DNA from: Clostridia bacterium
GTDB taxonomy: Bacteria > Bacillota > Clostridia > Oscillospirales > Acutalibacteraceae
NCBI GenBank assembly: GCA_024404095.1
Contig: JAKSQO010000002.1
Coordinates: 1-64,000, forward strand
Direction: 5' to 3'
Length of the DNA: 64,000 bases
Under the pieces are notes generated by a model, which was not told the origin of the DNA, ran no database searches, and saw nothing but the letters and a program-made list of their open reading frames with translations. This document shows positions 1 through 64,000 of the stretch, piece by piece. The stretch's first letter is position 1. Each line of letters begins with the position of its first letter. The position numbers and the translations under genes were made by a program.

Positions 1-77
1 TATTTTATCAGCTTTTCTTGGACTTTTGTAGGTACCTCTGATTTGGCGGTTACGGCTTTGGGGTTATTCAGTGGATA

Positions 78-335
78 TTAATTAAGTGCAATTCTTAATT
101 CAGCTACGCGATTTGTAAGAATTGCTAATCTCTCACCGATATGCATATCAGAAGCTTCGTACTCTTGGATGTTTTCGTGGGCGTCCCTAAATCCTCGTGA
201 AAAATGATTTATCATAAATTTGTCCTTTCCGTCTGCTAAAATGCAGGCTGCGTATTTGTCGTAGCTCGCCAGCGGTATTAAAAGTTTCGACTGAAATTTA
301 ACTTTCGATGTGAATATTTCATATAAAAGTCTCAT
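78..335 (-). CDS. Small hypothetical protein (85 aa), possibly truncated by a stop codon
   Basis: I do not recognise this protein. It is mixed hydrophilic, has no signal peptide or membrane segment, and ends in a helical-looking stretch around residues 65-85. No convincing Shine-Dalgarno precedes the ATG. Directly after its TAA the same frame stays open to the window edge for about 25 codons with protein-like composition (begins YPLNNPKAV), so the gene may once have been longer. It lies 33 nt downstream of the 61-residue ORF on the same strand, so the two could share a transcript. Coding status is uncertain. Confidence 0.4.
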   Translation of the reverse strand: MRLLYEIFTSKVKFQSKLLIPLASYDKYAACILADGKDKFMINHFSRGFRDAHENIQEYEASDMHIGERLAILTNRVAELRIALN

Positions 336-368
336 TTTGACTCAATAATAAAAATTTTTTGAAAAAAT

Positions 369-554
369 TTATTTTTCTTCTCTTTTTATAAAGTAGTAGA
401 CCCGATGATACTCTGTACCTTTAAAATCCGGAATGTGAACAGCAACACCTACTCCATAATGACCGCTATATGGAACAGCGTAACCACCGGTTGAGCGTTT
501 AACATATCCGCGCATGAATGCAGAATGATGTAGTTTATATGCTTTGTCTGCCAT
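369..554 (-). CDS. Small hypothetical protein (61 aa)
   Basis: This short basic protein is rich in Gly, Tyr and His, with a beta-strand-like pattern ending in RVYYFIKREEK. The layout (MRGYVxRxxGG ... GxYGVG ... YHxVYYFIK) reminds me of small uncharacterised proteins of gut Clostridia, but I cannot name a family. There is no clear ribosome binding site before the ATG. It sits directly upstream of the 85-residue ORF. No function is proposed. Confidence 0.45.
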   Translation of the reverse strand: MADKAYKLHHSAFMRGYVKRSTGGYAVPYSGHYGVGVAVHIPDFKGTEYHRVYYFIKREEK

Positions 555-1012
555 GTATTGATTTAATAAATCAGTTGATATACATAGGTTTTAAGAGAAA
601 AAGCGGCTTTAATAAATTCCGAAAAAATAAGCTTTAAATTCATTTTTCGGGATTTACTATATAGTTGCAAAAACAGATTATCCTGTTTTTGCAGAATATA
701 ATTATCGTCAATCAATTTAAAAATGGGATATAAAAAGGAAGAAATTTAAAAAGAAAAAAGATAATTTAAAAAGGAAATCCTATGTTTTTATTTCGTTTTT
801 TATTAAGGGCTTTATTTAAAAAAGCCCGTTGTTTCAAGGTTTTTCGCTTAGTATTTAATTAAAATAGGTTATAAAAAAAGATAAGACCTTGTGCTTTAAT
901 ACACAAGGTCTTAAAAAGTTTTCTGTTTTATTTCCTGATTTAACATACGATAATCTGATTCGCACTTTTTTGTTATTCTCAGGATATTTTAGTTTTGCTT
1001 AAATAATTTCAA
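555..1012. other. AT-rich intergenic stretch with several hairpins
   Basis: No plausible gene is visible in these 458 bases. Four inverted repeats are: 619-626 with 643-650 (CCGAAAAA arms), 666-676 with 683-693 (perfect 11-bp arms TGCAAAAACAG), 807-813 with 821-827 (GGGCTTT arms), and 883-893 with 902-912 (11-bp arms, annotated as the guaA terminator). The first three are unexplained; they could be terminators, a small RNA or remnants of a mobile element. Confidence 0.5.
870..913 (-). terminator. Intrinsic terminator downstream of guaA
   Basis: Read on the minus strand, perfect 11-bp arms (AAGACCTTGTG at 883-893 with its complement at 902-912) and an 8-nt loop are followed by a run of T residues (870-880). 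It lies about 100 nt after the guaA stop and is the first good terminator on that strand. Confidence 0.75.
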
Positions 1013-1996
1013 TTATTCCCACTCGATTGTGCTGATGGGTTTCTCAGACATATCAAAGAGGACACGGTTTACACCGGGAACTTCCTTAATGATTCTGTCA
1101 CGAATTTTGAAGAGAAGTGACATTGAAAGCTCGGGAACTGTAACAACGATTGCGTCTGTTGTGTTGACTGCACGAATAACAACTGCCCAACCCATATAAC
1201 GCTGACCGTCCTTGATTCCTGTTGACTTGATGTCGGGGATAGCTGTGAAATACTGCCATACAACGCCCTCAAGACCGGCCTTTGCAAACTCCTCGCGAAG
1301 AATTGCATCAGACTCTCTTACTGCCTCAAGACGATCTCTTGTGATTGCACCGATGCAGCGAACGCCAAGACCCGGACCGGGGAACGGCTGACGGTAAACC
1401 ATATTATCGGGAAGTCCAAGCTCTTTACCTACAACACGAACCTCGTCCTTGTAGAGAAGCTTAACGGGCTCAACAAGACCCTCGAAGTGGATATCCTCGG
1501 GAAGACCGCCGACATTGTGATGAGCCTTAACTCCGTCTGACTCAAGAATGTCGGGATAAATTGTACCCTGTGCAAGGAATGCAACATCTGTAAGCTTGCG
1601 TGCTTCCTCCTCGAATACACGGATGAATTCTTCACCTATAATTTTTCTCTTCTTCTCGGGTTCATCTACGCCTGCGAGCTTGTCCAGAAAACGGTCAACT
1701 GCGTCAACATAAATAAGGTTTGCATTCATCTGGTTGCGGAAAACTTCGATAACCTGCTCGGGCTCACCCTTACGGAGAAGACCGTGGTTAACGTGAACAC
1801 ATACAAGCTGCTGACCGATAGCCTTGATAAGGAGCGCAGCAACTACCGAAGAATCGACACCGCCTGAAAGAGCAAGAAGAACCTTCTTGTCGCCAACCTG
1901 TGCCTTGATTTCCTTGATTTGTTCGTCAATGAAAGCCTTGGCAAGTTCGGGTGTAGTGATTCTTGCCATAGATTCGGGACGTACTATTTTTTCCAT
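1013..1996 (-). CDS. guaA: GMP synthase, ATP pyrophosphatase subunit without amidotransferase domain
   Basis: It converts XMP to GMP in purine synthesis. The PP-loop motif SGGVDSS lies near residues 45-51, followed by the ATP-PPase domain and the C-terminal GMP synthase dimerisation domain with the family ending TIEWE. At 327 aa it lacks the roughly 190-residue N-terminal class I glutamine amidotransferase domain present in most bacterial GuaA (about 510-525 aa). The ATG has a GGAGGG ribosome site and the upstream 87 nt hold no coding extension, so this is not a mis-called start. This resembles the archaeal two-subunit arrangement. Either a separate amidotransferase is encoded outside the window or the enzyme uses ammonia. 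DUF554 lies just upstream on the same strand. Confidence 0.93.
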   Translation of the reverse strand: MEKIVRPESMARITTPELAKAFIDEQIKEIKAQVGDKKVLLALSGGVDSSVVAALLIKAIGQQLVCVHVNHGLLRKGEPEQVIEVFRNQMNANLIYVDAVDRFLDKLAGVDEPEKKRKIIGEEFIRVFEEEARKLTDVAFLAQGTIYPDILESDGVKAHHNVGGLPEDIHFEGLVEPVKLLYKDEVRVVGKELGLPDNMVYRQPFPGPGLGVRCIGAITRDRLEAVRESDAILREEFAKAGLEGVVWQYFTAIPDIKSTGIKDGQRYMGWAVVIRAVNTTDAIVVTVPELSMSLLFKIRDRIIKEVPGVNRVLFDMSEKPISTIEWE

Positions 1997-2083
1997 TTAA
2001 AACCCTCCATGAGTTTATTTTGCATTACAATTATACATTATTTGTAAAAAAATTTCAATCTGTAACGGACAAAAACTTGTTTA

Positions 2084-2809
2084 TCAGAGGTTTATCGGCA
2101 AAAAAGCCGTAATAACAGCAAAAATAATAGCTGGTAGGAAGTTTGCAACTCTGATTTTTTTACCCCATACAAGATTTATTCCGACACAGAAAATCAGAAT
2201 TGAGCCGATGAGAGAAAGATTTGCAAGTGCTGCATCAGTCATCAGAGGTTTGATAAGCCCTGCAAGTGCGGTGATTGCTCCTTGAAAAATGCCTACGGGA
2301 ATTGCAGAGAAAATACAACCCTTGCCGAGCGAGCAGGTCATAACCATTACAATGATAAGGTCAAGGACGGCTTTGGTTGCAAGAGTGGTGTAATCGCCGA
2401 AAATTCCGTCCTGAATTGAGCCGACAACAGCCATTGCTCCAATGCAGACTGTCAGCGAAGCGGTTACAAAGCCGTCAACAAAGCTTTTGTCTTTGGCATT
2501 GCCTGTTTTAATTTTGAGCCATTCACCGAATCGTTCAAAGCCGCCCTCAATGTTAATAAGTTCACCGACAAATGCACCGAGAATTATGCAGGCTACAACA
2601 AGCATCGATCGGCCGCAGACAACATCAGAATCCTTTATGGAAAGCATACCGTCCATTACACCTGCAATGGCAATAAAAAGAACGGCGATACCGCTTGCTT
2701 TTCCGAGTGTATCCTGAAGCTTTTCATTCATCAGCTTACCGGCAAACATTCCGACTGCACCGCCGACAACAATGCCTGAAACATTTATTATCGTTCCTAA
2801 TCCTATCAT
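2084..2809 (-). CDS. DUF554 family integral membrane protein
   Basis: This 241-residue protein has about seven hydrophobic segments and matches the DUF554 (YdfK-type) pattern: an opening MIGLGTIINVSGIVVGG, a conserved central FVDGFVTASLTVCIGAMAVV and a C-terminal hydrophobic helix. The family is probably a transporter or channel, but its substrate is unknown. A clear GGAGG ribosome site sits before the ATG. It is followed 87 nt later by guaA, so co-transcription with guaA is possible. Confidence 0.85.
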   Translation of the reverse strand: MIGLGTIINVSGIVVGGAVGMFAGKLMNEKLQDTLGKASGIAVLFIAIAGVMDGMLSIKDSDVVCGRSMLVVACIILGAFVGELINIEGGFERFGEWLKIKTGNAKDKSFVDGFVTASLTVCIGAMAVVGSIQDGIFGDYTTLATKAVLDLIIVMVMTCSLGKGCIFSAIPVGIFQGAITALAGLIKPLMTDAALANLSLIGSILIFCVGINLVWGKKIRVANFLPAIIFAVITAFLPINL

Positions 2810-2865
2810 TTTATTATCCTCCCGTGTCTGTGGGTAATTGTGACGTATTTTTCCGTCAATGAATG

Positions 2866-2888
2866 AACGCCCGATTTTGTCGGGCGTT
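2866..2888 (-). terminator. Hairpin after the gltX-glnS operon
   Basis: Perfect 9-bp arms (AACGCCCGA and complement) with a 5-nt loop lie just after the stop of the small membrane protein gene on the minus strand. The T tract is weak, so this may be a weak terminator or processing hairpin separating this operon from the DUF554 gene. Confidence 0.55.
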
Positions 2889-2898
2889 TATGTTATAT

Positions 2899-3624
2899 TT
2901 ATTTTGAGTGTCTTGCAGTTTTCTGAATAGCTTTTTTCTTTCTTTCACTCTCGGGAAGTGTGATGAAATATGCAAAAGTCCAGATGAGGATGATGAAGAA
3001 AATTACACCAACGGTGAAAAATGCGTTACCGAGCTGAAGAATATCGACAAGCACGGCATCCTTAAAGGCGAGAGCTCCGAGAGAGCCTAAGCCACCGGCA
3101 GCATCAGGGTCAACGCCGCCGAAAATCTCCATAATAACTGTACCCATATCAATTTTACCGCTTATGAACGGTGCGGCAAATTTATTGAAGCAGGTCATCG
3201 AGACAAAAAGGCTGAGGATTCCGCCTGCGCTGAGACCCATTACCGTTTTATGTGACTGTGCAAAGAGCGCACAACCCATAATAATCAGCGCAATAATAAG
3301 CGCCGCACCGATGAATCCCATTGAAGCGAACAGCCAGTTTTTTGTGATGAGAACTTCCTCCGGAAGGTCGATGATTGCATATCTTCTTTCGCCGAATGAA
3401 AGTGTACCGTCTTTCCAGTATTCAAAAAGCTCTTTTGCGGAGACAGTAAATTCCATTTTGCTGTTGACTGAAGTGCCCGAGTTCTTGCCGAAAATCGACA
3501 GGAGCTTGTAGACATATGAGTCGGGCGAAATAGAAATAACGATACGAAAAAGAACACGGAGAATTATCGCAGGAAAAACTGCAAATGCAAGCAGAAAAGT
3601 AACTATTCTGTTAAGAATTTTCAT
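2899..3624 (-). CDS. Hypothetical membrane protein, third gene of the gltX-glnS operon
   Basis: I do not recognise a family. The 241-residue protein has an N-terminal hydrophobic segment (residues 5-30), a soluble stretch, then three or four further membrane helices and a basic C-terminus. I chose the ATG at 3624 (MKILNR) because an AAGGAG site lies 8-9 nt upstream; an in-frame TTG further upstream would overlap glnS and has no ribosome site. The start is 13 nt after the glnS stop, so it is very likely co-translated with glnS. A role in tRNA charging is not implied. Confidence 0.75.
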   Translation of the reverse strand: MKILNRIVTFLLAFAVFPAIILRVLFRIVISISPDSYVYKLLSIFGKNSGTSVNSKMEFTVSAKELFEYWKDGTLSFGERRYAIIDLPEEVLITKNWLFASMGFIGAALIIALIIMGCALFAQSHKTVMGLSAGGILSLFVSMTCFNKFAAPFISGKIDMGTVIMEIFGGVDPDAAGGLGSLGALAFKDAVLVDILQLGNAFFTVGVIFFIILIWTFAYFITLPESERKKKAIQKTARHSK

Positions 3625-3637
3625 ATAAATCAGCTCC

Positions 3638-5287
3638 TTATTTACCAAAGGAAGATTTCAGATCAACTGTGCGGTTGAAAACGAGCTTGCCGTCTGCGCT
3701 GTCCTTGTCAACGCAGAAGTAACCGTTGCGCATAAACTGGAAGGTGTCACCTGCTTTTGAATCGGCAAAAGCCTTTTCAAGCATACAATCCTCAATTACT
3801 GTGAGCGAATTGGGATTGAGGTCTTCCTCATAGTCATGCTCCTTGCCGGGATACTCGGCGCTGAACAATCTGTCATAAAGGCGTGCTTCACACTTTACAC
3901 AGTCATTGGCGTTAACCCAATGAATTGTGCCTTTAACCTTTCTGCCATCGGGGGAGTTGCCGCCCTTGCTCTCCGGGTCATAGGTACAATGAAGACAGGT
4001 TACATTACCGTTTTCGTCGGTATCAAAGCTGTTGCACTTTACAAAATATGCACTCTTAAAACGAACCTCGTTGCCGGGGAAAAGACGGAAATACTTCTTG
4101 ACAGGCTCAGCCATAAAGTCATCCTGCTCAACATAAAGCTCACGTGAGAAAGTAACCTTGCGTGTGCCCATTTCGGGATGATCGGGATGAAGCTCGACTT
4201 CAAATTCCTCGTTCTGTACCTCGGGATAGTTCTCAATAATAACCTTGAGCGGCTTGAGAACAGCCATTGCACGGGGAGCATTAAGGTTGAGATTATCTCT
4301 TACGCAGGCCTCGATAAGACCGTAGTCAACCATGCTGTCTGCCTTTGAAACACCAATTCTGTTTATGAAATCTCTGACAGCGGCGGCAGGATATCCTCTG
4401 CGGCGCATACCGCAAAGTGTAATCATTCTTGGGTCATCCCAGCCTGAGACAATGCCCTTGTTTACCATTTCAAGAAGCTTTCTCTTACTTGTTACACAGT
4501 AGTTAATGTTGAGACGTGCAAACTCAATCTGACGCGGAGGCTCATCGAATCCGATCTGCTCAACAACCCAGTTGTAAAGCGGACGGTGATTCTCGAATTC
4601 AAGGGAGCAGAGAGAGTATGTTACACGCTCCTTTGCATCGGAAAGAGGATGAGCGAAGTCATACATAGGATAAACGCACCATTTATCACCTGTCTGATGA
4701 TGTGAAACGTGAGAAATTCGATAGATAACGGGGTCGCGCATATTAAGGTTGGGCGAAGCCATATCAATCTTTGCACGGAGAACCTTTTCGCCGTTTGCAA
4801 ACTCGCCGTCTGTCATACGCTTGAACAGGTCGAGATTTTCCTCAACCGAGCGGTTGCGGTATGGGCTTTCCTTACCGGGCTCTGTAAGTGTTCCGCGATA
4901 TTCACGGATTTCATCTGCGTTAAGGTCATCAACGTAAGCCTTGCCGTCACGGATGAGCTTCAAAGCGCACTCATAGATGAAATCAAAATAGCCTGATGCA
5001 TAGAAAACATTTTCCCAGTTAAAGCCGAGCCACTTGATATCTTCCTTGATAGCGTCAATGTATTCAACGTCTTCGCGTGAAGGGTTTGTATCGTCAAGTC
5101 GGAGATTGCAGATGCCGTTGTATTTTTCAGCTGTGCTGAAGTCAATGCACAGAGCCTTTGCGTGTCCGATGTGAAGATATCCGTTCGGCTCAGGCGGAAA
5201 ACGTGTCTGAACACGGGTCTTGACACCTGCTGCAAGGTCTTCGTCTATAAAATCGTGTATAAAATTGGAAATTCTTTCTTCTTCCAT
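3638..5287 (-). CDS. glnS: Glutaminyl-tRNA synthetase
   Basis: This class I aminoacyl-tRNA synthetase attaches glutamine to tRNA-Gln in the cytoplasm. The 549-residue protein carries [15 protein letters not shown] (HIGH motif, residue about 32-46), the KMSKS-equivalent VTSKRKLL (about 270) and the C-terminal anticodon-binding beta barrels, matching the usual 550-aa length. GGAGG precedes its ATG. It starts 15 nt after gltX, so the two glutamate/glutamine-charging enzymes are made from one message. Having GlnRS means the cell need not rely on GatCAB transamidation for Gln-tRNA. Confidence 0.96.
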
Positions 5288-5302
5288 TTCAGGGCCTCCA
5301 TA

Positions 5303-6967
5303 TTATTTATTATATTCATCAAGTGCATTGTTAAGTCTTGCCTTTACCTCATCATTGCCGAGAAGGGCAATGATTGAGCAGAGGTCAGGGGTATTGCGGC
5401 GAGATGTTATGGCAATACGGATAACTGTTGAAACGTCGCCGACGTGACCCTTGAATGCATCGGGATTTTTCTTGTATTCCTTGACATTCGGAGTGAAGCC
5501 GAGAGGTTCGCAAAGCTCCTTGATTTTGCCGAACCATGTGTCCTTGTCATCGTTTGCATCAAAGACCTTGAGGTAAGCCTCAAGAATTGCTGCTGCGTCT
5601 TCCTTTGAAATGTTTTCGGGAAGAGTAAAATCGGGTGTATAGATGTCGTTGAAGAAATAAGAAACGTAGTCCTTGATTTCATCCCACTTTGCAATGTCCT
5701 TACGGGGCTTCGCAGTACCGCGGTCAATTGAGAAAATGCCCTTGGCGAATGCTTCATCCGCAGTAAGAAGCTTGTAAAGCTCTTCATCATAGCTCTTTGC
5801 CCATGTTGTTGCCTTTTCATACACAGCGTCGGCTGTCATAAGAGAGATAACGTTTTTGCTGACGTCGTTGAGTTTGTTGAGGTCAAAGAGTGCGCCGCTT
5901 GCACTCATTTTCTTAAGATTAAAGGGGAATGCGCTCTGGTCAGCATCCTTGTTAGCCTTTCTCCAGTCCTCAAAGTTTGAGTTGGCGATAGTCAGAAGAT
6001 ACTCAATAACGCTTTCCTTCGGGTAGCCGCTCTGAGTGTAGAAAGAAACCGAAGCTTCGGGGTCCTTTCGCTTTGAAAGCTTTCTCTTTCCGCCGTTATC
6101 TTCTTTCATAATCGGAGAGATGTGAGCGTACTTGGGAACCTTATATCCGCAAGCCTTGAAAAGCTGAATGTGAAGCGGAACGGAGGAAATCCATTCGTCA
6201 CCGCGGACAACGTGCGTTGTTCTCATGAAATGGTCATCAACTGCGTGAGCAAAGTGATATGTAGGAATTCCGTCAGTTTTAAGAAGAACAACATCCTGAA
6301 TGTTTTCGGGCATTTCAATCTTGCCCTTGATAAGGTCATCAAACTTTATTCTGTTTTCGGGTTTGCCCTCTGAACGCAGACGGAGCGTGTATGGAAGACC
6401 TGCTTCAATTTTTGTTTTCTGCTCGTCAAAGCTGAGGTTACGGCACTTTGCCCACTCACCGAAATAGCCCTGAATATCGGTGCCTGCCTTTTCCTGCTCA
6501 GCGCGAAGCTCGTTGAGCTCTTCCTCAGAGCAGAAGCAGGGATATGCAAGACCGCGCTGAACAAGCGACTTTGCGATTGCCTGATAGATTTCTTTTCTGT
6601 GACTCTGCTGATAAGGTCCGTAGTTACCGCTTTCCTTATTGAAGCCCATAACGCCCTCGTCGGGAACAATGCCGAAATCAGCAAGACCTGTGATGATTGC
6701 CGAAACACCGTCCTCAATTTCACGTTTCTTGTCTGTGTCCTCAATACGAAGGAAGAAAACACCGTCATCGGTTGCCTTTGTGGTCAGGTTTGAAACCATT
6801 GAGGCAAAAAGTCCGCCGAGATGAAGGAAGCCTGTGGGGCTGGGAGCAAAACGTGAAACACGTGCGCCCTCTGAAAGTCCCCTTTCGGGATATATAGTCT
6901 CATAATCCTCGGGAGTTTTTGTTATTGTCGGAAACAGAAGCTCCGCAAGTTTTTCGTTTTCATTCAT
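5303..6967 (-). CDS. gltX: Glutamyl-tRNA synthetase
   Basis: This class I synthetase charges tRNA-Glu. It has the discriminating RFAPSPTGFLHLGG signature (residues about 40-53), KLSKRKD as KMSKS loop (about 300) and a long helical anticodon-binding C-terminus. At 554 aa it is longer than classical bacterial GltX (about 470-490) but fits the longer clostridial form. The start has a GGAG ribosome site. It is the first gene of the gltX-glnS-membrane protein operon; only a poor candidate promoter is visible in the 165-nt region upstream. No T-box features are apparent there. Confidence 0.95.
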   Translation of the reverse strand: MNENEKLAELLFPTITKTPEDYETIYPERGLSEGARVSRFAPSPTGFLHLGGLFASMVSNLTTKATDDGVFFLRIEDTDKKREIEDGVSAIITGLADFGIVPDEGVMGFNKESGNYGPYQQSHRKEIYQAIAKSLVQRGLAYPCFCSEEELNELRAEQEKAGTDIQGYFGEWAKCRNLSFDEQKTKIEAGLPYTLRLRSEGKPENRIKFDDLIKGKIEMPENIQDVVLLKTDGIPTYHFAHAVDDHFMRTTHVVRGDEWISSVPLHIQLFKACGYKVPKYAHISPIMKEDNGGKRKLSKRKDPEASVSFYTQSGYPKESVIEYLLTIANSNFEDWRKANKDADQSAFPFNLKKMSASGALFDLNKLNDVSKNVISLMTADAVYEKATTWAKSYDEELYKLLTADEAFAKGIFSIDRGTAKPRKDIAKWDEIKDYVSYFFNDIYTPDFTLPENISKEDAAAILEAYLKVFDANDDKDTWFGKIKELCEPLGFTPNVKEYKKNPDAFKGHVGDVSTVIRIAITSRRNTPDLCSIIALLGNDEVKARLNNALDEYNK

Positions 6968-7097
6968 TTTAATGTCTCCTTACAGGGCAGAAACAGCGTC
7001 TGCACTTAATCATAAATATACATTTTATATTATCGCAGAAAACAACGAAAGTATCAAGATGTAAATTGAACTTTTTTAAGAAATATCAAAAAATCAA

Positions 7098-7119
7098 AAG
7101 CTCCGCCGAAGCGGAGCTT
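7098..7119 (-). terminator. Terminator of the APC permease gene
   Basis: Perfect 9-bp stem (AAGCTCCGC arms at 7098-7106 and 7111-7119, 4-nt loop), followed on the minus strand by a T-rich run. It lies immediately after the permease stop codon and separates it from gltX. Confidence 0.75.
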
Positions 7120-7132
7120 GATGTATATTCAA

Positions 7133-8530
7133 TTATGCTTTGGTTTCGGTTTTTTCTTTACCGCGCAGGAAAGCACCGATAGTCATAATAACTGCGGCAA
7201 CAATGATGAAGCCGATATTCTTTGAACCGTGCTTTGTAATCGCAGCATAGATGAACAGACATGCACCTGCAAGTGAAAGAACAGGCATGATGAAACGCTT
7301 TAAGGGGTTAAGGCCCTTGCCTTTTGCCATAAGCATTACATAAATCGGAATGTAAAATGCGTAAACGCAGATAAGCGGAAGCTCTGTTGAGTCAAACAGG
7401 AAGTTTGCAGCGAAACCTGTTGCCGCAGCTGATGCATCTGAAAGGTTTGCCATGAAGAAATAGAAGAGCCATACTACATTGAAAACGAGTGCAATAATCG
7501 CTGCGTTTGAAGGCATATTTGTTGCCGGGTCAAGCTTTGAAAGGTACTTGGGTGCGGGACCCTGATTTCTTGCAGCAAGTGAGTAGAATCCACGGTCGCA
7601 GGCAAGTGTAAGTCCGTTAAGTGTACCGAGGCAGGAAACAGCAATAAATACTGTAAGAACAGTACCTGCAACCTGACCGAACATTGATTTGAATGCAAAG
7701 CCTGCACCTTCGTCAGAACCGAGAAGGTCAGCTGTGCTGATTGAACCTGAAATACCGAGATAATAAAGCATATAAACGGCAACAACAATTATTGTACCGA
7801 GAACAAGAGCTCTGGGAAGATTCTTCTTGGAATCCTTAAGCTCAGAGTTGATTGATGTTGCAATAACCCAGCCTTCATATGCGAAAACAGATGTGCATAC
7901 ACCGGGAAGAATCAGATTCCATGAAATACCGTGTCTTGCAACTGCTTCGCCGGCCTCGTTAACTACGGAATTCATGTTTGCCATAGTTACACCGTTTTTA
8001 AGACCGTAAATTGTACCTACAACAGCCATAAGAAGGAGCGGAATAAGCTTAATAAAGGTTGTGCTTACCTGGAATTTACCTGCAAGCTTTGAAGAAAGAG
8101 TGTTAAGTGCAAAGCTTGCTATAAGATATACGCCTGCAAGTGTCATTGTCTCGGCAGATGTGAGAGAGAAGCCGAAGAGCTGCATTGTGTATCTTGCTGA
8201 AAGCCATGCAAGAGCAGATGTCATTGCAGGATAATAAATTGTAACCATGAACCAGCCTACATAGTAAGCGTAGCCTTTGCCTACGAGAGCCTCAGAATAG
8301 TCAACAACACCGTTAACCTTTTCGTACTGTGTGCCCATAACCGCAAAGGTGTAAGCACTGATTACTGTTACTGCACCGCCGATAAGCCATGAAATAAGTG
8401 CTGTAGGAAGGTCGCCCTTTGTAATATTGAGCATTGCCTCCGCCTTGAAGAAAACACCTGAGCCGACAACAATGCCGACAACCATGCAAATCGCAGTAAC
8501 AAGACCATATTGACGCTTTAATTGTGCCAT
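7133..8530 (-). CDS. APC-family amino acid permease
   Basis: This 465-residue polytopic protein has about twelve membrane helices and begins with the APC superfamily signature in helix 1 (VVGIVVGSGVFFKAEAML, unwound GSG region). It most resembles LAT/SteT-type amino acid exchangers or antiporters; the substrate cannot be read from sequence. It is divergent from a LysR regulator whose promoter overlaps its own, which makes it the likely target of that regulator. A terminator hairpin follows directly. Confidence 0.88.
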   Translation of the reverse strand: MAQLKRQYGLVTAICMVVGIVVGSGVFFKAEAMLNITKGDLPTALISWLIGGAVTVISAYTFAVMGTQYEKVNGVVDYSEALVGKGYAYYVGWFMVTIYYPAMTSALAWLSARYTMQLFGFSLTSAETMTLAGVYLIASFALNTLSSKLAGKFQVSTTFIKLIPLLLMAVVGTIYGLKNGVTMANMNSVVNEAGEAVARHGISWNLILPGVCTSVFAYEGWVIATSINSELKDSKKNLPRALVLGTIIVVAVYMLYYLGISGSISTADLLGSDEGAGFAFKSMFGQVAGTVLTVFIAVSCLGTLNGLTLACDRGFYSLAARNQGPAPKYLSKLDPATNMPSNAAIIALVFNVVWLFYFFMANLSDASAAATGFAANFLFDSTELPLICVYAFYIPIYVMLMAKGKGLNPLKRFIMPVLSLAGACLFIYAAITKHGSKNIGFIIVAAVIMTIGAFLRGKEKTETKA

Positions 8531-8594
8531 ATTTTTTAATTCTTCCCTTCATTTTTCTGTGTATTTTTGCACAGAGTATTATATTTATAAAAAG

Positions 8595-8638
8595 ATTATA
8601 AAATAAATGTTGCAATTTGTAAAGCAAAATATTATAAT
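8595..8638. promoter_or_regulatory. Overlapping divergent promoters of the permease and lysR genes
   Basis: Plus strand: TTGCAA at 8610-8615, 17-nt spacer, TATAAT at 8633-8638 for the LysR gene. Minus strand: TTTACA (8618-8623), 17-nt spacer, TATAAT (8595-8600) for the permease. The two promoters interleave so that polymerase binding at one should affect the other. Confidence 0.72.
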
Positions 8639-8642
8639 GTAT

Positions 8643-8663
8643 ATATTACATTGTGTAATATAG
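8643..8663. promoter_or_regulatory. Perfect 9-bp inverted repeat, candidate LysR operator
   Basis: TATATTACA, 3-nt spacer, TGTAATATA: perfect 9-bp arms located at about +1 to +20 of the lysR promoter and upstream of the permease promoter. LysR proteins typically bind A/T-rich dyads in such divergent regions, so this is the best operator candidate for autoregulation and permease control. Confidence 0.65.
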
Positions 8664-8677
8664 GTGGGCGATATGTA

Positions 8678-9562
8678 ATGGATTCTTCAAAATTTGAAGC
8701 ACTTTTAAAAGCTGTCGAGCTTGGAAGTCTGACGAGAGCTGCTGAGGAGCTGGGCTATACTCAGGCGGGACTGACGCATATGATGAGCCGTCTTGAAAAG
8801 GAGCTTGGCGTTTCTCTGCTTGTCCGTTCGAAGGCAGGTGTAACGCTGACAACTGACGGCGAAATACTGCTTCCGTATATGAAACAGTTTACTGAATCGG
8901 GTAACGCGTTGACAAATGCCATTGAGAGTATAAAACTGAATAACGATAAAATTATACGCATTGTTTCTTATCCGAGTATTACAAATCACTGGATGCCTGA
9001 TATTATAAATAAATTCAGTGAAACAAACTCAATTACAGAGATTGAGCTTCACGTTGTTGAAAGTCTTGAAGAGATTTACGAGCTTGTCGCTTCGGGCGAG
9101 ATGGACATGGGCTTCGGAAGCCGTAAGGAACACAGCAACTGTGAATGGATTCATCTGCATGACGATCCGCTTTATGCTGTACTTCCGTATGATACAAAGT
9201 TTACCGGCGATGCTGTTCCGCTGAGTTATTTTGATGAAAAGCCGTTCTTCGTTCCGTCATACGGTTCGGATTTTGACATACTTAAGCTGTTGAAAAATAA
9301 CAGCGTCAACCCAAAGCTTTATCATACCGCTCTTGACGATGCAACTGTTGTGTCTATGGTCAGCCACCGTTTCGGTGTAAGCATTATCCCGAAGCTGATT
9401 ATTTCGGGAATGAGCGGAAACATTGTTGTAAAACCGCTTGAAAATCGTGCGTACAGAGAGCTTGGAATTATTGTCAAATCAAAGATTTCACTTTCACCCA
9501 CAATGAGAAAATTTGTCAGCTGCTGTAAATCAACGGTAAATTCTATTGAAAAGACGAAATAA
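8678..9562 (+). CDS. LysR-family transcriptional regulator
   Basis: The 294-residue protein has an N-terminal winged helix-turn-helix (residues 1-60, with SLTRAAEELGYTQAGLTHMMSRLEKELG) and a periplasmic-binding-protein-like effector domain (about 90-290). I chose the ATG at 8678 (MDSSKFEALL), the canonical LysR N-terminus; an upstream TTG lies within the operator palindrome. It is divergent from the APC permease and most likely controls it in response to an amino acid-like ligand, which is inference from position. A terminator follows. Confidence 0.9.
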   Translation: MDSSKFEALLKAVELGSLTRAAEELGYTQAGLTHMMSRLEKELGVSLLVRSKAGVTLTTDGEILLPYMKQFTESGNALTNAIESIKLNNDKIIRIVSYPSITNHWMPDIINKFSETNSITEIELHVVESLEEIYELVASGEMDMGFGSRKEHSNCEWIHLHDDPLYAVLPYDTKFTGDAVPLSYFDEKPFFVPSYGSDFDILKLLKNNSVNPKLYHTALDDATVVSMVSHRFGVSIIPKLIISGMSGNIVVKPLENRAYRELGIIVKSKISLSPTMRKFVSCCKSTVNSIEKTK

Positions 9563-9568
9563 ATATAA

Positions 9569-9600
9569 AACGCTGTGACTTATAATGCCACAGCGTTTTT
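9569..9600 (+). terminator. Terminator of the lysR gene
   Basis: Stem AACGCTGTG (9569-9577) with its complement (9589-9597) and a T run to 9600, 6 nt after the LysR stop. Confidence 0.85.
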
Positions 9601-9608
9601 GCATACAA

Positions 9609-9636
9609 AAAGGAGAAGCCTTTCGACTTCTCCTTT
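9609..9636 (-). terminator. Terminator of the rpsF-ssb-rpsR operon
   Basis: Perfect 10-bp arms (AAAGGAGAAG and complement), 8-nt loop; on the minus strand the stem ends in TTT. It lies 22 nt after the rpsR stop. Confidence 0.7.
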
Positions 9637-9658
9637 AATTTTTATTCAGCCGGATTTA

Positions 9659-9904
9659 TCAGTCTGAAGTGTAAGCCATGAGAGCAAGGTGACGAGCACG
9701 CTTGATAGCTGTTGTAAGCTCTCTCTGATGCTTTGCGCAAGTACCTGTTACACGACGGGGAAGGATCTTTGCTCTGTCGGATGTGTACTTGTTAAGCTTG
9801 TTTACATCTTTGTAATCGATGCACTCAACCTTATCAACGCAGAATGAACAAACCTTTTTGCGGCCTTTTCTGTTAGGACGGCCGTTGTTCTTATCATAAG
9901 CCAT
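9659..9904 (-). CDS. rpsR: 30S ribosomal protein S18
   Basis: An 81-residue basic protein of the small ribosomal subunit that binds 16S rRNA together with S6. The conserved core [22 protein letters not shown] is present near residues 30-51. It keeps cysteines near the N-terminus (CSFC) plus a later Cys, as in zinc-binding S18 paralogs. AAGGAGG precedes its ATG. It is the last gene of the rpsF-ssb-rpsR operon. Confidence 0.97.
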
Positions 9905-9943
9905 TGTAAAATACCTCCTTATAAAATAGGACGGTTTGCCGAT

Positions 9944-10381
9944 TTAGAACGGCAGATCGTCATCACCTGAGATTTCCTCAAAGTCACCGTCTGAACCGGT
10001 TGCAAATGAGGGAGCTGCAGGTGCTGCAGCGGGAGCCTGATAACCGCCTGTTCCTGTTTCAGCCTTTGAGCCACAGAAACTTGCCTGGTTAACGAGTACC
10101 TCTACTGCTGTTCTCTTGTTGCCGTTCTTATCTTCATAGTTGCGTGTCTGGATAGAACCTGTAACTGCAATCATGGAACCCTTCTGAAAATATCTTGTGA
10201 TAAATTCAGCAGATGTACCCCATGCAACACAGTCAATAAAGTCTGCCTGACGCTGTTCACCGGGCTTAACATAACCGCGGTCAACTGCAAGTCTGAAAGA
10301 TGTTACCGAACGACCTGTCTGGGTATTTCGCAACTCGGGGGTTGCGACAAGTCTACCCATCAATACAACGTTGTTAATCAT
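9944..10381 (-). CDS. ssb: Single-stranded DNA-binding protein
   Basis: This protein protects ssDNA during replication, repair and recombination. The 145-residue protein has an OB fold (residues 1-105), a short flexible Ala/Pro/Gly linker and the acidic tip DDLPF that recruits partner proteins. It sits between rpsF and rpsR with short gaps (39 and 12 nt), the standard Bacillota arrangement. The ATG has a GGTGG ribosome site. Confidence 0.97.
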   Translation of the reverse strand: MINNVVLMGRLVATPELRNTQTGRSVTSFRLAVDRGYVKPGEQRQADFIDCVAWGTSAEFITRYFQKGSMIAVTGSIQTRNYEDKNGNKRTAVEVLVNQASFCGSKAETGTGGYQAPAAAPAAPSFATGSDGDFEEISGDDDLPF

Positions 10382-10393
10382 GTCGCATCCACC

Positions 10394-10678
10394 TTACTTC
10401 TTGATTATAAGTGAACGAAGCACGCCGTCAGTGATGTTGAGAATACGGTCGAGCTCTGCAGGGAATTCGGGTTCGCTTGCAAAGTTGTAGAGAGCGTAGT
10501 AGCCGTCTGTCTCATAGTTGATAGCATAAGCGAGCTTGCGCTTGCCCCACTCGTCAACGCTTTCAACAGTGCCGTTCTTCTCAATAAGAGCCTTGAACTT
10601 CTCTACAAGAGCCTTAGCTGCATCCTCACTCTCCTTTACGGAGAAAACGAGCATAGCCTCATAGTTACCTACTGCCAT
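10394..10678 (-). CDS. rpsF: 30S ribosomal protein S6
   Basis: This 94-residue ferredoxin-fold protein forms a heterodimer with S18 in the 30S platform. The pattern MxxYEAMLVFSVK ... YALYNFAS ... LNITDGVLRSLIIKK is typical. It has a strong GAAGGAGG ribosome site and is the first gene of the operon, preceded by a consensus promoter and a short structured leader. Confidence 0.97.
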   Translation of the reverse strand: MAVGNYEAMLVFSVKESEDAAKALVEKFKALIEKNGTVESVDEWGKRKLAYAINYETDGYYALYNFASEPEFPAELDRILNITDGVLRSLIIKK

Positions 10679-10746
10679 TTAAAAGCACCTCCTTCTGGTC
10701 ATAATGGCCGCCTGAGCGGCAAGGATACTGTAATAAAATTTTACAG
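10679..10746 (-). promoter_or_regulatory. rpsF leader, possible S6:S18 autoregulatory RNA
   Basis: The roughly 68-nt leader between the rpsF promoter and its ATG contains a GC-rich hairpin (GCCGC, loop TCAG, GCGGC, about 10706-10720) just upstream of the ribosome site. In many bacteria an S6:S18-binding leader with a CCG element represses this operon. The position fits, but I cannot confirm the motif by eye. Confidence 0.4.
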
Positions 10747-10753
10747 CCTTAAA

Positions 10754-10782
10754 AGTATATCAATTTAAATGCTGTTTGTCAA
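10754..10782 (-). promoter_or_regulatory. Promoter of rpsF-ssb-rpsR
   Basis: Minus-strand TTGACA (10777-10782), 17-nt spacer, TATACT (10754-10759). This is a near-perfect housekeeping sigma promoter, as expected for a ribosomal protein operon. Confidence 0.8.
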
Positions 10783-10867
10783 GGATTTTATTAAGATAAT
10801 TTTCTTTTGCCAAAAATCCGTTTTTTATATACTATATATAGTTATTTGTATTCGGTTTGACCGCTTC

Positions 10868-12694
10868 TTAATATACAAACGTAAATCTTCCGCCGGGTGC
10901 AACATCGCCCGATTTGTAGAAATCCATTATATCTCCGTCGGTCTGCATATTGTCGGAAAGCTTGAAGTTGAAGCTCACGTTACTGCTGTCAAGACCGAGA
11001 GCGGACAACGGGATTTTTACCGTCATTTTGTTCCCGTCAACCTTGTATTCTGCGGAGCCTGTTTTTTCAAAGCTCCATCCTCCGACGGATTTTTCGACGG
11101 TGAGTGTGTTCGGAGCAGCTTTATCACGGTTTATGATATATTCAAAGCCTTCCCAGTTGGGCGAAAGTCCTGCTTTATCTGTGTCAAACAGAATACGCAT
11201 CCACGCATTGTCGGTATATGGGGAAATATTATCCTTTGTATAAACCGTCATGCAGATATATTCGTTATCATTACATACATCGATTCTTGTGAAATCATTA
11301 CGCATAGTATCTTCGGAATAATGCAGGCCTTTCCATCCGTCACAGTCTCGGGCATAGGTGCTGTTGGTATAGTGATAATACGATTTCACACCGTTGTTTT
11401 CTATGGTTTGGTTAGAAATGCCTTTAAAACGGCGGATATTTGATACAAGCTGATAGTAATAATAATCCTTCAGTATTCCGTTGCTCGGCTCAATGTCACG
11501 GCTGTGCTCGGGGCTGAACTGGTCGGGAAATGCGTTATAAGTTCCGTACCATTCCTGCCATCTTCCTGCAATCCATTCGTTCCAGCCGTCAACAAAAATA
11601 AAGTCGGGGTCACATTTTATTGCGTAATCCCATTGCTGCTGAAAGTTAAGGCCGTAGAATTCGGAGTTTTCAATATTTTTATCTACTGTAACGGTTCTTC
11701 CCTGATAGTCATAAGAATAGGAATAGTCGCCGTGCGTGAAGCTTCTGCCCTGCACATTTCCCTCTGCGTTCTGTGCGGCAAGCTCACCGTCCTTTGCATT
11801 CTGCGCAACAGATACTGTCATCTGCTCAATTCTTCCGTTAAGGGACTTGCCGAACTTTGTCTGCTTGTAATCACTGCACCAACCCCATGTTTTGGATGCG
11901 AATATCTTGTTATTGGCAAAATAACCTGCCTCATTTTTTCGGAATGTGAAGAATTTATATATCTCATTGTCCTGCTTGTTCAGACGGTGAAGGCATTTTG
12001 GATTTACCATAACAAGCGGTTTGCCGTCCCACATGAACCAGATGTTTTTATATCTTCCGGGTTTGTATATATCATTATACAGCCTTTTAAGTGAAACAGA
12101 CATTTCGTCCTTGTCGAAGAACGGAAGCATATAAGCGATTTTCGGTACGTTTACACCATCCTCAATGGCTTTCTCAAAAACCTCGAACAGCTTTTCGCAG
12201 GTATTGTCAAAGGTTTCCGTTCCGTTTGTGCAGTCAAAGAAAATAACATCCACGCCTGCATCGGCAAGCAATTCGGCATTTTTTCTGATAACATATTCGT
12301 CAAGGTCGGAGTAATAGCCCCATATAGGTTCATCCCAGAAAAACGGTCTGCCGTCAGGATAGAAGCTTTCGCTTTCCCACAGCGGAGAGTCAAAGTCATA
12401 AGCTATTTCGGGATGCTCCTTGAGTATTTCCGTAACATTTTTGGCTGTGAGACTTCCTGCAAAATTCGTGTGCCATGTCCAGTAAAACATTCCTACAAAT
12501 TTTGTATCTCTTTTTTTACCTGTTTCCTCTGAACTCGGGAGAGTTCTTCCCAGACCGTCAACCGCAGCCCATGTGTCGGGCATAATAAGTGAATCATCAG
12601 AGTAATTTATATTTTTATTGTTGCCGAAAATTCCGGGGAACAGGCCTGTAAAAAAAGTAACAGTGGTTAAAAAGAACGCAATAATCTTATTCAT
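10868..12694 (-). CDS. Secreted glycoside-hydrolase-like protein with C-terminal carbohydrate-binding-type domain
   Basis: The 608-residue protein starts with a signal-peptide-like segment (residues 1-22). Residues about 60-430 look like a TIM-barrel enzyme: FVGMFYWTWH, ADAGVDVIFFDCTNG, KPLVMVNP and FVDGWNEWIAGR are spaced like strand ends carrying acidic catalytic residues, reminiscent of GH71/GH99-like families with WNEW signatures. Residues about 460-608 form a beta-rich module resembling CBM9/DOMON-type sugar-binding domains. A GGAGG site precedes the ATG. It follows galU after a hairpin. I infer an extracellular polysaccharide-acting enzyme; the family assignment and substrate are uncertain. 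Confidence 0.6.
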   Translation of the reverse strand: MNKIIAFFLTTVTFFTGLFPGIFGNNKNINYSDDSLIMPDTWAAVDGLGRTLPSSEETGKKRDTKFVGMFYWTWHTNFAGSLTAKNVTEILKEHPEIAYDFDSPLWESESFYPDGRPFFWDEPIWGYYSDLDEYVIRKNAELLADAGVDVIFFDCTNGTETFDNTCEKLFEVFEKAIEDGVNVPKIAYMLPFFDKDEMSVSLKRLYNDIYKPGRYKNIWFMWDGKPLVMVNPKCLHRLNKQDNEIYKFFTFRKNEAGYFANNKIFASKTWGWCSDYKQTKFGKSLNGRIEQMTVSVAQNAKDGELAAQNAEGNVQGRSFTHGDYSYSYDYQGRTVTVDKNIENSEFYGLNFQQQWDYAIKCDPDFIFVDGWNEWIAGRWQEWYGTYNAFPDQFSPEHSRDIEPSNGILKDYYYYQLVSNIRRFKGISNQTIENNGVKSYYHYTNSTYARDCDGWKGLHYSEDTMRNDFTRIDVCNDNEYICMTVYTKDNISPYTDNAWMRILFDTDKAGLSPNWEGFEYIINRDKAAPNTLTVEKSVGGWSFEKTGSAEYKVDGNKMTVKIPLSALGLDSSNVSFNFKLSDNMQTDGDIMDFYKSGDVAPGGRFTFVY

Positions 12695-12718
12695 ATTTTC
12701 CTCCGTTAAATCTGAAAA

Positions 12719-12743
12719 GAGGCCGTCACGGACAGACGACCTC
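12719..12743 (-). terminator. Hairpin after galU
   Basis: Stem GAGGxCGTC with complement (one mismatch), followed on the minus strand by CTTTT. It lies between galU and the secreted glycosidase-like gene and may terminate or attenuate transcription. Confidence 0.5.
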
Positions 12744-12757
12744 CTTAAAATCAGAGA

Positions 12758-13645
12758 TTAAAGCTTTGCTGCGAGCTCCTTTATGTATGCCTTGAAATCC
12801 TCACCGATTTCCTTGTGGTCAAGAGCTACTTCGCAGTTAGCCTTCATAATGCCGAGCTTGTTGCCCATGTCATAACGTGTACCGTCAAAGTCAAGCGCAA
12901 GAAGGTTGCCTTCCTTGCCGAGTCTTGTGAGTGTATCCGTGAAGTAGAGTTCCTCGCCCTCGGGTGTGTTTGCGAGATCCTCTGCGAGATAGTCAAAAAT
13001 CTGAGGAGGAGCAACAACACGACCGAGAATTGAATAGCAGGAAATAATCTGATCCTCTGTCGGCTTCTCGATTATGTTGTGAACATCCATTACCTCGGGC
13101 TTGTCATCGTGATGTGTGACATCAAGTGTGCAGTACTTGGGAACGTCCTTGCGGGGAACTTCCTTGACGCCGACAACACCCTTGCCTGTTTCCTCATAGA
13201 TATCTGTGAGCTGCTTGATAACGGGATAATCGTTATTGATGATAACGTCATCACCGTAGAGAATTGCAACGGGCTCATCGCCTACAAAGCTCTTTGCACA
13301 CATGATAGCATGGCCGAGACCCTTTGTCTCCTTCTGACGAAGGAAGTATACGTTTGCAATGTTTGAGCAAGCAAGAACATCGTCATAAAGAGCTTTCTTT
13401 GACGGATTGTCCTTAAGCTTGTCCTCAAGCTCGTAGCTGTGGTCGAAGTGGTCTTCAATTGCACCCTTGCCGCGGTTTGTGATAATGAGGATGTCCTCAA
13501 TACCTGCCGCTGCGGCTTCTTCAACAATGTACTGGATAGCAGGCTTGTCAACGATATTGAGCATCTCCTTGGGAACTGCCTTTGATGCGGGGAGTACTCG
13601 TGTGCCGAGACCTGCTGCGGGAATAATCGCCTTTTTAACTTTCAT
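12758..13645 (-). CDS. galU: UTP-glucose-1-phosphate uridylyltransferase
   Basis: It makes UDP-glucose from glucose-1-phosphate and UTP, feeding cell-surface glycans. The 295-residue nucleotidyltransferase opens with KAIIPAAGLGTRVLPASKAVPKEML (sugar nucleotidyltransferase signature) and has the YGDD metal-binding motif near residue 130 and the IEKP substrate motif near 190. It is 17 nt downstream of the DUF2628 gene, so the two form an operon. UDP-glucose also serves the glycosyltransferases found later in the window. Confidence 0.95.
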   Translation of the reverse strand: MKVKKAIIPAAGLGTRVLPASKAVPKEMLNIVDKPAIQYIVEEAAAAGIEDILIITNRGKGAIEDHFDHSYELEDKLKDNPSKKALYDDVLACSNIANVYFLRQKETKGLGHAIMCAKSFVGDEPVAILYGDDVIINNDYPVIKQLTDIYEETGKGVVGVKEVPRKDVPKYCTLDVTHHDDKPEVMDVHNIIEKPTEDQIISCYSILGRVVAPPQIFDYLAEDLANTPEGEELYFTDTLTRLGKEGNLLALDFDGTRYDMGNKLGIMKANCEVALDHKEIGEDFKAYIKELAAKL

Positions 13646-13662
13646 TATTTACGCCTCCGATA

Positions 13663-14619
13663 TTAAGAAAAAAATGAATTAACAATTTGAAGAATGAAGT
13701 TCGGAAGATAATATTCAACAAGAAATGCCGCTGCCGCGGGAATGAATGCCACTCCGCCGCGTCTGAGAAGTGAATATTTCAAAACATTCTTATCCTTCGT
13801 GCTTTTGTAAATATTTTTTATATCTTCAAGCATTTTGCGCTTGTAAAGACCGTTTGCAAGAAGTGCTGCTATTGTGTTCGGCACAAGAAATGTTCCGAGA
13901 GAAACAGCAATGGTTGCAGGGAAAAGCTCCCTTGCGATTTTTTCGAGGTTCGCCTGCTTTTCAGTGAGTGCGGCTTTTGTCTCTTCGCTTTCATTTTTAG
14001 TATATTCTGCGACTGCCTCCGAATACTCAGTATAGGCGGCCTGCATTGGCTCATAGGCATTGTTGATTTTCTGTGCCATCGGGAAAAAGAAAAAATCAAG
14101 CGCAATCATGAGTGAAAGGAAGATGAAGCCGACTTTATACAGCTTGCGGTAGAAAAACCATGCAGGGGCGAAGAAAAATGCACCCCAGTTCCACGAGAAA
14201 GTAAGCTTTTTGCCGTCGGAACGCATAAACTTTCTGACATAGTTTTTTGCGCCGACCTGAGTGTAGGAAACCGCATCCTTTACAGCAACGCCGTCAAACT
14301 CGCTGTTGGGGTCAAGTCCTGCGTTGATGTAAAAGGCAGGGTTGACGTCGAGTGCGGGCGTCGGAATGCCGACGGGAATCTGATTTTCAAAACCTCTGTT
14401 CTCCGTTTCCTGCACAGGCTCCTCTTTCGGCTGCTCAACCGGAGGATTGGGATTTTTCCATTCAAAACCGCTTTCATGCAGATGCTCGTTCACACATTTA
14501 TTATTCAGTTCATAGCACGCTCTGTGCTGAGGTGTTCCGCAATCGGGGCAGACAACAACATCGTCATCAGGGGCGAAGGGCTGTCCGCAGCCGTCGCAGA
14601 CTGCGTTTTCATAAAACAT
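13663..14619 (-). CDS. Zinc-ribbon/RING-like plus DUF2628 membrane protein
   Basis: The 318-residue protein has an N-terminal metal-binding module (CDGCGQPF, CPDCGTPQHRACY, later Cys and His, residues 8-45), a proline-rich linker, then a DUF2628-type membrane domain (FSWNWGAFFFAPAWFFYRKLYKVGF near residue 150) with about four helices. The ATG at 14619 has a GGAG site 7 nt upstream and an extended -10 (TGTTATAAT) about 35 nt upstream; an ATG further upstream lies inside the promoter. The function is unknown. It is the first gene of an operon with galU. A Zn finger fused to a membrane domain is common in uncharacterised clostridial proteins. Confidence 0.82.
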   Translation of the reverse strand: MFYENAVCDGCGQPFAPDDDVVVCPDCGTPQHRACYELNNKCVNEHLHESGFEWKNPNPPVEQPKEEPVQETENRGFENQIPVGIPTPALDVNPAFYINAGLDPNSEFDGVAVKDAVSYTQVGAKNYVRKFMRSDGKKLTFSWNWGAFFFAPAWFFYRKLYKVGFIFLSLMIALDFFFFPMAQKINNAYEPMQAAYTEYSEAVAEYTKNESEETKAALTEKQANLEKIARELFPATIAVSLGTFLVPNTIAALLANGLYKRKMLEDIKNIYKSTKDKNVLKYSLLRRGGVAFIPAAAAFLVEYYLPNFILQIVNSFFS

Positions 14620-14721
14620 CCGATTTCTCCAATTATTAGTTTTCATAATATTATAACACATTCTTTTACAATAGTGTAGCCCATTTTTAAATAAATTTAA
14701 AACATAATTAAAATCTTTATC

Positions 14722-14750
14722 TTTACATAATGAAAATTTTACTGTATAAT
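14722..14750 (+). promoter_or_regulatory. Promoter of prfB
   Basis: TTTACA (14722-14727), 17-nt spacer, TATAAT (14745-14750), 33 nt before the prfB ATG. Confidence 0.75.
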
Positions 14751-14783
14751 TAAGCGGTAAAAATATGTATAGGAGTATTTTTT

Positions 14784-15902
14784 ATGGTACAGTTTGAAGA
14801 ATTAAGACTCCATTTGCTCGATTACCAGGAAAAGCTTAAGGAATTGGGCGAAGCGCTCGGTCTTGACGAAATGAAAGCGGAAATTGCATCCCTTGAGGAA
14901 AAGACAGCTCAGGATGGTTTCTGGGACGATATCGCAAACACTCAGGTTGTTATGCAGAGAATCGCATCACTTAAGAATAAAGTTGCAAAGTATGAGAATC
15001 TTGCGGCTTCCTTTGACGATAACCTCACAATGATTGAGCTTTCTGATGAGGAAGAGGACCTTGATATGTTTGAGGAGTGCAAAAAAAGTGTTGATGAGTT
15101 TGTTAAGGAGCTTGACAATCAGACACTCAGCACACTTCTTTCGGGTGAATACGATTCCAAAAATGCCGTTCTTACCTTCCACGCAGGTGCAGGCGGAACA
15201 GAGGCTCAGGACTGGAATCAGATGCTTGTCAGAATGTATACCCGCTGGGGCGAACAGCACAATTTCAAGGTCAGCATGGTTGATTTCCTTGACGGTGATG
15301 AAGCAGGACTCAAGTCTGCCGTTCTCCGTATCGAGGGCGAGAATGCTTACGGCTATATGAAGAGTGAGGCAGGCGTTCACCGTCTTGTCCGTGTTTCTCC
15401 GTTCGATTCATCAGGACGCAGACACACTTCCTTTGCGTCTCTTGAGGTTATGCCCGAAATCGACGATACAATCGAGGTTGAAATCAATCCCGAGGACATC
15501 CGTATGGAGGTTTACCGTGCATCGGGTGCAGGCGGACAGAAGGTTAACAAGACCTCATCTGCCGTTCGTCTTATCCACATTCCTACAAATATCGTTGTTT
15601 CCTGTCAGGTTGAAAGAAGCCAGCATCAGAACCGTGAGGTTGCTATGAGAATGCTTAAGTCAAAGCTTCTTGAAATCAAAGAGAGAGAGCATCTCGATAA
15701 GATTGAGGATATCAAGGGCGAGCAGAAGGAAATCGGCTGGGGCAGTCAGATTCGCTCTTACGTATTTATGCCCTACACGCTTGCAAAGGATCACAGAACA
15801 GGCTTTGAAATCGGTAATATCAACGCTGTTATGGACGGCGAGATTGACGGATTTATCAATGCTTACCTTAAGCAGGCTTCTCTTAACGAATTAAAAGGAT
15901 AA
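14784..15902 (+). CDS. prfB: Peptide chain release factor 2
   Basis: It releases peptides at UGA and UAA codons. The 372-residue protein contains the stop-codon-reading tripeptide SPF (in RVSPFDSSGRRH, about residue 211) that marks RF2, and the catalytic GGQ (in GAGGQKVNKTSS, about 250). The whole protein, including the first 30 codons, reads in one frame: there is no in-frame UGA and no CUU-UGA slippage site, so the programmed +1 frameshift that autoregulates most bacterial prfB genes is absent. It is the first gene of a three-gene plus-strand run. Confidence 0.96.
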   Translation: MVQFEELRLHLLDYQEKLKELGEALGLDEMKAEIASLEEKTAQDGFWDDIANTQVVMQRIASLKNKVAKYENLAASFDDNLTMIELSDEEEDLDMFEECKKSVDEFVKELDNQTLSTLLSGEYDSKNAVLTFHAGAGGTEAQDWNQMLVRMYTRWGEQHNFKVSMVDFLDGDEAGLKSAVLRIEGENAYGYMKSEAGVHRLVRVSPFDSSGRRHTSFASLEVMPEIDDTIEVEINPEDIRMEVYRASGAGGQKVNKTSSAVRLIHIPTNIVVSCQVERSQHQNREVAMRMLKSKLLEIKEREHLDKIEDIKGEQKEIGWGSQIRSYVFMPYTLAKDHRTGFEIGNINAVMDGEIDGFINAYLKQASLNELKG

Positions 15903-15926
15903 CAAAAATAAAAGGGGAGCTTAAAA

Positions 15927-16532
15927 ATGAATATCGTTGATGTTTCAAGACCCTTGCTTACAACAATCGAATATCCGGGCGATCCCGAGACAAGGCTTGA
16001 CACAGTCCGCTCTATCGAAAAGGGCGATGAGTGTAATCTGTCCGCGGTTTATGCCTGCGTGCATACTGCGACCCATGCGGATGCGCCGAGCCATTTTCTT
16101 GAGGGCGGCGAAACAATAGACAACGCTGACCTTAACAAGTATATCGGTCAATGCACGGTTATTGAGGTTCCGCCTGGAGTTATTACGGGCGAGTACGTCA
16201 ACAGGTATTTTCCGAAGCACTGCGACCGCCTGCTTATCAAGGGTGATTCCCAGTCATTTTTTATGGAAAGTGCGGTCTATGAGCTTCTTGATTCGGGGCT
16301 GTGCCTTATCGGAACTGATGCAAACTCTGTCGGAAAGTCCGGCAGTCAGATGAAAACGCACAAGGCTTTTCTTCAGAATGATATAGCGATTATTGAAAAT
16401 CTTGATTTATCCGATGTTGAACCGGGTGATTATTATCTTGTCGCACTTCCTGTAAAAATGGGCGCGATTGAAGGTGCTCCTGTCAGAGCGGTGCTTATAG
16501 ACGATTATATTCTCTGGAATAAATTAAGCTGA
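15927..16532 (+). CDS. Cyclase family protein (kynurenine formamidase-like metal hydrolase)
   Basis: The 201-residue protein has the cyclase/KynB fold signature HTATHADAPSHF (residues about 47-58), a variant of HxGTHxDxxxH whose His and Asp residues bind catalytic Zn or Mn. It is slightly shorter than typical bacterial arylformamidases (about 210). The substrate is unclear; no other tryptophan-catabolism genes are nearby, so calling it KynB would be overreach. It lies 24 nt after prfB and 18 nt before a sugar transferase. Confidence 0.82.
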   Translation: MNIVDVSRPLLTTIEYPGDPETRLDTVRSIEKGDECNLSAVYACVHTATHADAPSHFLEGGETIDNADLNKYIGQCTVIEVPPGVITGEYVNRYFPKHCDRLLIKGDSQSFFMESAVYELLDSGLCLIGTDANSVGKSGSQMKTHKAFLQNDIAIIENLDLSDVEPGDYYLVALPVKMGAIEGAPVRAVLIDDYILWNKLS

Positions 16533-16550
16533 TACCCCGGAGGTGTCCAC

Positions 16551-17111
16551 GTGAAACGAGCTTTTGATTTTATTGTCAGTTTGCTTTCAATTATAATACT
16601 TTCTCCTCTGTTCCTTGTGGTTTCTCTTCTGATTCTTGCGTGGGACGGAACGCCCATATTGTTCAGACAGGAGCGTGTCGGCAAAAACGGAAAAATTTTT
16701 ACCGTTTACAAGTTCCGTACAATGAAGAACGGAATCGGTGATGTTGCAACCTCGGATCTGAACAATGCGGATGAAAAAATTACAAGAACAGGAAAGCTTC
16801 TCAGAACCACAAGCATTGACGAGCTCCCTCAGCTTTTCAATATTCTTAACGGTACAATGAGTCTTGTCGGCCCCCGACCGCTGATTCCGTCGGAAACTGA
16901 GATTCACGAGCTGAGAAATAAATATAATGTTTACAGCGTTACTCCGGGTATGACCGGATGGGCGCAGGTAAACGGCAGAGATAACATTACAAACGAAAAG
17001 AAAGCTCTGCTCGACAAAGAGTATGTCGAAAAACAGAGCTTCATGTTCGATATAAAGATTTTGTTTATGACTGTCGGAAAGGTTCTTAAAAGAAGTGATA
17101 TCAAGAATTAA
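16551..17111 (+). CDS. Bacterial sugar transferase (polyprenyl-phosphate sugar-1-P transferase)
   Basis: It transfers a sugar-1-phosphate to undecaprenyl phosphate, the first step of capsule, exopolysaccharide or glycoprotein glycan assembly. The 186-residue protein is the minimal form: one membrane segment (residues 5-30), then the PF02397 domain with QERVGKNGKIFTVYKFRTM, DELPQLFNILNGTMSLVGPRPL and TPGMTGWAQVNGR. It uses a GTG start preceded by GGAGG. Its 3' end overlaps the convergent VanY-like gene by 4 bp. Confidence 0.92.
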   Translation: MKRAFDFIVSLLSIIILSPLFLVVSLLILAWDGTPILFRQERVGKNGKIFTVYKFRTMKNGIGDVATSDLNNADEKITRTGKLLRTTSIDELPQLFNILNGTMSLVGPRPLIPSETEIHELRNKYNVYSVTPGMTGWAQVNGRDNITNEKKALLDKEYVEKQSFMFDIKILFMTVGKVLKRSDIKN

Positions 17112-17938
17112 GCAAGTCCGAGGTATTCCTCAAGAGTGATACCCTTTGAGGTGATTTCCATTGCGGCCTCCTTGCCTACATATCTGTAATGCCACGGTTC
17201 ATAAATAACCTTTGTTATTTTACGCTTTGCCTCATCCTTCGGATAACGCATGATGAAGCCGTATTCAGCGGCGTGTTCCTGAAGCCACTTGAACTCGGGT
17301 GTATTTTCAAAGCTTTCGGCAAGTGAGCAGATATCCATCGCAAGACCTGCGTTGTGCTCGCTTGAGCCGGGAACCATGATTACCGTTGCCGCTTCAATGG
17401 TAGCTTCTTTTTTGTCCATACCCTGATTCATATATTCTTCGATTCTTGCCTCGAAGTTGTTTTTCTGACGTTCAAGGGATCTGTAACCCGAAATCGGATT
17501 GAGAAGTATGCCGTCTTCCTTTGCAGCATCGTACATTGCCTGATAATAGGGAGCAACTCGTGCATCAAGCATTACGCCGGAACCTTTGACGGCTTCCTCA
17601 AGGGCAGGCTTGTAATCCTCGGGCAGACAATGGTCACCGTTGATGATAACTTTTGAAAGGTCATCATCCATTTTTGTTTCCTGTGGACAGAATCCTGCGT
17701 AACCGTACGGATAGTCGTCCTCGTTGATAACTCTTTCTGTTGCAGGCTCGGTTGTCTGCTGTGAAGCGGGTTCGGAAACAGGCTCGGTGTATACTGGCTT
17801 ATCGGTCGGAGTTATACCGCCCGATTTGAATATGCCGTGAACCATTACGGCACCTCCTATTGCCGAAACGGCAATTATGATAAGAATTGACTGAAGTGCG
17901 ATTATTCTGATTAACTGCGGAGTAATTTTTTTGTTCAT
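17108..17938 (-). CDS. D-alanyl-D-alanine carboxypeptidase, VanY family (M15B)
   Basis: A membrane-anchored peptidoglycan-trimming enzyme: N-terminal membrane anchor (residues 10-33), Thr/Pro/Glu-rich linker, then the VanY domain (about 100-270). Zinc and catalytic motifs are visible as SEHNAGLAMDI (HxxxxxxD) and EPWHYRYVG (the second E and H). At 276 aa it fits the family. It is transcribed from a consensus divergent promoter shared with the M28 peptidase. Confidence 0.92.
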   Translation of the reverse strand: MNKKITPQLIRIIALQSILIIIAVSAIGGAVMVHGIFKSGGITPTDKPVYTEPVSEPASQQTTEPATERVINEDDYPYGYAGFCPQETKMDDDLSKVIINGDHCLPEDYKPALEEAVKGSGVMLDARVAPYYQAMYDAAKEDGILLNPISGYRSLERQKNNFEARIEEYMNQGMDKKEATIEAATVIMVPGSSEHNAGLAMDICSLAESFENTPEFKWLQEHAAEYGFIMRYPKDEAKRKITKVIYEPWHYRYVGKEAAMEITSKGITLEEYLGLA

Positions 17939-17972
17939 ATGCTCAAGTCCTTAATTTTTTAATACGTCTTAT

Positions 17973-18023
17973 ATTGTATTAGTAAATTAAATCATTGTCA
18001 ACAAGACTTTGAATAATTTTATA
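17973..18023. promoter_or_regulatory. Divergent overlapping promoters for vanY-like and M28 genes
   Basis: Minus strand: TTGACA (17996-18001), 17-nt spacer, TACAAT (17973-17978) for the carboxypeptidase. Plus strand: TTGTCA (17995-18000), 17-nt spacer, TTTATA (18018-18023) for the M28 gene. The two -35 boxes coincide on opposite strands. Confidence 0.65.
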
Positions 18024-18048
18024 AATTTTGTGAAAGGAAGATTTTAAA

Positions 18049-19293
18049 ATGAAATCTACTGAAAGTGTAGCGAAATACAATTCAGAAGTAAGACTCTACA
18101 CAAACTATGCAATCAAAAACATCAAAAACATCTGCAAAAGCTTCGGACCGCGTCCTGTGGGAAGCGAAGCGGAAAAGAACGCTCAGGAATATCTCAAAAA
18201 AGAGCTTGAGACAACCTGCGACACAGTAACACGTGAGGAATACAAATGCTCCGATAAGGCATTTATGGCATGGGTTCCGATCTGTGCGGTTCTTCTTATT
18301 ATAGGTTATGCGTTCCTCACATTCGGTATGCCCGTTGTTTCGCTTGCTCTTGCGGCAGTTACACTTTTCTTTATTGTTGCAGAGTTCATTTTCTACAAGC
18401 CCGTTATTGATGTATTTTTCCCGAAAGTAACCTCGGGCAATGTTATCGGTGTCCGCAAGGCAACAGGCGAAACAAAGAGAAGAATTATTCTCTCAGGTCA
18501 CACAGACTCAGCTTTTGAGTGGACATTCACTTACCACGGCGGCAGACCCGCAGTTATGGGTGTTATCATCACCGCTGTTGTTGCCATTCTTCTTACAATC
18601 GGCGGCGGCATTTATTCACTTGTTGTCGGCGGCGGATTTATCTGGACAGGCGACAATACCGCTCTTAAGGTAATCGCTGTTATTACTTATGTAACTGTTC
18701 CCGTTCTCGGCATCGCAACTGTTTTCTGCAACTACAAGCGTCCTGTTATGGGTGCGAACGACGACCTTTCAGGCTGTATGGTTTCTGCGGCTGTTCTTAA
18801 GTTTATGGAAGCAAACAATCTTCGCTTTGAGAACACAGAGGTCTGCGCAATTATGGCAGGCGGCGAGGAAGCAGGTCTTCGAGGCTCAAAGGCATGGGCA
18901 AAGGCTCACGCACAGGAAATCAAGGACGAGGGAATTGAGACAGTATTTGTTTCATTCGATACAGTCCGTGAATGTGACTACATGGCAATTTATGACAAGG
19001 ATATGACCGGTACAGTCAAGAATGATGCAAGAGTTGCAAAGCTTGTTCAGCAGGCTGCAAAGAATGTGGGATATGATGTTCCGATTAAGGCTATCGAGCT
19101 TGGCTCAACTGACGCGGCGGCAATCTCACAGGCAGGCCTTTCTGCTTCAGCTTTCACAGCTATGGATCCGTCTCCCGCAAGATACTATCACACACGTCTT
19201 GATACAGAGGATAATCTTGATCCCAAGACGCTTGAAATCGGTCTTAAGATTGCTCTTGAAACAGTATTCCTTTTTGACGAGCAGGGAATATAA
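18049..19293 (+). CDS. M28-family zinc aminopeptidase with internal membrane helices
   Basis: A 414-residue di-zinc peptidase. Metal ligands can be read in order: SGHTDSAFE (His), GANDDLSGC (Asp), GGEEAGLRGSKAW (Glu-Glu), FDTVRE, and YYHTRLDTEDNL (His). Two or three hydrophobic segments (residues about 75-125) and two more (about 165-225) interrupt the fold, so the enzyme is probably membrane-embedded. Its substrate is unknown, perhaps peptides or wall fragments given the divergent VanY neighbour. GAAAGGAAG precedes the ATG. Confidence 0.88.
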   Translation: MKSTESVAKYNSEVRLYTNYAIKNIKNICKSFGPRPVGSEAEKNAQEYLKKELETTCDTVTREEYKCSDKAFMAWVPICAVLLIIGYAFLTFGMPVVSLALAAVTLFFIVAEFIFYKPVIDVFFPKVTSGNVIGVRKATGETKRRIILSGHTDSAFEWTFTYHGGRPAVMGVIITAVVAILLTIGGGIYSLVVGGGFIWTGDNTALKVIAVITYVTVPVLGIATVFCNYKRPVMGANDDLSGCMVSAAVLKFMEANNLRFENTEVCAIMAGGEEAGLRGSKAWAKAHAQEIKDEGIETVFVSFDTVRECDYMAIYDKDMTGTVKNDARVAKLVQQAAKNVGYDVPIKAIELGSTDAAAISQAGLSASAFTAMDPSPARYYHTRLDTEDNLDPKTLEIGLKIALETVFLFDEQGI

Positions 19294-19300
19294 AAATTGA

Positions 19301-19329
19301 TTGCAATTTGTAAATTTCTGTGTTATAAT
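19301..19329 (+). promoter_or_regulatory. Promoter of the lipoprotein gene
   Basis: TTGCAA (19301-19306), 17-nt spacer, TATAAT (19324-19329), 37 nt before the ATG. Confidence 0.75.
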
Positions 19330-19365
19330 GCGTTTATATTTGGAGAATTAAGGAGTTGATTACGC

Positions 19366-20157
19366 ATGAACAAAAAGCTTATCCGAATTCTGTCACTTGC
19401 TTTGGCAATCGTAATGCTTTTTTCATTATGCTCATGTGATACATATGAAGAGAAAGAAGAAGAAATAAAGTACGCTTCCGAAGTTCCTTCAGGCAAGGAT
19501 GCTATCGTTGCACGATTCAACGATGTTATTGCTTCCGCAAAGAACGAAAAGCCTGCTGTCAGCTACAGCCTTAAGCAGGGTACAGGCGGATGCGATTGCG
19601 AGAATCAGTACGTTAAGGCTTCCTTCAAGACAGTTGCCAAGATGATTACAGGTGAGAAGTTCGGAAACAGCACAGAGTACGGCGCTGATACAACAGATAT
19701 TTTCCCGCTTATGGGTTCGGCAAATCCTGCTGTTCTTTCATCGGCAGATGTTCGTTCAGCTGTTATCACCGATAACGCAAACGACGCAACATACACACTT
19801 CTTATAAAGATTAACCCTGAGAAGAATCCTGAGCAGGGCAAGGGAGTTTACGGTAAGCTTTATCAGATAACAAAGGATGAGGATATCCTTAAGAACTTTG
19901 ATATCGTAAAGGATCTTATGACCGTTGGCGGTTACAGCGCAGAGTACGGTATCGGTACAGTTAAGGCTGTTATCAATAAGACAACAGATCACCTTGTTAA
20001 GCTTGAGCTCAGCCGTGATATTCGCGTTGAAACTGAGGTAACAGGACAGGGTACACTTGCAAGCGTAGGCACAGTTCCCCTTGCTTTCAACTACAACTCA
20101 ACTGCTAACTATGATCTCGACTGGGATAATCCCGCAACAGACGATATCGAAGCATAA
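19366..20157 (+). CDS. Predicted lipoprotein of unknown function
   Basis: The 263-residue protein has a lipoprotein signal peptide with lipobox-like LFSLCSC (Cys at about residue 24), so it is likely anchored outside the membrane. The rest is a soluble alpha/beta protein with repeated charged stretches and no domain I recognise. AAGGAG precedes the ATG. It has its own promoter and a strong terminator, so it is a single-gene unit. Confidence 0.8.
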   Translation: MNKKLIRILSLALAIVMLFSLCSCDTYEEKEEEIKYASEVPSGKDAIVARFNDVIASAKNEKPAVSYSLKQGTGGCDCENQYVKASFKTVAKMITGEKFGNSTEYGADTTDIFPLMGSANPAVLSSADVRSAVITDNANDATYTLLIKINPEKNPEQGKGVYGKLYQITKDEDILKNFDIVKDLMTVGGYSAEYGIGTVKAVINKTTDHLVKLELSRDIRVETEVTGQGTLASVGTVPLAFNYNSTANYDLDWDNPATDDIEA

Positions 20158-20170
20158 AAACTGCTGATTA

Positions 20171-20198
20171 AGAACCCGGAAAATCCGGGTTCTTTTTT
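20171..20198 (+). terminator. Strong intrinsic terminator
   Basis: Perfect 10-bp stem (AGAACCCGGA and complement, 3-nt loop) followed by a T run at 20193-20198, shortly after the lipoprotein stop. Confidence 0.9.
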
Positions 20199-20247
20199 GT
20201 TGCACATTGACCGAAAATATTGTATCATATTAAGCGGAGGCGATACT

Positions 20248-22407
20248 ATGACACATAAGCAGATTTTTTCAGATGCCCGATGGCTTATGCCGCAGCGTGA
20301 TATGGACGCGGCGCTGTTCCGTTCCGTATTTGATGCCGTAAAAGGTGAAAAAGCTGAGATTACCATAAGCGGTCTGGGCTATTTTATTTTATATATCAAC
20401 GGCAGAAGAGTCGGTAATGACGAGTTTGTGCCTGCTGTTTCCGATTATCACGACCGACCGAATATGTCGCTGAGCTATCCGCTCAATGATGAATGGTCAC
20501 ACAGAATATACTGCCTTAAATACGATATAACCGATTACCTCTGTGACGGCGAAAATGTTATCGGGATTATGGTCGGCGGCGGATTCTATCATCAGAATAT
20601 GCGCCTTGCCGAGGGTACAATGTCCTACGGCAAGATAAAGGTATGTTATAAAATTGATATCGGCGACAGAGAGATTTTGTCCGATAAAAACGCAGTTTAT
20701 AAGGCAGGCTTTTTCCGACAGTCAAATCTGTTCCACGGTGAAATACACGATTACACAAGCTTTGACCGAAACTGGAATACCGCAAAAGCCAATAAACGCG
20801 GATGGCAGAGGGTGCAGGTTGGTACAGCTCCGAAAACAGAATATTATATTCAGGACTGCCCGACAGACAAGGTTGCAAAAATTCTTAAGCCCGAGCTTGT
20901 AAAGAATTTCGGTGAGTATTCTGTATATAAAATTTCAGAAAACATCACAGGCTATCCTGTTATCAGAACCAAAGCAGGCGAAAAGGTTGAGCTTGAATGT
21001 GCTGAGGAAATTTCTGAAGACGGTGATATTGACAACACCTCCGTCGGCTACGGACATCAGCGTGAAAGATTTATTCTTACCGCTGACAGGGACGGAGAAT
21101 ATCATCCGTATTTATGCTGGTTTGGTTTCAGATATTTTTCTCTTTCAAACAACGCCGAGCCTGTTGAGGTCAGAGTGATTTATTCTGACGTTGCTGTTAC
21201 CTCGCGTTTTGAGTGCAGCGATGAAACACTTAACTGGTTTGCAAAGACCTTTATCAACACACAGCTTTGCAATATGCACGGAAGTATTCCGTCAGACTGC
21301 CCCCATCGTGAGCGTCTCGGTTACACAGGTGACGGTCAGCTGACCTGCGATACAGTTATGACCCAGCTTGACGCGCAGAGTTTTTACCGCAAATGGATTT
21401 ATGATATCTGTGACTGTCAGGATAAAAACACAGGTCACGTTCAGCACACCGCACCGTTCCAGGGCGGCGGCGGTGGCCCTGCAGGCTGGGGCGGTGCAAT
21501 AATAAATGTGCCGTACGCTTTTTACCGCCATTACGGTGACAAAAAGTTTCTCAGCGAAGTTTTCAACAACATGGAAAAGTTTGTTGATTACATGGAAAGC
21601 CGAAGCGAAAACGGCTTGATTGTGCGCGAGGAAAAGGACGGCTGGTGTCTTGGCGAATGGTGCACACCGCAGAGAGTTGAAATTCCCGAGCCTTTTGTCA
21701 ATACAACAATGTTTATTACTCAGCTTGAAAAAATGTGTGAGATGGCAAAGACACTCGGCGAAAGCACAAAACGTTATGATAAGCTGATTTCAGCTTATCG
21801 CAAGGGCGTGAACGAAAAATACTTTGACGGCACAGGTTATCTTGACGGTTTGCAGGGCGCGGATGCGTTTGCGCTTTACTGTGGTCTTGGTGATGAAAAA
21901 ACTCTTGACCGGCTTTGCAGGAAGTATGAAGCACTCAACGAGTTTGATACAGGAATTTTCGGTACCCCGATTCTTCTTGAGGTGCTTTATAAGAGCGGAA
22001 ACGGCAAGCTTGCAACAAAGCTCCTGTCGAATAAAAACACCGTTTCGTTTGAAACAATGCGACTTGCAGGTGCGACAACTCTGTGGGAAAACTGGAATGC
22101 GGAATCATCGCATTCACACCCGATGTTCGGTGCCTCGACTGCATTCCTTTTCGGCGAAATTCTCGGTATAAAGCAGACGGCAGATTCAGTCTGCTATGAT
22201 GAGGTTGCTATCAGCCCTGTTTTTGACGAGCTTGATTTTGCAAAGGGTTATATAACAACTCCGCACGGAAGAATTGCTGTTGAGTGGAAGAATAGCGGCG
22301 AAAAAATATCTGTTGAAATTGAGCTTTGCAATGGCATAAATGCAAGCTTTGTTTACGGAGACAAAAAAATAAAACTCAGCACAGGAAAAAATCAAATAGA
22401 GATATAA
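20248..22407 (+). CDS. Alpha-L-rhamnosidase, glycoside hydrolase family 78
   Basis: It releases terminal alpha-L-rhamnose from plant glycosides or pectic and bacterial polysaccharides. The 719-residue protein has the N-terminal beta-sandwich (ISGLGYFILYINGRRVG), a second beta domain, and the (alpha/alpha)6 catalytic domain with the hallmark DCPHRERLGYTGDGQ and the C-terminal TLWENWNAESSHSHPMFG. I chose the ATG at 20248, which has AGCGGAGG upstream. There is no signal peptide, so it is cytoplasmic and probably acts on imported oligosaccharides. It converges on the GHL6 gene. Confidence 0.93.
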   Translation: MTHKQIFSDARWLMPQRDMDAALFRSVFDAVKGEKAEITISGLGYFILYINGRRVGNDEFVPAVSDYHDRPNMSLSYPLNDEWSHRIYCLKYDITDYLCDGENVIGIMVGGGFYHQNMRLAEGTMSYGKIKVCYKIDIGDREILSDKNAVYKAGFFRQSNLFHGEIHDYTSFDRNWNTAKANKRGWQRVQVGTAPKTEYYIQDCPTDKVAKILKPELVKNFGEYSVYKISENITGYPVIRTKAGEKVELECAEEISEDGDIDNTSVGYGHQRERFILTADRDGEYHPYLCWFGFRYFSLSNNAEPVEVRVIYSDVAVTSRFECSDETLNWFAKTFINTQLCNMHGSIPSDCPHRERLGYTGDGQLTCDTVMTQLDAQSFYRKWIYDICDCQDKNTGHVQHTAPFQGGGGGPAGWGGAIINVPYAFYRHYGDKKFLSEVFNNMEKFVDYMESRSENGLIVREEKDGWCLGEWCTPQRVEIPEPFVNTTMFITQLEKMCEMAKTLGESTKRYDKLISAYRKGVNEKYFDGTGYLDGLQGADAFALYCGLGDEKTLDRLCRKYEALNEFDTGIFGTPILLEVLYKSGNGKLATKLLSNKNTVSFETMRLAGATTLWENWNAESSHSHPMFGASTAFLFGEILGIKQTADSVCYDEVAISPVFDELDFAKGYITTPHGRIAVEWKNSGEKISVEIELCNGINASFVYGDKKIKLSTGKNQIEI

Positions 22408-22445
22408 AAAATTTCGGACTGCCTTTATGACAGCCCGAATTTTTT
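22406..22445. terminator. Bidirectional terminator between convergent glycosidase genes
   Basis: An imperfect inverted repeat has A-rich and T-rich outer arms (AAAAAATT...CGG and CCGAATTTTTT), so the hairpin is followed by a T run on both strands. It serves the GH78 gene and the GHL6 gene. Confidence 0.75.
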
Positions 22446-24387
22446 ATTCTATTGAAATCATCTGATGAATTTCTACCTTTGGTACGGTGAATGATACTTC
22501 TCCGTCCTTGTAGCTGAATTCAATTTCTTCATTCTGCGGAACAAGGATAACCTTTGACGGCTTGTCACACTTTACGCTGACATCAACATTGTAAAGAGGA
22601 ACAATGTCCTCAATAACCTCTGTGTCCCTGCCGCGCTTTGTTGTGTGAGCATAGAGCAGATGAACAATCTTTCTGTCACCCTGTTGTGTGAGCGTTGTGA
22701 CACCTCTGTCGGGAACAGCTGATTTGATTGTGAAGCTGTCGCCCATAAGACGTTCAACGGCGTAGCTGATAATCTCCTTGATGTGGAAATCGCCGAATTC
22801 GGCATAGCCCTTGAAAATATCCCAGCCGATGTAAGCGATATTGCCCTTGAAAGCTACTGTCGGATACTCAAGACTTCTGTCATTTGGAGCGTGCTGATGT
22901 GAGCAGAAATGCTCTGCTGTACGGTTGAAGTAGGGATTCTGACCCTTTGCAGCAATTTCAGCGTCAACATTTTCGAAGCGGTAGTTTGCCGCGCGCATAA
23001 GATACTCCGTTGTGCCGTTTACTGTCTCAAATCCGGGGATAAAATATGTAGGACAGAATTTATTTTCACCGATAAATTTAATGCCTGTATCAAATACAAA
23101 TTGATTGTTTTCATCAAGTCCCGATTTGCCCGAAAGAAGTAGCTTGCCGCCCTGCGCAAGGAATTCATCAAGCTTTGTTTTGAGCTGAGCGTCAATATTC
23201 CATACATCTGGGAGAATGAGCATCTTATACTTTGTGAAGTCTTCTTCAAGGTCAACGAAGTTATAAAGGCGGTTAGCTTCGAGAAGAGCACGGTTCGCAC
23301 CTGTGTCGGCAAGCGTGCTGTCACCGCAGGGATTATGCGCCTCTGCCGAAAGAACTGCAATGTCGGCAATATTCTTTGCTCCCTTGCACCACGGCTCTTT
23401 TGCCTCAACCTCGGCATATGCCTTGCCGATAAGTCCGAATGTTGACTTGTTCAGAAGTCCCTCGGGATGCATCTGGTCACCGATTGAACATCCGCCACCC
23501 TGTGAAAGTGACAGGGCTGCCTCATAGCGGAGTGCGTTGGGGTGCTTGAAGCCGCCGAATTCTCCCCATGACTTGTGGAATTTTCCTGTCATTCCGAGGA
23601 AGGATTCACGCTGAGTTCTTGCATATGCCGCCGACATCGGGAAATGGTCATATCCCCAGCCGCCTGTCGGGAGGCTTTCAAGCTCAAGACATTCTATTGT
23701 GTCAATAAGGTCGCGTCTGCCCTTTGTAACGTGACCCGAATTCTGGAAAATGATTGTGTCAGGGTTGTATTTGTGAACCGCCTTTTCAACACGGTCAAGA
23801 TAATTTCTGTAAATCTTCTTGCCGAAGCTTCTTACGTCATCATCATTGTTGAAGTCAAGTCCTGCCGCTGTCATATCAGCACGGCACTTGTCGCACCAGC
23901 AGGTTCTTTCGCCGACAATATCAAGGAAAATTTCACAGGGATTGTAGTTCTGCATAACTTCCTCAATCTCAGCAATGAGCTTGTCAAGGTAAGGCGTGTT
24001 GAAGCAGAGGCCGTGATAACCGGGTTTTGAAAAATCGGGTTCGTTCATCCAGTTATCCTTGCCGCGCATAAGCCATTCATGGTGAGCAACGGCGTCCTTT
24101 TCGTCAAGTCCCGCCGAAATATATACGGGTGCGCGCACACCAATCTCTTCACACGCTTCAAGCTGAGCTTTAAGCAGGTCAAATTTGAGCGTGGGATTCA
24201 TTGTGTTTACCTTTGTGGGGTGGTAGGAATAGCCGTGATGACACTTTGAGAAAACTGTGATTGAATCAACGTGTCCGAGCTTAAGTGTTTCCTGCCATTC
24301 TTTTTTATCAAATCTTCCTCCGACATCAGGAATGAGGGGAGAAGTGTGGAAATCAAGGTGAATCTGTCTTAATCTGAAATCCTCCAT
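22444..24387 (-). CDS. GHL6-type hypothetical glycoside hydrolase
   Basis: A 647-residue protein without signal peptide. Residues 1-330 form a TIM-barrel-like domain beginning RQIHLDFHTSPLIPD and containing IFLDIVGERTCWCDKCRADM, which matches the hypothetical glycosyl hydrolase 6 (GHL6) pattern. Residues about 340-520 resemble the beta-galactosidase trimerisation (Rossmann-like) domain, and a beta sandwich ends the protein. Such proteins are often near rhamnose and fucose catabolic genes. It converges with GH78, which suggests linked glycan use; the activity is untested. Confidence 0.75.
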   Translation of the reverse strand: MEDFRLRQIHLDFHTSPLIPDVGGRFDKKEWQETLKLGHVDSITVFSKCHHGYSYHPTKVNTMNPTLKFDLLKAQLEACEEIGVRAPVYISAGLDEKDAVAHHEWLMRGKDNWMNEPDFSKPGYHGLCFNTPYLDKLIAEIEEVMQNYNPCEIFLDIVGERTCWCDKCRADMTAAGLDFNNDDDVRSFGKKIYRNYLDRVEKAVHKYNPDTIIFQNSGHVTKGRRDLIDTIECLELESLPTGGWGYDHFPMSAAYARTQRESFLGMTGKFHKSWGEFGGFKHPNALRYEAALSLSQGGGCSIGDQMHPEGLLNKSTFGLIGKAYAEVEAKEPWCKGAKNIADIAVLSAEAHNPCGDSTLADTGANRALLEANRLYNFVDLEEDFTKYKMLILPDVWNIDAQLKTKLDEFLAQGGKLLLSGKSGLDENNQFVFDTGIKFIGENKFCPTYFIPGFETVNGTTEYLMRAANYRFENVDAEIAAKGQNPYFNRTAEHFCSHQHAPNDRSLEYPTVAFKGNIAYIGWDIFKGYAEFGDFHIKEIISYAVERLMGDSFTIKSAVPDRGVTTLTQQGDRKIVHLLYAHTTKRGRDTEVIEDIVPLYNVDVSVKCDKPSKVILVPQNEEIEFSYKDGEVSFTVPKVEIHQMISIE

Positions 24388-24414
24388 AATTGCCTCCTGA
24401 ATTAAATGTTTTAA

Positions 24415-24439
24415 AGGGTGGCATAAATCATACCACCCT
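24415..24439 (-). terminator. Terminator of the M23 gene
   Basis: Stem AGGGTGG (24415-24421) with its complement (24433-24439) followed on the minus strand by a short T-rich run. It lies between the M23 gene and the GHL6 gene. Confidence 0.6.
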
Positions 24440-24476
24440 CATACTATAATATATTTTGTTCGTTAATTCAAGAGCT

Positions 24477-25175
24477 TTATTCGGCTGTGTTTGTCTTTTC
24501 GTTAAAAAGATTGAGGGCTTTGACAGGATTTACGTTTTTCCCTTCGATTTCAGTTTCAAGGTGAACGTGAATTCCGTCAGCTGCTTCAGACGGAATAGCG
24601 ACAACTGTTCCAATCACCTGTCCCTGCTCAACGTGCGCACCTTTTTTTACAGAGGATTTAATTCCGCAGTATTTTGCAGTCAGACCGTTGCCGTGTTCAA
24701 TCACAATTACCTCGCCCCAGATGTCGTCGGGATATGCGTCCTTAACTGTGCCGTCCTGAATAGCGATTGCGTTGTCACCTACGTTGCCTGCAATGTCAAT
24801 ACCGTCATGTGTGCGCCAGTCGCCCATTGTTTCGGAACGTACAGGGTCACCGTTGCTGAAATCCTTGCTTATTTTGCTGTTAAGCGGAAGAAGATAGTAG
24901 CCTGTGTACGGGCGGTTGAGGTCGTTCATCGTTGCCTCTGAGGTGGTTTCGCGTTCGTCGGGGATGCCTGTCACCTTTACGTTTGCCTGGTGGTCGGCAG
25001 TTGTGGAAAAGGACGGTGCAGTATATTCACCGTTTCCGCTTTCGGGAATAAGATTTCTTGTCTTTGAAACATTGTAAATCGCAGTTGAAATTCCCGCAAT
25101 TGCAATCAGAATTGAAAATACAACTCCGTAAAACGTCTTTGTCATAATCCAGCTCTTGCCGTCTTTGTTTTTCAT
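24477..25175 (-). CDS. M23-family (LytM) membrane-anchored peptidase, SpoIIQ-like
   Basis: The 232-residue protein has a single N-terminal membrane helix (residues 12-35), a linker, and a C-terminal M23 domain (about 105-225) with HDGIDIAG (first zinc His and Asp) and HVHLE (HxH) intact, so it is probably a true zinc endopeptidase or wall binder. Size and layout match SpoIIQ of sporulating Bacillota, where it spans the forespore membrane and meets SpoIIIAH. No other sporulation gene is beside it, so this is only a suggestion. GGAG precedes the ATG. Confidence 0.82.
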   Translation of the reverse strand: MKNKDGKSWIMTKTFYGVVFSILIAIAGISTAIYNVSKTRNLIPESGNGEYTAPSFSTTADHQANVKVTGIPDERETTSEATMNDLNRPYTGYYLLPLNSKISKDFSNGDPVRSETMGDWRTHDGIDIAGNVGDNAIAIQDGTVKDAYPDDIWGEVIVIEHGNGLTAKYCGIKSSVKKGAHVEQGQVIGTVVAIPSEAADGIHVHLETEIEGKNVNPVKALNLFNEKTNTAE

Positions 25176-25258
25176 ATGAATTCTCCTTATACTCTTTGTT
25201 TCACGAATAGTTTTGTCGTAATGAGAAAAAATATTCAGGGTTATCTGTAATAAAATGA

Positions 25259-25287
25259 TTGCAAAAAAGTAAAACAGGAAGTATAAT
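25259..25287 (+). promoter_or_regulatory. Promoter of the alpha/beta hydrolase gene
   Basis: TTGCAA (25259-25264), 17-nt spacer, TATAAT (25282-25287), 33 nt before the ATG. Confidence 0.72.
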
Positions 25288-25319
25288 GAAATTGAAATTT
25301 CAAATAAAGGAGTTTTATT

Positions 25320-26264
25320 ATGGGAAAAAAGCTTTTTACTGCTGCGGCTGCGGCAGGTGCATTATATGCAGGAATCGGATTTCTCTGCTTCTATGAGGTT
25401 ACGGGAAGAGGAGCAAATATTCCGAAATATGCGACAAAGATTTTTAATAAAAAACACGGAATCGGCGACAAGCCGGGTAAGCCCGACGAGAGAGTTGAGT
25501 GGTTCCGCAGTCAGAATTTTGAGGAGCTCAATATTTCAGGCTCAAGAGGACAGAACCTCCGCGGTTATTTCCTACCTGCCGATGAGCCGTCAGATAAATA
25601 TATGATTTGCTCACACGGTTACAGAAACAGGGGTAAGGGCGAATTCCGTTTTGTCGGCAAGTTCCTTCATGACCAGGGTATAAACGTAATTTACATAGAC
25701 CATCAGGCATCGGGCGACAGCGACGGAAAGTTTATCAGCTTCGGTCACTATGAGTCGGCTGACCTTATGGAGTGGATTGATTATACTGTTGACAGATTCG
25801 GTGCAGATATTCAGCTTGCTCTGTACGGTATTTCAATGGGCAGTGCAACGGTTATGCTTGTCAGCAACAATGATGAGCTACCCGAAAATCTGAAGTTTAT
25901 TATTGCTGACTGCGGTTACACGAGTGTAAATGACGAGTTCTCTCACACGCTCAAAACATTCGGCGTTCCCGATAAGCCGATTCTTTTTGTAGCAAATCAG
26001 TTCAGCAAGATTCTCGGCGAATGGGATTTTGATAAGGTTAATCCGATTGACTGCGTAAAAGAGGCAAAGGTTCCCATGCTCTTTATTCACGGTGAGGCTG
26101 ACGACTTCGTTCCCACATTTATGGGCTGCCGTCTTTATAATGCCTGCTCAGCAGAAAAGGATTATCTCTGTGTTCCGAATGCCGCTCACGCACAGAGCTA
26201 TCAGACAAACTCAGAGCTTTATGAAGGAAAATTGAAAGAGTTCTTTACAAAATATTTTAAATAA
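25320..26264 (+). CDS. Alpha/beta hydrolase with N-terminal membrane anchor
   Basis: The 314-residue protein has an N-terminal hydrophobic segment (residues 5-28) and a serine hydrolase fold: oxyanion-hole region SHGYRNRG, nucleophile elbow GISMGS (Ser about 173), the acidic residue in HGEADDFVP and the final His in NAAHAQSY. The architecture matches YqkD-like membrane-tethered hydrolases (S9-like). Substrate unknown. AAAGGAG precedes the ATG. It is a monocistronic unit between its own promoter and a bidirectional terminator. Confidence 0.86.
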   Translation: MGKKLFTAAAAAGALYAGIGFLCFYEVTGRGANIPKYATKIFNKKHGIGDKPGKPDERVEWFRSQNFEELNISGSRGQNLRGYFLPADEPSDKYMICSHGYRNRGKGEFRFVGKFLHDQGINVIYIDHQASGDSDGKFISFGHYESADLMEWIDYTVDRFGADIQLALYGISMGSATVMLVSNNDELPENLKFIIADCGYTSVNDEFSHTLKTFGVPDKPILFVANQFSKILGEWDFDKVNPIDCVKEAKVPMLFIHGEADDFVPTFMGCRLYNACSAEKDYLCVPNAAHAQSYQTNSELYEGKLKEFFTKYFK

Positions 26265-26271
26265 GATACAG

Positions 26272-26299
26272 AAAGCACTCCCGATTTTGGGAGTGCTTT
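26272..26299. terminator. Bidirectional terminator
   Basis: Perfect 11-bp arms (AAAGCACTCCC and complement), loop of 6, with T or A ends on both strands, between the convergent hydrolase and hemW genes. Confidence 0.85.
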
Positions 26300-26300
26300 T

Positions 26301-27395
26301 TCATATCAGTTCACTTATAATATAGTTTGATACAAGGAATCCTTCGCGCGTAAGTGCAATGGATTTTTCTGTAACTTTCATCAGTTTTTTTGCTTCAAAT
26401 TCTTTTGACTTTTCGATGATTTTTTTGTCAAATTCTTTACCGAATTTTTTCTTAAATTCTTCAAAATTTATTCCGTCAGCAAGGCGAAGTCTGAGCATTA
26501 TATATTCATCTTCATCGCCGCCCGAGCCGTCATCAATCGGCTTCTTGCCTGCTTTGAAGTATTCGATATCTCGCGGATAGTAAAATCTTTTTCCGTCAAT
26601 AAAGGAATGTGCCGCAGGACCGATTCCGAGATATTCTTCGCAGTTCCAGTATTTCAGATTGTGTTTTCCCTCAAATCCGTGCTTTGCGAAGTTAGATATT
26701 TCGTAGTTTTTCATTCCGCTTTCAGCAAGCAATTCGCCGAGCAGGAGATACATATCTGCCGTTGTGTCTTCGTCGGGCAGATTCAGCTTGTCAGCGTTAT
26801 TATAATAGTATGTGCCCTCTTCGAGTTTAAGCATATATGCGCTGATGTGCGGCACTCCTGTTTCAATGCAGAATTGCACAGTTTCGGTAAGGCTTTCTTT
26901 TGTTTGCTCGGGAACACCAATCATAACGTCAAGCGAGATGTTTTCAATCCCTGCTTTTCGTGCCTGTGCGATACATTCTGTTATTCTTTTTCTGTCGGCA
27001 CTTCTGCCGAGCTTTTTTCTTTCGCTGTCAACAGCCGACTGCATACCGAGCGAAATTCTGTTTACACCTGCATTTGCGATTATGTCAAAAAATCCGTCTT
27101 CAATTGCAGAGGGATTGCACTCAACCGTTATCTCTCCGTTTATGCCGAAAAGCTCCTTTGCACGGCGTGTAATCAGAGAGATGTTTCTGCCGCCGATAAG
27201 TGACGGTGTTCCGCCGCCGAAGTAAAGCGTGTCCGCGGGTCGGTTCAGTTTTGCTGACCAGTCCTCAAGACTCTCGAGCACACACATTGTGTAATCGTCA
27301 TAGCCGATTATGTCGGAACGCATTGAATAGAAATCGCAGTAGGGGCATTTGCTTCTGCAAAACGGAATATGAATATAAATTCCTATGTTTTTCAT
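26301..27395 (-). CDS. hemW: HemW, radical SAM heme chaperone-like protein
   Basis: The 364-residue radical SAM enzyme opens with YIHIPFCRSKCPYCDFYS, the CxxxCxxC cluster of HemW/HemN, followed by FGGGTPSLI (SAM binding) and a HemN C-terminal domain. HemW inserts heme into respiratory proteins rather than oxidising coproporphyrinogen, and the length and the cluster pattern with a following Cys-less F favour HemW. In Bacillota it usually lies beside lepA; here the GPH transporter gene sits between lepA and hemW, an insertion into that classic pair. Confidence 0.93.
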   Translation of the reverse strand: MKNIGIYIHIPFCRSKCPYCDFYSMRSDIIGYDDYTMCVLESLEDWSAKLNRPADTLYFGGGTPSLIGGRNISLITRRAKELFGINGEITVECNPSAIEDGFFDIIANAGVNRISLGMQSAVDSERKKLGRSADRKRITECIAQARKAGIENISLDVMIGVPEQTKESLTETVQFCIETGVPHISAYMLKLEEGTYYYNNADKLNLPDEDTTADMYLLLGELLAESGMKNYEISNFAKHGFEGKHNLKYWNCEEYLGIGPAAHSFIDGKRFYYPRDIEYFKAGKKPIDDGSGGDEDEYIMLRLRLADGINFEEFKKKFGKEFDKKIIEKSKEFEAKKLMKVTEKSIALTREGFLVSNYIISELI

Positions 27396-27414
27396 ACTTT
27401 TATACCATTCTGAA

Positions 27415-27440
27415 AAAGGGACGGAAGAATCCGTCCCTTT
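27415..27440. terminator. Terminator after the GPH transporter gene
   Basis: Perfect 11-bp arms AAAGGGACGGA and complement with a 4-nt loop, flanked by T or A runs on both sides. It separates the transporter gene from hemW on the minus strand. Confidence 0.82.
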
Positions 27441-27449
27441 GTTTTTTTA

Positions 27450-28964
27450 TTATTCAGCAGGAGCTGAGGTTTCCTCGTCACCTGCGAATGTGTTAAGTGA
27501 TTTTGCTGTTTCGCTTCTGCGTTCTGCAAGCTCTTTATACATTCTCTCTTTTGTTTCTGCATCAATGTTGTAGAACAGCTTGGGAATGATACCGATAAGA
27601 CCTGTAAGACCGGGAAGAAGTGTAACTGCCATGAACAGAAGTCGCTCTGTTCTGTCGGACTGCTGACCGGGCTTAAGACCCTGTCTGTAACCGATAAGTC
27701 CGAGGATAATTGAGTTAAAGCTTGTTGTGAATGTTGAAACGAGCTTTCTTGCAAGACCCTTAACAACACCTGCCATAGCCTCGGTACGGTAACCGTTCTT
27801 CCATTCACCGTAGTCGATAGCCTCGTTGCGGATTTCCTCAGGAACAACCTTACGCATAGCGTAAACAGTGTTCCACAATGTTTCACGAGCCATAAATGCG
27901 AGAAGCATCGGAACTGTACGCTTGTAATTCTTGTTGATTGCACCGACAAGATAAACAAATATGTTAAGGAAGTCGCCCCAATGTGAACCCATAGCCCAAA
28001 GTGTTTTGGTGGAGAAGCGCTCACGGAGCTTGCCAACGTATGCATATGAAGCATATGTAACAAACATACCGGGAATACCTACGATAAGCTCAGCAGAGCT
28101 GAGGTTCATAACATTGGTATAGTAGAGTGAAAGTCCCGGGCTGATTGCAAACTGTCCCATAAGGTCGGATATCATGAGAAGCATAAGCGGACGTGACTTG
28201 AACAGCGAGCCGATTGCGTTCTTGAAGTCAGGCTTTTCAACTGACTGAAGAACACGTTCCTTAACCTTAAACGAAAATGCTAAGGAAAGAAGACCTGCGC
28301 AAAGTGCGGTGCCGACGCCCATATAAACGAACAGAGATGTCATTTTAATCTTCAGCTGACCGTGGTTAACGAGGTCGATAAAGATTGTGCATATCTGTCG
28401 GGGAAGATTTTCAACAAGACTGGAGAAAAGGTTAGCCTGATTGATAAGTCGAGTTCTGTCAAGAACATCGGGTGTGATGGTTGCGATAATACCTGTCTTT
28501 GAAATTTCATAAAGCGAGGTTGCAAGGTTTTGCAGCATCTGCAGTATGAAATAGGTAATTATCTTTGGCATGTATGTACCTGATGCACCGGGGAACATTG
28601 CGGGCATACCCCAGAAAATCATTGCCATAATTGTACCGGGGATTGCATACATTATAAGATAGGGTTTGAATTTACCGAATCTTGTGTTTGTTCTGTCGAC
28701 AATAGCGGCAAGGAAAAGGTCATTGACAATATCCCAGATACTGACAACTGCACTTACGATAGCCTGCCACCAGTAGGAGATAACAAGAACGTCGGTAAGG
28801 TAATAAGTCTTTTTATTGTCGAGGTTAAAGCTCTGTGCGATATCGAAAAGGACATATGTGAAAGTTTCTTTACTTCCGACATAACGTCTGCCTTTTGGAA
28901 GATTTCGCTTTGCGCCTTCTTTTTCAACTTCCGAAGACTTTTTTTCTTTGGTTTCGGTAGCCAT
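27450..28964 (-). CDS. GPH-family (MelB-like) sugar:cation symporter
   Basis: A 504-residue, twelve-helix MFS protein of the glycoside-pentoside-hexuronide family. The signature WDIVNDLFLAAIVDRTNTRFGKFKPYL (helix 2-3 loop, around residue 80) matches WDxxNDPxxGxxxDRTxxRxGKFRPY. The hydrophilic N-terminus is Lys/Glu-rich. The substrate is probably a glycoside or uronide; the sugar enzymes upstream (GH78, GHL6) would be consistent users. It has its own promoter at 29003-29032. Confidence 0.88.
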   Translation of the reverse strand: MATETKEKKSSEVEKEGAKRNLPKGRRYVGSKETFTYVLFDIAQSFNLDNKKTYYLTDVLVISYWWQAIVSAVVSIWDIVNDLFLAAIVDRTNTRFGKFKPYLIMYAIPGTIMAMIFWGMPAMFPGASGTYMPKIITYFILQMLQNLATSLYEISKTGIIATITPDVLDRTRLINQANLFSSLVENLPRQICTIFIDLVNHGQLKIKMTSLFVYMGVGTALCAGLLSLAFSFKVKERVLQSVEKPDFKNAIGSLFKSRPLMLLMISDLMGQFAISPGLSLYYTNVMNLSSAELIVGIPGMFVTYASYAYVGKLRERFSTKTLWAMGSHWGDFLNIFVYLVGAINKNYKRTVPMLLAFMARETLWNTVYAMRKVVPEEIRNEAIDYGEWKNGYRTEAMAGVVKGLARKLVSTFTTSFNSIILGLIGYRQGLKPGQQSDRTERLLFMAVTLLPGLTGLIGIIPKLFYNIDAETKERMYKELAERRSETAKSLNTFAGDEETSAPAE

Positions 28965-29002
28965 TTACATCCTCCTGACTTCCAAAATATTTAATACACT
29001 TC

Positions 29003-29032
29003 ATTATATCACATACCATATATAATATGCAA
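29003..29032 (-). promoter_or_regulatory. Promoter of the GPH transporter gene
   Basis: Minus-strand TTGCAT (29027-29032), 18-nt spacer, TATAAT (29003-29008), 38 nt upstream of the ATG; it lies just after the lepA stop. Confidence 0.68.
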
Positions 29033-29041
29033 CAAAAATTT

Positions 29042-30853
29042 TTACTCATCGAGTTTAAGAACAGCCATAAATGCTTCCTGCGGAACTTCAACAGTACCGA
29101 ACTGCCTCATTCGTTTTTTACCCTCTTTCTGCTTTTCAAGCAGCTTCTTCTTACGAGTAATGTCACCGCCGTAGCACTTTGCAAGAACGTCCTTACGCAT
29201 TGCCTTGATTGTTTCTCGCGCAATTACCTTGCCGCCGATTGCAATCTGAACAGGAATTTCAAACATCTGTCTCGGAATGTGCTCCTTGAGTTTTTCGGCA
29301 ATCTTTCTTGCACGGGCATAAGCTTTTTCAGAATGTATTATAAATGAAAGAGCATCAATTCCGTCACCGTTGAGAAGAACATCGAGCTTGACAAGGTCAG
29401 AACGCTCATAGCCCTTGATTTCATAGTCAAACGAAGCATAGCCTTTTGTGCGTGACTTAAGCACATCAAAGAAATCATAGATGATTTCATTCAGCGGAAG
29501 GTCGTATGCGATATCAACTCGGTCGGTTGTGACATAAGTCATATCCTTGAAGATGCCGCGACGCTCCTGGCAGAGATCCATAATCGCTCCGACAAACTCA
29601 TTAGGGGCGTAAATGTGAGCGTTTGTAATCGGTTCTTCACAATAATCAATGTATGCCGGGTCGGGGTACTTGGTCGGGTTGTCGATTTCAAGAACCGTGC
29701 CGTCTGTGAGATGAACCTTATAAATAACGCTCGGGATTGTGGTAACAAGGTCGAGGTCATATTCACGTTCAAGTCGTTCCTGTATAATTTCAAGATGAAG
29801 CAGTCCGAGGAAGCCGCAGCGGAAGCCGAAACCGAGTGCGCCCGAGGTTTCAGGCTCAAAGGAAAGCGCGGCATCGTTAAGCTGAAGCTTTTCAAGTGCT
29901 TCGCGCAGGTTTTCGTAATCGGCACCGTCAGCAGGATAAACTCCGCAGAAAACCATCGGGTTAACCTTTCTGTAACCGGGGAGGGGTTCGGATGCAGGAT
30001 ATTCAGCGGTTGTAACCGTATCACCGACACGTGCGTCGCCGACTGTTTTAATTGAAGCGGTGATGTAGCCAACCTCACCCGAAGTAAGCTCCTTTGCAGG
30101 CTCCATAGAGGTTGCCCGCATATATCCGACCTCAACAACGGTGAATTCTGCGCCCGTTGCCATCATTCGCATCGTGTCGCCTGCCTTGATTTTTCCGTCA
30201 ACAACACGCACATAAACAATAACGCCCTTATAATTATCGTAAACCGAGTCAAAAACGAGAGCTCTCAGCGGCTTTGAATCATCTGAATCAAGCGGAGCAG
30301 GAATGTCGGTTACAATACGCTCAAGAACGTCAGCAACATTTTCGCCTGTTTTTGCCGAAACTCTCGGAGCATTCATACATTCAAGACCGATAACGTCCTC
30401 AACCTCAGCAGCAACACGCTCAGGCTCAGCGGCAGGAAGGTCAATTTTGTTGATAACAGGAACAATTTCAAGGTCGTGGTCAAGCGCAAGATACGTATTC
30501 GCAAGCGTCTGTGCTTCGATGCCCTGAGACGCATCTATAATAAGTATAGCACCTTCGCAGGCGGCAAGGGAACGTGAAACCTCATAATTGAAGTCAACGT
30601 GACCGGGAGTGTCGATGAGATTCAGCTCATATTCCTCTCCGTCCTTTGCCTTGTAATTAAGCTTTACAGCGTGAGCTTTAATTGTAATGCCGCGCTCACG
30701 TTCAAGATCCATATCATCAAGAAGCTGCTCTGTCATATCACGGATGGCAACCGATTCTGTCAGCTCAAGCAGACGATCTGCAAGAGTGGACTTGCCGTGG
30801 TCGATATGTGCAATGATTGAAAAATTTCTTATATTCTCTTTTTTTGCTGCCAC
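29042..30853 (-). CDS. lepA: Elongation factor 4 (LepA)
   Basis: This ribosome-associated translational GTPase promotes back-translocation or subunit assembly. The 603-residue protein has the G1 motif AHIDHGKST (residues 15-23), DTPGHVDF (G3), NKIDLP (G4), domain II, and the LepA-specific C-terminal domain ending with [15 protein letters not shown]. Full family length. It has its own promoter at 30895-30923. Confidence 0.97.
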
Positions 30854-30894
30854 ATAATCACCTCAGTGGTATAGTATTTCATTTTAAACAATTC

Positions 30895-30923
30895 ATTATA
30901 GCATAAAATCAGCTGTTCTTCAA
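30895..30923 (-). promoter_or_regulatory. Promoter of lepA
   Basis: Minus-strand TTGAAG (30918-30923), 17-nt spacer, TATAAT (30895-30900). Confidence 0.68.
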
Positions 30924-30967
30924 TCAAAATCATAAATTATCTCAGCTTTGCGTAAAATAGTATAAAA

Positions 30968-31004
30968 GTTACATCCGAAAGTCATATTTGTAACTATTTG
31001 TAAC
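30968..31004 (+). repeat. TGTAAC repeat cluster upstream of a strong promoter
   Basis: GTTACA at 30968-30973 and two direct TGTAAC copies at 30989-30994 and 30999-31004 (4-nt gap). Direct TGTAA-type repeats resemble WalR (YycF) boxes that control YabE/YocH-like wall genes, but the canonical gap is 5, not 4. They lie about 125 bp upstream of the promoter at 31127-31155. Confidence 0.35.
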
Positions 31005-31126
31005 TTTTTAGGTTTTGCACAAAAGACAAAGGCTTATATACGCATTATATTCTTGTTTAGAAATATAATGTGCTTTATAAAGTACTATATGTGTGCAAAG
31101 TTCACAAAAATTTGCATTTTGAAAAT

Positions 31127-31155
31127 TTGACAAATTTGTAATTTGTAAATATAAT
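31127..31155 (+). promoter_or_regulatory. Perfect consensus promoter
   Basis: TTGACA (31127-31132), exactly 17 nt, TATAAT (31150-31155), AT-rich upstream DNA. No gene follows in the next 1.8 kb on this strand; transcription would run through a structured leader and then into the IS110 element. It probably served the YabE-like 3D gene at 32984 before the insertion. Confidence 0.85.
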
Positions 31156-31161
31156 AAGCGA

Positions 31162-31310
31162 CGTTGGCTTTGGGAATAGTATGTTTCCCCACAGATTCTT
31201 AATTACGTTCAGCCGACACAGCGGTGAAAATACTTTTACCGACTGTTAAGAAAAGACCTGCTAATAAAAGTCAACAGGAAAAATAAATAATTTTTTGCGA
31301 GTAAAAAAGG
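31162..31310 (+). ncRNA. Structured leader or small RNA of unknown class
   Basis: Directly after the consensus promoter the RNA folds into consecutive elements: arms 31163-31169/31211-31217 (GTTGGCT with AGCCGAC) enclosing 31172-31176/31185-31189 (GGGAA/TTCCC); arms 31218-31221/31243-31246 (ACAG/CTGT) enclosing GGT/ACC and AAAA/TTTT; then CCTG/CAGG at 31257-31260/31275-31278. I could not match it to c-di-AMP, cobalamin, T-box or other riboswitches I know. The AT-rich tail to 31478 contains further hairpins. Confidence 0.5.
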
Positions 31311-31424
31311 CAACACTCAACAAGACCGTAACAAAAGTAAATTTTGAAACAGTCGTATGCAGATAAGCGGACGCACAGGAGTGCTTCGCTTAGAAATATT
31401 TTACTGTTTGTGCGTTGTCAACAT

Positions 31425-31460
31425 ACAAAAAGTTCAGAATGGTGATTCCGAACTTTTTGT
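31425..31460. terminator. Long hairpin at the 3' end of the IS110 transposase gene
   Basis: Arms ACAAAAAGTTC and GAACTTTTTGT with an inner GAAT/ATTC stem; T runs are built into both strands. It could end transposase transcription on the minus strand and also block plus-strand transcription from the 31127 promoter. A second hairpin (AACTCGC/GCGAGTT, 31462-31479) overlaps the transposase stop. Confidence 0.7.
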
Positions 31461-31478
31461 AAACTCGCCTAAGCGAGT

Positions 31479-32702
31479 TCAGGTATTGACAATTTCAGCT
31501 CGTTCTGAATCGAGATTTTCTTTAACCTTGGCATAATAAATTCTCAGAAATTTGTTTGCACCGGCAATCATGTAAACTTTGAAAGGCTTACCTTCAGAAC
31601 GCTTTTTATCAATAAATTGAAAAACAGGTTCATCAACAGGGCTTTTAATAAGAATTGTTTTCATTACCTGAAACAGATTCTTCCTCAAATCACCTGAGCC
31701 TCGTTTGGATATACTGCGTGATGAAACATCGACAGTGCCTGATTGATATGGAGGAGCATCAATTCCTGCGAATCCGATAAGTGCTTTCTTGTTTTTGAAA
31801 CGGTATATATCGCCGATTTCAGCAATAAGCTGCGGAGCAAGTACCGAACCGACACCGTACATTCCGATAACGGTGTTGTATTCAGGTAATTGTTTTGCAA
31901 GCCTGTCCATTTCATTCCTGACGGCAACAATGTTTTCGTTTATTGAATTCAACTGATTTATACAAGTTACAATCAAAATCTTTGTTGATTCATTTTTAGG
32001 AAGCAAACCTACGTTACCGCAAGATTCTGCATATATATCAAACGCTTTATCTTTACTGAAATTGTAGCCGTTACGATGACACCATTTTTCATAACGCTTA
32101 ATAAATTCATTGAGAGATAAGCCGCAAACACACTCACAGTGCCAGAATTTCATTCCGAAATCAAGCCATTTTACACTGCCGTCAGGTCGCTGAGGTGATG
32201 TAAACAGCTTTTGAATATCGGGAAATGTCTGGTCAAACATGGCGATAAGGTTGTTTGTAACCATAACTTTTTGCTTCGTAAGTTGATTGTATTGACGGTT
32301 GAATATCTTCAATGATTTACGAATGTCATTTTCAGGCACATATTCAATCAGGTCAAGCCAGTGCTCAAGACCCCAGTTTGCAATTTTAACAGCGTCTTTT
32401 TTATCTGTTTTGGCTTTTCTGACAGTGATATTTGAATCGTAATTAGCTATAAGAATAGGGTTGATTACGGTAACGAATATACCTGATTCATGGAGAAAAT
32501 CGGCTATAGGGTCATTGTAATGGCCGGTGCTTTCCATAATCACCTTAGTCTCACTCGGAAGACTTTTAAGAAAACTTGCCAGTTCTCCGAGTTCTCTTTC
32601 GGTGTGAGCGACATCATGCGGTTCAGCAACTACAACACCGAGAGGCTGCATAACAGCAACCGTGCTTTTTCCTTTGGAAACATCAATTCCTACTGCATTC
32701 AT
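31479..32702 (-). CDS. IS110-family transposase (DEDD recombinase)
   Basis: The 407-residue protein has the N-terminal RuvC-like DEDD domain: GIDVSKGKS (Asp), IMESTGHY (Glu) and KTDKKDA (two Asp), and the C-terminal Transposase_20 domain with GFAGIDAPPYQSG and SKRGSGDLR carrying the catalytic Ser. Both halves look intact and uninterrupted, so it may be active. I chose the ATG at 32702 (MNAVGIDVSK), preceded by ACAGGAG. IS110 enzymes are guided by a bridge RNA from the non-coding end, and a candidate lies directly upstream. Confidence 0.93.
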   Translation of the reverse strand: MNAVGIDVSKGKSTVAVMQPLGVVVAEPHDVAHTERELGELASFLKSLPSETKVIMESTGHYNDPIADFLHESGIFVTVINPILIANYDSNITVRKAKTDKKDAVKIANWGLEHWLDLIEYVPENDIRKSLKIFNRQYNQLTKQKVMVTNNLIAMFDQTFPDIQKLFTSPQRPDGSVKWLDFGMKFWHCECVCGLSLNEFIKRYEKWCHRNGYNFSKDKAFDIYAESCGNVGLLPKNESTKILIVTCINQLNSINENIVAVRNEMDRLAKQLPEYNTVIGMYGVGSVLAPQLIAEIGDIYRFKNKKALIGFAGIDAPPYQSGTVDVSSRSISKRGSGDLRKNLFQVMKTILIKSPVDEPVFQFIDKKRSEGKPFKVYMIAGANKFLRIYYAKVKENLDSERAEIVNT

Positions 32703-32911
32703 TGGCAAAACTCCTGTCATAAAGTATTGTTTACGAATTGGTGACCATCTTTTACCCATTCCGATTCAATCTGTTGGGTGACACGGGCGTTGCAGCCCTA
32801 CCTGCTGAAACCGAACGCTGTAATGGAAGGATGGCTGACTGTCTTTTCTACGGACGTAACAGTCCAAGGAGTAATACGTCAGACCATTTCGCCCTTCCAT
32901 TATAGCTTAGG
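32703..32911 (-). ncRNA. Candidate IS110 bridge RNA region
   Basis: The roughly 209 nt between the transposase ATG and the putative left end form strong stem-loops. One spans 32821-32902: 10-bp arms (32821-32830/32893-32902), a 5-nt internal loop, then 9 bp with one bulged base (32831-32839/32878-32887), and an apical hairpin (GGAC/GTCC at 32852-32855/32862-32865). A second spans 32787-32818 (GCGTT/AACGC enclosing CAGC/GCTG). Position, length and bulged two-lobe architecture match bridge RNAs described for IS621-like elements. Function is inferred. Confidence 0.6.
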
Positions 32912-32923
32912 AATAAGAACGAA

Positions 32924-32950
32924 GTGAGCATACCCGGCTGGCATGCTCAC
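32924..32950. repeat. Perfect 8-bp inverted repeat next to the IS left end
   Basis: GTGAGCAT, 11-nt loop, ATGCTCAC. It lies between the IS-associated stem-loops and the ribosome site of the 3D/G5 gene. It could be part of the IS end, the insertion target or a regulatory hairpin of the downstream gene. Confidence 0.55.
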
Positions 32951-32983
32951 CACGGCAAATATATTGTAACAGGAGTTATTCCA

Positions 32984-34258
32984 ATGGAAACAATAAGAAA
33001 TGCAGGCAAAAAGCTTGCAAAGTCAAAGTTCAAGGCAATAATGATTGCTCTGATTACTATGTTCTGCATCGCTACAATCTATGCGACAGCATCAAACACA
33101 AACACGGTAATCATCAATATGGACGGCATTGAAACAAGAGTTACAACTCTTAAGACTGATGCGGATGAAATCATCAAGCAGGCCGGCATAGAGCTTACTG
33201 ATAATGATATTGTTGATCTTTCAGGCTTTGAGAGCGGCTCTGATTCGGTAATCAAAATCAGCAAGGCTTATAATGTAACAGTTACTGATGACGGAAAGTC
33301 AGAGACATTCCTTGCAAACGGTACAGTTGCCGAGGCACTCAGCAAGCACGGTGTTATAATCAACGAAGGTGATGAGCTTAACTGTGACACTGATTCCGTA
33401 ATCCACGAGGGCATGGAGATTGTTATTTCACGTGCATTCCCCGTAATGATTACAGCAGACGGCAAGGTTGTTACTGTCAAGATGGCAGGCGGCACAGTCG
33501 GCGATGCACTTGATAAGGCTGTTATTACAGTTGCGGATGATGATGAAATTTCTTCACCGCTTGACACAGTTCTTAATTCAAGCACTTCAATCGTGATTTC
33601 CCGAGTAACCTATAAGGAAAGAAAAGTTAAGGAAGCAGTTCCTTTCAAGACTGAAAAGAAGAACAGCACCGCACTTTACAAGGGCCAGACAAAGGTTGAG
33701 GTAAAGGGCGTAAAGGGTGAAAAGGAAGTAACCTATAAGGATAAGTATGTTGACGGCAAGCTTCAGGGCTCAACCGCTGTAAACACGGTTATCACCAAGG
33801 CTGCGGTTAACGAAGTTAAGCTTATCGGCACAAAGAAAAAGGCGGCTGTTGTTGCTGCTTCTGCAAGCACATCGGGCGCAAAGCTTGCAAACGGAGTTAA
33901 GACAATTTCACGTCTTACACCTCCCTCAAGCCTTACTCTTAACGGCAAGGTTCCGACCTCATATAAGAGAAAGATTACAGGTACAGCTTCCGCTTACTCA
34001 GGCGGCGGACTTACAGCAACAGGCAAGAGCGTAATGCCCGGTTATATCGCTGTTAATCCGAGACAGATTCCTTACCATACAAAGATGTGGATTGTATCCA
34101 ACGACGGCAGATACGTTTACGGTTATGCTTCAGCTGAGGATACAGGCGGATTTGTAAATTGGTCAGGAAGCCGTTCAACACTCTGTGACCTTTATATGTC
34201 TTCTGAATCACAGTGCAGCGCATTCGGCAGAAGAAGCGTTACAATATATATTCTCTAA
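32984..34258 (+). CDS. YabE-like cell-wall protein with DUF348, G5 and 3D domains
   Basis: The 424-residue protein starts at the ATG at 32984 with AGGAG 9 nt upstream. It has an N-terminal membrane/signal segment (residues 15-35), three DUF348 repeats (about 38-195, e.g. INMDGIETRVTTLKTDADEI), a G5-type domain (about 200-280) and a C-terminal 3D domain with GTASAYSGGGLTATG, AVNPRQIP and EDTGGFVNW ending in DLYMSS. Members remodel peptidoglycan (lytic transglycosylase-like, MltA fold). The natural promoter appears to lie 1.8 kb upstream beyond the IS110 copy, so expression may be altered. Confidence 0.9.
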   Translation: METIRNAGKKLAKSKFKAIMIALITMFCIATIYATASNTNTVIINMDGIETRVTTLKTDADEIIKQAGIELTDNDIVDLSGFESGSDSVIKISKAYNVTVTDDGKSETFLANGTVAEALSKHGVIINEGDELNCDTDSVIHEGMEIVISRAFPVMITADGKVVTVKMAGGTVGDALDKAVITVADDDEISSPLDTVLNSSTSIVISRVTYKERKVKEAVPFKTEKKNSTALYKGQTKVEVKGVKGEKEVTYKDKYVDGKLQGSTAVNTVITKAAVNEVKLIGTKKKAAVVAASASTSGAKLANGVKTISRLTPPSSLTLNGKVPTSYKRKITGTASAYSGGGLTATGKSVMPGYIAVNPRQIPYHTKMWIVSNDGRYVYGYASAEDTGGFVNWSGSRSTLCDLYMSSESQCSAFGRRSVTIYIL

Positions 34259-34317
34259 AAGATTATACAATCAACCACCGTTGACAATAAGTCAGCGGTG
34301 GTTTTTCATTGGTTCTG

Positions 34318-35013
34318 TTATTTAAAAAGTTCAGCGTATTTTTTGCTCTTTGCCATTGAAAAGCAATCATCCTCAGCAACAATTATGTGGTCTATCAGAT
34401 GCACATTGATTGATTTCAGCAGAGGAATAATATCCATTGTAGCCCTTACGTCTGCGGTAGACGGCACGGCAAAGCCGTTAGGGTGGTTATGAGCAATGAT
34501 AATTTCATTCGCATCATTTCTTACAGCTGCCTCAACAATAGTTCGGTTGTCAACGGTAACGCTTTCGGGTGAGCCGTCACAGACCTTTACACAGCGCGAT
34601 ATTCTGCCGTGGCAGTCAATAAAGAGCATATAGACAATCTCTCTTGTTTCGCCTGCGTATTTCATCGTTAAAAAGCTTGTAAATCTGTCTTCGGTAGCGA
34701 TAAACGGTTTGCTGAGCTTTTTGCGCTCGTTATAGGTGACAGAGATATCGTGAACAAGGTGAATCAGTGCGGCCGCATTTTCACCTATACCGTTAACCTT
34801 CATCAGTTCCTCAGCAGGTGCGTCGAGAACACCGTTCAGGTCGCCGAATCGCTCTGTAAGTTCATGTGCGATATCATTTGTATCCTTATAGGGAATGCCA
34901 AAGAAAAGAAGAAATTCTATTATATTGTGGTCAGCCATTGATTTAATTCCGTCGGCGAAGTATCGGTCACGAACGCGCTGACGGTGATTCTTATGCAGAT
35001 TTGTATTACTCAT
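34318..35013 (-). CDS. radC: RadC family JAB-domain protein
   Basis: The 231-residue protein has an N-terminal helix-hairpin-helix region (GIGENAAALIHLV) and a JAB/MPN+ metalloprotease-like domain with HNHPNGFAVPSTAD (His-x-His plus Asp zinc ligands). The family (UPF0758) was named for a misassigned repair phenotype; its real role is unclear and it is common near mobile DNA. CCGGAGGGAT precedes the ATG. No clear terminator follows it. Confidence 0.92.
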   Translation of the reverse strand: MSNTNLHKNHRQRVRDRYFADGIKSMADHNIIEFLLFFGIPYKDTNDIAHELTERFGDLNGVLDAPAEELMKVNGIGENAAALIHLVHDISVTYNERKKLSKPFIATEDRFTSFLTMKYAGETREIVYMLFIDCHGRISRCVKVCDGSPESVTVDNRTIVEAAVRNDANEIIIAHNHPNGFAVPSTADVRATMDIIPLLKSINVHLIDHIIVAEDDCFSMAKSKKYAELFK

Positions 35014-35377
35014 ATTATCCCTCCGGATAAATACTACATACTTAATATATAACGCAAAGCAAAAATTATTATTGCAAATCAGAATAATAACAAGTGTTTT
35101 TATTTATCTGAAAAATGTAACATAAAAAATTAAAAAATATACCATTAAAATTTACAAAACTATATTTTGATAAAAAGATTTTTCATATTGCATTATCTTG
35201 TATTTTTCACGCTATATACAGGGCAATCTGACTCTTTTCGACAGATTCTGCATATAGTGAATATTATAAAAACGCAAAATAATTGAACCTAAAAACGACA
35301 ATAATCGCCAAGAAATAATTTTTTACGATAAATTATTTTTTTTACTTTCGTCAAAACGTAAAAAAACATATGCGCTA
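35014..35377. other. AT-rich intergenic region upstream of radC and DUF6514 genes
   Basis: About 360 bases without a gene. It holds the radC upstream region (a TATATATT run near 35040-35050), a weak hairpin (AATCTG/CAGATT, 35225-35247) and several T/A runs. I see no RNA gene. Confidence 0.5.
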
Positions 35378-35406
35378 TTGACACTTTTTCTTACGTGGTG
35401 TATTAT
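35378..35406 (+). promoter_or_regulatory. Promoter of the DUF6514 gene
   Basis: TTGACA (35378-35383), 17-nt spacer, TATTAT (35401-35406). Because it covers any upstream in-frame start near 35395, it proves that translation begins downstream. Confidence 0.8.
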
Positions 35407-35451
35407 ATAATAAATTGTGAAGCAAATTCACGGCAAAGGGGCGAGGTGTCT

Positions 35452-35679
35452 TTGGAAACAGTTTACGCGATTTCACAGAATGCGGTAGTTATAGAGGGAA
35501 GCAACATACTGCTTACATACGGAATAGTCGCAAAAAACAGCAAGGGCGAAAAAATATCAGAATTCTGCGACGTTTCGGTGAACAGAGAGTTTACAGAAAG
35601 GGTAATAAATCTTCTGAATAAATGTGAGATAGAACCGTGCCATTTTTATGACGTTGTTCTTGATGAATTAAACAGATAA
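35452..35679 (+). CDS. DUF6514-like small protein
   Basis: A 75-residue protein with two or three short beta strands and a C-terminal helix (FTERVINLLNKCEIEPCHFYDVVLDELN), matching a small family common in Clostridia that I would call DUF6514. I chose the TTG at 35452 (METVYAISQ) because the promoter excludes starts upstream of about 35412; a GTG at 35446 is the alternative, and AAAGGGGCGAGG provides the ribosome site. Function unknown. Confidence 0.7.
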   Translation: METVYAISQNAVVIEGSNILLTYGIVAKNSKGEKISEFCDVSVNREFTERVINLLNKCEIEPCHFYDVVLDELNR

Positions 35680-35736
35680 ACACCAGATTATTTAGTGCAA
35701 ATAATTTCCTTTTGGCATATTGCATAAATTTTCCTC

Positions 35737-35765
35737 TTGATTTTTGACTTAATCCGAGGTATAAT
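35737..35765 (+). promoter_or_regulatory. Promoter of the PHP gene
   Basis: TTGATT (35737-35742), 17-nt spacer, TATAAT (35760-35765), about 52 nt before the ATG. Confidence 0.7.
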
Positions 35766-35816
35766 ACAATTAGGCTAATATTGGGCTTTATATACTATTT
35801 TGGAGGATTACAGAAA

Positions 35817-36680
35817 ATGAAGGGAGATTTACACTGTCATACTAAGCTGTCAGACGGCTCTATGGGTATTGATGACATTATTGTACTGGCACAGAAATGC
35901 GGAGTTGATACACTTGCAATTACCGACCACGATTGTCTCGCGGGTACAGTAAGAGCGAAGCTTATAGGAGAGAGACAGGGTATTAAGGTTATTCAGGGTG
36001 TTGAGATTTCATCTTATGACAGTGAAACAGATTCAGAGGTTTATATTCTCGGATATTTAAGTGATTTTCCTGATCGACTTGAGGGACTTTGCCATCGCAA
36101 CCTGATTGCACGTAAACGTGCGGCACAGTTTATGATGATTAAAGCGGCTCAGAGATTCCCGATTACAACTGATCTTGTTCTTAAATGTGCTCAGGGTTCA
36201 ACTAACGTTTATCCCGTACATATTATGTCGGCTCTTGTGGAGAGCGGTGTTACAACCGAGCTTTACGGTGAGCTTTACAACGAGCTTTTTGTTGACGGCG
36301 GAGAGAAGAGCATTCTTGTTAAGCCTAAATTTTCAAGCCCTGTTGAGGTTGTTGAAGCAATTCATGACGCAGGCGGAATTGCCGTTCTTTCGGATTCCGG
36401 AAAATTTTATGAGTCAGGTCTTATTGAAAGGCTGATGGAAGCGGGACTTGACGGAATTGAAGCATGGTGTCCTCAGTACAGCGCAACAAAATCCCAGCAG
36501 CTTGCTGATTTTGCAAAGCGCCATAGCTTGCTTGCGGTCGGAGGAAGTAATTTCCACGGCAGATACAACAGGTATTGCATAACACTCGGTTCGTGTGACA
36601 TACCCGACCATAATATTAGCGAGCTTATCGGATACAAAACAAAAATCAAGCGTCAGAAGGCAAAGCTTGCCGGCGAATAA
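35817..36680 (+). CDS. PHP-domain phosphoesterase
   Basis: The 287-residue protein has the PHP metal-site motifs: DLHCHTKLSDG (residues 4-14), ITDHD (about 40) and GSNFHG near the C-terminus, the pattern of YciV/RnaseAM-like 3',5'-nucleotide phosphatases. The ATG at 35817 has GGAGG upstream. It is 25 nt ahead of an unknown gene on the same strand and likely co-transcribed with it. The substrate is inferred only from family. Confidence 0.88.
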   Translation: MKGDLHCHTKLSDGSMGIDDIIVLAQKCGVDTLAITDHDCLAGTVRAKLIGERQGIKVIQGVEISSYDSETDSEVYILGYLSDFPDRLEGLCHRNLIARKRAAQFMMIKAAQRFPITTDLVLKCAQGSTNVYPVHIMSALVESGVTTELYGELYNELFVDGGEKSILVKPKFSSPVEVVEAIHDAGGIAVLSDSGKFYESGLIERLMEAGLDGIEAWCPQYSATKSQQLADFAKRHSLLAVGGSNFHGRYNRYCITLGSCDIPDHNISELIGYKTKIKRQKAKLAGE

Positions 36681-36705
36681 TTACTGATTACTGGAGAAGA
36701 TAGAA

Positions 36706-37254
36706 ATGGCAGACGACAGGGATATTAAGATCTATGTCAAAAACGGAATGAGCGAAACGACTGAATTTGAGGCAATATCAGATGATATTCTTCGACACGT
36801 TTCAAACGGAAATAAAGAAAAGGCTATCGACCTCGGCGTAAGGATGGCAAAAATCAAGGCTGAGGACGGAATAATTGACCTGAGCGGATATAAGCTGTCA
36901 GCGGCACAGCTGTATCAGGTACGCGTATTACTTACCTTTATTGCGGAATATTCTGTGCAGAAAAATATTCCGGTGGATTTTCTCAGTGATACGGTCAGCA
37001 CATCTATGTATGATTATCTGAAAGCTAACGAAAAAGGCTATTATGATAATATTTCAGATGGTGGTGCATTTACATTTTATCTGCTTGCTCTTAAAAAGTT
37101 TGGCGATACAGCTACCAATGTCGGCGAGCAGTTCGCAATGCTCTGCGGAATAAATAAGCCTGATATAATAAAACTCGGTGCTGATATTTTTGAAACCGCC
37201 CGTTCTCATTTCTCTGAGATGATAAAAAATACTGATTTCAAATCGGTTGAATAA
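36706..37254 (+). CDS. Hypothetical protein linked to a PHP gene
   Basis: I recognise no family. The 182-residue soluble protein is acidic, mostly helical and lacks cysteine-rich or membrane parts. It follows the PHP gene by 25 nt with a good GGAGA site, and the pair ends at a shared terminator, so a partner or regulator role is plausible but unproven. Confidence 0.7.
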   Translation: MADDRDIKIYVKNGMSETTEFEAISDDILRHVSNGNKEKAIDLGVRMAKIKAEDGIIDLSGYKLSAAQLYQVRVLLTFIAEYSVQKNIPVDFLSDTVSTSMYDYLKANEKGYYDNISDGGAFTFYLLALKKFGDTATNVGEQFAMLCGINKPDIIKLGADIFETARSHFSEMIKNTDFKSVE

Positions 37255-37261
37255 AAGATTT

Positions 37262-37286
37262 AAGGGACTGTATTTTACAGCCCCTT
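37262..37286. terminator. Bidirectional terminator
   Basis: Stem AAGGGACTGT/ACAGCCCCTT with a 5-nt loop, followed by TATTTTATT on the plus strand and A/T-rich DNA on the minus strand. It ends the PHP operon and the eight-gene purB operon from opposite sides. Confidence 0.75.
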
Positions 37287-37289
37287 ATT

Positions 37290-38399
37290 TTATTGCATGA
37301 TATCGGATATGTTGCTTTCGTTGATTACAAAATCTTTTTTATTGTTCTTTAGATTATTTATTATGCTATCAGCAAAATCGGAATCGCTATTCCATTGCTT
37401 AACAGTTTCCTCAGAGTGGCTTGAAATAATATCATAGTTATTAACAATATAATCAGAAAAATAAGTTGTAAATTTTTCACAACCGTAGACATTCAAGTGT
37501 GCATCGGGTTTGAAAAAATCATAGATTGTGATTTTTGCAGGATTATTAAGTGTATTATAATTTAAAAAAAATAATCCATTATTCTCAATGATTCTCTGAA
37601 TTTCGGGGATATAGTATACTTTTTCGTAGTATTCCGTATCGTTAGCGATTCTTCCTTTAGGATAATCTATAAAGAGAATCGGAGTATCGCAATCTTTACA
37701 ATAGTCTATCAGCTGGTTTAGATATTTTTCGGCTGTCTTATTTATTTTTTTTCGTTCGGTTATTTTATTATAATCTATCAGATACTGAACATCCTGTTCT
37801 ATTATGTTTGAAAGCTCTGCTCCCTTAAGATAAACAGAAGGATCGTTGTCCAATTTGTATCTTTTAAATAACGAAATAGATTCTTTTATTTGATTATTAT
37901 CGGAAATCTTACTATGTGTTCTGATAAAAGGCAGATAATAATACGGTCTTGATTTTGCAGGAATAGCTTCTTTAACGAAATCAAGTTTTGTATTGTTATG
38001 TGGAACAGAATCATACCAGTACAGTATAGGATGCTCATTATCCATATAATTTTCAGAGAGTGTGAACTCATCTATATCTATTACTATAAGCTTCGGATGC
38101 TGTGTTCTTATTGCTTCTTTAACCATCGGAAGTATTGTAACGTATGAACATCTGTCCATACCTAAACAGTAACTCGTAAAACCATAGTGTTTCCATGCGA
38201 GAGTTGGGTAAAAGCAGGTGTGGACACTACTGCTACCCACAAAAACAACATCAAGAGTATTCTCGGGTATAGTATAGAAATCCTGAATTCTCTGCTGATT
38301 TTTATTGCCGTCATAAATTGTTATAATTGATACAGCATAGGTACCGACCGCTAATGCAATTGACAGAATTATGACTAAGAATATTTTTTTGAACTTCAT
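37290..38399 (-). CDS. SGNH-type O-acyltransferase partner (DltD/AlgJ-like)
   Basis: The 369-residue protein has an N-terminal membrane anchor (residues 5-27) and an extracytoplasmic SGNH-hydrolase-like fold: GSSSVHTCFYP (nucleophile block) near residue 55, and the Asp-His pair in KPDAHLNVYG near 310. It follows the MBOAT gene by 12 nt. In MBOAT-SGNH pairs the membrane enzyme passes an acyl group across the membrane and the SGNH protein transfers it to a polysaccharide. The acceptor here is unknown. Confidence 0.85.
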   Translation of the reverse strand: MKFKKIFLVIILSIALAVGTYAVSIITIYDGNKNQQRIQDFYTIPENTLDVVFVGSSSVHTCFYPTLAWKHYGFTSYCLGMDRCSYVTILPMVKEAIRTQHPKLIVIDIDEFTLSENYMDNEHPILYWYDSVPHNNTKLDFVKEAIPAKSRPYYYLPFIRTHSKISDNNQIKESISLFKRYKLDNDPSVYLKGAELSNIIEQDVQYLIDYNKITERKKINKTAEKYLNQLIDYCKDCDTPILFIDYPKGRIANDTEYYEKVYYIPEIQRIIENNGLFFLNYNTLNNPAKITIYDFFKPDAHLNVYGCEKFTTYFSDYIVNNYDIISSHSEETVKQWNSDSDFADSIINNLKNNKKDFVINESNISDIMQ

Positions 38400-38411
38400 T
38401 TTTCCCTCCGT

Positions 38412-39992
38412 TTAGAATTGGCCGTATACAAATGGCTGCATAGTGTATGATGGTCCATAGATACCAAAGAACAGAATAAAAGCTATAAGAATAAAGTAAA
38501 TAAGATATCTTTTGCCATAGCTGAGAGATAAGACAACTTCAGATATATTTCTTCCTTTCTGCTCGATAATTGAAACGAGGAACATTATTGCTACGCCAAC
38601 TAATATCAGTCCGAAATCTATGAGGGTAACCCCCGCATCAATACAAGGACCGATGCTCAGATTGAAATTTTTAATTGCAGATACAAGCATTGAAAACATA
38701 TCGGAAAGTGTATTTGCTCTGAACATCATAAGCCCGACCGTAACTATAAAATCTGTTCGAAGTATCTGGACCATACCGAAGATTTTTCCGTCACGGTTGA
38801 TTCGGGATTTTTTGAACAAACAATCAAAAATGGGTTCAAATAAAACACCCAAGGTAATTATTAAATAGTAATAAAGACCGTAAACAACATATTTCCAGCT
38901 TGCGCCATGCCAAAATCCCATTATCAGCCATACTGACATCATAGATATAAGCATTGGAATTGACGCCTGGAGAAATTTATTTTCGGTATGTTTCTTAAGC
39001 GACTTTGAGAAAGACTTCATTCCTTTTGAAAAAGAAACACTGTAAAAAATATACTCTTTGAGCCATGCGCCAAGAGTAATATGCCATCTTCTCCAAAATT
39101 CCTGAATGCTTTTTGAGAAAAAAGGCTGTCTGAAATTTTCCGGCAAATCAATTCCCAACATTTTGGAAATACCTGATACAATATTTATACAACCGGAGAA
39201 TTCTGCATAAATCTGAATGGTATATAACAAAACAGCAATAATGACGGAAATACCCGCATATTCCTTATTGTTATCAAAAATCTCATTAACAACAATTGCC
39301 GCTCTGTCAGCAACAACCATTTTTTTAAAAAGACCCCATAATATGCTCTGAAGTCCGAGAATAATATTTGTTTTATCGAAGTTATGTTCTTCAAAGAGTT
39401 GTTTTGAAACCTGAGAATATGTTGAGATAGGACCTTCGACAATATATGGAAAGAATGTAAGATATAATAAAAGTTGAAAGAAGTTTTTATCTGCAGAGAT
39501 GCGTGATCTGTATATATCTACAATATAACTTATCGCCATCAGGGTGTAATATGAAATACCGATAGGTAGAAGAAATTTTATGGTTGGAGCTGTTTTTCCT
39601 ACACCAAATAAATTGATAATATTATAAAATGAGGTTACGAACAGTCCGGAATATTTTAATACTAACAGTATACCGATGTTTATTACACATGCGGATAAAA
39701 CTGCAAGTTTTTTCTTTTTCTGAATTGTATTTTTTAGCTGTTTTCTTTCCTCTTTCGGAAGCTCTTTGCTGATATTCTTTATTCTACAGTTAAACTTGTC
39801 AATCAGAATTCCGAGCAAATAAATAGAAATCGTAGTGACTGAAACAAATACGACTCCTGTCTTACTGCTGATAACAAAAAAAGATAAACTGGAAAGCAAA
39901 AGTATGTATTTCTGAAATTTACCAGGCAGGATGTAATAAAGAATAAAGACCGCAGCAAAAAACAGAAGAAATTCAATTGAAACGTATGACAT
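38412..39992 (-). CDS. MBOAT-family O-acyltransferase (AlgI/DltB-like)
   Basis: The 526-residue protein has about twelve membrane helices. RRWHITLGAWLKEYIFY (about residue 300) and GFWHGASWKYVVYG (about 365) are the AlgI/DltB signatures; the His of GFWHG is the catalytic residue. It probably moves acetyl or other acyl groups across the membrane for polysaccharide O-acylation by the next gene product. A hydrophilic Lys/Glu-rich loop lies near residue 85. It is 35 nt downstream of the EFR1 gene. Confidence 0.92.
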   Translation of the reverse strand: MSYVSIEFLLFFAAVFILYYILPGKFQKYILLLSSLSFFVISSKTGVVFVSVTTISIYLLGILIDKFNCRIKNISKELPKEERKQLKNTIQKKKKLAVLSACVINIGILLVLKYSGLFVTSFYNIINLFGVGKTAPTIKFLLPIGISYYTLMAISYIVDIYRSRISADKNFFQLLLYLTFFPYIVEGPISTYSQVSKQLFEEHNFDKTNIILGLQSILWGLFKKMVVADRAAIVVNEIFDNNKEYAGISVIIAVLLYTIQIYAEFSGCINIVSGISKMLGIDLPENFRQPFFSKSIQEFWRRWHITLGAWLKEYIFYSVSFSKGMKSFSKSLKKHTENKFLQASIPMLISMMSVWLIMGFWHGASWKYVVYGLYYYLIITLGVLFEPIFDCLFKKSRINRDGKIFGMVQILRTDFIVTVGLMMFRANTLSDMFSMLVSAIKNFNLSIGPCIDAGVTLIDFGLILVGVAIMFLVSIIEQKGRNISEVVLSLSYGKRYLIYFILIAFILFFGIYGPSYTMQPFVYGQF

Positions 39993-40027
39993 ACTTCACT
40001 TCCTCAGAGTATTTTATTTAAGTCAAG

Positions 40028-40774
40028 TTATAGCGGAAATTTATATCTGACTTTTCCGTTTGTTTTTTTGCCATACTCAATAGCTTCTTTCGGACATTGG
40101 CATATGCAAGCCATGCAGTGAGTACAGCTGGTGCTCCAAGTGGGTTTGCCGTCGTTGAGCTTTATGTTGCCAAGCGGACAGATTTTTTCACACATACCGC
40201 AGGAAATGCATTTGTCGGTGGTGTGAAACGGTTTTGTTGTAACAGCCATTGAATAAAACGTAAGATTGACTGCGCTGCTATTGATTCTGTCAACAAGCGT
40301 GTAGTTCGCATTGTCAAAGCGTTTCCCGTTTTTGATTGTTTCCGCTGTTTCCTCTATTGACTGCTGCGCATCCGAAATAATCTTTTTTGATTTCTCCTCG
40401 TCAGGGGAGTTGAACATTATAAGATAGTTGTCGGGCATAACAATTTTTGCACAGCCGCAGTATTCAAGCCCCTTGCTTGTGCAGAGCTTTTCTACATATT
40501 TTCCTGCTGTGCCTATGCTGTCGCCACAGGTCATAACGGTGTAAAATTTCTTGCTGCCATTAAGCGTTGTCTGCAAAAGCCAGTCGCGGATAATATGCGG
40601 AATTTGCCAGGCATACGTCGGGCAGACAAGCACCCACGGCTTTTCGGAATAGAGCGTTGAAAAATCTTTGTTTTTTATTTTGCTGAAAAGGTCGAGCGTT
40701 TCATCGCCTGTTATTTCAGCGATTTTCAGTGCGGTATAGCGACTGTTGCCTGTTGCTGAAAAGTAAATTATCAT
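40028..40774 (-). CDS. EFR1-family flavodoxin/ferredoxin fusion
   Basis: The 248-residue protein starts with a flavodoxin-like domain (IIYFSATGNSRYTALKIAE) and ends with a bis-4Fe4S ferredoxin domain (CISCGMCEKICPLG and CTHCMACICQCPKEAI). It is an electron-transfer protein, cytoplasmic. Its ATG overlaps the stop of the preceding lipoprotein gene (ATGA), so translation is coupled. A role in polysaccharide modification is unexpected; it may simply be a passenger of the operon. Confidence 0.9.
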   Translation of the reverse strand: MIIYFSATGNSRYTALKIAEITGDETLDLFSKIKNKDFSTLYSEKPWVLVCPTYAWQIPHIIRDWLLQTTLNGSKKFYTVMTCGDSIGTAGKYVEKLCTSKGLEYCGCAKIVMPDNYLIMFNSPDEEKSKKIISDAQQSIEETAETIKNGKRFDNANYTLVDRINSSAVNLTFYSMAVTTKPFHTTDKCISCGMCEKICPLGNIKLNDGKPTWSTSCTHCMACICQCPKEAIEYGKKTNGKVRYKFPL

Positions 40775-41235
40775 TTTACTTCACCCTTGTATATTGCAAG
40801 TGTATATCCGTCCTCGTCAATATAGACTGTTTCAAGAGCAGTAGTTGAAATCTGTTTCTGTCCGTCAACCTCTTTTTCAGTGTCGTTGCCGAAAACAACG
40901 CGCCAGATACCGCGGGTGCGGTCAAATGCAACACGGATACTGTTATATTTGACTGTTGCCTCTTTTTTTGCGGCGTCAAGTACATCGCTGCGTGTTTTTA
41001 TGGGAACAATGGTTTCATCACCCATATTGAGCTTGAAACCGTTCTTCTGAACACCGTCAAGCTTTTTCATTGCACGTTCATCGTCATTCATTTTGAACAT
41101 TCCTGTTCCTGCGTAAATAGTGACGTTATTCTGAGCGTCAACCGTTGTCTGCTTGCCGAGGTCGCCGTTATCTCTGCATCCGAAGAGAATTACGGGAAGC
41201 ATTAAGGCGAGAAGAAGAGCAGTAAACTTTTTCAT
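40771..41235 (-). CDS. Small predicted lipoprotein
   Basis: The 154-residue protein has a lipoprotein signal peptide (MKKFTALLLALMLPVILFGC, lipobox Cys at residue 20). The mature part (Gln/Asn rich linker, then a beta-rich PepSY-like stretch with VAFDRTRGIWRVVFG) resembles small extracytoplasmic binding domains. I use the ATG at 41235 because it follows the rfbB stop by 4 nt; an upstream start would lie in rfbB. Function unknown. Confidence 0.75.
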   Translation of the reverse strand: MKKFTALLLALMLPVILFGCRDNGDLGKQTTVDAQNNVTIYAGTGMFKMNDDERAMKKLDGVQKNGFKLNMGDETIVPIKTRSDVLDAAKKEATVKYNSIRVAFDRTRGIWRVVFGNDTEKEVDGQKQISTTALETVYIDEDGYTLAIYKGEVK

Positions 41236-41239
41236 AAAA

Positions 41240-42244
41240 TCAGCCTCTGTAATTTTTGTATTCACCGCTCAGGATTTTCTGCCACCATTCGCGGTTATTG
41301 AGATACCAGTCAATTGTCTTCTGGATGCCTTCGTTAAAGAGTGTTTCAGGCTCCCATCCGAGCTCAGCGTGAATTTTTGCAGGGTCGATTGCGTAACGCA
41401 TATCGTGACCGGGTCTGTCCTTGACATAGGTGATAAGACTTTCGTCCTTGCCGACAGCCTTAAGAATTGTTTTAACAACATCAATATTTGCCTTTTCATT
41501 ATGGCCGCCGATGTTGTAAACCTCACCGATTTTGCCGTTTTCAACAATCATATCAATTGCTTTACAATGGTCATCGACATAAAGCCAGTCACGCACATTA
41601 AGTCCTTCGCCGTAAACAGGAAGCTTTTCGTCAGCAAGAGCCTTTGCTATCATAAGCGGAATGAGCTTCTCAGGGAACTGATACGGTCCGTAGTTATTTG
41701 AACAGCGTGAAATAGTTACGGGTGTACCAAAGGTTCTGTGATAAGCCATTACAAGCAGGTCAGCAGATGCTTTGCTTGCGGAATACGGAGAAGAGGTGTG
41801 AATCGGGGTTGTCTCGGTAAAGAACAGGTCGGGACGGTCAAGCGGCAGGTCGCCGTAAACCTCGTCTGTTGATACCTGATGGTAGCGCGGAATTTCATAC
41901 TTATTGCAGGCGTCAAGCAGAACCTGTGTGCCGAGGATGTTTGTTGTAAGGAAAACCTCGGGGTTTTCAATTGAACGGTCAACATGACTTTCAGCTGCAA
42001 AGTTGATTATTGCGTCAAATTTTTCCTCCTCACAGAGAGAAAAGACAAGCTTTCTGTCGGTAATGTCACCGAGAACGAAGCGAAAATCGCCTTTTCTTGC
42101 TTCGTCGAGGGTGTAAAGATTGCCTGCGTATGTCAATGCGTCAAGACATACAAGACGGTAGTCGGGGTGTTTGCGCTGCATATAGTAGATGAAGTTACTG
42201 CCTATAAAGCCTGCGCCGCCTGTTACGAGAATATTTTTTTTCAT
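41240..42244 (-). CDS. rfbB: dTDP-glucose 4,6-dehydratase
   Basis: This short-chain dehydrogenase makes dTDP-4-keto-6-deoxyglucose, precursor of rhamnose and other deoxysugars. NAD-binding GGAGFIGSNF is at residues 9-18, catalytic YSASK near 155 and the family SRCSNNYGPYQFPEKLIP near 180. Full length, 334 aa. No rfbA, rfbC or rfbD is visible in the window, so the other pathway genes lie elsewhere. It fits the surface-polysaccharide operon. Confidence 0.96.
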   Translation of the reverse strand: MKKNILVTGGAGFIGSNFIYYMQRKHPDYRLVCLDALTYAGNLYTLDEARKGDFRFVLGDITDRKLVFSLCEEEKFDAIINFAAESHVDRSIENPEVFLTTNILGTQVLLDACNKYEIPRYHQVSTDEVYGDLPLDRPDLFFTETTPIHTSSPYSASKASADLLVMAYHRTFGTPVTISRCSNNYGPYQFPEKLIPLMIAKALADEKLPVYGEGLNVRDWLYVDDHCKAIDMIVENGKIGEVYNIGGHNEKANIDVVKTILKAVGKDESLITYVKDRPGHDMRYAIDPAKIHAELGWEPETLFNEGIQKTIDWYLNNREWWQKILSGEYKNYRG

Positions 42245-42303
42245 TGATAATCACCTGTATTCAACAAGGCGAACACTATGAAAGCCTGTGTCCGCCTTGA
42301 AAT

Positions 42304-43374
42304 TTATTTTGAAGTCTGATTCCTGCTGTCTATTATCTTCTTTATAACTCCGATTACAAGGCAGGTTCTTGTTGCAGAACCGAGCTTGCAATAGCGGAAA
42401 AATGCCTTCCAATGCGGAGGAAAATGGCTGAGATCAAGATTCTCATATGCCTTGCGGTACAGCGGAGACCAAAGAATTTCGCTTATTTTAACCGCACGTT
42501 CCATAAACTTAGCTTTTCTGCAATATTCATTAAGTCCGAGACCTATCATGCTCAGACAGATTCTGTTGTTAAGAGCTGTTTTGAAGTCCTCGGAACAGTA
42601 GAGAGTATTTTTTTTGAGATAATCGAGCATCATTTCATAAAGCGTAGACCACTGTTCAAAAAGATTAGGCTTGTAGCTTTTTGTAAGCGATGTTTCGTTA
42701 TCCTTTCGGTAATGATTGTACGGCTTGTCGATGAACTTGCAGTTTTCAACAAAACTGAAATAGTATGTGTTGAAAAGCACGTCCTCAGTACCGATAATTT
42801 TTGTATCTACAAATTCAAGATTGTTATCTTTTATCTTTTTTGTGTTATAGAGCTTACCCCATGCAGTTGAAATAGAATCGGCATTTTCGGGATTTGAAAG
42901 CTCTTCTCCGAGAAGACCGATAATTCGACGGTGAACGAAACTGCGTGTTTCCTCTGCGCTGAAAATTTTGTCACCGTCGAAAATTCTCTTTTCAATCGAC
43001 TTGGATTTGAATTCGCGTGTATAACCCCACATAACCATATCCACGCCGTCTTTTTCGGCTGCGCTTACAGCGGCTTCAATGGTTTCTGTGTTAAGCCAGT
43101 CATCAGCATCAACAAATACAGTATAGTCGCCTGTTGCAACCTTTATTCCTTCATTTCTTGCTGATGAAAGACCGCCGTTTTCTTTATGGATAGTAATTAT
43201 TCTGTCATCCTTTTCAGAATAGGTGCGCAAAATCTCAGCGCTGTTGTCGGGGCTTCCGTCATCAACGCAGATAATTTCAAGATTTTTATATGTCTGACCG
43301 ACAATGCTGTCGAGGCACTTCGGCAGGTATTGTTCCACATTATAAATGGGAATAATAACGCTGACCTTTTTCAT
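42304..43374 (-). CDS. Family 2 glycosyltransferase
   Basis: The 356-residue protein has the GT-A fold at its N-terminus (VSVIIPIYNVEQYLPKCLDS, VDDGSPDNS, FVDADDWL with the metal-binding DxD) and a helical C-terminus. It adds a sugar to a lipid-linked or protein-linked glycan. It lies 30 nt downstream of gtrA and 59 nt upstream of rfbB, in the same operon. Confidence 0.92.
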   Translation of the reverse strand: MKKVSVIIPIYNVEQYLPKCLDSIVGQTYKNLEIICVDDGSPDNSAEILRTYSEKDDRIITIHKENGGLSSARNEGIKVATGDYTVFVDADDWLNTETIEAAVSAAEKDGVDMVMWGYTREFKSKSIEKRIFDGDKIFSAEETRSFVHRRIIGLLGEELSNPENADSISTAWGKLYNTKKIKDNNLEFVDTKIIGTEDVLFNTYYFSFVENCKFIDKPYNHYRKDNETSLTKSYKPNLFEQWSTLYEMMLDYLKKNTLYCSEDFKTALNNRICLSMIGLGLNEYCRKAKFMERAVKISEILWSPLYRKAYENLDLSHFPPHWKAFFRYCKLGSATRTCLVIGVIKKIIDSRNQTSK

Positions 43375-43404
43375 AGTACGCCTCTACCTCCGAAATTATT
43401 TTTC

Positions 43405-43896
43405 TTATTTTGCTTCGTCTTTCTTTTTGAAAATGATAAGCTTGCTGAAAACGTAGTTCATAATTACAACAATAACAGCAAGTATCAGTTTAACCATCAT
43501 TGTGCCGTCAAGTTTCTGATAAAGTAAGTCGGGCATTGTAATTTTTACAATTTTAGTGAGGTCAAGACACCAAGCGGCAAAACGACCGAGTGTAGGTGTC
43601 AGCTTGAATACGGTTATCATTAAGAAGATACCGAGCTCCTCAACTCCGAGAGAGAAAAGTCTTGCGCTGACAAAGGATATTGCTTCCTTTGCGACGATAT
43701 TACTTTTCCAGCTTTTGCTTTCAAATACAAACAGCTTGTTCGTAAAGAATGCAAAGGCAACAGATACAACCCATGCAATAATGTTGACAATAAGAACGTG
43801 AGTAAGATTTTCAAAGCATTTAAAAACAACGAGGTTAACAACCGTTGTCAGCACGCCGAAAACCAAATACAGAAATATTTCTTTGAATTTTTTCAT
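43405..43896 (-). CDS. GtrA-family membrane protein
   Basis: A 163-residue protein with four membrane helices and the GtrA pattern YLVFGVLTTVVNLVVFKCFE at its N-terminus. GtrA proteins flip or assist undecaprenyl-linked sugars for surface glycan decoration. It starts 2 nt after purB ends, so it is translationally coupled to purB. Confidence 0.88.
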   Translation of the reverse strand: MKKFKEIFLYLVFGVLTTVVNLVVFKCFENLTHVLIVNIIAWVVSVAFAFFTNKLFVFESKSWKSNIVAKEAISFVSARLFSLGVEELGIFLMITVFKLTPTLGRFAAWCLDLTKIVKITMPDLLYQKLDGTMMVKLILAVIVVIMNYVFSKLIIFKKKDEAK

Positions 43897-43898
43897 TT

Positions 43899-45329
43899 TT
43901 ACACCTTGATTTCAACGCTGATACCGAGAAGATCGCTGTACTTCTCGATTATCGGCTTAATAAAGTCATTAACGAATTCCTCTGTCTGCTGAGGTGCACG
44001 TCCGACATAAAGCTCAGGTTTCATAATGTTCTTAAGCTCGTTCAGGGTTACACCGAATGCGGGGTCGTCTGCGATTCTCTGAAGCAGGTCGTTCTCGCCG
44101 CCGTCAGCCTTGACAACCTTGCCGGCTGCCATTGAGTGAACTCGGATTTTTTCGTGAAGCTCCTGACGGTCACCGCCTTTTTTAACAGCCTCCATCATAA
44201 TGTTTTCGGTTGCCATGAACGGAAGCTCCGACATAAGGCGCTTTTCAATCATTTTGGGATAAACCACAAGGCCGTCGGCAACATTGATATAAAGCTCAAG
44301 TATAGCGTCTGTTGCGAGGAAGGCTTCGGCAACGCTGATACGCTTGTTTGCCGAGTCGTCAAGTGTTCTTTCAAACCACTGTGTAGCAGCGGTGATGCTC
44401 GGGTTCATAACATCGGACATTACGTAACGTGCAAGAGAGGAGATGCGTTCACTTCTCATCGGATTGCGCTTGTATGCCATTGCAGATGAACCGATCTGAT
44501 TTTTTTCAAAAGGCTCCTCAACCTCCTTGAGGTGCTGAAGAAGTCTTAAATCGTTTGTAAATTTTGCGGCAGACTGAGCAATATTTGAAAGAGTAAAGAG
44601 AACCATTGAGTCAATCTTTCGTGAATATGTCTGTCCCGAAACGGGATAACAGGCGTCAAAGCCCATTTTTTCAGCAATTTTGCCGTCGATAGCCTTAACC
44701 TTGTCTGTGTCACCGTCGAATAACTCCATAAAGCTTGCCTGCGTGCCTGTTGTGCCTTTTGAGCCGAGAAGCTTCATCTGTGAAATCTGGAACTCAAGCT
44801 GTTCAAAGTCAAGGACAAGGTCATTGAGCCAAAGCGATGCACGCTTACCGAGAGTTGTCGGCTGTGCAGGCTGAAAATGTGTGAATGCAAGACAGGGAAG
44901 GTCTTTATATTCAAGAGCAAATTTTGAAAGAACATCCATAAGATTAACCATCTTTTTGCGGATGAGCTTCATAGCTTCTGTCATTGTGATGATATCGGTA
45001 TTGTCGCCGACATAGCAGGAGGTAGCTCCGAGGTGGATGATGCCCTTCGCTTTCGGGCACTGAACACCGTATGCGTAAACGTGTGACATAACGTCGTGAC
45101 GTACAAGCTTTTCACGCTCAACAGCGACATCGTAGTTTATATCCTCGGCATGAGCCTTTAACTCGTCAACCTGTTCCTGTGTTACATTAAGTCCGAGCTC
45201 CATTTCACTTTCTGCAAGAGCAATCCACAGTTTTCTCCATGTTCTGAATTTAAAGTCAGGGGAAAAAATATACTGCATTTCTTTACTTGCGTAGCGTGAA
45301 TTAAGCGGGGTCTCATATGTATCTCTCAT
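43899..45329 (-). CDS. purB: Adenylosuccinate lyase
   Basis: It removes fumarate from adenylosuccinate and SAICAR in purine synthesis. The 476-residue protein has the fumarase/lyase signature GSSAMAYKRNPMRSE (residues about 290-304) and HLGATSCYVGD. It is the first gene of an eight-gene minus-strand series ending with the SGNH protein and is driven by a perfect promoter (45373-45401). Its attachment to a surface-glycan operon is unusual. Confidence 0.96.
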   Translation of the reverse strand: MRDTYETPLNSRYASKEMQYIFSPDFKFRTWRKLWIALAESEMELGLNVTQEQVDELKAHAEDINYDVAVEREKLVRHDVMSHVYAYGVQCPKAKGIIHLGATSCYVGDNTDIITMTEAMKLIRKKMVNLMDVLSKFALEYKDLPCLAFTHFQPAQPTTLGKRASLWLNDLVLDFEQLEFQISQMKLLGSKGTTGTQASFMELFDGDTDKVKAIDGKIAEKMGFDACYPVSGQTYSRKIDSMVLFTLSNIAQSAAKFTNDLRLLQHLKEVEEPFEKNQIGSSAMAYKRNPMRSERISSLARYVMSDVMNPSITAATQWFERTLDDSANKRISVAEAFLATDAILELYINVADGLVVYPKMIEKRLMSELPFMATENIMMEAVKKGGDRQELHEKIRVHSMAAGKVVKADGGENDLLQRIADDPAFGVTLNELKNIMKPELYVGRAPQQTEEFVNDFIKPIIEKYSDLLGISVEIKV

Positions 45330-45372
45330 CTGCTCATACCTCTTCTATTATTGTATAAGAATAGTTTAAAAA

Positions 45373-45401
45373 ATTATACAACAGAAATATATTGGTGTCA
45401 A
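45373..45401 (-). promoter_or_regulatory. Perfect consensus promoter of the purB-led operon
   Basis: Minus-strand TTGACA (45396-45401), exactly 17 nt, TATAAT (45373-45378), 43 nt before the purB ATG. No purine riboswitch or PurR box is evident between promoter and gene. Confidence 0.85.
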
Positions 45402-45435
45402 GAAAAAACGAAGATAATGGTTGACAAATCAGGAC

Positions 45436-45463
45436 TTGCATTTTTTGTCATCTATGATAAAAT
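45436..45463 (+). promoter_or_regulatory. Candidate promoter of the C_GCAxxG_C_C gene
   Basis: TTGCAT (45436-45441), 16-nt spacer, TAAAAT (45458-45463), 20 nt before the ATG. An upstream TTGACA at 45421 has no matching -10 at the right distance. Confidence 0.4.
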
Positions 45464-45483
45464 AATAAACGGAGATGATAGAA

Positions 45484-45945
45484 ATGTCACAAAGAACGGA
45501 CAAGGCGGTTGAACTGTTTAAAAGCGGATTCAACTGTTCACAGTCAGTTTTTGCCGCTTATGCCGATTTGTTCGGAATGGATGAAAAGACGGCGCTGACA
45601 GTATCGGCTGGGCTCGGAGGCGGAGTCGGGCGCTCGAGAGAGGTCTGCGGCGCAATTTGCGGTGCGGCAATGCTTACAGGACTTAAGTACGGCGCAACTG
45701 ACCCCGCGGACGCAGAATCTAAAAAGCACTGCTATGAGGTTGTTCAGCAGATTATAGCTGAATTCAAAAAAACAAATCCGACTATTATCTGCCGTGAGCT
45801 TCTGGGATTGAGTGAAACAAACAACACCGACCCCGTACCCGAAGCACGGACAGAACAGTATTACAAAAAACGCCCCTGCGCGGAAATTGTTGAAGACAGC
45901 GCAAAAGCGGTGGAAAAAATATTATTTAACAAGGAGATTTTATAA
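45484..45945 (+). CDS. C_GCAxxG_C_C family redox/metal protein
   Basis: The 153-residue protein has the family cysteines: FNCSQSV, then VCGAICGAAMLTG (GCAxxG-like), KHCYEV and RPCAEIV. Proteins of this family are thought to bind metal or an Fe-S cofactor and are often next to radical or Fe-S assembly genes. I used the ATG at 45484, 10 nt after GGAG, because the ATG at 45475 overlaps that site. It directly abuts the Mrp ATPase gene. Confidence 0.88.
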   Translation: MSQRTDKAVELFKSGFNCSQSVFAAYADLFGMDEKTALTVSAGLGGGVGRSREVCGAICGAAMLTGLKYGATDPADAESKKHCYEVVQQIIAEFKKTNPTIICRELLGLSETNNTDPVPEARTEQYYKKRPCAEIVEDSAKAVEKILFNKEIL

Positions 45946-46767
45946 ATGGCTTGTAACGGAAACTGCTCCTCCTGCTCATCAAAGTGCAGCGAGGAGAAAA
46001 AGGATATGCACATTGCGTGCAACGAATACAGCAAGGTAAAGAAGGTTATCGGTGTTGTAAGCGGTAAGGGCGGCGTCGGAAAATCGCTTGTTACATCAAT
46101 GCTCACAACAGCAATGCAGGTTAAGGGCAATGCCTGCGCAATTCTTGATGCTGATATCACAGGCCCTTCAATCCCGAAGGCGTTTGGTGCAAAGGGTCCT
46201 GCAATGCAGAATGAGATGGGACTTCTTCCCGCCGAAACAAAGACAGGTATCAAGCTGATGTCAATCAACCTTCTTCTTGAAAAAGAGGATCAGCCCGTAA
46301 TCTGGAGAGGCCCTGTTATTTCGGGCGTTATTCAGCAGTTCTGGAACGAGGTTTTCTGGGGCGATGTTGATTATATGTTTGTTGATATGCCTCCCGGAAC
46401 AGGTGATGTTGCGCTTACTGTTTTTCAGTCACTCCCCGTTGACGGAATAGTTATTGTTACAACTCCGCAGGATCTTGTTACAATGATTGTCAAGAAAGCT
46501 GTCAATATGGCAGAGATGATGAATGTTCCGATTCTCGGTATTGTTGAGAACATGAGCTATCTTGAGTGCCCCGACTGCGGCAAAAAGATTTCTGTTTTCG
46601 GCGAGAGCAAAATTGATGAGGTATCAAAGGAGCTTAATATTCCCGTGCTTGCGAAGCTTCCGATAAGAAGCGAGGTTGCTTCTCTTGTTGACAAGGGTGC
46701 TGTCGAGCTTGCAGAGGTTAAGGAGCTTTATGATGCCGCAGACAAGATAAAGGAAATGCTTAAGTAA
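45946..46767 (+). CDS. Mrp/NBP35-family Fe-S cluster carrier ATPase
   Basis: The 273-residue P-loop ATPase inserts Fe-S clusters. It has an N-terminal Cys motif (CNGNCSSCSSKCSEEK), deviant Walker A SGKGGVGKS (residues about 39-47), the switch DADITGPSIPK, and a CPDCGKK pair near the C-terminus that binds the cluster. It begins at the base after the preceding stop, so it is co-translated with the cysteine-rich protein, which supports a joint metal-handling role. Confidence 0.93.
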   Translation: MACNGNCSSCSSKCSEEKKDMHIACNEYSKVKKVIGVVSGKGGVGKSLVTSMLTTAMQVKGNACAILDADITGPSIPKAFGAKGPAMQNEMGLLPAETKTGIKLMSINLLLEKEDQPVIWRGPVISGVIQQFWNEVFWGDVDYMFVDMPPGTGDVALTVFQSLPVDGIVIVTTPQDLVTMIVKKAVNMAEMMNVPILGIVENMSYLECPDCGKKISVFGESKIDEVSKELNIPVLAKLPIRSEVASLVDKGAVELAEVKELYDAADKIKEMLK

Positions 46768-46810
46768 ACGAATTTGTTTAATAAAGTTCAAAATATAAAC
46801 AAATATGTTT
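46766..46810. promoter_or_regulatory. Two AAAC-N6-GTTT palindromes, candidate operator
   Basis: Two AAACnnnnnnGTTT palindromic sites, at 46766-46779 and 46797-46810, lie 31 bp apart start-to-start (three helical turns), between the mrp stop and a terminator. They could be a dimeric repressor site or simply AT-rich DNA; no regulator is assigned. Confidence 0.35.
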
Positions 46811-46838
46811 AAATCCCCGTTCCCAACGGGGATTTTTT
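46811..46838 (+). terminator. Terminator after mrp
   Basis: Perfect 11-bp stem (AAATCCCCGTT and complement, 3-nt loop) followed by a T run. Confidence 0.9.
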
Positions 46839-46850
46839 AAAAGGTGTAGT

Positions 46851-47525
46851 ATGAAAACTATTGCGAAAATAAAAACGGATTTCCCGACTAAATTCGGAAT
46901 TCCCCGTCAGAGCGGACTTGTTGAAGAACTGAAAGGTATGGTTATTTTTGAACCGGAATACAGAAATTCCGAAGCACTCAGAGGTCTTGAGGATTTCAGT
47001 CACATATGGCTTCTGTGGGAGTTTTCCGAGGCGGTAAGCGACAAATGGTCACCGACCGTCCGTCCGCCTAAGCTTGGAGGAAATGTACGCAAGGGTGTTT
47101 TTGCCACACGCTCACCGTTCCGCCCGAATTCAATCGGCTTGTCTTCTGTGAAGCTTGAAAGCATTGAACATACCGAGAAATACGGCACGGTGCTTATTGT
47201 ATCGGGTGCGGATTTAATGGATGGCACACCGATTGTCGATATCAAGCCGTACGTTCCGTATTCCGACTGTCATACGGAAGCTGTCGGCGGATTTGCAAAG
47301 GACGGAAGCGAAAAGCTTATTGTTGTTTTTCCTGAGGAACTTCGAAAAAATGTTCCTGCTGAAAAGCTCGGCGCATTGATAAAAGTGCTTGAGCTTGACC
47401 CGAGACCTGCATATCAGAATGACCCCGACAGAATTTACGGCTTCGGTTTTGCAGGAATGGAAATCAGGTTTAAAGTTTTTGATTCTGTTCTTACCGTTAC
47501 CGAAGTTTCGAAATATAAAAAATAA
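46851..47525 (+). CDS. trmO: tRNA (N6-threonylcarbamoyladenosine37-N6)-methyltransferase
   Basis: It methylates t6A37 in certain tRNAs. The 224-residue protein has the TsaA/YaeB-type beta-barrel with LRGLEDFSHIWLLWEFS (residues about 45-61) and RSPFRPNSIGLSSVKLE (about 86-102), the SAM-binding family motif. A second C-terminal domain is present. It follows the mrp terminator and may have its own promoter near the palindromes. The ATG has AAGGTG upstream. Confidence 0.92.
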   Translation: MKTIAKIKTDFPTKFGIPRQSGLVEELKGMVIFEPEYRNSEALRGLEDFSHIWLLWEFSEAVSDKWSPTVRPPKLGGNVRKGVFATRSPFRPNSIGLSSVKLESIEHTEKYGTVLIVSGADLMDGTPIVDIKPYVPYSDCHTEAVGGFAKDGSEKLIVVFPEELRKNVPAEKLGALIKVLELDPRPAYQNDPDRIYGFGFAGMEIRFKVFDSVLTVTEVSKYKK

Positions 47526-47554
47526 TTTACAAAACAATTTTACAATGATATAAT
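47526..47554 (+). promoter_or_regulatory. Promoter of the glycosyltransferase pair
   Basis: TTTACA (47526-47531), 17-nt spacer, TATAAT (47549-47554), 33 nt before the ATG and directly after the trmO stop. Confidence 0.75.
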
Positions 47555-47587
47555 TGTGTCAATAACATTTTGAAAGGATTTTCTCAT

Positions 47588-48718
47588 ATGAGCGAACCAA
47601 TCAGAATTCTGAACTTGTTTACTATTATGAACCGTGGCGGTGCGGAAACGATGGTAATGAATTATTACCGAAATATCGACCGTTCAAGGGTTCAGTTTGA
47701 CTTTCTTGTTCACCGCAAGGAACGTGGTGCGTATGACGATGAAATTGAGCGGCTCGGCGGAAGAATCTACCGTATGCCGTCAATTCGCCCGGGTGGCTTT
47801 AAGATTTATCAGCACGCTCTTAAAAAGTTCTTTGACGAGCATCCCGAATATCAGATACTTCATTCCCATATGTCAGAGCTGGGCTACTTTGCTTTCAGAG
47901 AAGCCAAATCGCGAGGAATAAAATGCACAATCTGCCACGCTCACAATGCACCGCACTTCAAGGATGAAACCGTTGTGGAAAAGGCAAAGGACATTATGCG
48001 CTGGCGGTTTAAGCATAAAATCCGTCCGTATACCGACCATATGTTTATCTGCGGAATGGACGCGGGCAAATGGCTGTTCGGACGCCGCAACAGAAAAAAT
48101 TTTGTTATGATGAACAATGCTGTTGACGCACAGAAATATGCGTGGAATGAAAAGCGTGCTCAGATGCTCAGAAGAGAATGGGATCTTGACGGCGGATTTG
48201 TTATCTGCAACGTCGGTCGTTTTAATGCTCAGAAAAATCACACGATGATTATTGATATTTTCAATGCCGTTCACGCACAGCGACCCGACTCAGTGCTTCT
48301 GCTTGTCGGAAACGGTGACCTTGAGGACAGAATCAGGGCGAAGGTTGACGACCTCGGACTGACAGACAGCGTAAGGTTTTTGGGAGTCCGCTCGGACGTA
48401 AACGATATTCTTCTGGCCTCAGATGTTTTCCTTTTTCCGTCATTGTATGAGGGTCTGCCCGTAACTCTTGTTGAAGCTCAGTCGAGCGGAATTAAGTGCG
48501 TTATTTCCGACGCTGTTCCCGAGGATTGTTTGATAACGAAAAACATTGACGTTGTACCGCTTGAAGCAGGCATTGAAAAGTGGGCGGATGCCGTGCTTGA
48601 ATATGCCGACGGTTACAGACGTAAAAATACATATGACAAGATTGTTAAAGCCGGATTTGATGTTAAAGAAAATGCCAAGTGGCTTGAGGAGTTTTACATA
48701 AATGAGTACAACAGCTAA
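47588..48718 (+). CDS. Family 4 glycosyltransferase
   Basis: A 376-residue GT-B protein. The N-terminal domain has NRGGAETMVMNYYRN and HSHMSE, and the C-terminal domain has NVGRFNAQKNHTMIIDIFN and FLFPSLYEGLPVTLVEAQSSG (E-x7-E nucleotide-sugar binding). It resembles EpsF-type exopolysaccharide enzymes. Its 3' end overlaps the next glycosyltransferase by 17 nt. The acceptor and sugar are not predictable from sequence. I chose the ATG at 47588 with GAAAGGA upstream. Confidence 0.92.
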   Translation: MSEPIRILNLFTIMNRGGAETMVMNYYRNIDRSRVQFDFLVHRKERGAYDDEIERLGGRIYRMPSIRPGGFKIYQHALKKFFDEHPEYQILHSHMSELGYFAFREAKSRGIKCTICHAHNAPHFKDETVVEKAKDIMRWRFKHKIRPYTDHMFICGMDAGKWLFGRRNRKNFVMMNNAVDAQKYAWNEKRAQMLRREWDLDGGFVICNVGRFNAQKNHTMIIDIFNAVHAQRPDSVLLLVGNGDLEDRIRAKVDDLGLTDSVRFLGVRSDVNDILLASDVFLFPSLYEGLPVTLVEAQSSGIKCVISDAVPEDCLITKNIDVVPLEAGIEKWADAVLEYADGYRRKNTYDKIVKAGFDVKENAKWLEEFYINEYNS

Positions 48719-49631
48719 AACCCTTACGGTTTTTACCCCTGCGTATAACCGTGATTATTCGATTCATCTCTGTTATGAAAGTCTTTGCCGTCAGACGTGC
48801 AAGGATTTTGTATGGCTTGTTGTTGACGACGGTTCAACGGACAACACCGCTCAGATGATTAAGGACTGGCAGAAGCTTGATAACGGATTTGAAATCCGCT
48901 ATGTATATAAGGAAAACGGCGGTATGCATACAGCTCACAACACGGCGTATGAAAACATTGACACGGAGCTGAATGTCTGTATTGATTCCGATGATTATAT
49001 GACGGATGATGCCGTTGAAAAAATTGTAAACTGCTGGAAGAAAAACGGCAGCGACAAGTACGCCGGAATTATCGCACTCGATATCTTTGATAACGGAAAG
49101 GTTATCGGCGAGGAGCTTGAAAAGGACAGATTTGACACCACTCTTTTCGGCTATTATAAGCGCGGAGGCAAGGGTGATAAAAAGCTTATTTTCCGCACGG
49201 ATGTTATGAAAAAATATCCGCCGTATCCTGTGTTTGAGGGTGAGAAATATGTTTCGCTTGCATACAAGTACGACAAGGCGGACAAGGAGTATACGCTTAT
49301 TATATTGAATGAGCCTGTCTGTGTTGTTGAGTATATGGCTGACGGTTCGAGCACAAATATGTATAAGCAGTACCTTCGGAATCCAAAGGGTTTTGCTTTT
49401 ATCCGCAAGGACAGCATGATTGACAATGATGACATAAAGGATGTTTTCAGAAACTGTGTTCATTATGTTTCAAGCTCAATAATATGCAAGAACAAAAAGT
49501 TTATATCCGAATCACCTAAGAAGCTTCTTACTGTGCTTGCACTTCCGTTTGGTGCGGCACTCACGGTATATATAAAGAAAAAAGCAGGCGGATATATGAA
49601 AGTTGAAGGTTTTAATACAAAAAATAAGTAA
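48702..49631 (+). CDS. Family 2 glycosyltransferase
   Basis: A 309-residue GT-A protein: VFTPAYNRDYSIHLCYESL, VVDDGSTDNT and IDSDDYMTDD (DxD metal site). A hydrophobic patch near the C-terminus may associate with the membrane. It begins inside the preceding glycosyltransferase gene, so both work on the same glycan. No terminator follows it directly; the FolT promoter lies 28 nt beyond. Confidence 0.9.
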   Translation: MSTTAKTLTVFTPAYNRDYSIHLCYESLCRQTCKDFVWLVVDDGSTDNTAQMIKDWQKLDNGFEIRYVYKENGGMHTAHNTAYENIDTELNVCIDSDDYMTDDAVEKIVNCWKKNGSDKYAGIIALDIFDNGKVIGEELEKDRFDTTLFGYYKRGGKGDKKLIFRTDVMKKYPPYPVFEGEKYVSLAYKYDKADKEYTLIILNEPVCVVEYMADGSSTNMYKQYLRNPKGFAFIRKDSMIDNDDIKDVFRNCVHYVSSSIICKNKKFISESPKKLLTVLALPFGAALTVYIKKKAGGYMKVEGFNTKNK

Positions 49632-49637
49632 TATCTA

Positions 49638-49665
49638 TTTACTTTTTCCGAAAAAAGCGTATAAT
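49638..49665 (+). promoter_or_regulatory. Promoter of the folate riboswitch/FolT unit
   Basis: TTTACT (49638-49643), 16-nt spacer, TATAAT (49660-49665), about 12 nt before the riboswitch P1 stem, so the aptamer would start close to the transcript 5' end. Confidence 0.6.
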
Positions 49666-49676
49666 AATACAAAATT

Positions 49677-49786
49677 TTCAGAGTAGACGGTTAAGCGTTG
49701 CGCATCTGCGTGCAGTATCGGCAGGACGGGGAGTTGTCTGTCGGGCGAAAAGGTTTTCTGCGATTTAGCCGTCGCATCCCGCTGAA
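49677..49786 (+). promoter_or_regulatory. Tetrahydrofolate (THF) riboswitch
   Basis: The conserved THF-I elements are readable in order: AGTAGACGG (near 49682), GCGTT, CGGGGAGTTG, GGGCGAAAA, then CCGTCGCATCCCGCTG (49769-49784). The terminal stem P1 closes with TTCAG (49677-49681) and CTGAA (49782-49786). It sits 60 nt ahead of the folate transporter gene folT and probably controls its translation or termination in response to reduced folates. Confidence 0.9.
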
Positions 49787-49845
49787 TAGTTCGAAGTATA
49801 GCTGTACCTCTTATTATTCATTACGGATGATAGGAGGTTATTTTT

Positions 49846-50373
49846 ATGGAAAAAGAAAACAGCAGAAATCTGACAAAAAAAATCGCGGTTCTTGCGCTTC
49901 TGACAGCGCTCGGTGTTGTGCTCGGACGTTTTGTTCCGCTCGTGAACATTCTTACAAGTAAGTATGAGTTTTCTTTTGTCGCAATTATGGTTGCCGCCTA
50001 CCTTATGGGGCCTGTCGGCGGTGCAGTTGTCGGCGGACTTGTTGACATTATCGGCGCATTGATTGTGCCGACAGGGGCATATTTTCCCGGATTTACGGTG
50101 ACGGCGGTTATTACAGGAGCGGTATGGGGCTTTCTGTTCTGTAAAAAATGCTCGATACCGAGAATTCTTATCGGCGTTATTTCAACCCAGACGGTGTGCT
50201 CGCTGTTAATCAACACGTGGTTTATTGCAGCCTTATTCTCACCAAAAGGCTTTACGGCTCTGCTTGCAGCTCGGGCTGTTCAGGCGGCGATTATGGCGGT
50301 GCTTCAGATAGTATTCGCAATAATATTTTTCAACAGACTCAATTTCAAAAAGCGTCTTAATTTTATACGTTAA
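49846..50373 (+). CDS. folT: Folate ECF transporter S component
   Basis: The 175-residue membrane protein of about six helices is the substrate-binding subunit of an ECF folate importer. The core KKIAVLALLTALGVVLGRF, GGAVVGGLVDIIGALIVPTGAYFPGFTVTAVITGAVWG is typical. It works with shared EcfT and EcfA proteins encoded elsewhere. GGAGG precedes the ATG. The THF riboswitch upstream directly supports the folate assignment. Confidence 0.95.
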   Translation: MEKENSRNLTKKIAVLALLTALGVVLGRFVPLVNILTSKYEFSFVAIMVAAYLMGPVGGAVVGGLVDIIGALIVPTGAYFPGFTVTAVITGAVWGFLFCKKCSIPRILIGVISTQTVCSLLINTWFIAALFSPKGFTALLAARAVQAAIMAVLQIVFAIIFFNRLNFKKRLNFIR

Positions 50374-50377
50374 ATCG

Positions 50378-50405
50378 AAGCTGTCACTCCGAGGGGTGGC
50401 AGCTT
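50378..50405 (+). terminator. Hairpin after folT
   Basis: Stem AAGCTGTCAC/GTGGCAGCTT (one G-T wobble) with an 8-nt loop, 4 nt after the folT stop. The T tract is weak. Confidence 0.55.
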
Positions 50406-50454
50406 TAAACATCCGAACGGAATTGTTTATTGTTTGTTTACATTTATTTCCTGT

Positions 50455-50502
50455 TTTGATATTGACACTTTTGTTTGCGGTGATATAATGTTGAATATCA
50501 AA
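50455..50502. promoter_or_regulatory. Promoter with flanking MarR operator half-sites
   Basis: TTGACA (50462-50467), 16-nt spacer, TATAAT (50484-50489). The near-inverted copies TTTGATATTGA (50455-50465, overlapping -35) and TGAATATCAAA (50492-50502, at +1) bracket it; the second contains the palindrome TTGAATATCAA. This arrangement fits repression by the MarR protein of its own operon. Confidence 0.65.
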
Positions 50503-50523
50503 CATTTTAAAAGAGGTGTAATA

Positions 50524-50979
50524 TTGGATAACGGCAGTTTAAGACCGATTCACGTTGAACTGCGTTCTCTGTCTCACCGTATTCACAGATTTTTTCAGAA
50601 CAGCCCTAACAAGAGGGCTGTTGATTCTGTAACGGGAACAAACGGCTGGATTATCGGCTATCTTGCCGACCATGAGGGCAGAGATGTTTTTCAGAAAGAC
50701 ATTGAAAAAGAATTCGACATCACACGTTCAACGGCGTCAAAGGTTATCGACCTTATGGAGCAGAAGGGACTTGTCGAGCGGCAGACTGTTCCGCACGATG
50801 CAAGACTCAGAAAGCTCGTGCTGACAGAGAAATCGCGTCAGCTTGTAAATCTTATCTGCATAGATAAGGAAAATCTTGAAAAAACTCTGACAAAAGGCTT
50901 TTCCGATGAGGAAAAAGCAACGCTTACGGAATACATACTCCGTATGAGAAATAATCTTGAGGAAGAAGGAGGAAAATAA
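50524..50979 (+). CDS. MarR-family transcriptional regulator
   Basis: The 151-residue winged-helix regulator contains FDITRSTASKVIDLMEQKGLVERQTVPHDARLRKLVLT (recognition helix and wing, about residues 60-98). The TTG at 50524 is the start: AAGAGGTG lies upstream and an in-frame ATG at 50488 falls within the -10 box. It begins a MarR-ABC-ABC operon, the usual layout for efflux controlled by substrate-sensing repressors. It ends 2 nt before the first ABC gene. Confidence 0.92.
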   Translation: MDNGSLRPIHVELRSLSHRIHRFFQNSPNKRAVDSVTGTNGWIIGYLADHEGRDVFQKDIEKEFDITRSTASKVIDLMEQKGLVERQTVPHDARLRKLVLTEKSRQLVNLICIDKENLEKTLTKGFSDEEKATLTEYILRMRNNLEEEGGK

Positions 50980-50981
50980 AA

Positions 50982-52730
50982 ATGCATACAATAAAAAGAC
51001 TTTCCAAGTGCATAAGAGAATACAAAATTCAGTCAATTCTCAGTCCGCTTTTCATTGCACTTGAGGTTGTGATTGAAGTTTACATTCCGTTCCTTACCGC
51101 ACAGCTGATTGACAGCATTGAAAACGGCTGTGATATGCAGGAAATCGGAAAATACGGTATTCGTCTGATAATCATGGCAGTCCTTTCGCTCTCCTGCGGT
51201 GCTCTTGCAGGTCTGTTCTGTTCAATAGGTGCCTGCGGTTTTGCTAAAAATATCAGACATGACCTTTATTATGCGGTTCAGAACTATTCGTTTGCAAACA
51301 TTGACAAGTTCTCATCATCGAGCCTTGTTACACGACTGACAACTGACGTTACAAACGTACAGAACGCATATATGATGATAATCAGAACGGCGCTCAGAAG
51401 CCCAATGATGCTCATTTTCTCTGTTATTATGACAATACGTCTTAACGGCAGAATGGCACTCAACTTCCTGCTCATGCTTCCGTTCCTGTTTGTCGGAATT
51501 ATGGTTATTATGAGAAAGGCTATGCCTCTTTTCAAACGTATATTCAAGCGTTACGATGCAATGAATGAATCTGTTCAGGAAAATATCGCAGGTATCCGTG
51601 CGGTTAAATCGTTTGTACGTGAAAACTTTGAGCGCAAAAAGTTCAACAAGGCTTCCGACAATGTCTGTGACGATTTCACAGGAGCAGAAAAGCTTATGGC
51701 TCTCACAATGCCTCTCATTCAGAGCGCAAGCTATCTTATTATGCTTGTTGCCTGTGTTGTCGGCGCTAAGCTGATTATTACATCGGGCGGAAGCGAGCTT
51801 ACCGTCGGCGGACTTTCATCAATCCTTACCTACGGCATGCAGGTTCTTATGAGCCTTATGATGCTTTCAATGATTGTTGTTATGCTTTCAATGTCAGCGG
51901 CTGCTGCAAACCGTATTGTTGAGGTACTTGACGAGGTCAGCGACATTCAGAATCCCGAGAACCCTGTTATGAAGGTTGAAAACGGCGCAATTGATTTTGA
52001 AAATGTTGATTTTGCATATTCTCACAAGGCAAACCGTACAACGCTCAGCAATATTACCGTTCACATCAATTCGGGTGAAACAATCGGTGTTATCGGCGGT
52101 ACAGGCAGCGGAAAGTCTTCGTTCATTCAGCTGATTTCACGTCTTTACGATGTTGACAGCGGATGCGTAAAGGTCGGCGGTGTTGACGTACGTGACTACG
52201 ATATCGAAACTCTGCGTGATGCTGTTTCCGTTGTTCTTCAGAAGAATGTCCTTTTCTCGGGCACAATCAAGGATAATCTCCGCTGGGGCGACAAGAACGC
52301 AACAGATGAGGATATAGAAAGAGTATGCCGACTTGCACAGGCAGATGAATTTATCGAAACAATGCCCGATAAATACGATACATTTATTGAGCGAGGCGGT
52401 GCAAATGTTTCGGGCGGTCAGAAACAGCGTCTTTGCATTGCTCGTGCGCTTCTCAAAAAGCCGAAAATCCTTATTCTTGACGACTCAACAAGTGCGGTTG
52501 ATACAAAGACAGACGCACTTATCCGAAAGGCATTCAGGGAGGAAATCCCCGACACAACAAAGCTCATTATTGCTCAGCGTATTTCTTCCGTTAAGGATGC
52601 GGACAGAATTATTGTTATGGATAACGGAACCATTAACGGCTTTGGCACTCATGACGAGCTGATGGCAAGCAATGACATTTACCGCGAGGTATATGAATCT
52701 CAGACAGGGGCAGGTGATTTCGATGAGTAA
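50982..52730 (+). CDS. ABC exporter half, degenerate ATPase site
   Basis: The 582-residue protein has six membrane helices (residues 1-320) and a nucleotide-binding domain with GGTGSGKSS (Walker A), VSGGQKQR (signature) and LILDDSTSAVD (Walker B). The residue after Walker B, normally catalytic Glu, is Asp, as in the non-hydrolysing site of heterodimeric exporters (BmrC, TM287). It pairs with the next gene, which overlaps its stop by 8 bp. Substrate unknown, possibly drugs or peptides. Confidence 0.93.
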   Translation: MHTIKRLSKCIREYKIQSILSPLFIALEVVIEVYIPFLTAQLIDSIENGCDMQEIGKYGIRLIIMAVLSLSCGALAGLFCSIGACGFAKNIRHDLYYAVQNYSFANIDKFSSSSLVTRLTTDVTNVQNAYMMIIRTALRSPMMLIFSVIMTIRLNGRMALNFLLMLPFLFVGIMVIMRKAMPLFKRIFKRYDAMNESVQENIAGIRAVKSFVRENFERKKFNKASDNVCDDFTGAEKLMALTMPLIQSASYLIMLVACVVGAKLIITSGGSELTVGGLSSILTYGMQVLMSLMMLSMIVVMLSMSAAAANRIVEVLDEVSDIQNPENPVMKVENGAIDFENVDFAYSHKANRTTLSNITVHINSGETIGVIGGTGSGKSSFIQLISRLYDVDSGCVKVGGVDVRDYDIETLRDAVSVVLQKNVLFSGTIKDNLRWGDKNATDEDIERVCRLAQADEFIETMPDKYDTFIERGGANVSGGQKQRLCIARALLKKPKILILDDSTSAVDTKTDALIRKAFREEIPDTTKLIIAQRISSVKDADRIIVMDNGTINGFGTHDELMASNDIYREVYESQTGAGDFDE

Positions 52731-54639
52731 GAAAATACCCCCTATGGCAGGAATGAAAACAAAGGCAAAAAAGGGTACGCTGAAACGTCTGCTTAAACTC
52801 CTGTTTGCCGAATATAAATGGAAGCTTATAATTGTATTTGCCTGCATTATCGTTTCGACAGCGGCTTCGACAGCATCGAGCCTTTTCCTCAACAAATTTA
52901 TCGGCCTTATTGAAAACGGAATGGAAATCGGATGGAGCGGCGCTTCATCGGGAATTATCAGACTTATCGGATTTATGGCACTTGTCTATGCAACAGGTGT
53001 TGTTGCTTCGTTCTTCCATGCAAGAATTATGGCTGTTGTCACACAGGGCTTTTTGAACAGCACAAGAAAGAAAATGTTCAGCTGTATGGAAAAGCTCCCT
53101 ATCCGATACTTTGACACTCATCCTTACGGCGATGTAATGTCTTACTACACAAACGATATTGATACTCTTCGCCAGCTTGTTTCGCAGGCTCTGCCGTCAC
53201 TCTTTATGTCGGCATTTACACTGGTGTTCCTCGTTTCATATATGCTTTACTTAAGCGTATGGATGACGCTTGTTGTTTTCGGTTCAATCTTCCTTATGTT
53301 TATTGCGATTAAGCTTGTCGGCGGCAATTCGGCAAAGTATTTCCTCCGTCAGCAGAAAGCAATCGGTAAGACTGAGGGCTTCATAGAGGAAATGATGAGC
53401 GGTCAGAAGGTTGTCAAGGTTTTCAACCATGAGGAGCAGAGCTGCAAGGATTTTGATGAAATCAACGAACAGCTTTACAAAGAAGCTTCTAAGGCAAACA
53501 GCTTTGCTAATATGCTTATGCCGATTATGGGCAACATCGGTAACATTCTTTATGTTCTCCTTGCTTTTATCGGCGGTCTGCTTATTCTTTCACCCAATGT
53601 TCACAATCTTTCATTTTCGGGTCAGGCTCTCGGAATTGCGGTTGTTGTTCCGTTCCTTAATATGACACGTCAGTTCACAAATAACGTTACTCAGATTTCA
53701 CAGCACATCAACCATATAATTATGGCTCTTGCGGGTGCGGACAGAATTTTTGAAATGATGGATGAAACACCCGAAACTGACGAGGGCTATGTAACCCTTG
53801 TAAACGCAAAGGAAACTGAAAACGGTCTTGTCGAGTGTGAGGAGCGTACAGGCGTATGGGCATGGAAGCATCCGCACGAGGACGGTACAGTCACCTATAC
53901 CCGACTTATGGGTGATGTCCGTATGGAGCATATGGACTTCGGTTATGTTCCCGAAAAGATTGTTCTTCACGATGTTTCGCTTTACGCTGAGCCGGGACAG
54001 AAGGTTGCTTTTGTCGGTGCAACGGGCGCAGGTAAGACAACAATTACAAATCTTATCAACCGTTTCTATGATGTTGCGGACGGAAAGATTCGCTATGACG
54101 GCATCAACATCAATAAGATTAAAAAGGACGATCTTCGCCGTTCGCTCGGTATCGTTCTTCAGGATACAAATCTTTTTACAGGCACGGTTATGGAAAACAT
54201 CCGTTACGGTAAGCTTGACGCAACGGATGAGGAATGTATCAGCGCGGCAAAGCTTGCCAATGCGGACGACTTTATCACAAGACTTCCCGACGGCTACAAC
54301 ACAATGCTTACCGCAAACGGCTCGAATCTTTCACAGGGTCAGCGTCAGCTTATTGCCATTGCCCGTGCGGCAGTTGCCGACCCGCCTGTTATGATTCTTG
54401 ACGAGGCTACATCCTCGATTGATACAAGAACCGAAGCGATTGTTCAGAAGGGCATGGACGCTCTTATGAAGGACAGAACTGTTTTTGTTATTGCTCACCG
54501 GCTTTCAACAATTCAGAATTCGGATGTTATTATGGTTCTTGAAAAGGGCAGAATTATTGAACGTGGCAATCACGAAAATCTGCTCGCTGAAAAAGGAAAA
54601 TATTATCAGCTTTATACGGGCAGTATTGAGAATAAATAA
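52723..54639 (+). CDS. ABC exporter half, canonical ATPase site
   Basis: The 638-residue protein has the exporter layout plus a longer domain with an insertion (about residues 380-430, VECEERTGVWAWKHPHEDG). Walker A is GATGAGKTT, signature LSQGQRQ, Walker B VMILDEATSSID with the catalytic Glu present. The signature differs from LSGGQ, as in the partner half of heterodimers. Its start (ATG at 52723) overlaps the first gene. Together they should form an asymmetric exporter controlled by MarR. Confidence 0.93.
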   Translation: MSKKIPPMAGMKTKAKKGTLKRLLKLLFAEYKWKLIIVFACIIVSTAASTASSLFLNKFIGLIENGMEIGWSGASSGIIRLIGFMALVYATGVVASFFHARIMAVVTQGFLNSTRKKMFSCMEKLPIRYFDTHPYGDVMSYYTNDIDTLRQLVSQALPSLFMSAFTLVFLVSYMLYLSVWMTLVVFGSIFLMFIAIKLVGGNSAKYFLRQQKAIGKTEGFIEEMMSGQKVVKVFNHEEQSCKDFDEINEQLYKEASKANSFANMLMPIMGNIGNILYVLLAFIGGLLILSPNVHNLSFSGQALGIAVVVPFLNMTRQFTNNVTQISQHINHIIMALAGADRIFEMMDETPETDEGYVTLVNAKETENGLVECEERTGVWAWKHPHEDGTVTYTRLMGDVRMEHMDFGYVPEKIVLHDVSLYAEPGQKVAFVGATGAGKTTITNLINRFYDVADGKIRYDGININKIKKDDLRRSLGIVLQDTNLFTGTVMENIRYGKLDATDEECISAAKLANADDFITRLPDGYNTMLTANGSNLSQGQRQLIAIARAAVADPPVMILDEATSSIDTRTEAIVQKGMDALMKDRTVFVIAHRLSTIQNSDVIMVLEKGRIIERGNHENLLAEKGKYYQLYTGSIENK

Positions 54640-54691
54640 ACAAAAAACTGTCAATAACAAAGTATTGATATTTTGTGCGGAGTGAAGCAAA

Positions 54692-55513
54692 ATGTTCTGG
54701 TTTTATATTCTGATAAGTGCAGCTGTTGACGGCCTGCTGGTTTATACCGGCGGGCTTGTCAGCTCTGTTGTTGATTTATGGAAACCTGTGCTGATTTTCA
54801 TCGGACTTTTTGTCGGACTTATTCTGCTTCACCTTGCCGCCTTTGTGCTATACTCGCTGACGGCAAGCAAAACCGAGGAATCTAAAAATATAAATAATTC
54901 GCACAGAAAATTTATGCTTCTTTCACTCAAGCTTTTCTTTGACCTTGCCAATGTAAAAATTCACGTTGAGGGTAAGGATAAGATCCCCGATGACAGAAAA
55001 TTTCTGCTTGTAAGCAACCATATTTCTATCTATGATCCGATTGTTTCGATAATGGCTCTTGCAGATAAAAATATCGGCTTCGTTTCCAAAAAAGAGAACA
55101 TTGCCGTTCCGTTTGCAGGTCGGTATATGCTCAAATCGGGCTGTGTCGGGCTTGACAGAGAGAACGCACGCGAAGCGGTAAAGGCTATAAACTCGGCGGC
55201 GGACAATATAACCGACGGTGTGTGCGCTATGGCGATTTATCCCGAGGGTTGGGTCAACAAAACAGCTAAAGGCTTACTGCCGTTCAGAAACGGAGCTTTT
55301 AAAATTGCAAAAAAAGCAAAGGCGCCGATTGTTGTTGCGGTGATTTCAAACACACGAAAAATCAACGAAAATCTTCTCAGAAGAAGAACGCATATTTATC
55401 TCAAAATTATTGATGTAATACCGTATGAAAATATCGCTGAAATAAAGACAAATGAAATCAGCGAAAAAGTCCGTAATATAATGTTTAACGGACTTGAGGA
55501 GGAAAACAGATGA
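54692..55513 (+). CDS. 1-acyl-sn-glycerol-3-phosphate acyltransferase (PlsC-like)
   Basis: The 273-residue membrane-associated acyltransferase makes phosphatidic acid. Two N-terminal hydrophobic helices (residues 1-62) precede the catalytic domain with SNHISIYDPI (HxxxxD, about 108-117) and YPEGWVNK (EGxx acceptor motif). It overlaps the next PHP gene by ATGA. It follows the ABC genes by 52 nt and may be part of the same transcript. Confidence 0.88.
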   Translation: MFWFYILISAAVDGLLVYTGGLVSSVVDLWKPVLIFIGLFVGLILLHLAAFVLYSLTASKTEESKNINNSHRKFMLLSLKLFFDLANVKIHVEGKDKIPDDRKFLLVSNHISIYDPIVSIMALADKNIGFVSKKENIAVPFAGRYMLKSGCVGLDRENAREAVKAINSAADNITDGVCAMAIYPEGWVNKTAKGLLPFRNGAFKIAKKAKAPIVVAVISNTRKINENLLRRRTHIYLKIIDVIPYENIAEIKTNEISEKVRNIMFNGLEEENR

Positions 55514-56223
55514 AACAGACAGAAAAATTCGCGGAGGAACTGCGGAAGTTATATCCCGTAAGGCTTGAACTGCACGCACATACAAGTCCCGCAAGCACCT
55601 GTGCTCAGCTTACAACGGAAGAGGTTCTTACAACCTTCAAAAATGACGGCTATGACGGAATAGCGATTACGAATCATTTCTATTCAAGAGAGGGCTGCAC
55701 AATGAAGGAACAGGTTGACCTGTTCAGAGGCGAGCTTTACAGTGCGCTTGAAATGGGAGAAAAGCTCGGCATAAAGGTTTATGCAGGTGCGGAGCTTCGT
55801 TTTTCAAAGGTGAACGATAACGATTACCTTTTCTTCGGCTATGATTCCGATGACCTCTACTACATACGCCAGCTTCTCGAGCTTGACCTTGAAACTTTTG
55901 TAAAGAACTATAAGACCGATGATATGTTTCTTATTCAGGCTCATCCGTTCCGTGACAGGATGGAAAGAAATAATCCCGAGCTTCTTGACGGTGTCGAGGT
56001 GTTCAATATGCACCCGAACCACAATTCAAGAGTTGCCGTTGCGGCTCGCTTTGCAAATGAGCAGGGAAAGGTTATGACAATGGGCACGGACTTCCACCAC
56101 CCGAATCACGATAACCTCTGTGCAACAAGAGCGCCGTATCTTCCCGAAAACGAAAAAGAGCTTGTTAAGCTTCTTAAGTCTGATGATTTTATCTTTGAAA
56201 TAGGAAACAGAATTGTTTTGTAA
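55510..56223 (+). CDS. PHP-domain protein
   Basis: The 237-residue metallohydrolase has LELHAHTSPASTC (HxH), ITNHF, and further His/Asp ligands in IQAHPFRD, NMHPNHNS and GTDFHHPNHD. These are PHP-type metal sites. Its substrate is unknown. Its ATG overlaps the plsC-like stop (ATGA), so they are translationally coupled. Confidence 0.85.
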   Translation: MKQTEKFAEELRKLYPVRLELHAHTSPASTCAQLTTEEVLTTFKNDGYDGIAITNHFYSREGCTMKEQVDLFRGELYSALEMGEKLGIKVYAGAELRFSKVNDNDYLFFGYDSDDLYYIRQLLELDLETFVKNYKTDDMFLIQAHPFRDRMERNNPELLDGVEVFNMHPNHNSRVAVAARFANEQGKVMTMGTDFHHPNHDNLCATRAPYLPENEKELVKLLKSDDFIFEIGNRIVL

Positions 56224-56229
56224 ATATGA

Positions 56230-56264
56230 AACTTCCCCGAACTGCGTCTGCGGTTCGGGGAGTT
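56230..56264. terminator. Hairpin between convergent genes
   Basis: Stem AACT..CCCCGAAC with GTTCGGGG..AGTT in a strong GC-rich hairpin immediately after the PHP stop. T tracts are short on both strands. Confidence 0.65.
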
Positions 56265-56271
56265 CTATTTA

Positions 56272-56502
56272 TTATCGGTTCATCATAGTTGACAGTTCTG
56301 ACAATGCGCTTGTGATTTTGTCCTCAATATTTTCCTTGTCGGTTGCGCTTGTTGAAGACCTTGTTGTGGTTGTAGCTGTCGTGCTTGTTGTAGTGGTTGT
56401 TGAGGTTGTGGAAACCTCGCCGTCTTCCTTTTTACCGCAGCCTACAAAAACAAAGGCAAGAACAATTACCATTGCCGACAGAGCGATGAATATCTTTTTC
56501 AT
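56272..56502 (-). CDS. Small Thr-rich lipoprotein
   Basis: A 76-residue lipoprotein: signal peptide with FVFVGCG (lipobox, Cys about residue 19), then a Thr/Ser run (about residues 28-50) and a short helical tail. The ATG at 56502 has AAAGGAGAG 6 nt upstream; upstream in-frame codons lack it. The low-complexity middle suggests an extracellular spacer. No function can be proposed. Confidence 0.72.
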   Translation of the reverse strand: MKKIFIALSAMVIVLAFVFVGCGKKEDGEVSTTSTTTTTSTTATTTTRSSTSATDKENIEDKITSALSELSTMMNR

Positions 56503-56645
56503 AAAAACTCTCCTTTTCATTTTGTATTTATTGTTGACCGTGCGAGCGATAATATTCATACAACAAAATGAGTTTCTTGTCAAAAAAAAAACAAAATACA
56601 CACAAAACGACATTTTGACACGCAGTTATTCATATACATTTTTTC

Positions 56646-56674
56646 TTGACACAAAGGAAAAAATAACCTATAAT
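56646..56674 (+). promoter_or_regulatory. Promoter of the glycyl-tRNA synthetase gene
   Basis: TTGACA (56646-56651), exactly 17 nt, TATAAT (56669-56674), 35 nt before the ATG. Perfect consensus; no T-box is evident in the short leader. Confidence 0.85.
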
Positions 56675-56708
56675 TTATTTAATTTTATAATGAGGGAGAA
56701 TTGGTTTT

Positions 56709-58091
56709 ATGCTTTCTAATACAGAAAAAACAATGGAAAAAATTGTTGCTCTCTGCAAAAACAGAGGTTTCATTTTCGCAGGCAGTGACATTTACGGCGG
56801 ACTTGCAAATACATGGGACTACGGCCCTCTCGGTGCAAGACTCAAGAACAATGTAAAGGATACATGGCGTAAGCGTTTTATCCAGGAAAGAAAGAACAGC
56901 TACGAGGTTGACGCTGATATTCTTATGCACCCCAGAGTATGGGAGGCAAGCGGTCATGTTGCTAGCTTCTCAGACCCTCTTCTTGACTGCAAGGAGTGCA
57001 AAATGCGTCACAGAGCGGACAATCTTATTGACGATTTTGACCCTGAAGCTCATGCTGACGGAATGACAAAGGAAGAGATGTTTGAGTACATCAAGGCTCA
57101 TTCAATTCCCTGCCCGAATTGCGGCAAGCACAATTTCACAGATATCCGCGAATTCAACCTTATGTTCCAGACCTTCCGCGGTGTTACAAACAATGCAAAG
57201 AGCGTTATCTATCTCCGTCCTGAAAACGCACAGGGCGAGTATGTAAACTATCTCAATGTTCAGCGTTCAATGAGAGCTAAGCTTCCGTTCAGCATCGGAC
57301 AGATCGGTAAGGCTTTCAGAAACGAAATCACACCGGGTAACTTTACATTCAGAACAATTGAGTTCGAGCAGATGGAGTTCCAGACCTTCTGTAAGGAGGG
57401 TACAGATACAGACCTCTATGAATACTTCAAGCAGTACGGCAGAAAGTATTATGAGGACCTCGGAATTGCTCCTGAGCATCTCCGCTATCACGACCATGAA
57501 AAGCTTGCTCACTATGCTAAGGCTGCCTGTGATATCGAATTCCTCTTCCCGTTCGGCTGGGGTGAAATCAACGGTACTCACAACAGAACAAACTTCGACC
57601 TTACAAGACATCAGGAGTACAGCGGTCAGAAGCTAGAATATCTTGATCCCGAAACAAACGAGAAATTTATTCCGTTCATCATCGAGTCAACATACGGTCT
57701 TGACAGAACTGTTCTCGCACTTCTCTGTGAGGCATATGACGAGGAAGTTATTGACGCTGAAAAGAATGACACAAGAGTTGTTCTCCATCTCAGCCCCGCA
57801 ATCGCACCGTTCAAGGCTGCTGTTCTTCCGCTTTCAAAGAAGCTTTCAGGCGATGCACTCAAGGTTTATGAAATGCTTCAGAAGCAGTTTATGGTTGACT
57901 TTGACGAAACAGGTTCAATCGGTAAGCGTTATCGCCGTGAGGACGAAATCGGTACACCGTTCTGCATTACATTCGACTTCGACTCTCTCGAGGACAACTG
58001 CGTAACAGTCCGCAACAGAGATACAATGGAGCAGGAGCGTATCGCTATTGACAAACTTTGTGATTATATCGGAGAAAAAATCACATTCTAA
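56709..58091 (+). CDS. glyS: Glycyl-tRNA synthetase, single-chain form
   Basis: A 460-residue class II synthetase of the alpha2 (eukaryote/archaea-like) type, with IYGGLANTWDYGPLG (motif 1 region, near residue 30), FRTIEFEQMEFQTFC (motif 2) and EPSYGLDR-like ESTYGLDRTVLA (motif 3, about 330). This form replaces the alpha2beta2 glyQ/glyS enzyme. It is 33 nt upstream of oadA and could drive it. Confidence 0.95.
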   Translation: MLSNTEKTMEKIVALCKNRGFIFAGSDIYGGLANTWDYGPLGARLKNNVKDTWRKRFIQERKNSYEVDADILMHPRVWEASGHVASFSDPLLDCKECKMRHRADNLIDDFDPEAHADGMTKEEMFEYIKAHSIPCPNCGKHNFTDIREFNLMFQTFRGVTNNAKSVIYLRPENAQGEYVNYLNVQRSMRAKLPFSIGQIGKAFRNEITPGNFTFRTIEFEQMEFQTFCKEGTDTDLYEYFKQYGRKYYEDLGIAPEHLRYHDHEKLAHYAKAACDIEFLFPFGWGEINGTHNRTNFDLTRHQEYSGQKLEYLDPETNEKFIPFIIESTYGLDRTVLALLCEAYDEEVIDAEKNDTRVVLHLSPAIAPFKAAVLPLSKKLSGDALKVYEMLQKQFMVDFDETGSIGKRYRREDEIGTPFCITFDFDSLEDNCVTVRNRDTMEQERIAIDKLCDYIGEKITF

Positions 58092-58124
58092 TTATATAAT
58101 ATCCTCTCCGAAAGGAACTTCAGT

Positions 58125-59510
58125 ATGAAAAAAATTCAGTTTACAGAAACCGTTCTTCGTGACGCTCAGCAGTCGCTGATTGCTACAAGAATGCCGTTTG
58201 AAACATTTGAGCCGATTCTTTCCACAATGGATAAGGCAGGCTACTACTCGCTCGAATGCTGGGGCGGCGCAACATTTGATTCGTGTCTTCGTTATCTTAA
58301 CGAGGATCCGTGGGAAAGACTTCGCAAAATCCGCAAGGCCTGCCCCAACACAAAGCTTCAGATGCTTCTCAGAGGTCAGAATCTTCTTGGCTATAAGCAT
58401 TATCCCGACGACGTTGTTAAAAAGTTTGTCGAGAAAAGCGTTGAAAACGGAATTGACATAATCCGTATTTTCGATGCACTTAATGATATCCGCAACATTG
58501 AGGTTGCAGTTAAGCAGACAATCAAATCGGGCGCACACGCTTCGGGTACAATCTGCTTCACACTCAGCCCTGTTCATAATATTGAAAGCTATATCAAGCT
58601 TGCAAAAGATATGGAGTCCATGGGTGTTAAGTCAATCTGTATCAAGGATATGGCAGGTATTATGAGTCCGCAGGAGGCATATGACCTTGTAAAGGCTCTT
58701 AAGGAAAATGTCAAGCTTCCGATAGTTCTTCATACTCACTGCACAACAGGTCTCGGACTTATGACCTTGCAGAAGGCAGCGGAAGCAGGCGTCGATGTAA
58801 TTGACACCGCAATTTCCTGTATGTCGGGCGGCACATCACAGCCGGCAACGGAAACAATGAACTATGTTCTTTCACAGTACGGTTTTGAAACAGGACTTGA
58901 CACCAAGGTTCTTAAGGAAATCAATGATTTCTTCAAGCCTGTCAGAGCTGACGCTCTCAAGAGCGGACTTCTCAATCCTGTTGTTATGGCAACTGACACA
59001 GACGCTCTTACCTATCAGATTCCGGGCGGCATGCTCTCTAACCTTGTTGCTCAGCTTACAGCTCAGAAAAAGATGGATAAGTTCGAAGAGGTTCTTGCTG
59101 AGACACCGCGTGTACGTGCAGATCTCGGATATCCGCCGCTTGTAACTCCTATGAGCCAGATGGTAGGCGTTCAGGCTACATCAAATGTGCTTGCAGGTGA
59201 GCGTTACAAGAATGTTTCCAAGGAAATCCGCGCATACGTCAAGGGCGAGTACGGCACAGCACCGGGCAAGCTTAATCCCGATGTTGTTAAAAAGGTTCTC
59301 GGCGATGAAAAGCCGTTTACAGGCAGATTTGCCGACACCCTTCCCGACGGATTTGAGGAAGCAAAGAAATATCTCGGTGACAGAGCGGAAAGTGACGAAG
59401 ATGTTCTTTCTTACATTGCGTTCCCCGCACAGGCTGAGGCTTTCTTTGAAAAGCGAGAAGAAAAGAGAAGCCGTACATTCACCTATAATATAGAAAAAGT
59501 TGATGACTGA
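58125..59510 (+). CDS. oadA: Oxaloacetate/pyruvate carboxyltransferase subunit (OadA-like)
   Basis: The 461-residue protein has the carboxyltransferase TIM barrel: FTETVLRDAQQSLIATRM at the start, the metal site around LHTHCTTG, and the conserved C-terminal helical domain. It lacks the C-terminal biotin domain found in fused OadA; that carrier is separate (59908). It decarboxylates oxaloacetate (or related acids) and passes CO2 to biotin. First gene of the oadA-oadG-biotin carrier-oadB operon. Confidence 0.93.
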   Translation: MKKIQFTETVLRDAQQSLIATRMPFETFEPILSTMDKAGYYSLECWGGATFDSCLRYLNEDPWERLRKIRKACPNTKLQMLLRGQNLLGYKHYPDDVVKKFVEKSVENGIDIIRIFDALNDIRNIEVAVKQTIKSGAHASGTICFTLSPVHNIESYIKLAKDMESMGVKSICIKDMAGIMSPQEAYDLVKALKENVKLPIVLHTHCTTGLGLMTLQKAAEAGVDVIDTAISCMSGGTSQPATETMNYVLSQYGFETGLDTKVLKEINDFFKPVRADALKSGLLNPVVMATDTDALTYQIPGGMLSNLVAQLTAQKKMDKFEEVLAETPRVRADLGYPPLVTPMSQMVGVQATSNVLAGERYKNVSKEIRAYVKGEYGTAPGKLNPDVVKKVLGDEKPFTGRFADTLPDGFEEAKKYLGDRAESDEDVLSYIAFPAQAEAFFEKREEKRSRTFTYNIEKVDD

Positions 59511-59523
59511 GGAGGTAATTGAT

Positions 59524-59907
59524 ATGCAGATAACACCTCAGCTCCTCGGAATTTTTGCCGGTATTTACGGCTCAGAGGATGCGGTATCAATCTCAAAGGT
59601 GCTTCTTGTAGCCCTTGTCGGATTTATTACCGTTGTAACTCTTCTTTCTATCATTGCACTTTTTATTAAGTTTATTGCATTTGTTTTTGCCAAGGTTACA
59701 GGCAAAAAATCTGCGCCTGCACCCGCCGCAAAGCCTGCACCTGTTCAGACAGCGGGAAAAACGGCAAAGACACTCAGAAGCGAAGTTAAGCTTATTGATG
59801 TTGACGAACCCACAGCGGCAGTTATTATGGCTCTTGTCAGTCATAACAGCGGAATACCGCTTGAAAGACTTGATTTTAAGTCAATTAAACCGTTGGAGGA
59901 CAAATAA
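59524..59907 (+). CDS. Oxaloacetate decarboxylase gamma chain-like protein (OadG)
   Basis: A 127-residue protein with a single N-terminal membrane helix (residues 25-58, FITVVTLLSIIALFIKFIAFVFAKV), a Pro/Ala/Lys linker and a short conserved tail. This is the OadG/MmdD layout: it links the carboxyltransferase and the membrane pump. AGGAGG precedes the ATG at 59524. The biotin carrier gene starts directly after its stop. Confidence 0.85.
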   Translation: MQITPQLLGIFAGIYGSEDAVSISKVLLVALVGFITVVTLLSIIALFIKFIAFVFAKVTGKKSAPAPAAKPAPVQTAGKTAKTLRSEVKLIDVDEPTAAVIMALVSHNSGIPLERLDFKSIKPLEDK

Positions 59908-60285
59908 ATGAAATACATTGTTACTTTAAATAACAAAAAATATGAAGTTGAGGTCAACGAGAGCGATGCAGTTCTCACCTCTGTTTATGATGCGGCTTCT
60001 GTTGCGGCTCCTGCTGCACCCGTTGTAGCTCCCGCAGCTGCACCTCAGGCAGCACCTGCACAGGCAACTGCAAGCGGAGAAAAGGTTGTTTCTCCCATGC
60101 CGGGCACAATCCTTAAGGTGAATATCAGTCAGGGTCAGGCAGTCAAGGCAGGCGATGTCCTTCTTGTACTTGAGGCTATGAAAATGGAAAACGATATTGT
60201 GGCTCCTGCGGACGGTGTTGTAAAACAGCTCCTTGTTTCAAAGGGTTCAACAGTTGATACAGACCAGATTCTGGCAATTATATAA
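59908..60285 (+). CDS. Biotin carboxyl carrier protein
   Basis: The 125-residue protein has an N-terminal short domain, a Pro/Ala linker (about 30-55) and the biotinyl domain with EAMKMEN (biotinylated Lys at about residue 92). It shuttles CO2 between the OadA carboxyltransferase and the OadB pump. Pro/Ala linkers let the swinging arm move. It is immediately after oadG and 15 nt before oadB. Confidence 0.95.
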
Positions 60286-60300
60286 AAGGACGGTACCCAA

Positions 60301-61494
60301 ATGGAATTGATTAAAAGCCTTGTCGAAGGTTTATGGCAGTCATCGGGCTTCTACCTCCTCACATGGAAAGAAATTGCGATGATTGCGGTATCCTTTGCAT
60401 TTCTGTTTTTTGCTATTCACCCCAAGTTTCGCTTTGAACCGCTTTTGCTTGTGCCGATTGCATTCGGCATTCTGCTTGCAAATCTTCCCGGTTCAGGCAT
60501 AATGGATGACCTTACTCTCGGTCAGCTCTTCGGCGGTGACGGTTCACTTGCAAATCCCGATGCGCATTGGTATGAGTCGGGTGTTCTGCGAATTATTTAT
60601 GCCGGTGTTAAATCGAGCGTATTCCCGTGCCTGATATTTATGGGCGTCGGAGCTATGACCGATTTCGGCCCTCTGCTTTCAAACCCTGTCAGCCTTCTTC
60701 TCGGCGCGGCGGCACAGCTCGGCATTTATGTTGCGTTCATCATTGCGATTCTTCTCGGATTTTCACTTGATGAAGCTGCTTCAATCGCTATTATCGGCGG
60801 TGCTGACGGTCCGACAGCAATATGGCTGACGTCAAAGCTTGCACCTCACCTGCTTGCGCCTATTGCCCTTGCGGCATATTCCTATATGGCTCTTATTCCG
60901 CTCATTCAGCCTCCGATTATGAAGGCTCTTACAACAAAGAAAGAGCGCGAAGTTAAGATGACTCAGCTCCGTAAGGTATCAAAGATTGAGAAAATTATTT
61001 TCCCTGTTATCGTTCTTGTACTTGTCGGTCTGATTCTTCCGTCGGTTGTTCCGCTTCTCGGTATGTTTATGCTCGGCAACCTGTTCCGTGAGTGCGGTGT
61101 TGTTGAGAGACTTTCCGATACAGCTCAGAACACGCTGAATAATATTGTCGTTATTCTTCTCGGAATTACAGTCGGCGCAACGGCAAACGGTCAGAGCTTC
61201 CTTCAGTGGAAGACAATCGGTATTGTTGTGCTCGGTCTTGCCGCATTCTCGTTCTCAACGGTTGGCGGTGTACTCCTCGGCAAGCTTCTCTATGTTATTA
61301 CGGGCGGCAAAATCAATCCGCTTATCGGTGCTGCAGGCGTTTCCGCTGTTCCTATGGCGGCTCGTGTTGCACAGAACGAGGGCAGAAAGTACAACCCCAC
61401 AAACTTCCTTCTTATGCACGCAATGGGACCGAATGTCGCAGGTGTTATCGGCTCAGCTGTTGCAGCAGGCTTCCTGCTTCTGATGTTTAAATAA
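60301..61494 (+). CDS. oadB: Sodium-pumping decarboxylase beta subunit (OadB)
   Basis: The 397-residue polytopic protein decarboxylates carboxybiotin and pumps Na+ outward. IIGGADGPTAIWLTSKLAPHLLAPIALAAYSYMALIPLIQPPIMKAL contains the family core (the Asp of GGADGPT binds Na+) and a second GAAGVSAVPMAARVAQ motif near the C-terminus. It completes a full Na+ pump with OadA, OadG and the biotin carrier. Ends at a terminator. Confidence 0.95.
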   Translation: MELIKSLVEGLWQSSGFYLLTWKEIAMIAVSFAFLFFAIHPKFRFEPLLLVPIAFGILLANLPGSGIMDDLTLGQLFGGDGSLANPDAHWYESGVLRIIYAGVKSSVFPCLIFMGVGAMTDFGPLLSNPVSLLLGAAAQLGIYVAFIIAILLGFSLDEAASIAIIGGADGPTAIWLTSKLAPHLLAPIALAAYSYMALIPLIQPPIMKALTTKKEREVKMTQLRKVSKIEKIIFPVIVLVLVGLILPSVVPLLGMFMLGNLFRECGVVERLSDTAQNTLNNIVVILLGITVGATANGQSFLQWKTIGIVVLGLAAFSFSTVGGVLLGKLLYVITGGKINPLIGAAGVSAVPMAARVAQNEGRKYNPTNFLLMHAMGPNVAGVIGSAVAAGFLLLMFK

Positions 61495-61551
61495 TTTTGA
61501 CTCTTTATCAACATCCGGGGTAAAAACCCTGAAAAAGAAATAAACTAATAT

Positions 61552-61582
61552 CGGCAGCAGCGAAAGTTGCTGCCGTTTGTTT
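61552..61582 (+). terminator. Terminator of the Na+ pump operon
   Basis: Stem CGGCAGCA/TGCTGCCG, 8-nt loop, then TTTGTTTAT. A smaller GGGT/ACCC hairpin precedes it. Confidence 0.8.
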
Positions 61583-61622
61583 ATGTGCTTCGTCAATATG
61601 AAGATTAAATTGTAAAAAAATG

Positions 61623-61651
61623 TTGATAATACTTTTTCCTGATAGTATAAT
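61623..61651 (+). promoter_or_regulatory. Promoter of the TMEM43-like gene
   Basis: TTGATA (61623-61628), 17-nt spacer, TATAAT (61646-61651), 28 nt before the ATG; a GGAGG site lies between. Confidence 0.75.
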
Positions 61652-61678
61652 AAAGGAAGACGTTCAGGAGGGGATGTT

Positions 61679-62539
61679 ATGAAAAAATTTTTGCAGTTAT
61701 TACCGATGGCAACTATCGTATTAGTAATTTTTGCGCTGATAAGTTTTGTCTGGGGTTCTGATCAGAAGCGTATGGCAACAGTTGATGAAAATTTTGAAAT
61801 AATCGAAATAAACGAAGAAAGCAATTTATCCGAAAACGAGGGAAAGTATGTTGTCGTAACGGGAACACCAAAGGTAACCGAAACTCCTTCCGATACGCTC
61901 TTCGGTGTAAAATCAGACGGCTATGTTCTTGTAAGAACGGTTGAAATGTATCAGTATACGATAATTGATGATGCCGTTTATAAACATTTTTCAAGCATAC
62001 AGAACGAAGATATAAAAGGAAAACACGGTGAGAGCTATGTAAATCCTGATTTCCCTTCTGATTTGAAGAATGCCGTTTTCTTCGGCAAAATGGCTGTCGG
62101 GCAAAATGAAATTCCGGTAAGCGAGGATTTTATTGAAACCATAAGAACTAAACAGTCCTGTGTAAGCGACAAGATTGAATTAAAGGATATTGAAAATCTT
62201 GAAATAAAGGGATACAAGTCCTGCGGTGACGGATATTACACAAAGGCAGATCCCGACAACTGGAAAATCGGCGACATCCGTATCAAATTCTCTTACCTTC
62301 CGTCAGATGCACTTGACAAGGTGACTGTCGGAGGACTTCTGAAAAACGGAGTTGTTACATATGAGGAACAGCATTTCGGATACGCAAGCGACTCTGAAAA
62401 AAGCATACCGGAGATAATAACCGAAACAAGAGGCGAACACGGTAATAATGCAAACGGCCTTTATACTATCGGTATTATAGAGATTATAATTGCCGTAATT
62501 GTGTTCTTTATTAAGAAACTTAGAAGCAAAAAGGTTTAA
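61679..62539 (+). CDS. TMEM43-like membrane protein
   Basis: The 286-residue protein has an N-terminal hydrophobic helix (residues 7-27), a soluble domain with LVRTVEMYQY (the VEMYQW-like motif of the TMEM43 family, about residue 82) and a C-terminal helix (about 258-278). Members are often beside Tim44-like or LemA-like proteins in bacteria; their role is unknown. It precedes the Tim44-like gene by 17 nt in an operon. Confidence 0.75.
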   Translation: MKKFLQLLPMATIVLVIFALISFVWGSDQKRMATVDENFEIIEINEESNLSENEGKYVVVTGTPKVTETPSDTLFGVKSDGYVLVRTVEMYQYTIIDDAVYKHFSSIQNEDIKGKHGESYVNPDFPSDLKNAVFFGKMAVGQNEIPVSEDFIETIRTKQSCVSDKIELKDIENLEIKGYKSCGDGYYTKADPDNWKIGDIRIKFSYLPSDALDKVTVGGLLKNGVVTYEEQHFGYASDSEKSIPEIITETRGEHGNNANGLYTIGIIEIIIAVIVFFIKKLRSKKV

Positions 62540-62556
62540 GACAGGAGGGACTAAGC

Positions 62557-63624
62557 ATGAAAAAAAGAATTATTGCTCTCATCTTTGCGTTACTGCTTAT
62601 CGTATTCATTCCTGTCTATTCCCATGCGGAGTTCGGTGAATTTGCAGGCGACAGCGATTATGGGTATGATTCAGGCGGTTATGACAGCGGAAACGATTAC
62701 AATTATAACTATGGCGACGACGATGACGATGATGATAACTACTACGTTTACGAAAAAGAAGAAAAAACAACACGTTATTATTCAAGCGTTTCGGGTTCAC
62801 ATTCAGGCAGCAGTGGATTCGGAGGACATTTTGATTCAAAAGGAAATGCATTGTCAGTTGTCAGTATAAAAAATGCTGATGATGTCGAAGCAGATTACAG
62901 TACGGTTTTAGGCGCAATAATTGCGGGCTTTATCGCTATTATTGTTATTTCCGTTAAACGCTCAAAGCGCGGAGGAACACCGACACGTAATTATTCGGCA
63001 ACACCGAAACCGATTAACCCCGGCGCAGAGCCCACACGTTTGGATACGCTTAAACAGATGAGCGAATATACTGCAAATGACCCGGAATTTTCGGAGACAG
63101 AGCTGAAGGAAAAAGTATCGAATATGTATATTCAGATGCAGAACTGCTGGCAGAAGAAAAATCTTGAGCAGCTTCGTCCTTACTTCACCGATGCATTGTA
63201 TGCTCAGTTTGACCGTCAGCTTGAGCCGTACAGAACACGTCACGAAACAAATATCGTCGAACGCATTGCGGTTCTCGGAGTTGCGTTCAACGGCTGGAGA
63301 ACTGTCGGAGATAATGATGAAATTATCGCAACGGTAAGAACGAGAATAGTTGACTATACTATTGATGATAAGACTCAGCAGGTTGTCCGCGGTGACAGGA
63401 ACAGAGAAAAGTTCATGACCTACGAATGGACTCTCAGCCGTAAGTCGGGAGTAAAGACAACAACCGAATCGGGAACACGTTCCATTTCCTGTCCTCATTG
63501 CGGTGCTCCGCTGGATATTAACAAATCTGCGAAGTGCGAATACTGCGGTTCGATTGTTACTGTTGATTCAAGCGATTGGCTGATAAGCGAAATCAAAGGA
63601 ATAGCACAGAGAACGGCAAAATAA
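62557..63624 (+). CDS. Tim44-like-domain membrane protein with zinc ribbon
   Basis: The 355-residue protein has a signal/anchor segment (residues 1-24), a Gly/Ser/Tyr/Asp-rich low-complexity stretch (about 25-90), a membrane helix (about 110-135), a Tim44-like domain (about 165-300) and a C-terminal zinc ribbon (CPHCGAP ... CEYCGS). The Tim44-like family is widespread in bacteria and not mitochondrial in function. Operon partner of the TMEM43-like gene. Confidence 0.82.
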   Translation: MKKRIIALIFALLLIVFIPVYSHAEFGEFAGDSDYGYDSGGYDSGNDYNYNYGDDDDDDDNYYVYEKEEKTTRYYSSVSGSHSGSSGFGGHFDSKGNALSVVSIKNADDVEADYSTVLGAIIAGFIAIIVISVKRSKRGGTPTRNYSATPKPINPGAEPTRLDTLKQMSEYTANDPEFSETELKEKVSNMYIQMQNCWQKKNLEQLRPYFTDALYAQFDRQLEPYRTRHETNIVERIAVLGVAFNGWRTVGDNDEIIATVRTRIVDYTIDDKTQQVVRGDRNREKFMTYEWTLSRKSGVKTTTESGTRSISCPHCGAPLDINKSAKCEYCGSIVTVDSSDWLISEIKGIAQRTAK

Positions 63625-63637
63625 AACTGAATTTTCT

Positions 63638-63673
63638 GAACTGCATCTGAACGGTGCAGTTCTCTTTTTCTTT
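63638..63673 (+). terminator. Terminator of the Tim44-like operon
   Basis: Perfect 8-bp stem (GAACTGCA/TGCAGTTC), 9-nt loop, followed by TCTTTTTCTTT. Confidence 0.85.
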
Positions 63674-63682
63674 GCATTTTAA

Positions 63683-63711
63683 TTGACTAAACGTGTTAAA
63701 AATTGTATAAT
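63683..63711 (+). promoter_or_regulatory. Promoter of the terminal gene
   Basis: TTGACT (63683-63688), 17-nt spacer, TATAAT (63706-63711), 30 nt before the ATG. Confidence 0.78.
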
Positions 63712-63740
63712 AACTCTATCTATCCGAAAGGGGACTTTAT

Positions 63741-64000
63741 ATGAAGCTTTCAAAGAAAATTTTATCTTTACTGCTTGCCGTCATTATGCTTATGACAGTT
63801 GGTGTAACTGCATTTGCGGAGGGTGAGTCAGACACATCAAAGAAATTCACAATCATTTCTTCAAATGTTGCAGGACTTCCGATTCCTGCCATGTTTGACG
63901 AGAACGGCAAGGTTGTTTCTCAGACACAGAAGATTATGGGTACACTTCTCAACGAAAGCGGTGTTGATATTGTATGTGTTCAGGAGGACTTCCAGTATCA
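63741..64000 (+). CDS. Secreted endonuclease/exonuclease/phosphatase-family protein (5' part)
   Basis: The reading frame runs from the ATG at 63741 (GAAAGGGG upstream) off the window end after 86 codons. The product starts with a clean signal peptide (MKLSKKILSLLLAVIMLMTV, predicted cleavage after AFA about residue 26) followed by FTIISSNVAGLPIP and VDIVCVQEDFQ, the EEP-superfamily pattern of the first two strands with the metal-binding Asn and Glu. It is probably a secreted nuclease or sphingomyelinase-like phosphodiesterase; the catalytic core is beyond the window. Confidence 0.75.
   Translation, partial: MKLSKKILSLLLAVIMLMTVGVTAFAEGESDTSKKFTIISSNVAGLPIPAMFDENGKVVSQTQKIMGTLLNESGVDIVCVQEDFQY

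What the first reader, a model, noticed from the sequence alone, without database searches (positions are those of the whole stretch)
32703..32911. Candidate bridge RNA of an IS110-family element
IS110 recombinases use a structured non-coding RNA from the region upstream of their gene, with bulged loops that pair to target and donor DNA. Here 209 nt upstream of an intact transposase fold into an 82-nt near-perfect bulged stem-loop (32821-32902) and a second stem with an internal loop (32787-32818), a close architectural match. If real, it predicts its own target sequence.
Basis: partly seen in the sequence, partly recalled or inferred. Interest (0 to 1): 0.75.

Follow-up and report, generated by a model that had tools for sequence, protein, structure and literature searches.

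The report
Bridge RNA of IS110 jumping gene
This is a complete jumping gene whose own small guide RNA names the place where it inserts, and here that place is the ribosome-binding site of a cell-wall gene; such guide RNAs have been known since 2024, but this family gives an unusually clear natural record of guides matched to their targets.

Summary
The window holds a complete IS110-group element (one core included: 31254-32970, minus strand; recombinase CDS 31479-32702). Its left end encodes a bridge RNA at about 32956-32761: a 5' stem-loop, a target-binding loop and a donor-binding loop. All four guides pair as in IS621: LTG 32867-32875 matches left target plus core 8/9, RTG 32843-32849 matches core plus right target 7/7, LDG matches AGCAGGT of the right end, RDG AACAG matches CTGTT. 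In 37 related elements with distinct guide pairs, guides match their own target at 9.78 of 12 non-core positions, against 5.46 +/- 0.26 when targets are swapped. Donor guides and 'handshake' bases change together with the element ends. One relative's insertion has an exact empty site, 100% identical on both flanks. Most sites are Shine-Dalgarno sequences, the element lying antisense to the gene. Here it sits between a perfect -35/-10 promoter and the start of a G5/3D-domain gene. IS900, another IS110-family element, is a published precedent for this target type. No transcript or transposition was tested. Verdict: a new member of a known kind, of moderate interest.

The parts
31254..32970 (-). 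whole IS110-group element, one CT core included (1717 bp)
   Evidence: ends by comparison with relatives and with an exact empty site of a relative
31479..32702 (-). recombinase CDS, 407 aa, DEDD plus serine (D7, E57, D100, D103, S321)
   Evidence: PF01548 and PF02371, NF033542, alignment with IS621 8wt6
32761..32956 (-). bridge RNA; 5' end inferred from the -10 box, 3' end from structure only
   Evidence: fold z -3.80 for 32761-32960; consensus structure in 47 relatives
32923..32951 (-). 5' stem-loop of the bridge RNA
32817..32906 (-). target-binding loop with its stem
32867..32875 (-). left target guide ATTACTCCT
   Evidence: 8 of 9 to left target plus core; covariation
32843..32849 (-). right target guide AGAAAAG
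   Evidence: 7 of 7 to core plus right target; covariation
32841..32842 (-). handshake bases AC, complementary to GT of the left donor
   Evidence: AC/GT versus TC/GA, AA or GG across relatives
32762..32813 (-). donor-binding loop with its stem
32800..32806 (-). left donor guide AGCAGGT
   Evidence: identical to the right end before the core
32771..32775 (-). right donor guide AACAG
   Evidence: complementary to CTGTT at the left end; 72 of 72 extractable relatives match their own end, four types
31269..31274 (-). -35 box TTGACT in the right end
   Evidence: 17 nt from the -10 box when the ends are joined
32963..32968 (-). -10 box TACAAT in the left end
31254..31255 (-). CT core at the right end
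32971..32972 (-). CT core at the left end
32973..32979 (-). left target ATAACTC (host DNA, part of the Shine-Dalgarno region)
31249..31253 (-). right target TTTCT (host DNA)
31127..31155 (+). host promoter TTGACA-17-TATAAT, separated from its gene by the element
   Evidence: 12 of 12 consensus; conserved and contiguous with the gene in genus relatives
32984..34258 (+). interrupted host gene: G5/3D-domain protein, intact coding sequence
   Evidence: DUF348, G5 and 3D domains; start by comparison

Best explanation
It is a complete IS110-group insertion sequence, and the structured left end is its bridge RNA. Joining the ends in an excised circle builds a promoter (-35 in the right end, -10 in the left end) that transcribes the RNA. 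The RNA's target-binding loop pairs with both strands of a 14-bp site around a CT core; its donor-binding loop pairs with the joined ends of the circle; the DEDD/serine recombinase then exchanges strands at the CT. In this copy the guides spell ATTACTCCTTTTCT and the element sits in ATAACTCCTTTTCT, the Shine-Dalgarno region of a G5/3D-domain gene. Shown by sequence: element ends, core, guides, guide-target covariation, target class. Inferred from IS621: circle, transcription, RNA binding and strand exchange.
For: Four guides pair with target and donor in the IS621 layout. 37 distinct guide pairs match their own targets at 9.78 of 12 non-core positions against 5.46 +/- 0.26 for swapped targets, maximum 6.65 in 20,000 trials. 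Right donor guides match their own ends in 72 of 72 elements, across four types. Structure conserved with compensatory changes. Fold z -3.80. Exact empty site of a relative, 100% identical on both flanks, one CT. Joined ends give TTGACT-17-TACAAT. Recombinase intact with all five IS621 catalytic residues.
Against: No transcript, circle or transposition seen. The left target guide has one mismatch to the occupied site. In one subgroup (G299, G255, L187, L188, G366) the left guide fits poorly (4-5 of 9) although the right guide is perfect. Relatives share ancestry, so the counts are not fully independent. No Rfam family matched.
Confidence: 0.96

Rival explanations
1. The hairpins are ordinary untranslated-region structure (a terminator or translational control of the transposase) with no guide role.
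For: The 5' stem-loop also scores as terminator-like, and the RNA lies directly before the gene.
Against: It does not explain why the loop sequences follow the flanking host DNA from element to element or why donor guides follow the element ends.
Confidence: 0.02
2. The element belongs to the IS1111 group rather than the IS110 group.
For: The right end is fairly long (223 nt non-coding).
Against: The RNA is upstream of the gene; the longest perfect inverted repeat between the ends is 5 bp; the bottom-strand match comes first, the IS110 order in PMC11187229.
Confidence: 0.02
3. Guide-target matches are chance or shared descent: targets are all Shine-Dalgarno sequences and so all look alike.
For: Swapped targets already match at 5.46 of 12, because most sites contain CTCC.
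Against: Own targets exceed every one of 20,000 swaps; the variable positions carry the signal (right-target positions 0.76-0.97 observed against 0.27-0.58 expected); non-Shine-Dalgarno sites match too (L153 9 of 9, L162 9 of 9).
Confidence: 0.01

Closest known systems
IS621 and its bridge RNA (PMC11208160, PMC11208158)
   Same: [quoted passage not shown] 9-nt left target guide, CT core, promoter across the joined ends, handshake bases, same catalytic residues
   Different: Recombinase larger (407 against 326 aa) and only distantly related (phmmer E 6e-15); right target guide matches 7 nt rather than 4; target is Shine-Dalgarno, not REP
IS900 of Mycobacterium avium paratuberculosis (PMC8141618; Doran 1997 as cited there)
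   Same: IS110-family element inserting at translation-initiation signals, consensus CATGNNNNNNTCTCCTT
   Different: Actinobacterial; no guide RNA was compared here; hed-type reverse ORF not examined here
seekRNA of IS1111 and IS110 elements, ISEc11 and ISEc21 (PMC11187229)
   Same: Non-coding region gives an RNA matching both target strands; natural reprogramming between relatives (ISEc11 and ISXne4) described
   Different: IS1111 elements carry the RNA downstream of the gene, with reversed guide order

Membership tests
IS110 family, IS110 group | DEDD RuvC-like domain plus C-terminal domain with catalytic serine | tested here: met
   PF01548, PF02371; NF033542 198.8 bits against cut-off 140; D7, E57, D100, D103, S321 align with IS621
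IS110 family, IS110 group | Guide RNA in the left end, upstream of the gene | tested here: met
IS110 family, IS110 group | Scarless insertion around a short core shared by target and element | tested here: met
   CT at both ends; exact empty site of a relative with one CT
IS110 family, IS110 group | Circular intermediate | not testable with these tools
   needs PCR or reads
[quoted passage not shown]
   8 of 9 and 7 of 7; covariation in 37 distinct guide pairs
Bridge RNA | Donor-binding loop guides pair with the element ends | tested here: met
Bridge RNA | Promoter rebuilt across the joined ends | tested here: met
   TTGACT-17-TACAAT by sequence only
Bridge RNA | RNA expressed and bound by the recombinase | not testable with these tools
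   needs small-RNA sequencing and a binding assay
IS1111 group | Subterminal inverted repeats of 7-17 bp | tested here: not met
   longest perfect inverted repeat in 80 nt of each end is 5 bp
IS1111 group | Guide RNA in the right end, downstream of the gene | tested here: not met
   RNA is in the left end

The most novel reading that the evidence does not exclude
A clade of IS110 elements of gut Clostridia is specialised on translation-initiation signals. Its bridge-RNA guides diversify quickly within 'Shine-Dalgarno space' on a nearly fixed scaffold, so that each insertion cuts a gene from its promoter while leaving AGGAG before the start codon. A sister clade does the same with transcription terminators.
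Probability: 0.55. Interest if true: 0.5.

Novelty: new member of a known kind. Interest (0 to 1): 0.4.

Why it matters
It gives a natural set of dozens of recombinases with nearly the same RNA scaffold and many different guides, each with a known target: a table of real guide-target rules, including tolerated mismatches, for a group distant from IS621. The 7-nt right guide and the common Shine-Dalgarno target class could inform work on programmable recombinases and show how these elements cut genes off from their promoters in gut bacteria. How guides are renewed in nature becomes testable within one clade.

Tried and rejected
Rfam searches of the window and, permissively, of the locus gave no bridge RNA match, so no ready family model could be used. 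The first genome-contig scan with the window protein returned nothing; a scan with a relative's protein gave 79 loci. A first alignment used wrong coordinates and was discarded. RNAalifold on a broad set of 15 missed the lower stem because two subgroups were misaligned; 47 closer sequences with a named structure were used instead. The 45-nt inverted repeat 32684-32728/32958-33002 was rejected as a terminal inverted repeat: it reflects two similar ribosome-binding sites with start codons. The 444-aa ORF starting at 32924 reads the host gene back into the element; the true start is 32984. Searches of the held papers for Shine-Dalgarno targeting by this clade found only IS900.

Full report
WHAT IS THERE. 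The minus-strand gene 31479-32702 encodes an intact 407-aa IS110 recombinase. Both Pfam domains are present, the NCBIfam model 'IS110 family RNA-guided transposase' scores 198.8 bits against a cut-off of 140, and D7, E57, D100, D103 and S321 align with the IS621 active site. It is the only copy in the 2.87-Mb assembly, so the ends were found by comparison. Relatives in G372 (three copies), G145 and G019 share a left end that starts just after ...ACTC-CT and a right end that finishes ...TTGACTTTTATTAGCAGGT-CT. This places the window's cores at 31254-31255 and 32971-32972.

CHECK OF THE OBSERVATION. The stated interval folds only mildly better than chance (z -1.92). The natural unit, from the inferred transcription start to the end of the second loop, folds at -71.1 kcal/mol, z -3.80, with no shuffle as good in 200. 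It has a 5' stem-loop, a long stem with an internal loop, and a second stem with an internal loop. On 47 distinct relatives the named structure keeps 96.4% standard pairs with 8 doubly changed pairs, against 2.3 in shuffles that ignore relatedness; sliding the partners, which keeps relatedness, drops pairing to 34-44%. One pair of helix 2 (columns 20 and 77) forms only in the window's subgroup.

GUIDES. In this copy the left target guide ATTACTCCT (32867-32875) matches left target plus core ATAACTCCT at 8 of 9. The right target guide AGAAAAG (32843-32849) pairs with CTTTTCT at 7 of 7. The left donor guide AGCAGGT (32800-32806) matches the right end, and the right donor guide AACAG (32771-32775) pairs with CTGTT at the left end. 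The two bases after the right target guide, AC, can pair with the donor's GT, the 'handshake' position described for IS621 (PMC11208158). The 14-bp site scores 13 of 14 against the guide prediction; the best other site in the 64-kb window scores 12. The whole genome holds only two other sites at 13; one of them is the Shine-Dalgarno region before another start codon.

COVARIATION WITH TARGETS. A scan with a relative's protein fetched 79 loci. From these and the earlier ones, 77 elements gave ends and guides by fixed rules. Seven failed the rules and were left out, and a few accepted ones (L160, L182, L183) have doubtful or truncated ends, which lowers the score. Counting each guide pair once, 37 elements with both ends match their own target at 9.78 of 12 non-core positions. 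Swapping targets among elements gives 5.46 +/- 0.26, at most 6.65 in 20,000 trials; the own target ranks first for 27 of 37 guides. Guide columns are variable (left 1.27, right 1.58 bits) on a scaffold at 0.07-0.57 bits. On the donor side, all 72 elements with an extractable right donor guide match their own end, across four types (AATAG, AACAG, AGGAG, AGCAA), though most share one type by descent. The handshake pair is AC where the donor ends GT and TC where it ends GA, AA or GG.

EMPTY SITES. In relatives of the same genus the leader of the interrupted gene is continuous: promoter, then AAAGGAG, then ATG. Those genes are only about 70% identical at best, so they support but do not by themselves fix the window's junction. 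For a relative, genome G024 holds the exact uninterrupted site, 100% identical over 323 and 265 bp on the two sides, with a single CT where the element copy has two. Insertion is scarless around CT.

TARGET CLASS. Of 59 distinct sites with enough flank, 42 have an ORF of at least 50 codons (40 if cut by a contig end) starting 6-21 nt from the core on the opposite strand, most often at 14 nt; random flank positions give 28%. A permissive Shine-Dalgarno pattern is present at 53 of 59 sites. In this window the element separates a 12-of-12 consensus promoter (31127-31155) from its G5/3D-domain gene and leaves AGGAG in front of the ATG. The likely effect, loss of normal transcription of that gene, is inferred. 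Some relatives carry guides for other sequences and sit there: L153 matches GTCAAGACT 9 of 9, L162 matches TTTGCTTCT 9 of 9, L174 has a 7 of 7 right guide.

PROMOTER. In the integrated copy the -10 box TACAAT has only a weak upstream partner (TTTCCA). Joined ends give TTGACT-17-TACAAT, the arrangement reported for IS621 (PMC11208160). That transcription needs the circle is inferred.

COMPARISON. Architecture and pairing are those of IS621. The RNA upstream of the gene, the lack of long subterminal repeats and the guide order put it in the IS110 group, not IS1111. Targeting of translation-initiation signals has a precedent in IS900 (CATGNNNNNNTCTCCTT, PMC8141618, citing Doran 1997). Natural reprogramming has been described for ISEc11 and ISXne4 (PMC11187229). 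I found no paper in the held library that describes this clade; most subscription papers are not held, so this is weak evidence of absence.

LIMITS. Nothing here shows an RNA, a circle or a transposition event. Elements share ancestry; counting distinct guide pairs once reduces but does not remove that dependence. The Shine-Dalgarno fraction uses a permissive pattern and automatic ORF calls. The 3' end of the RNA is set by structure only.

Noticed in passing
L016, L017, L023 (genomes G391, G431, G251): A sister clade with a similar RNA sits directly after strong hairpins followed by T runs, that is, in transcription terminators; in G391 the left guide GGCTGTTCTT matches its site.
   Followed up: partly
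L111-L121, L144, L148: Elements with 100% identical recombinase sit in the same or nearly the same flanks in many genera (Claveliimonas, Anaerotignum, Blautia, Ruminococcus, Flavonifractor and others), which suggests spread with a larger mobile element.
   Followed up: no
window about 30985-31030 (+): A direct repeat TTTGTAAC...TTTGTAAC upstream of the G5/3D gene promoter is conserved in all genus relatives aligned; it looks like a regulator binding site, possibly of a WalR-like regulator (the WalR idea is from memory).
   Followed up: no
L152, L153, L162, L163, L171, L174: Sites that do not look like a Shine-Dalgarno sequence before a start codon, yet match or nearly match the element's own guides: natural retargeting within the clade.
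   Followed up: partly
L014, L015, L187, L188, L013: In this subgroup the left target guide fits its site poorly (4-5 of 9) while the right guide is perfect (7 of 7); the left guide may be read in another register.
   Followed up: no
window 31424-31461: Palindrome ACAAAAAGTTC...GAACTTTTTGT after the recombinase gene, a likely two-way terminator inside the right end.
   Followed up: no
window 49677-49786 (+): THF (tetrahydrofolate) riboswitch, the only Rfam match in the window.
   Followed up: no
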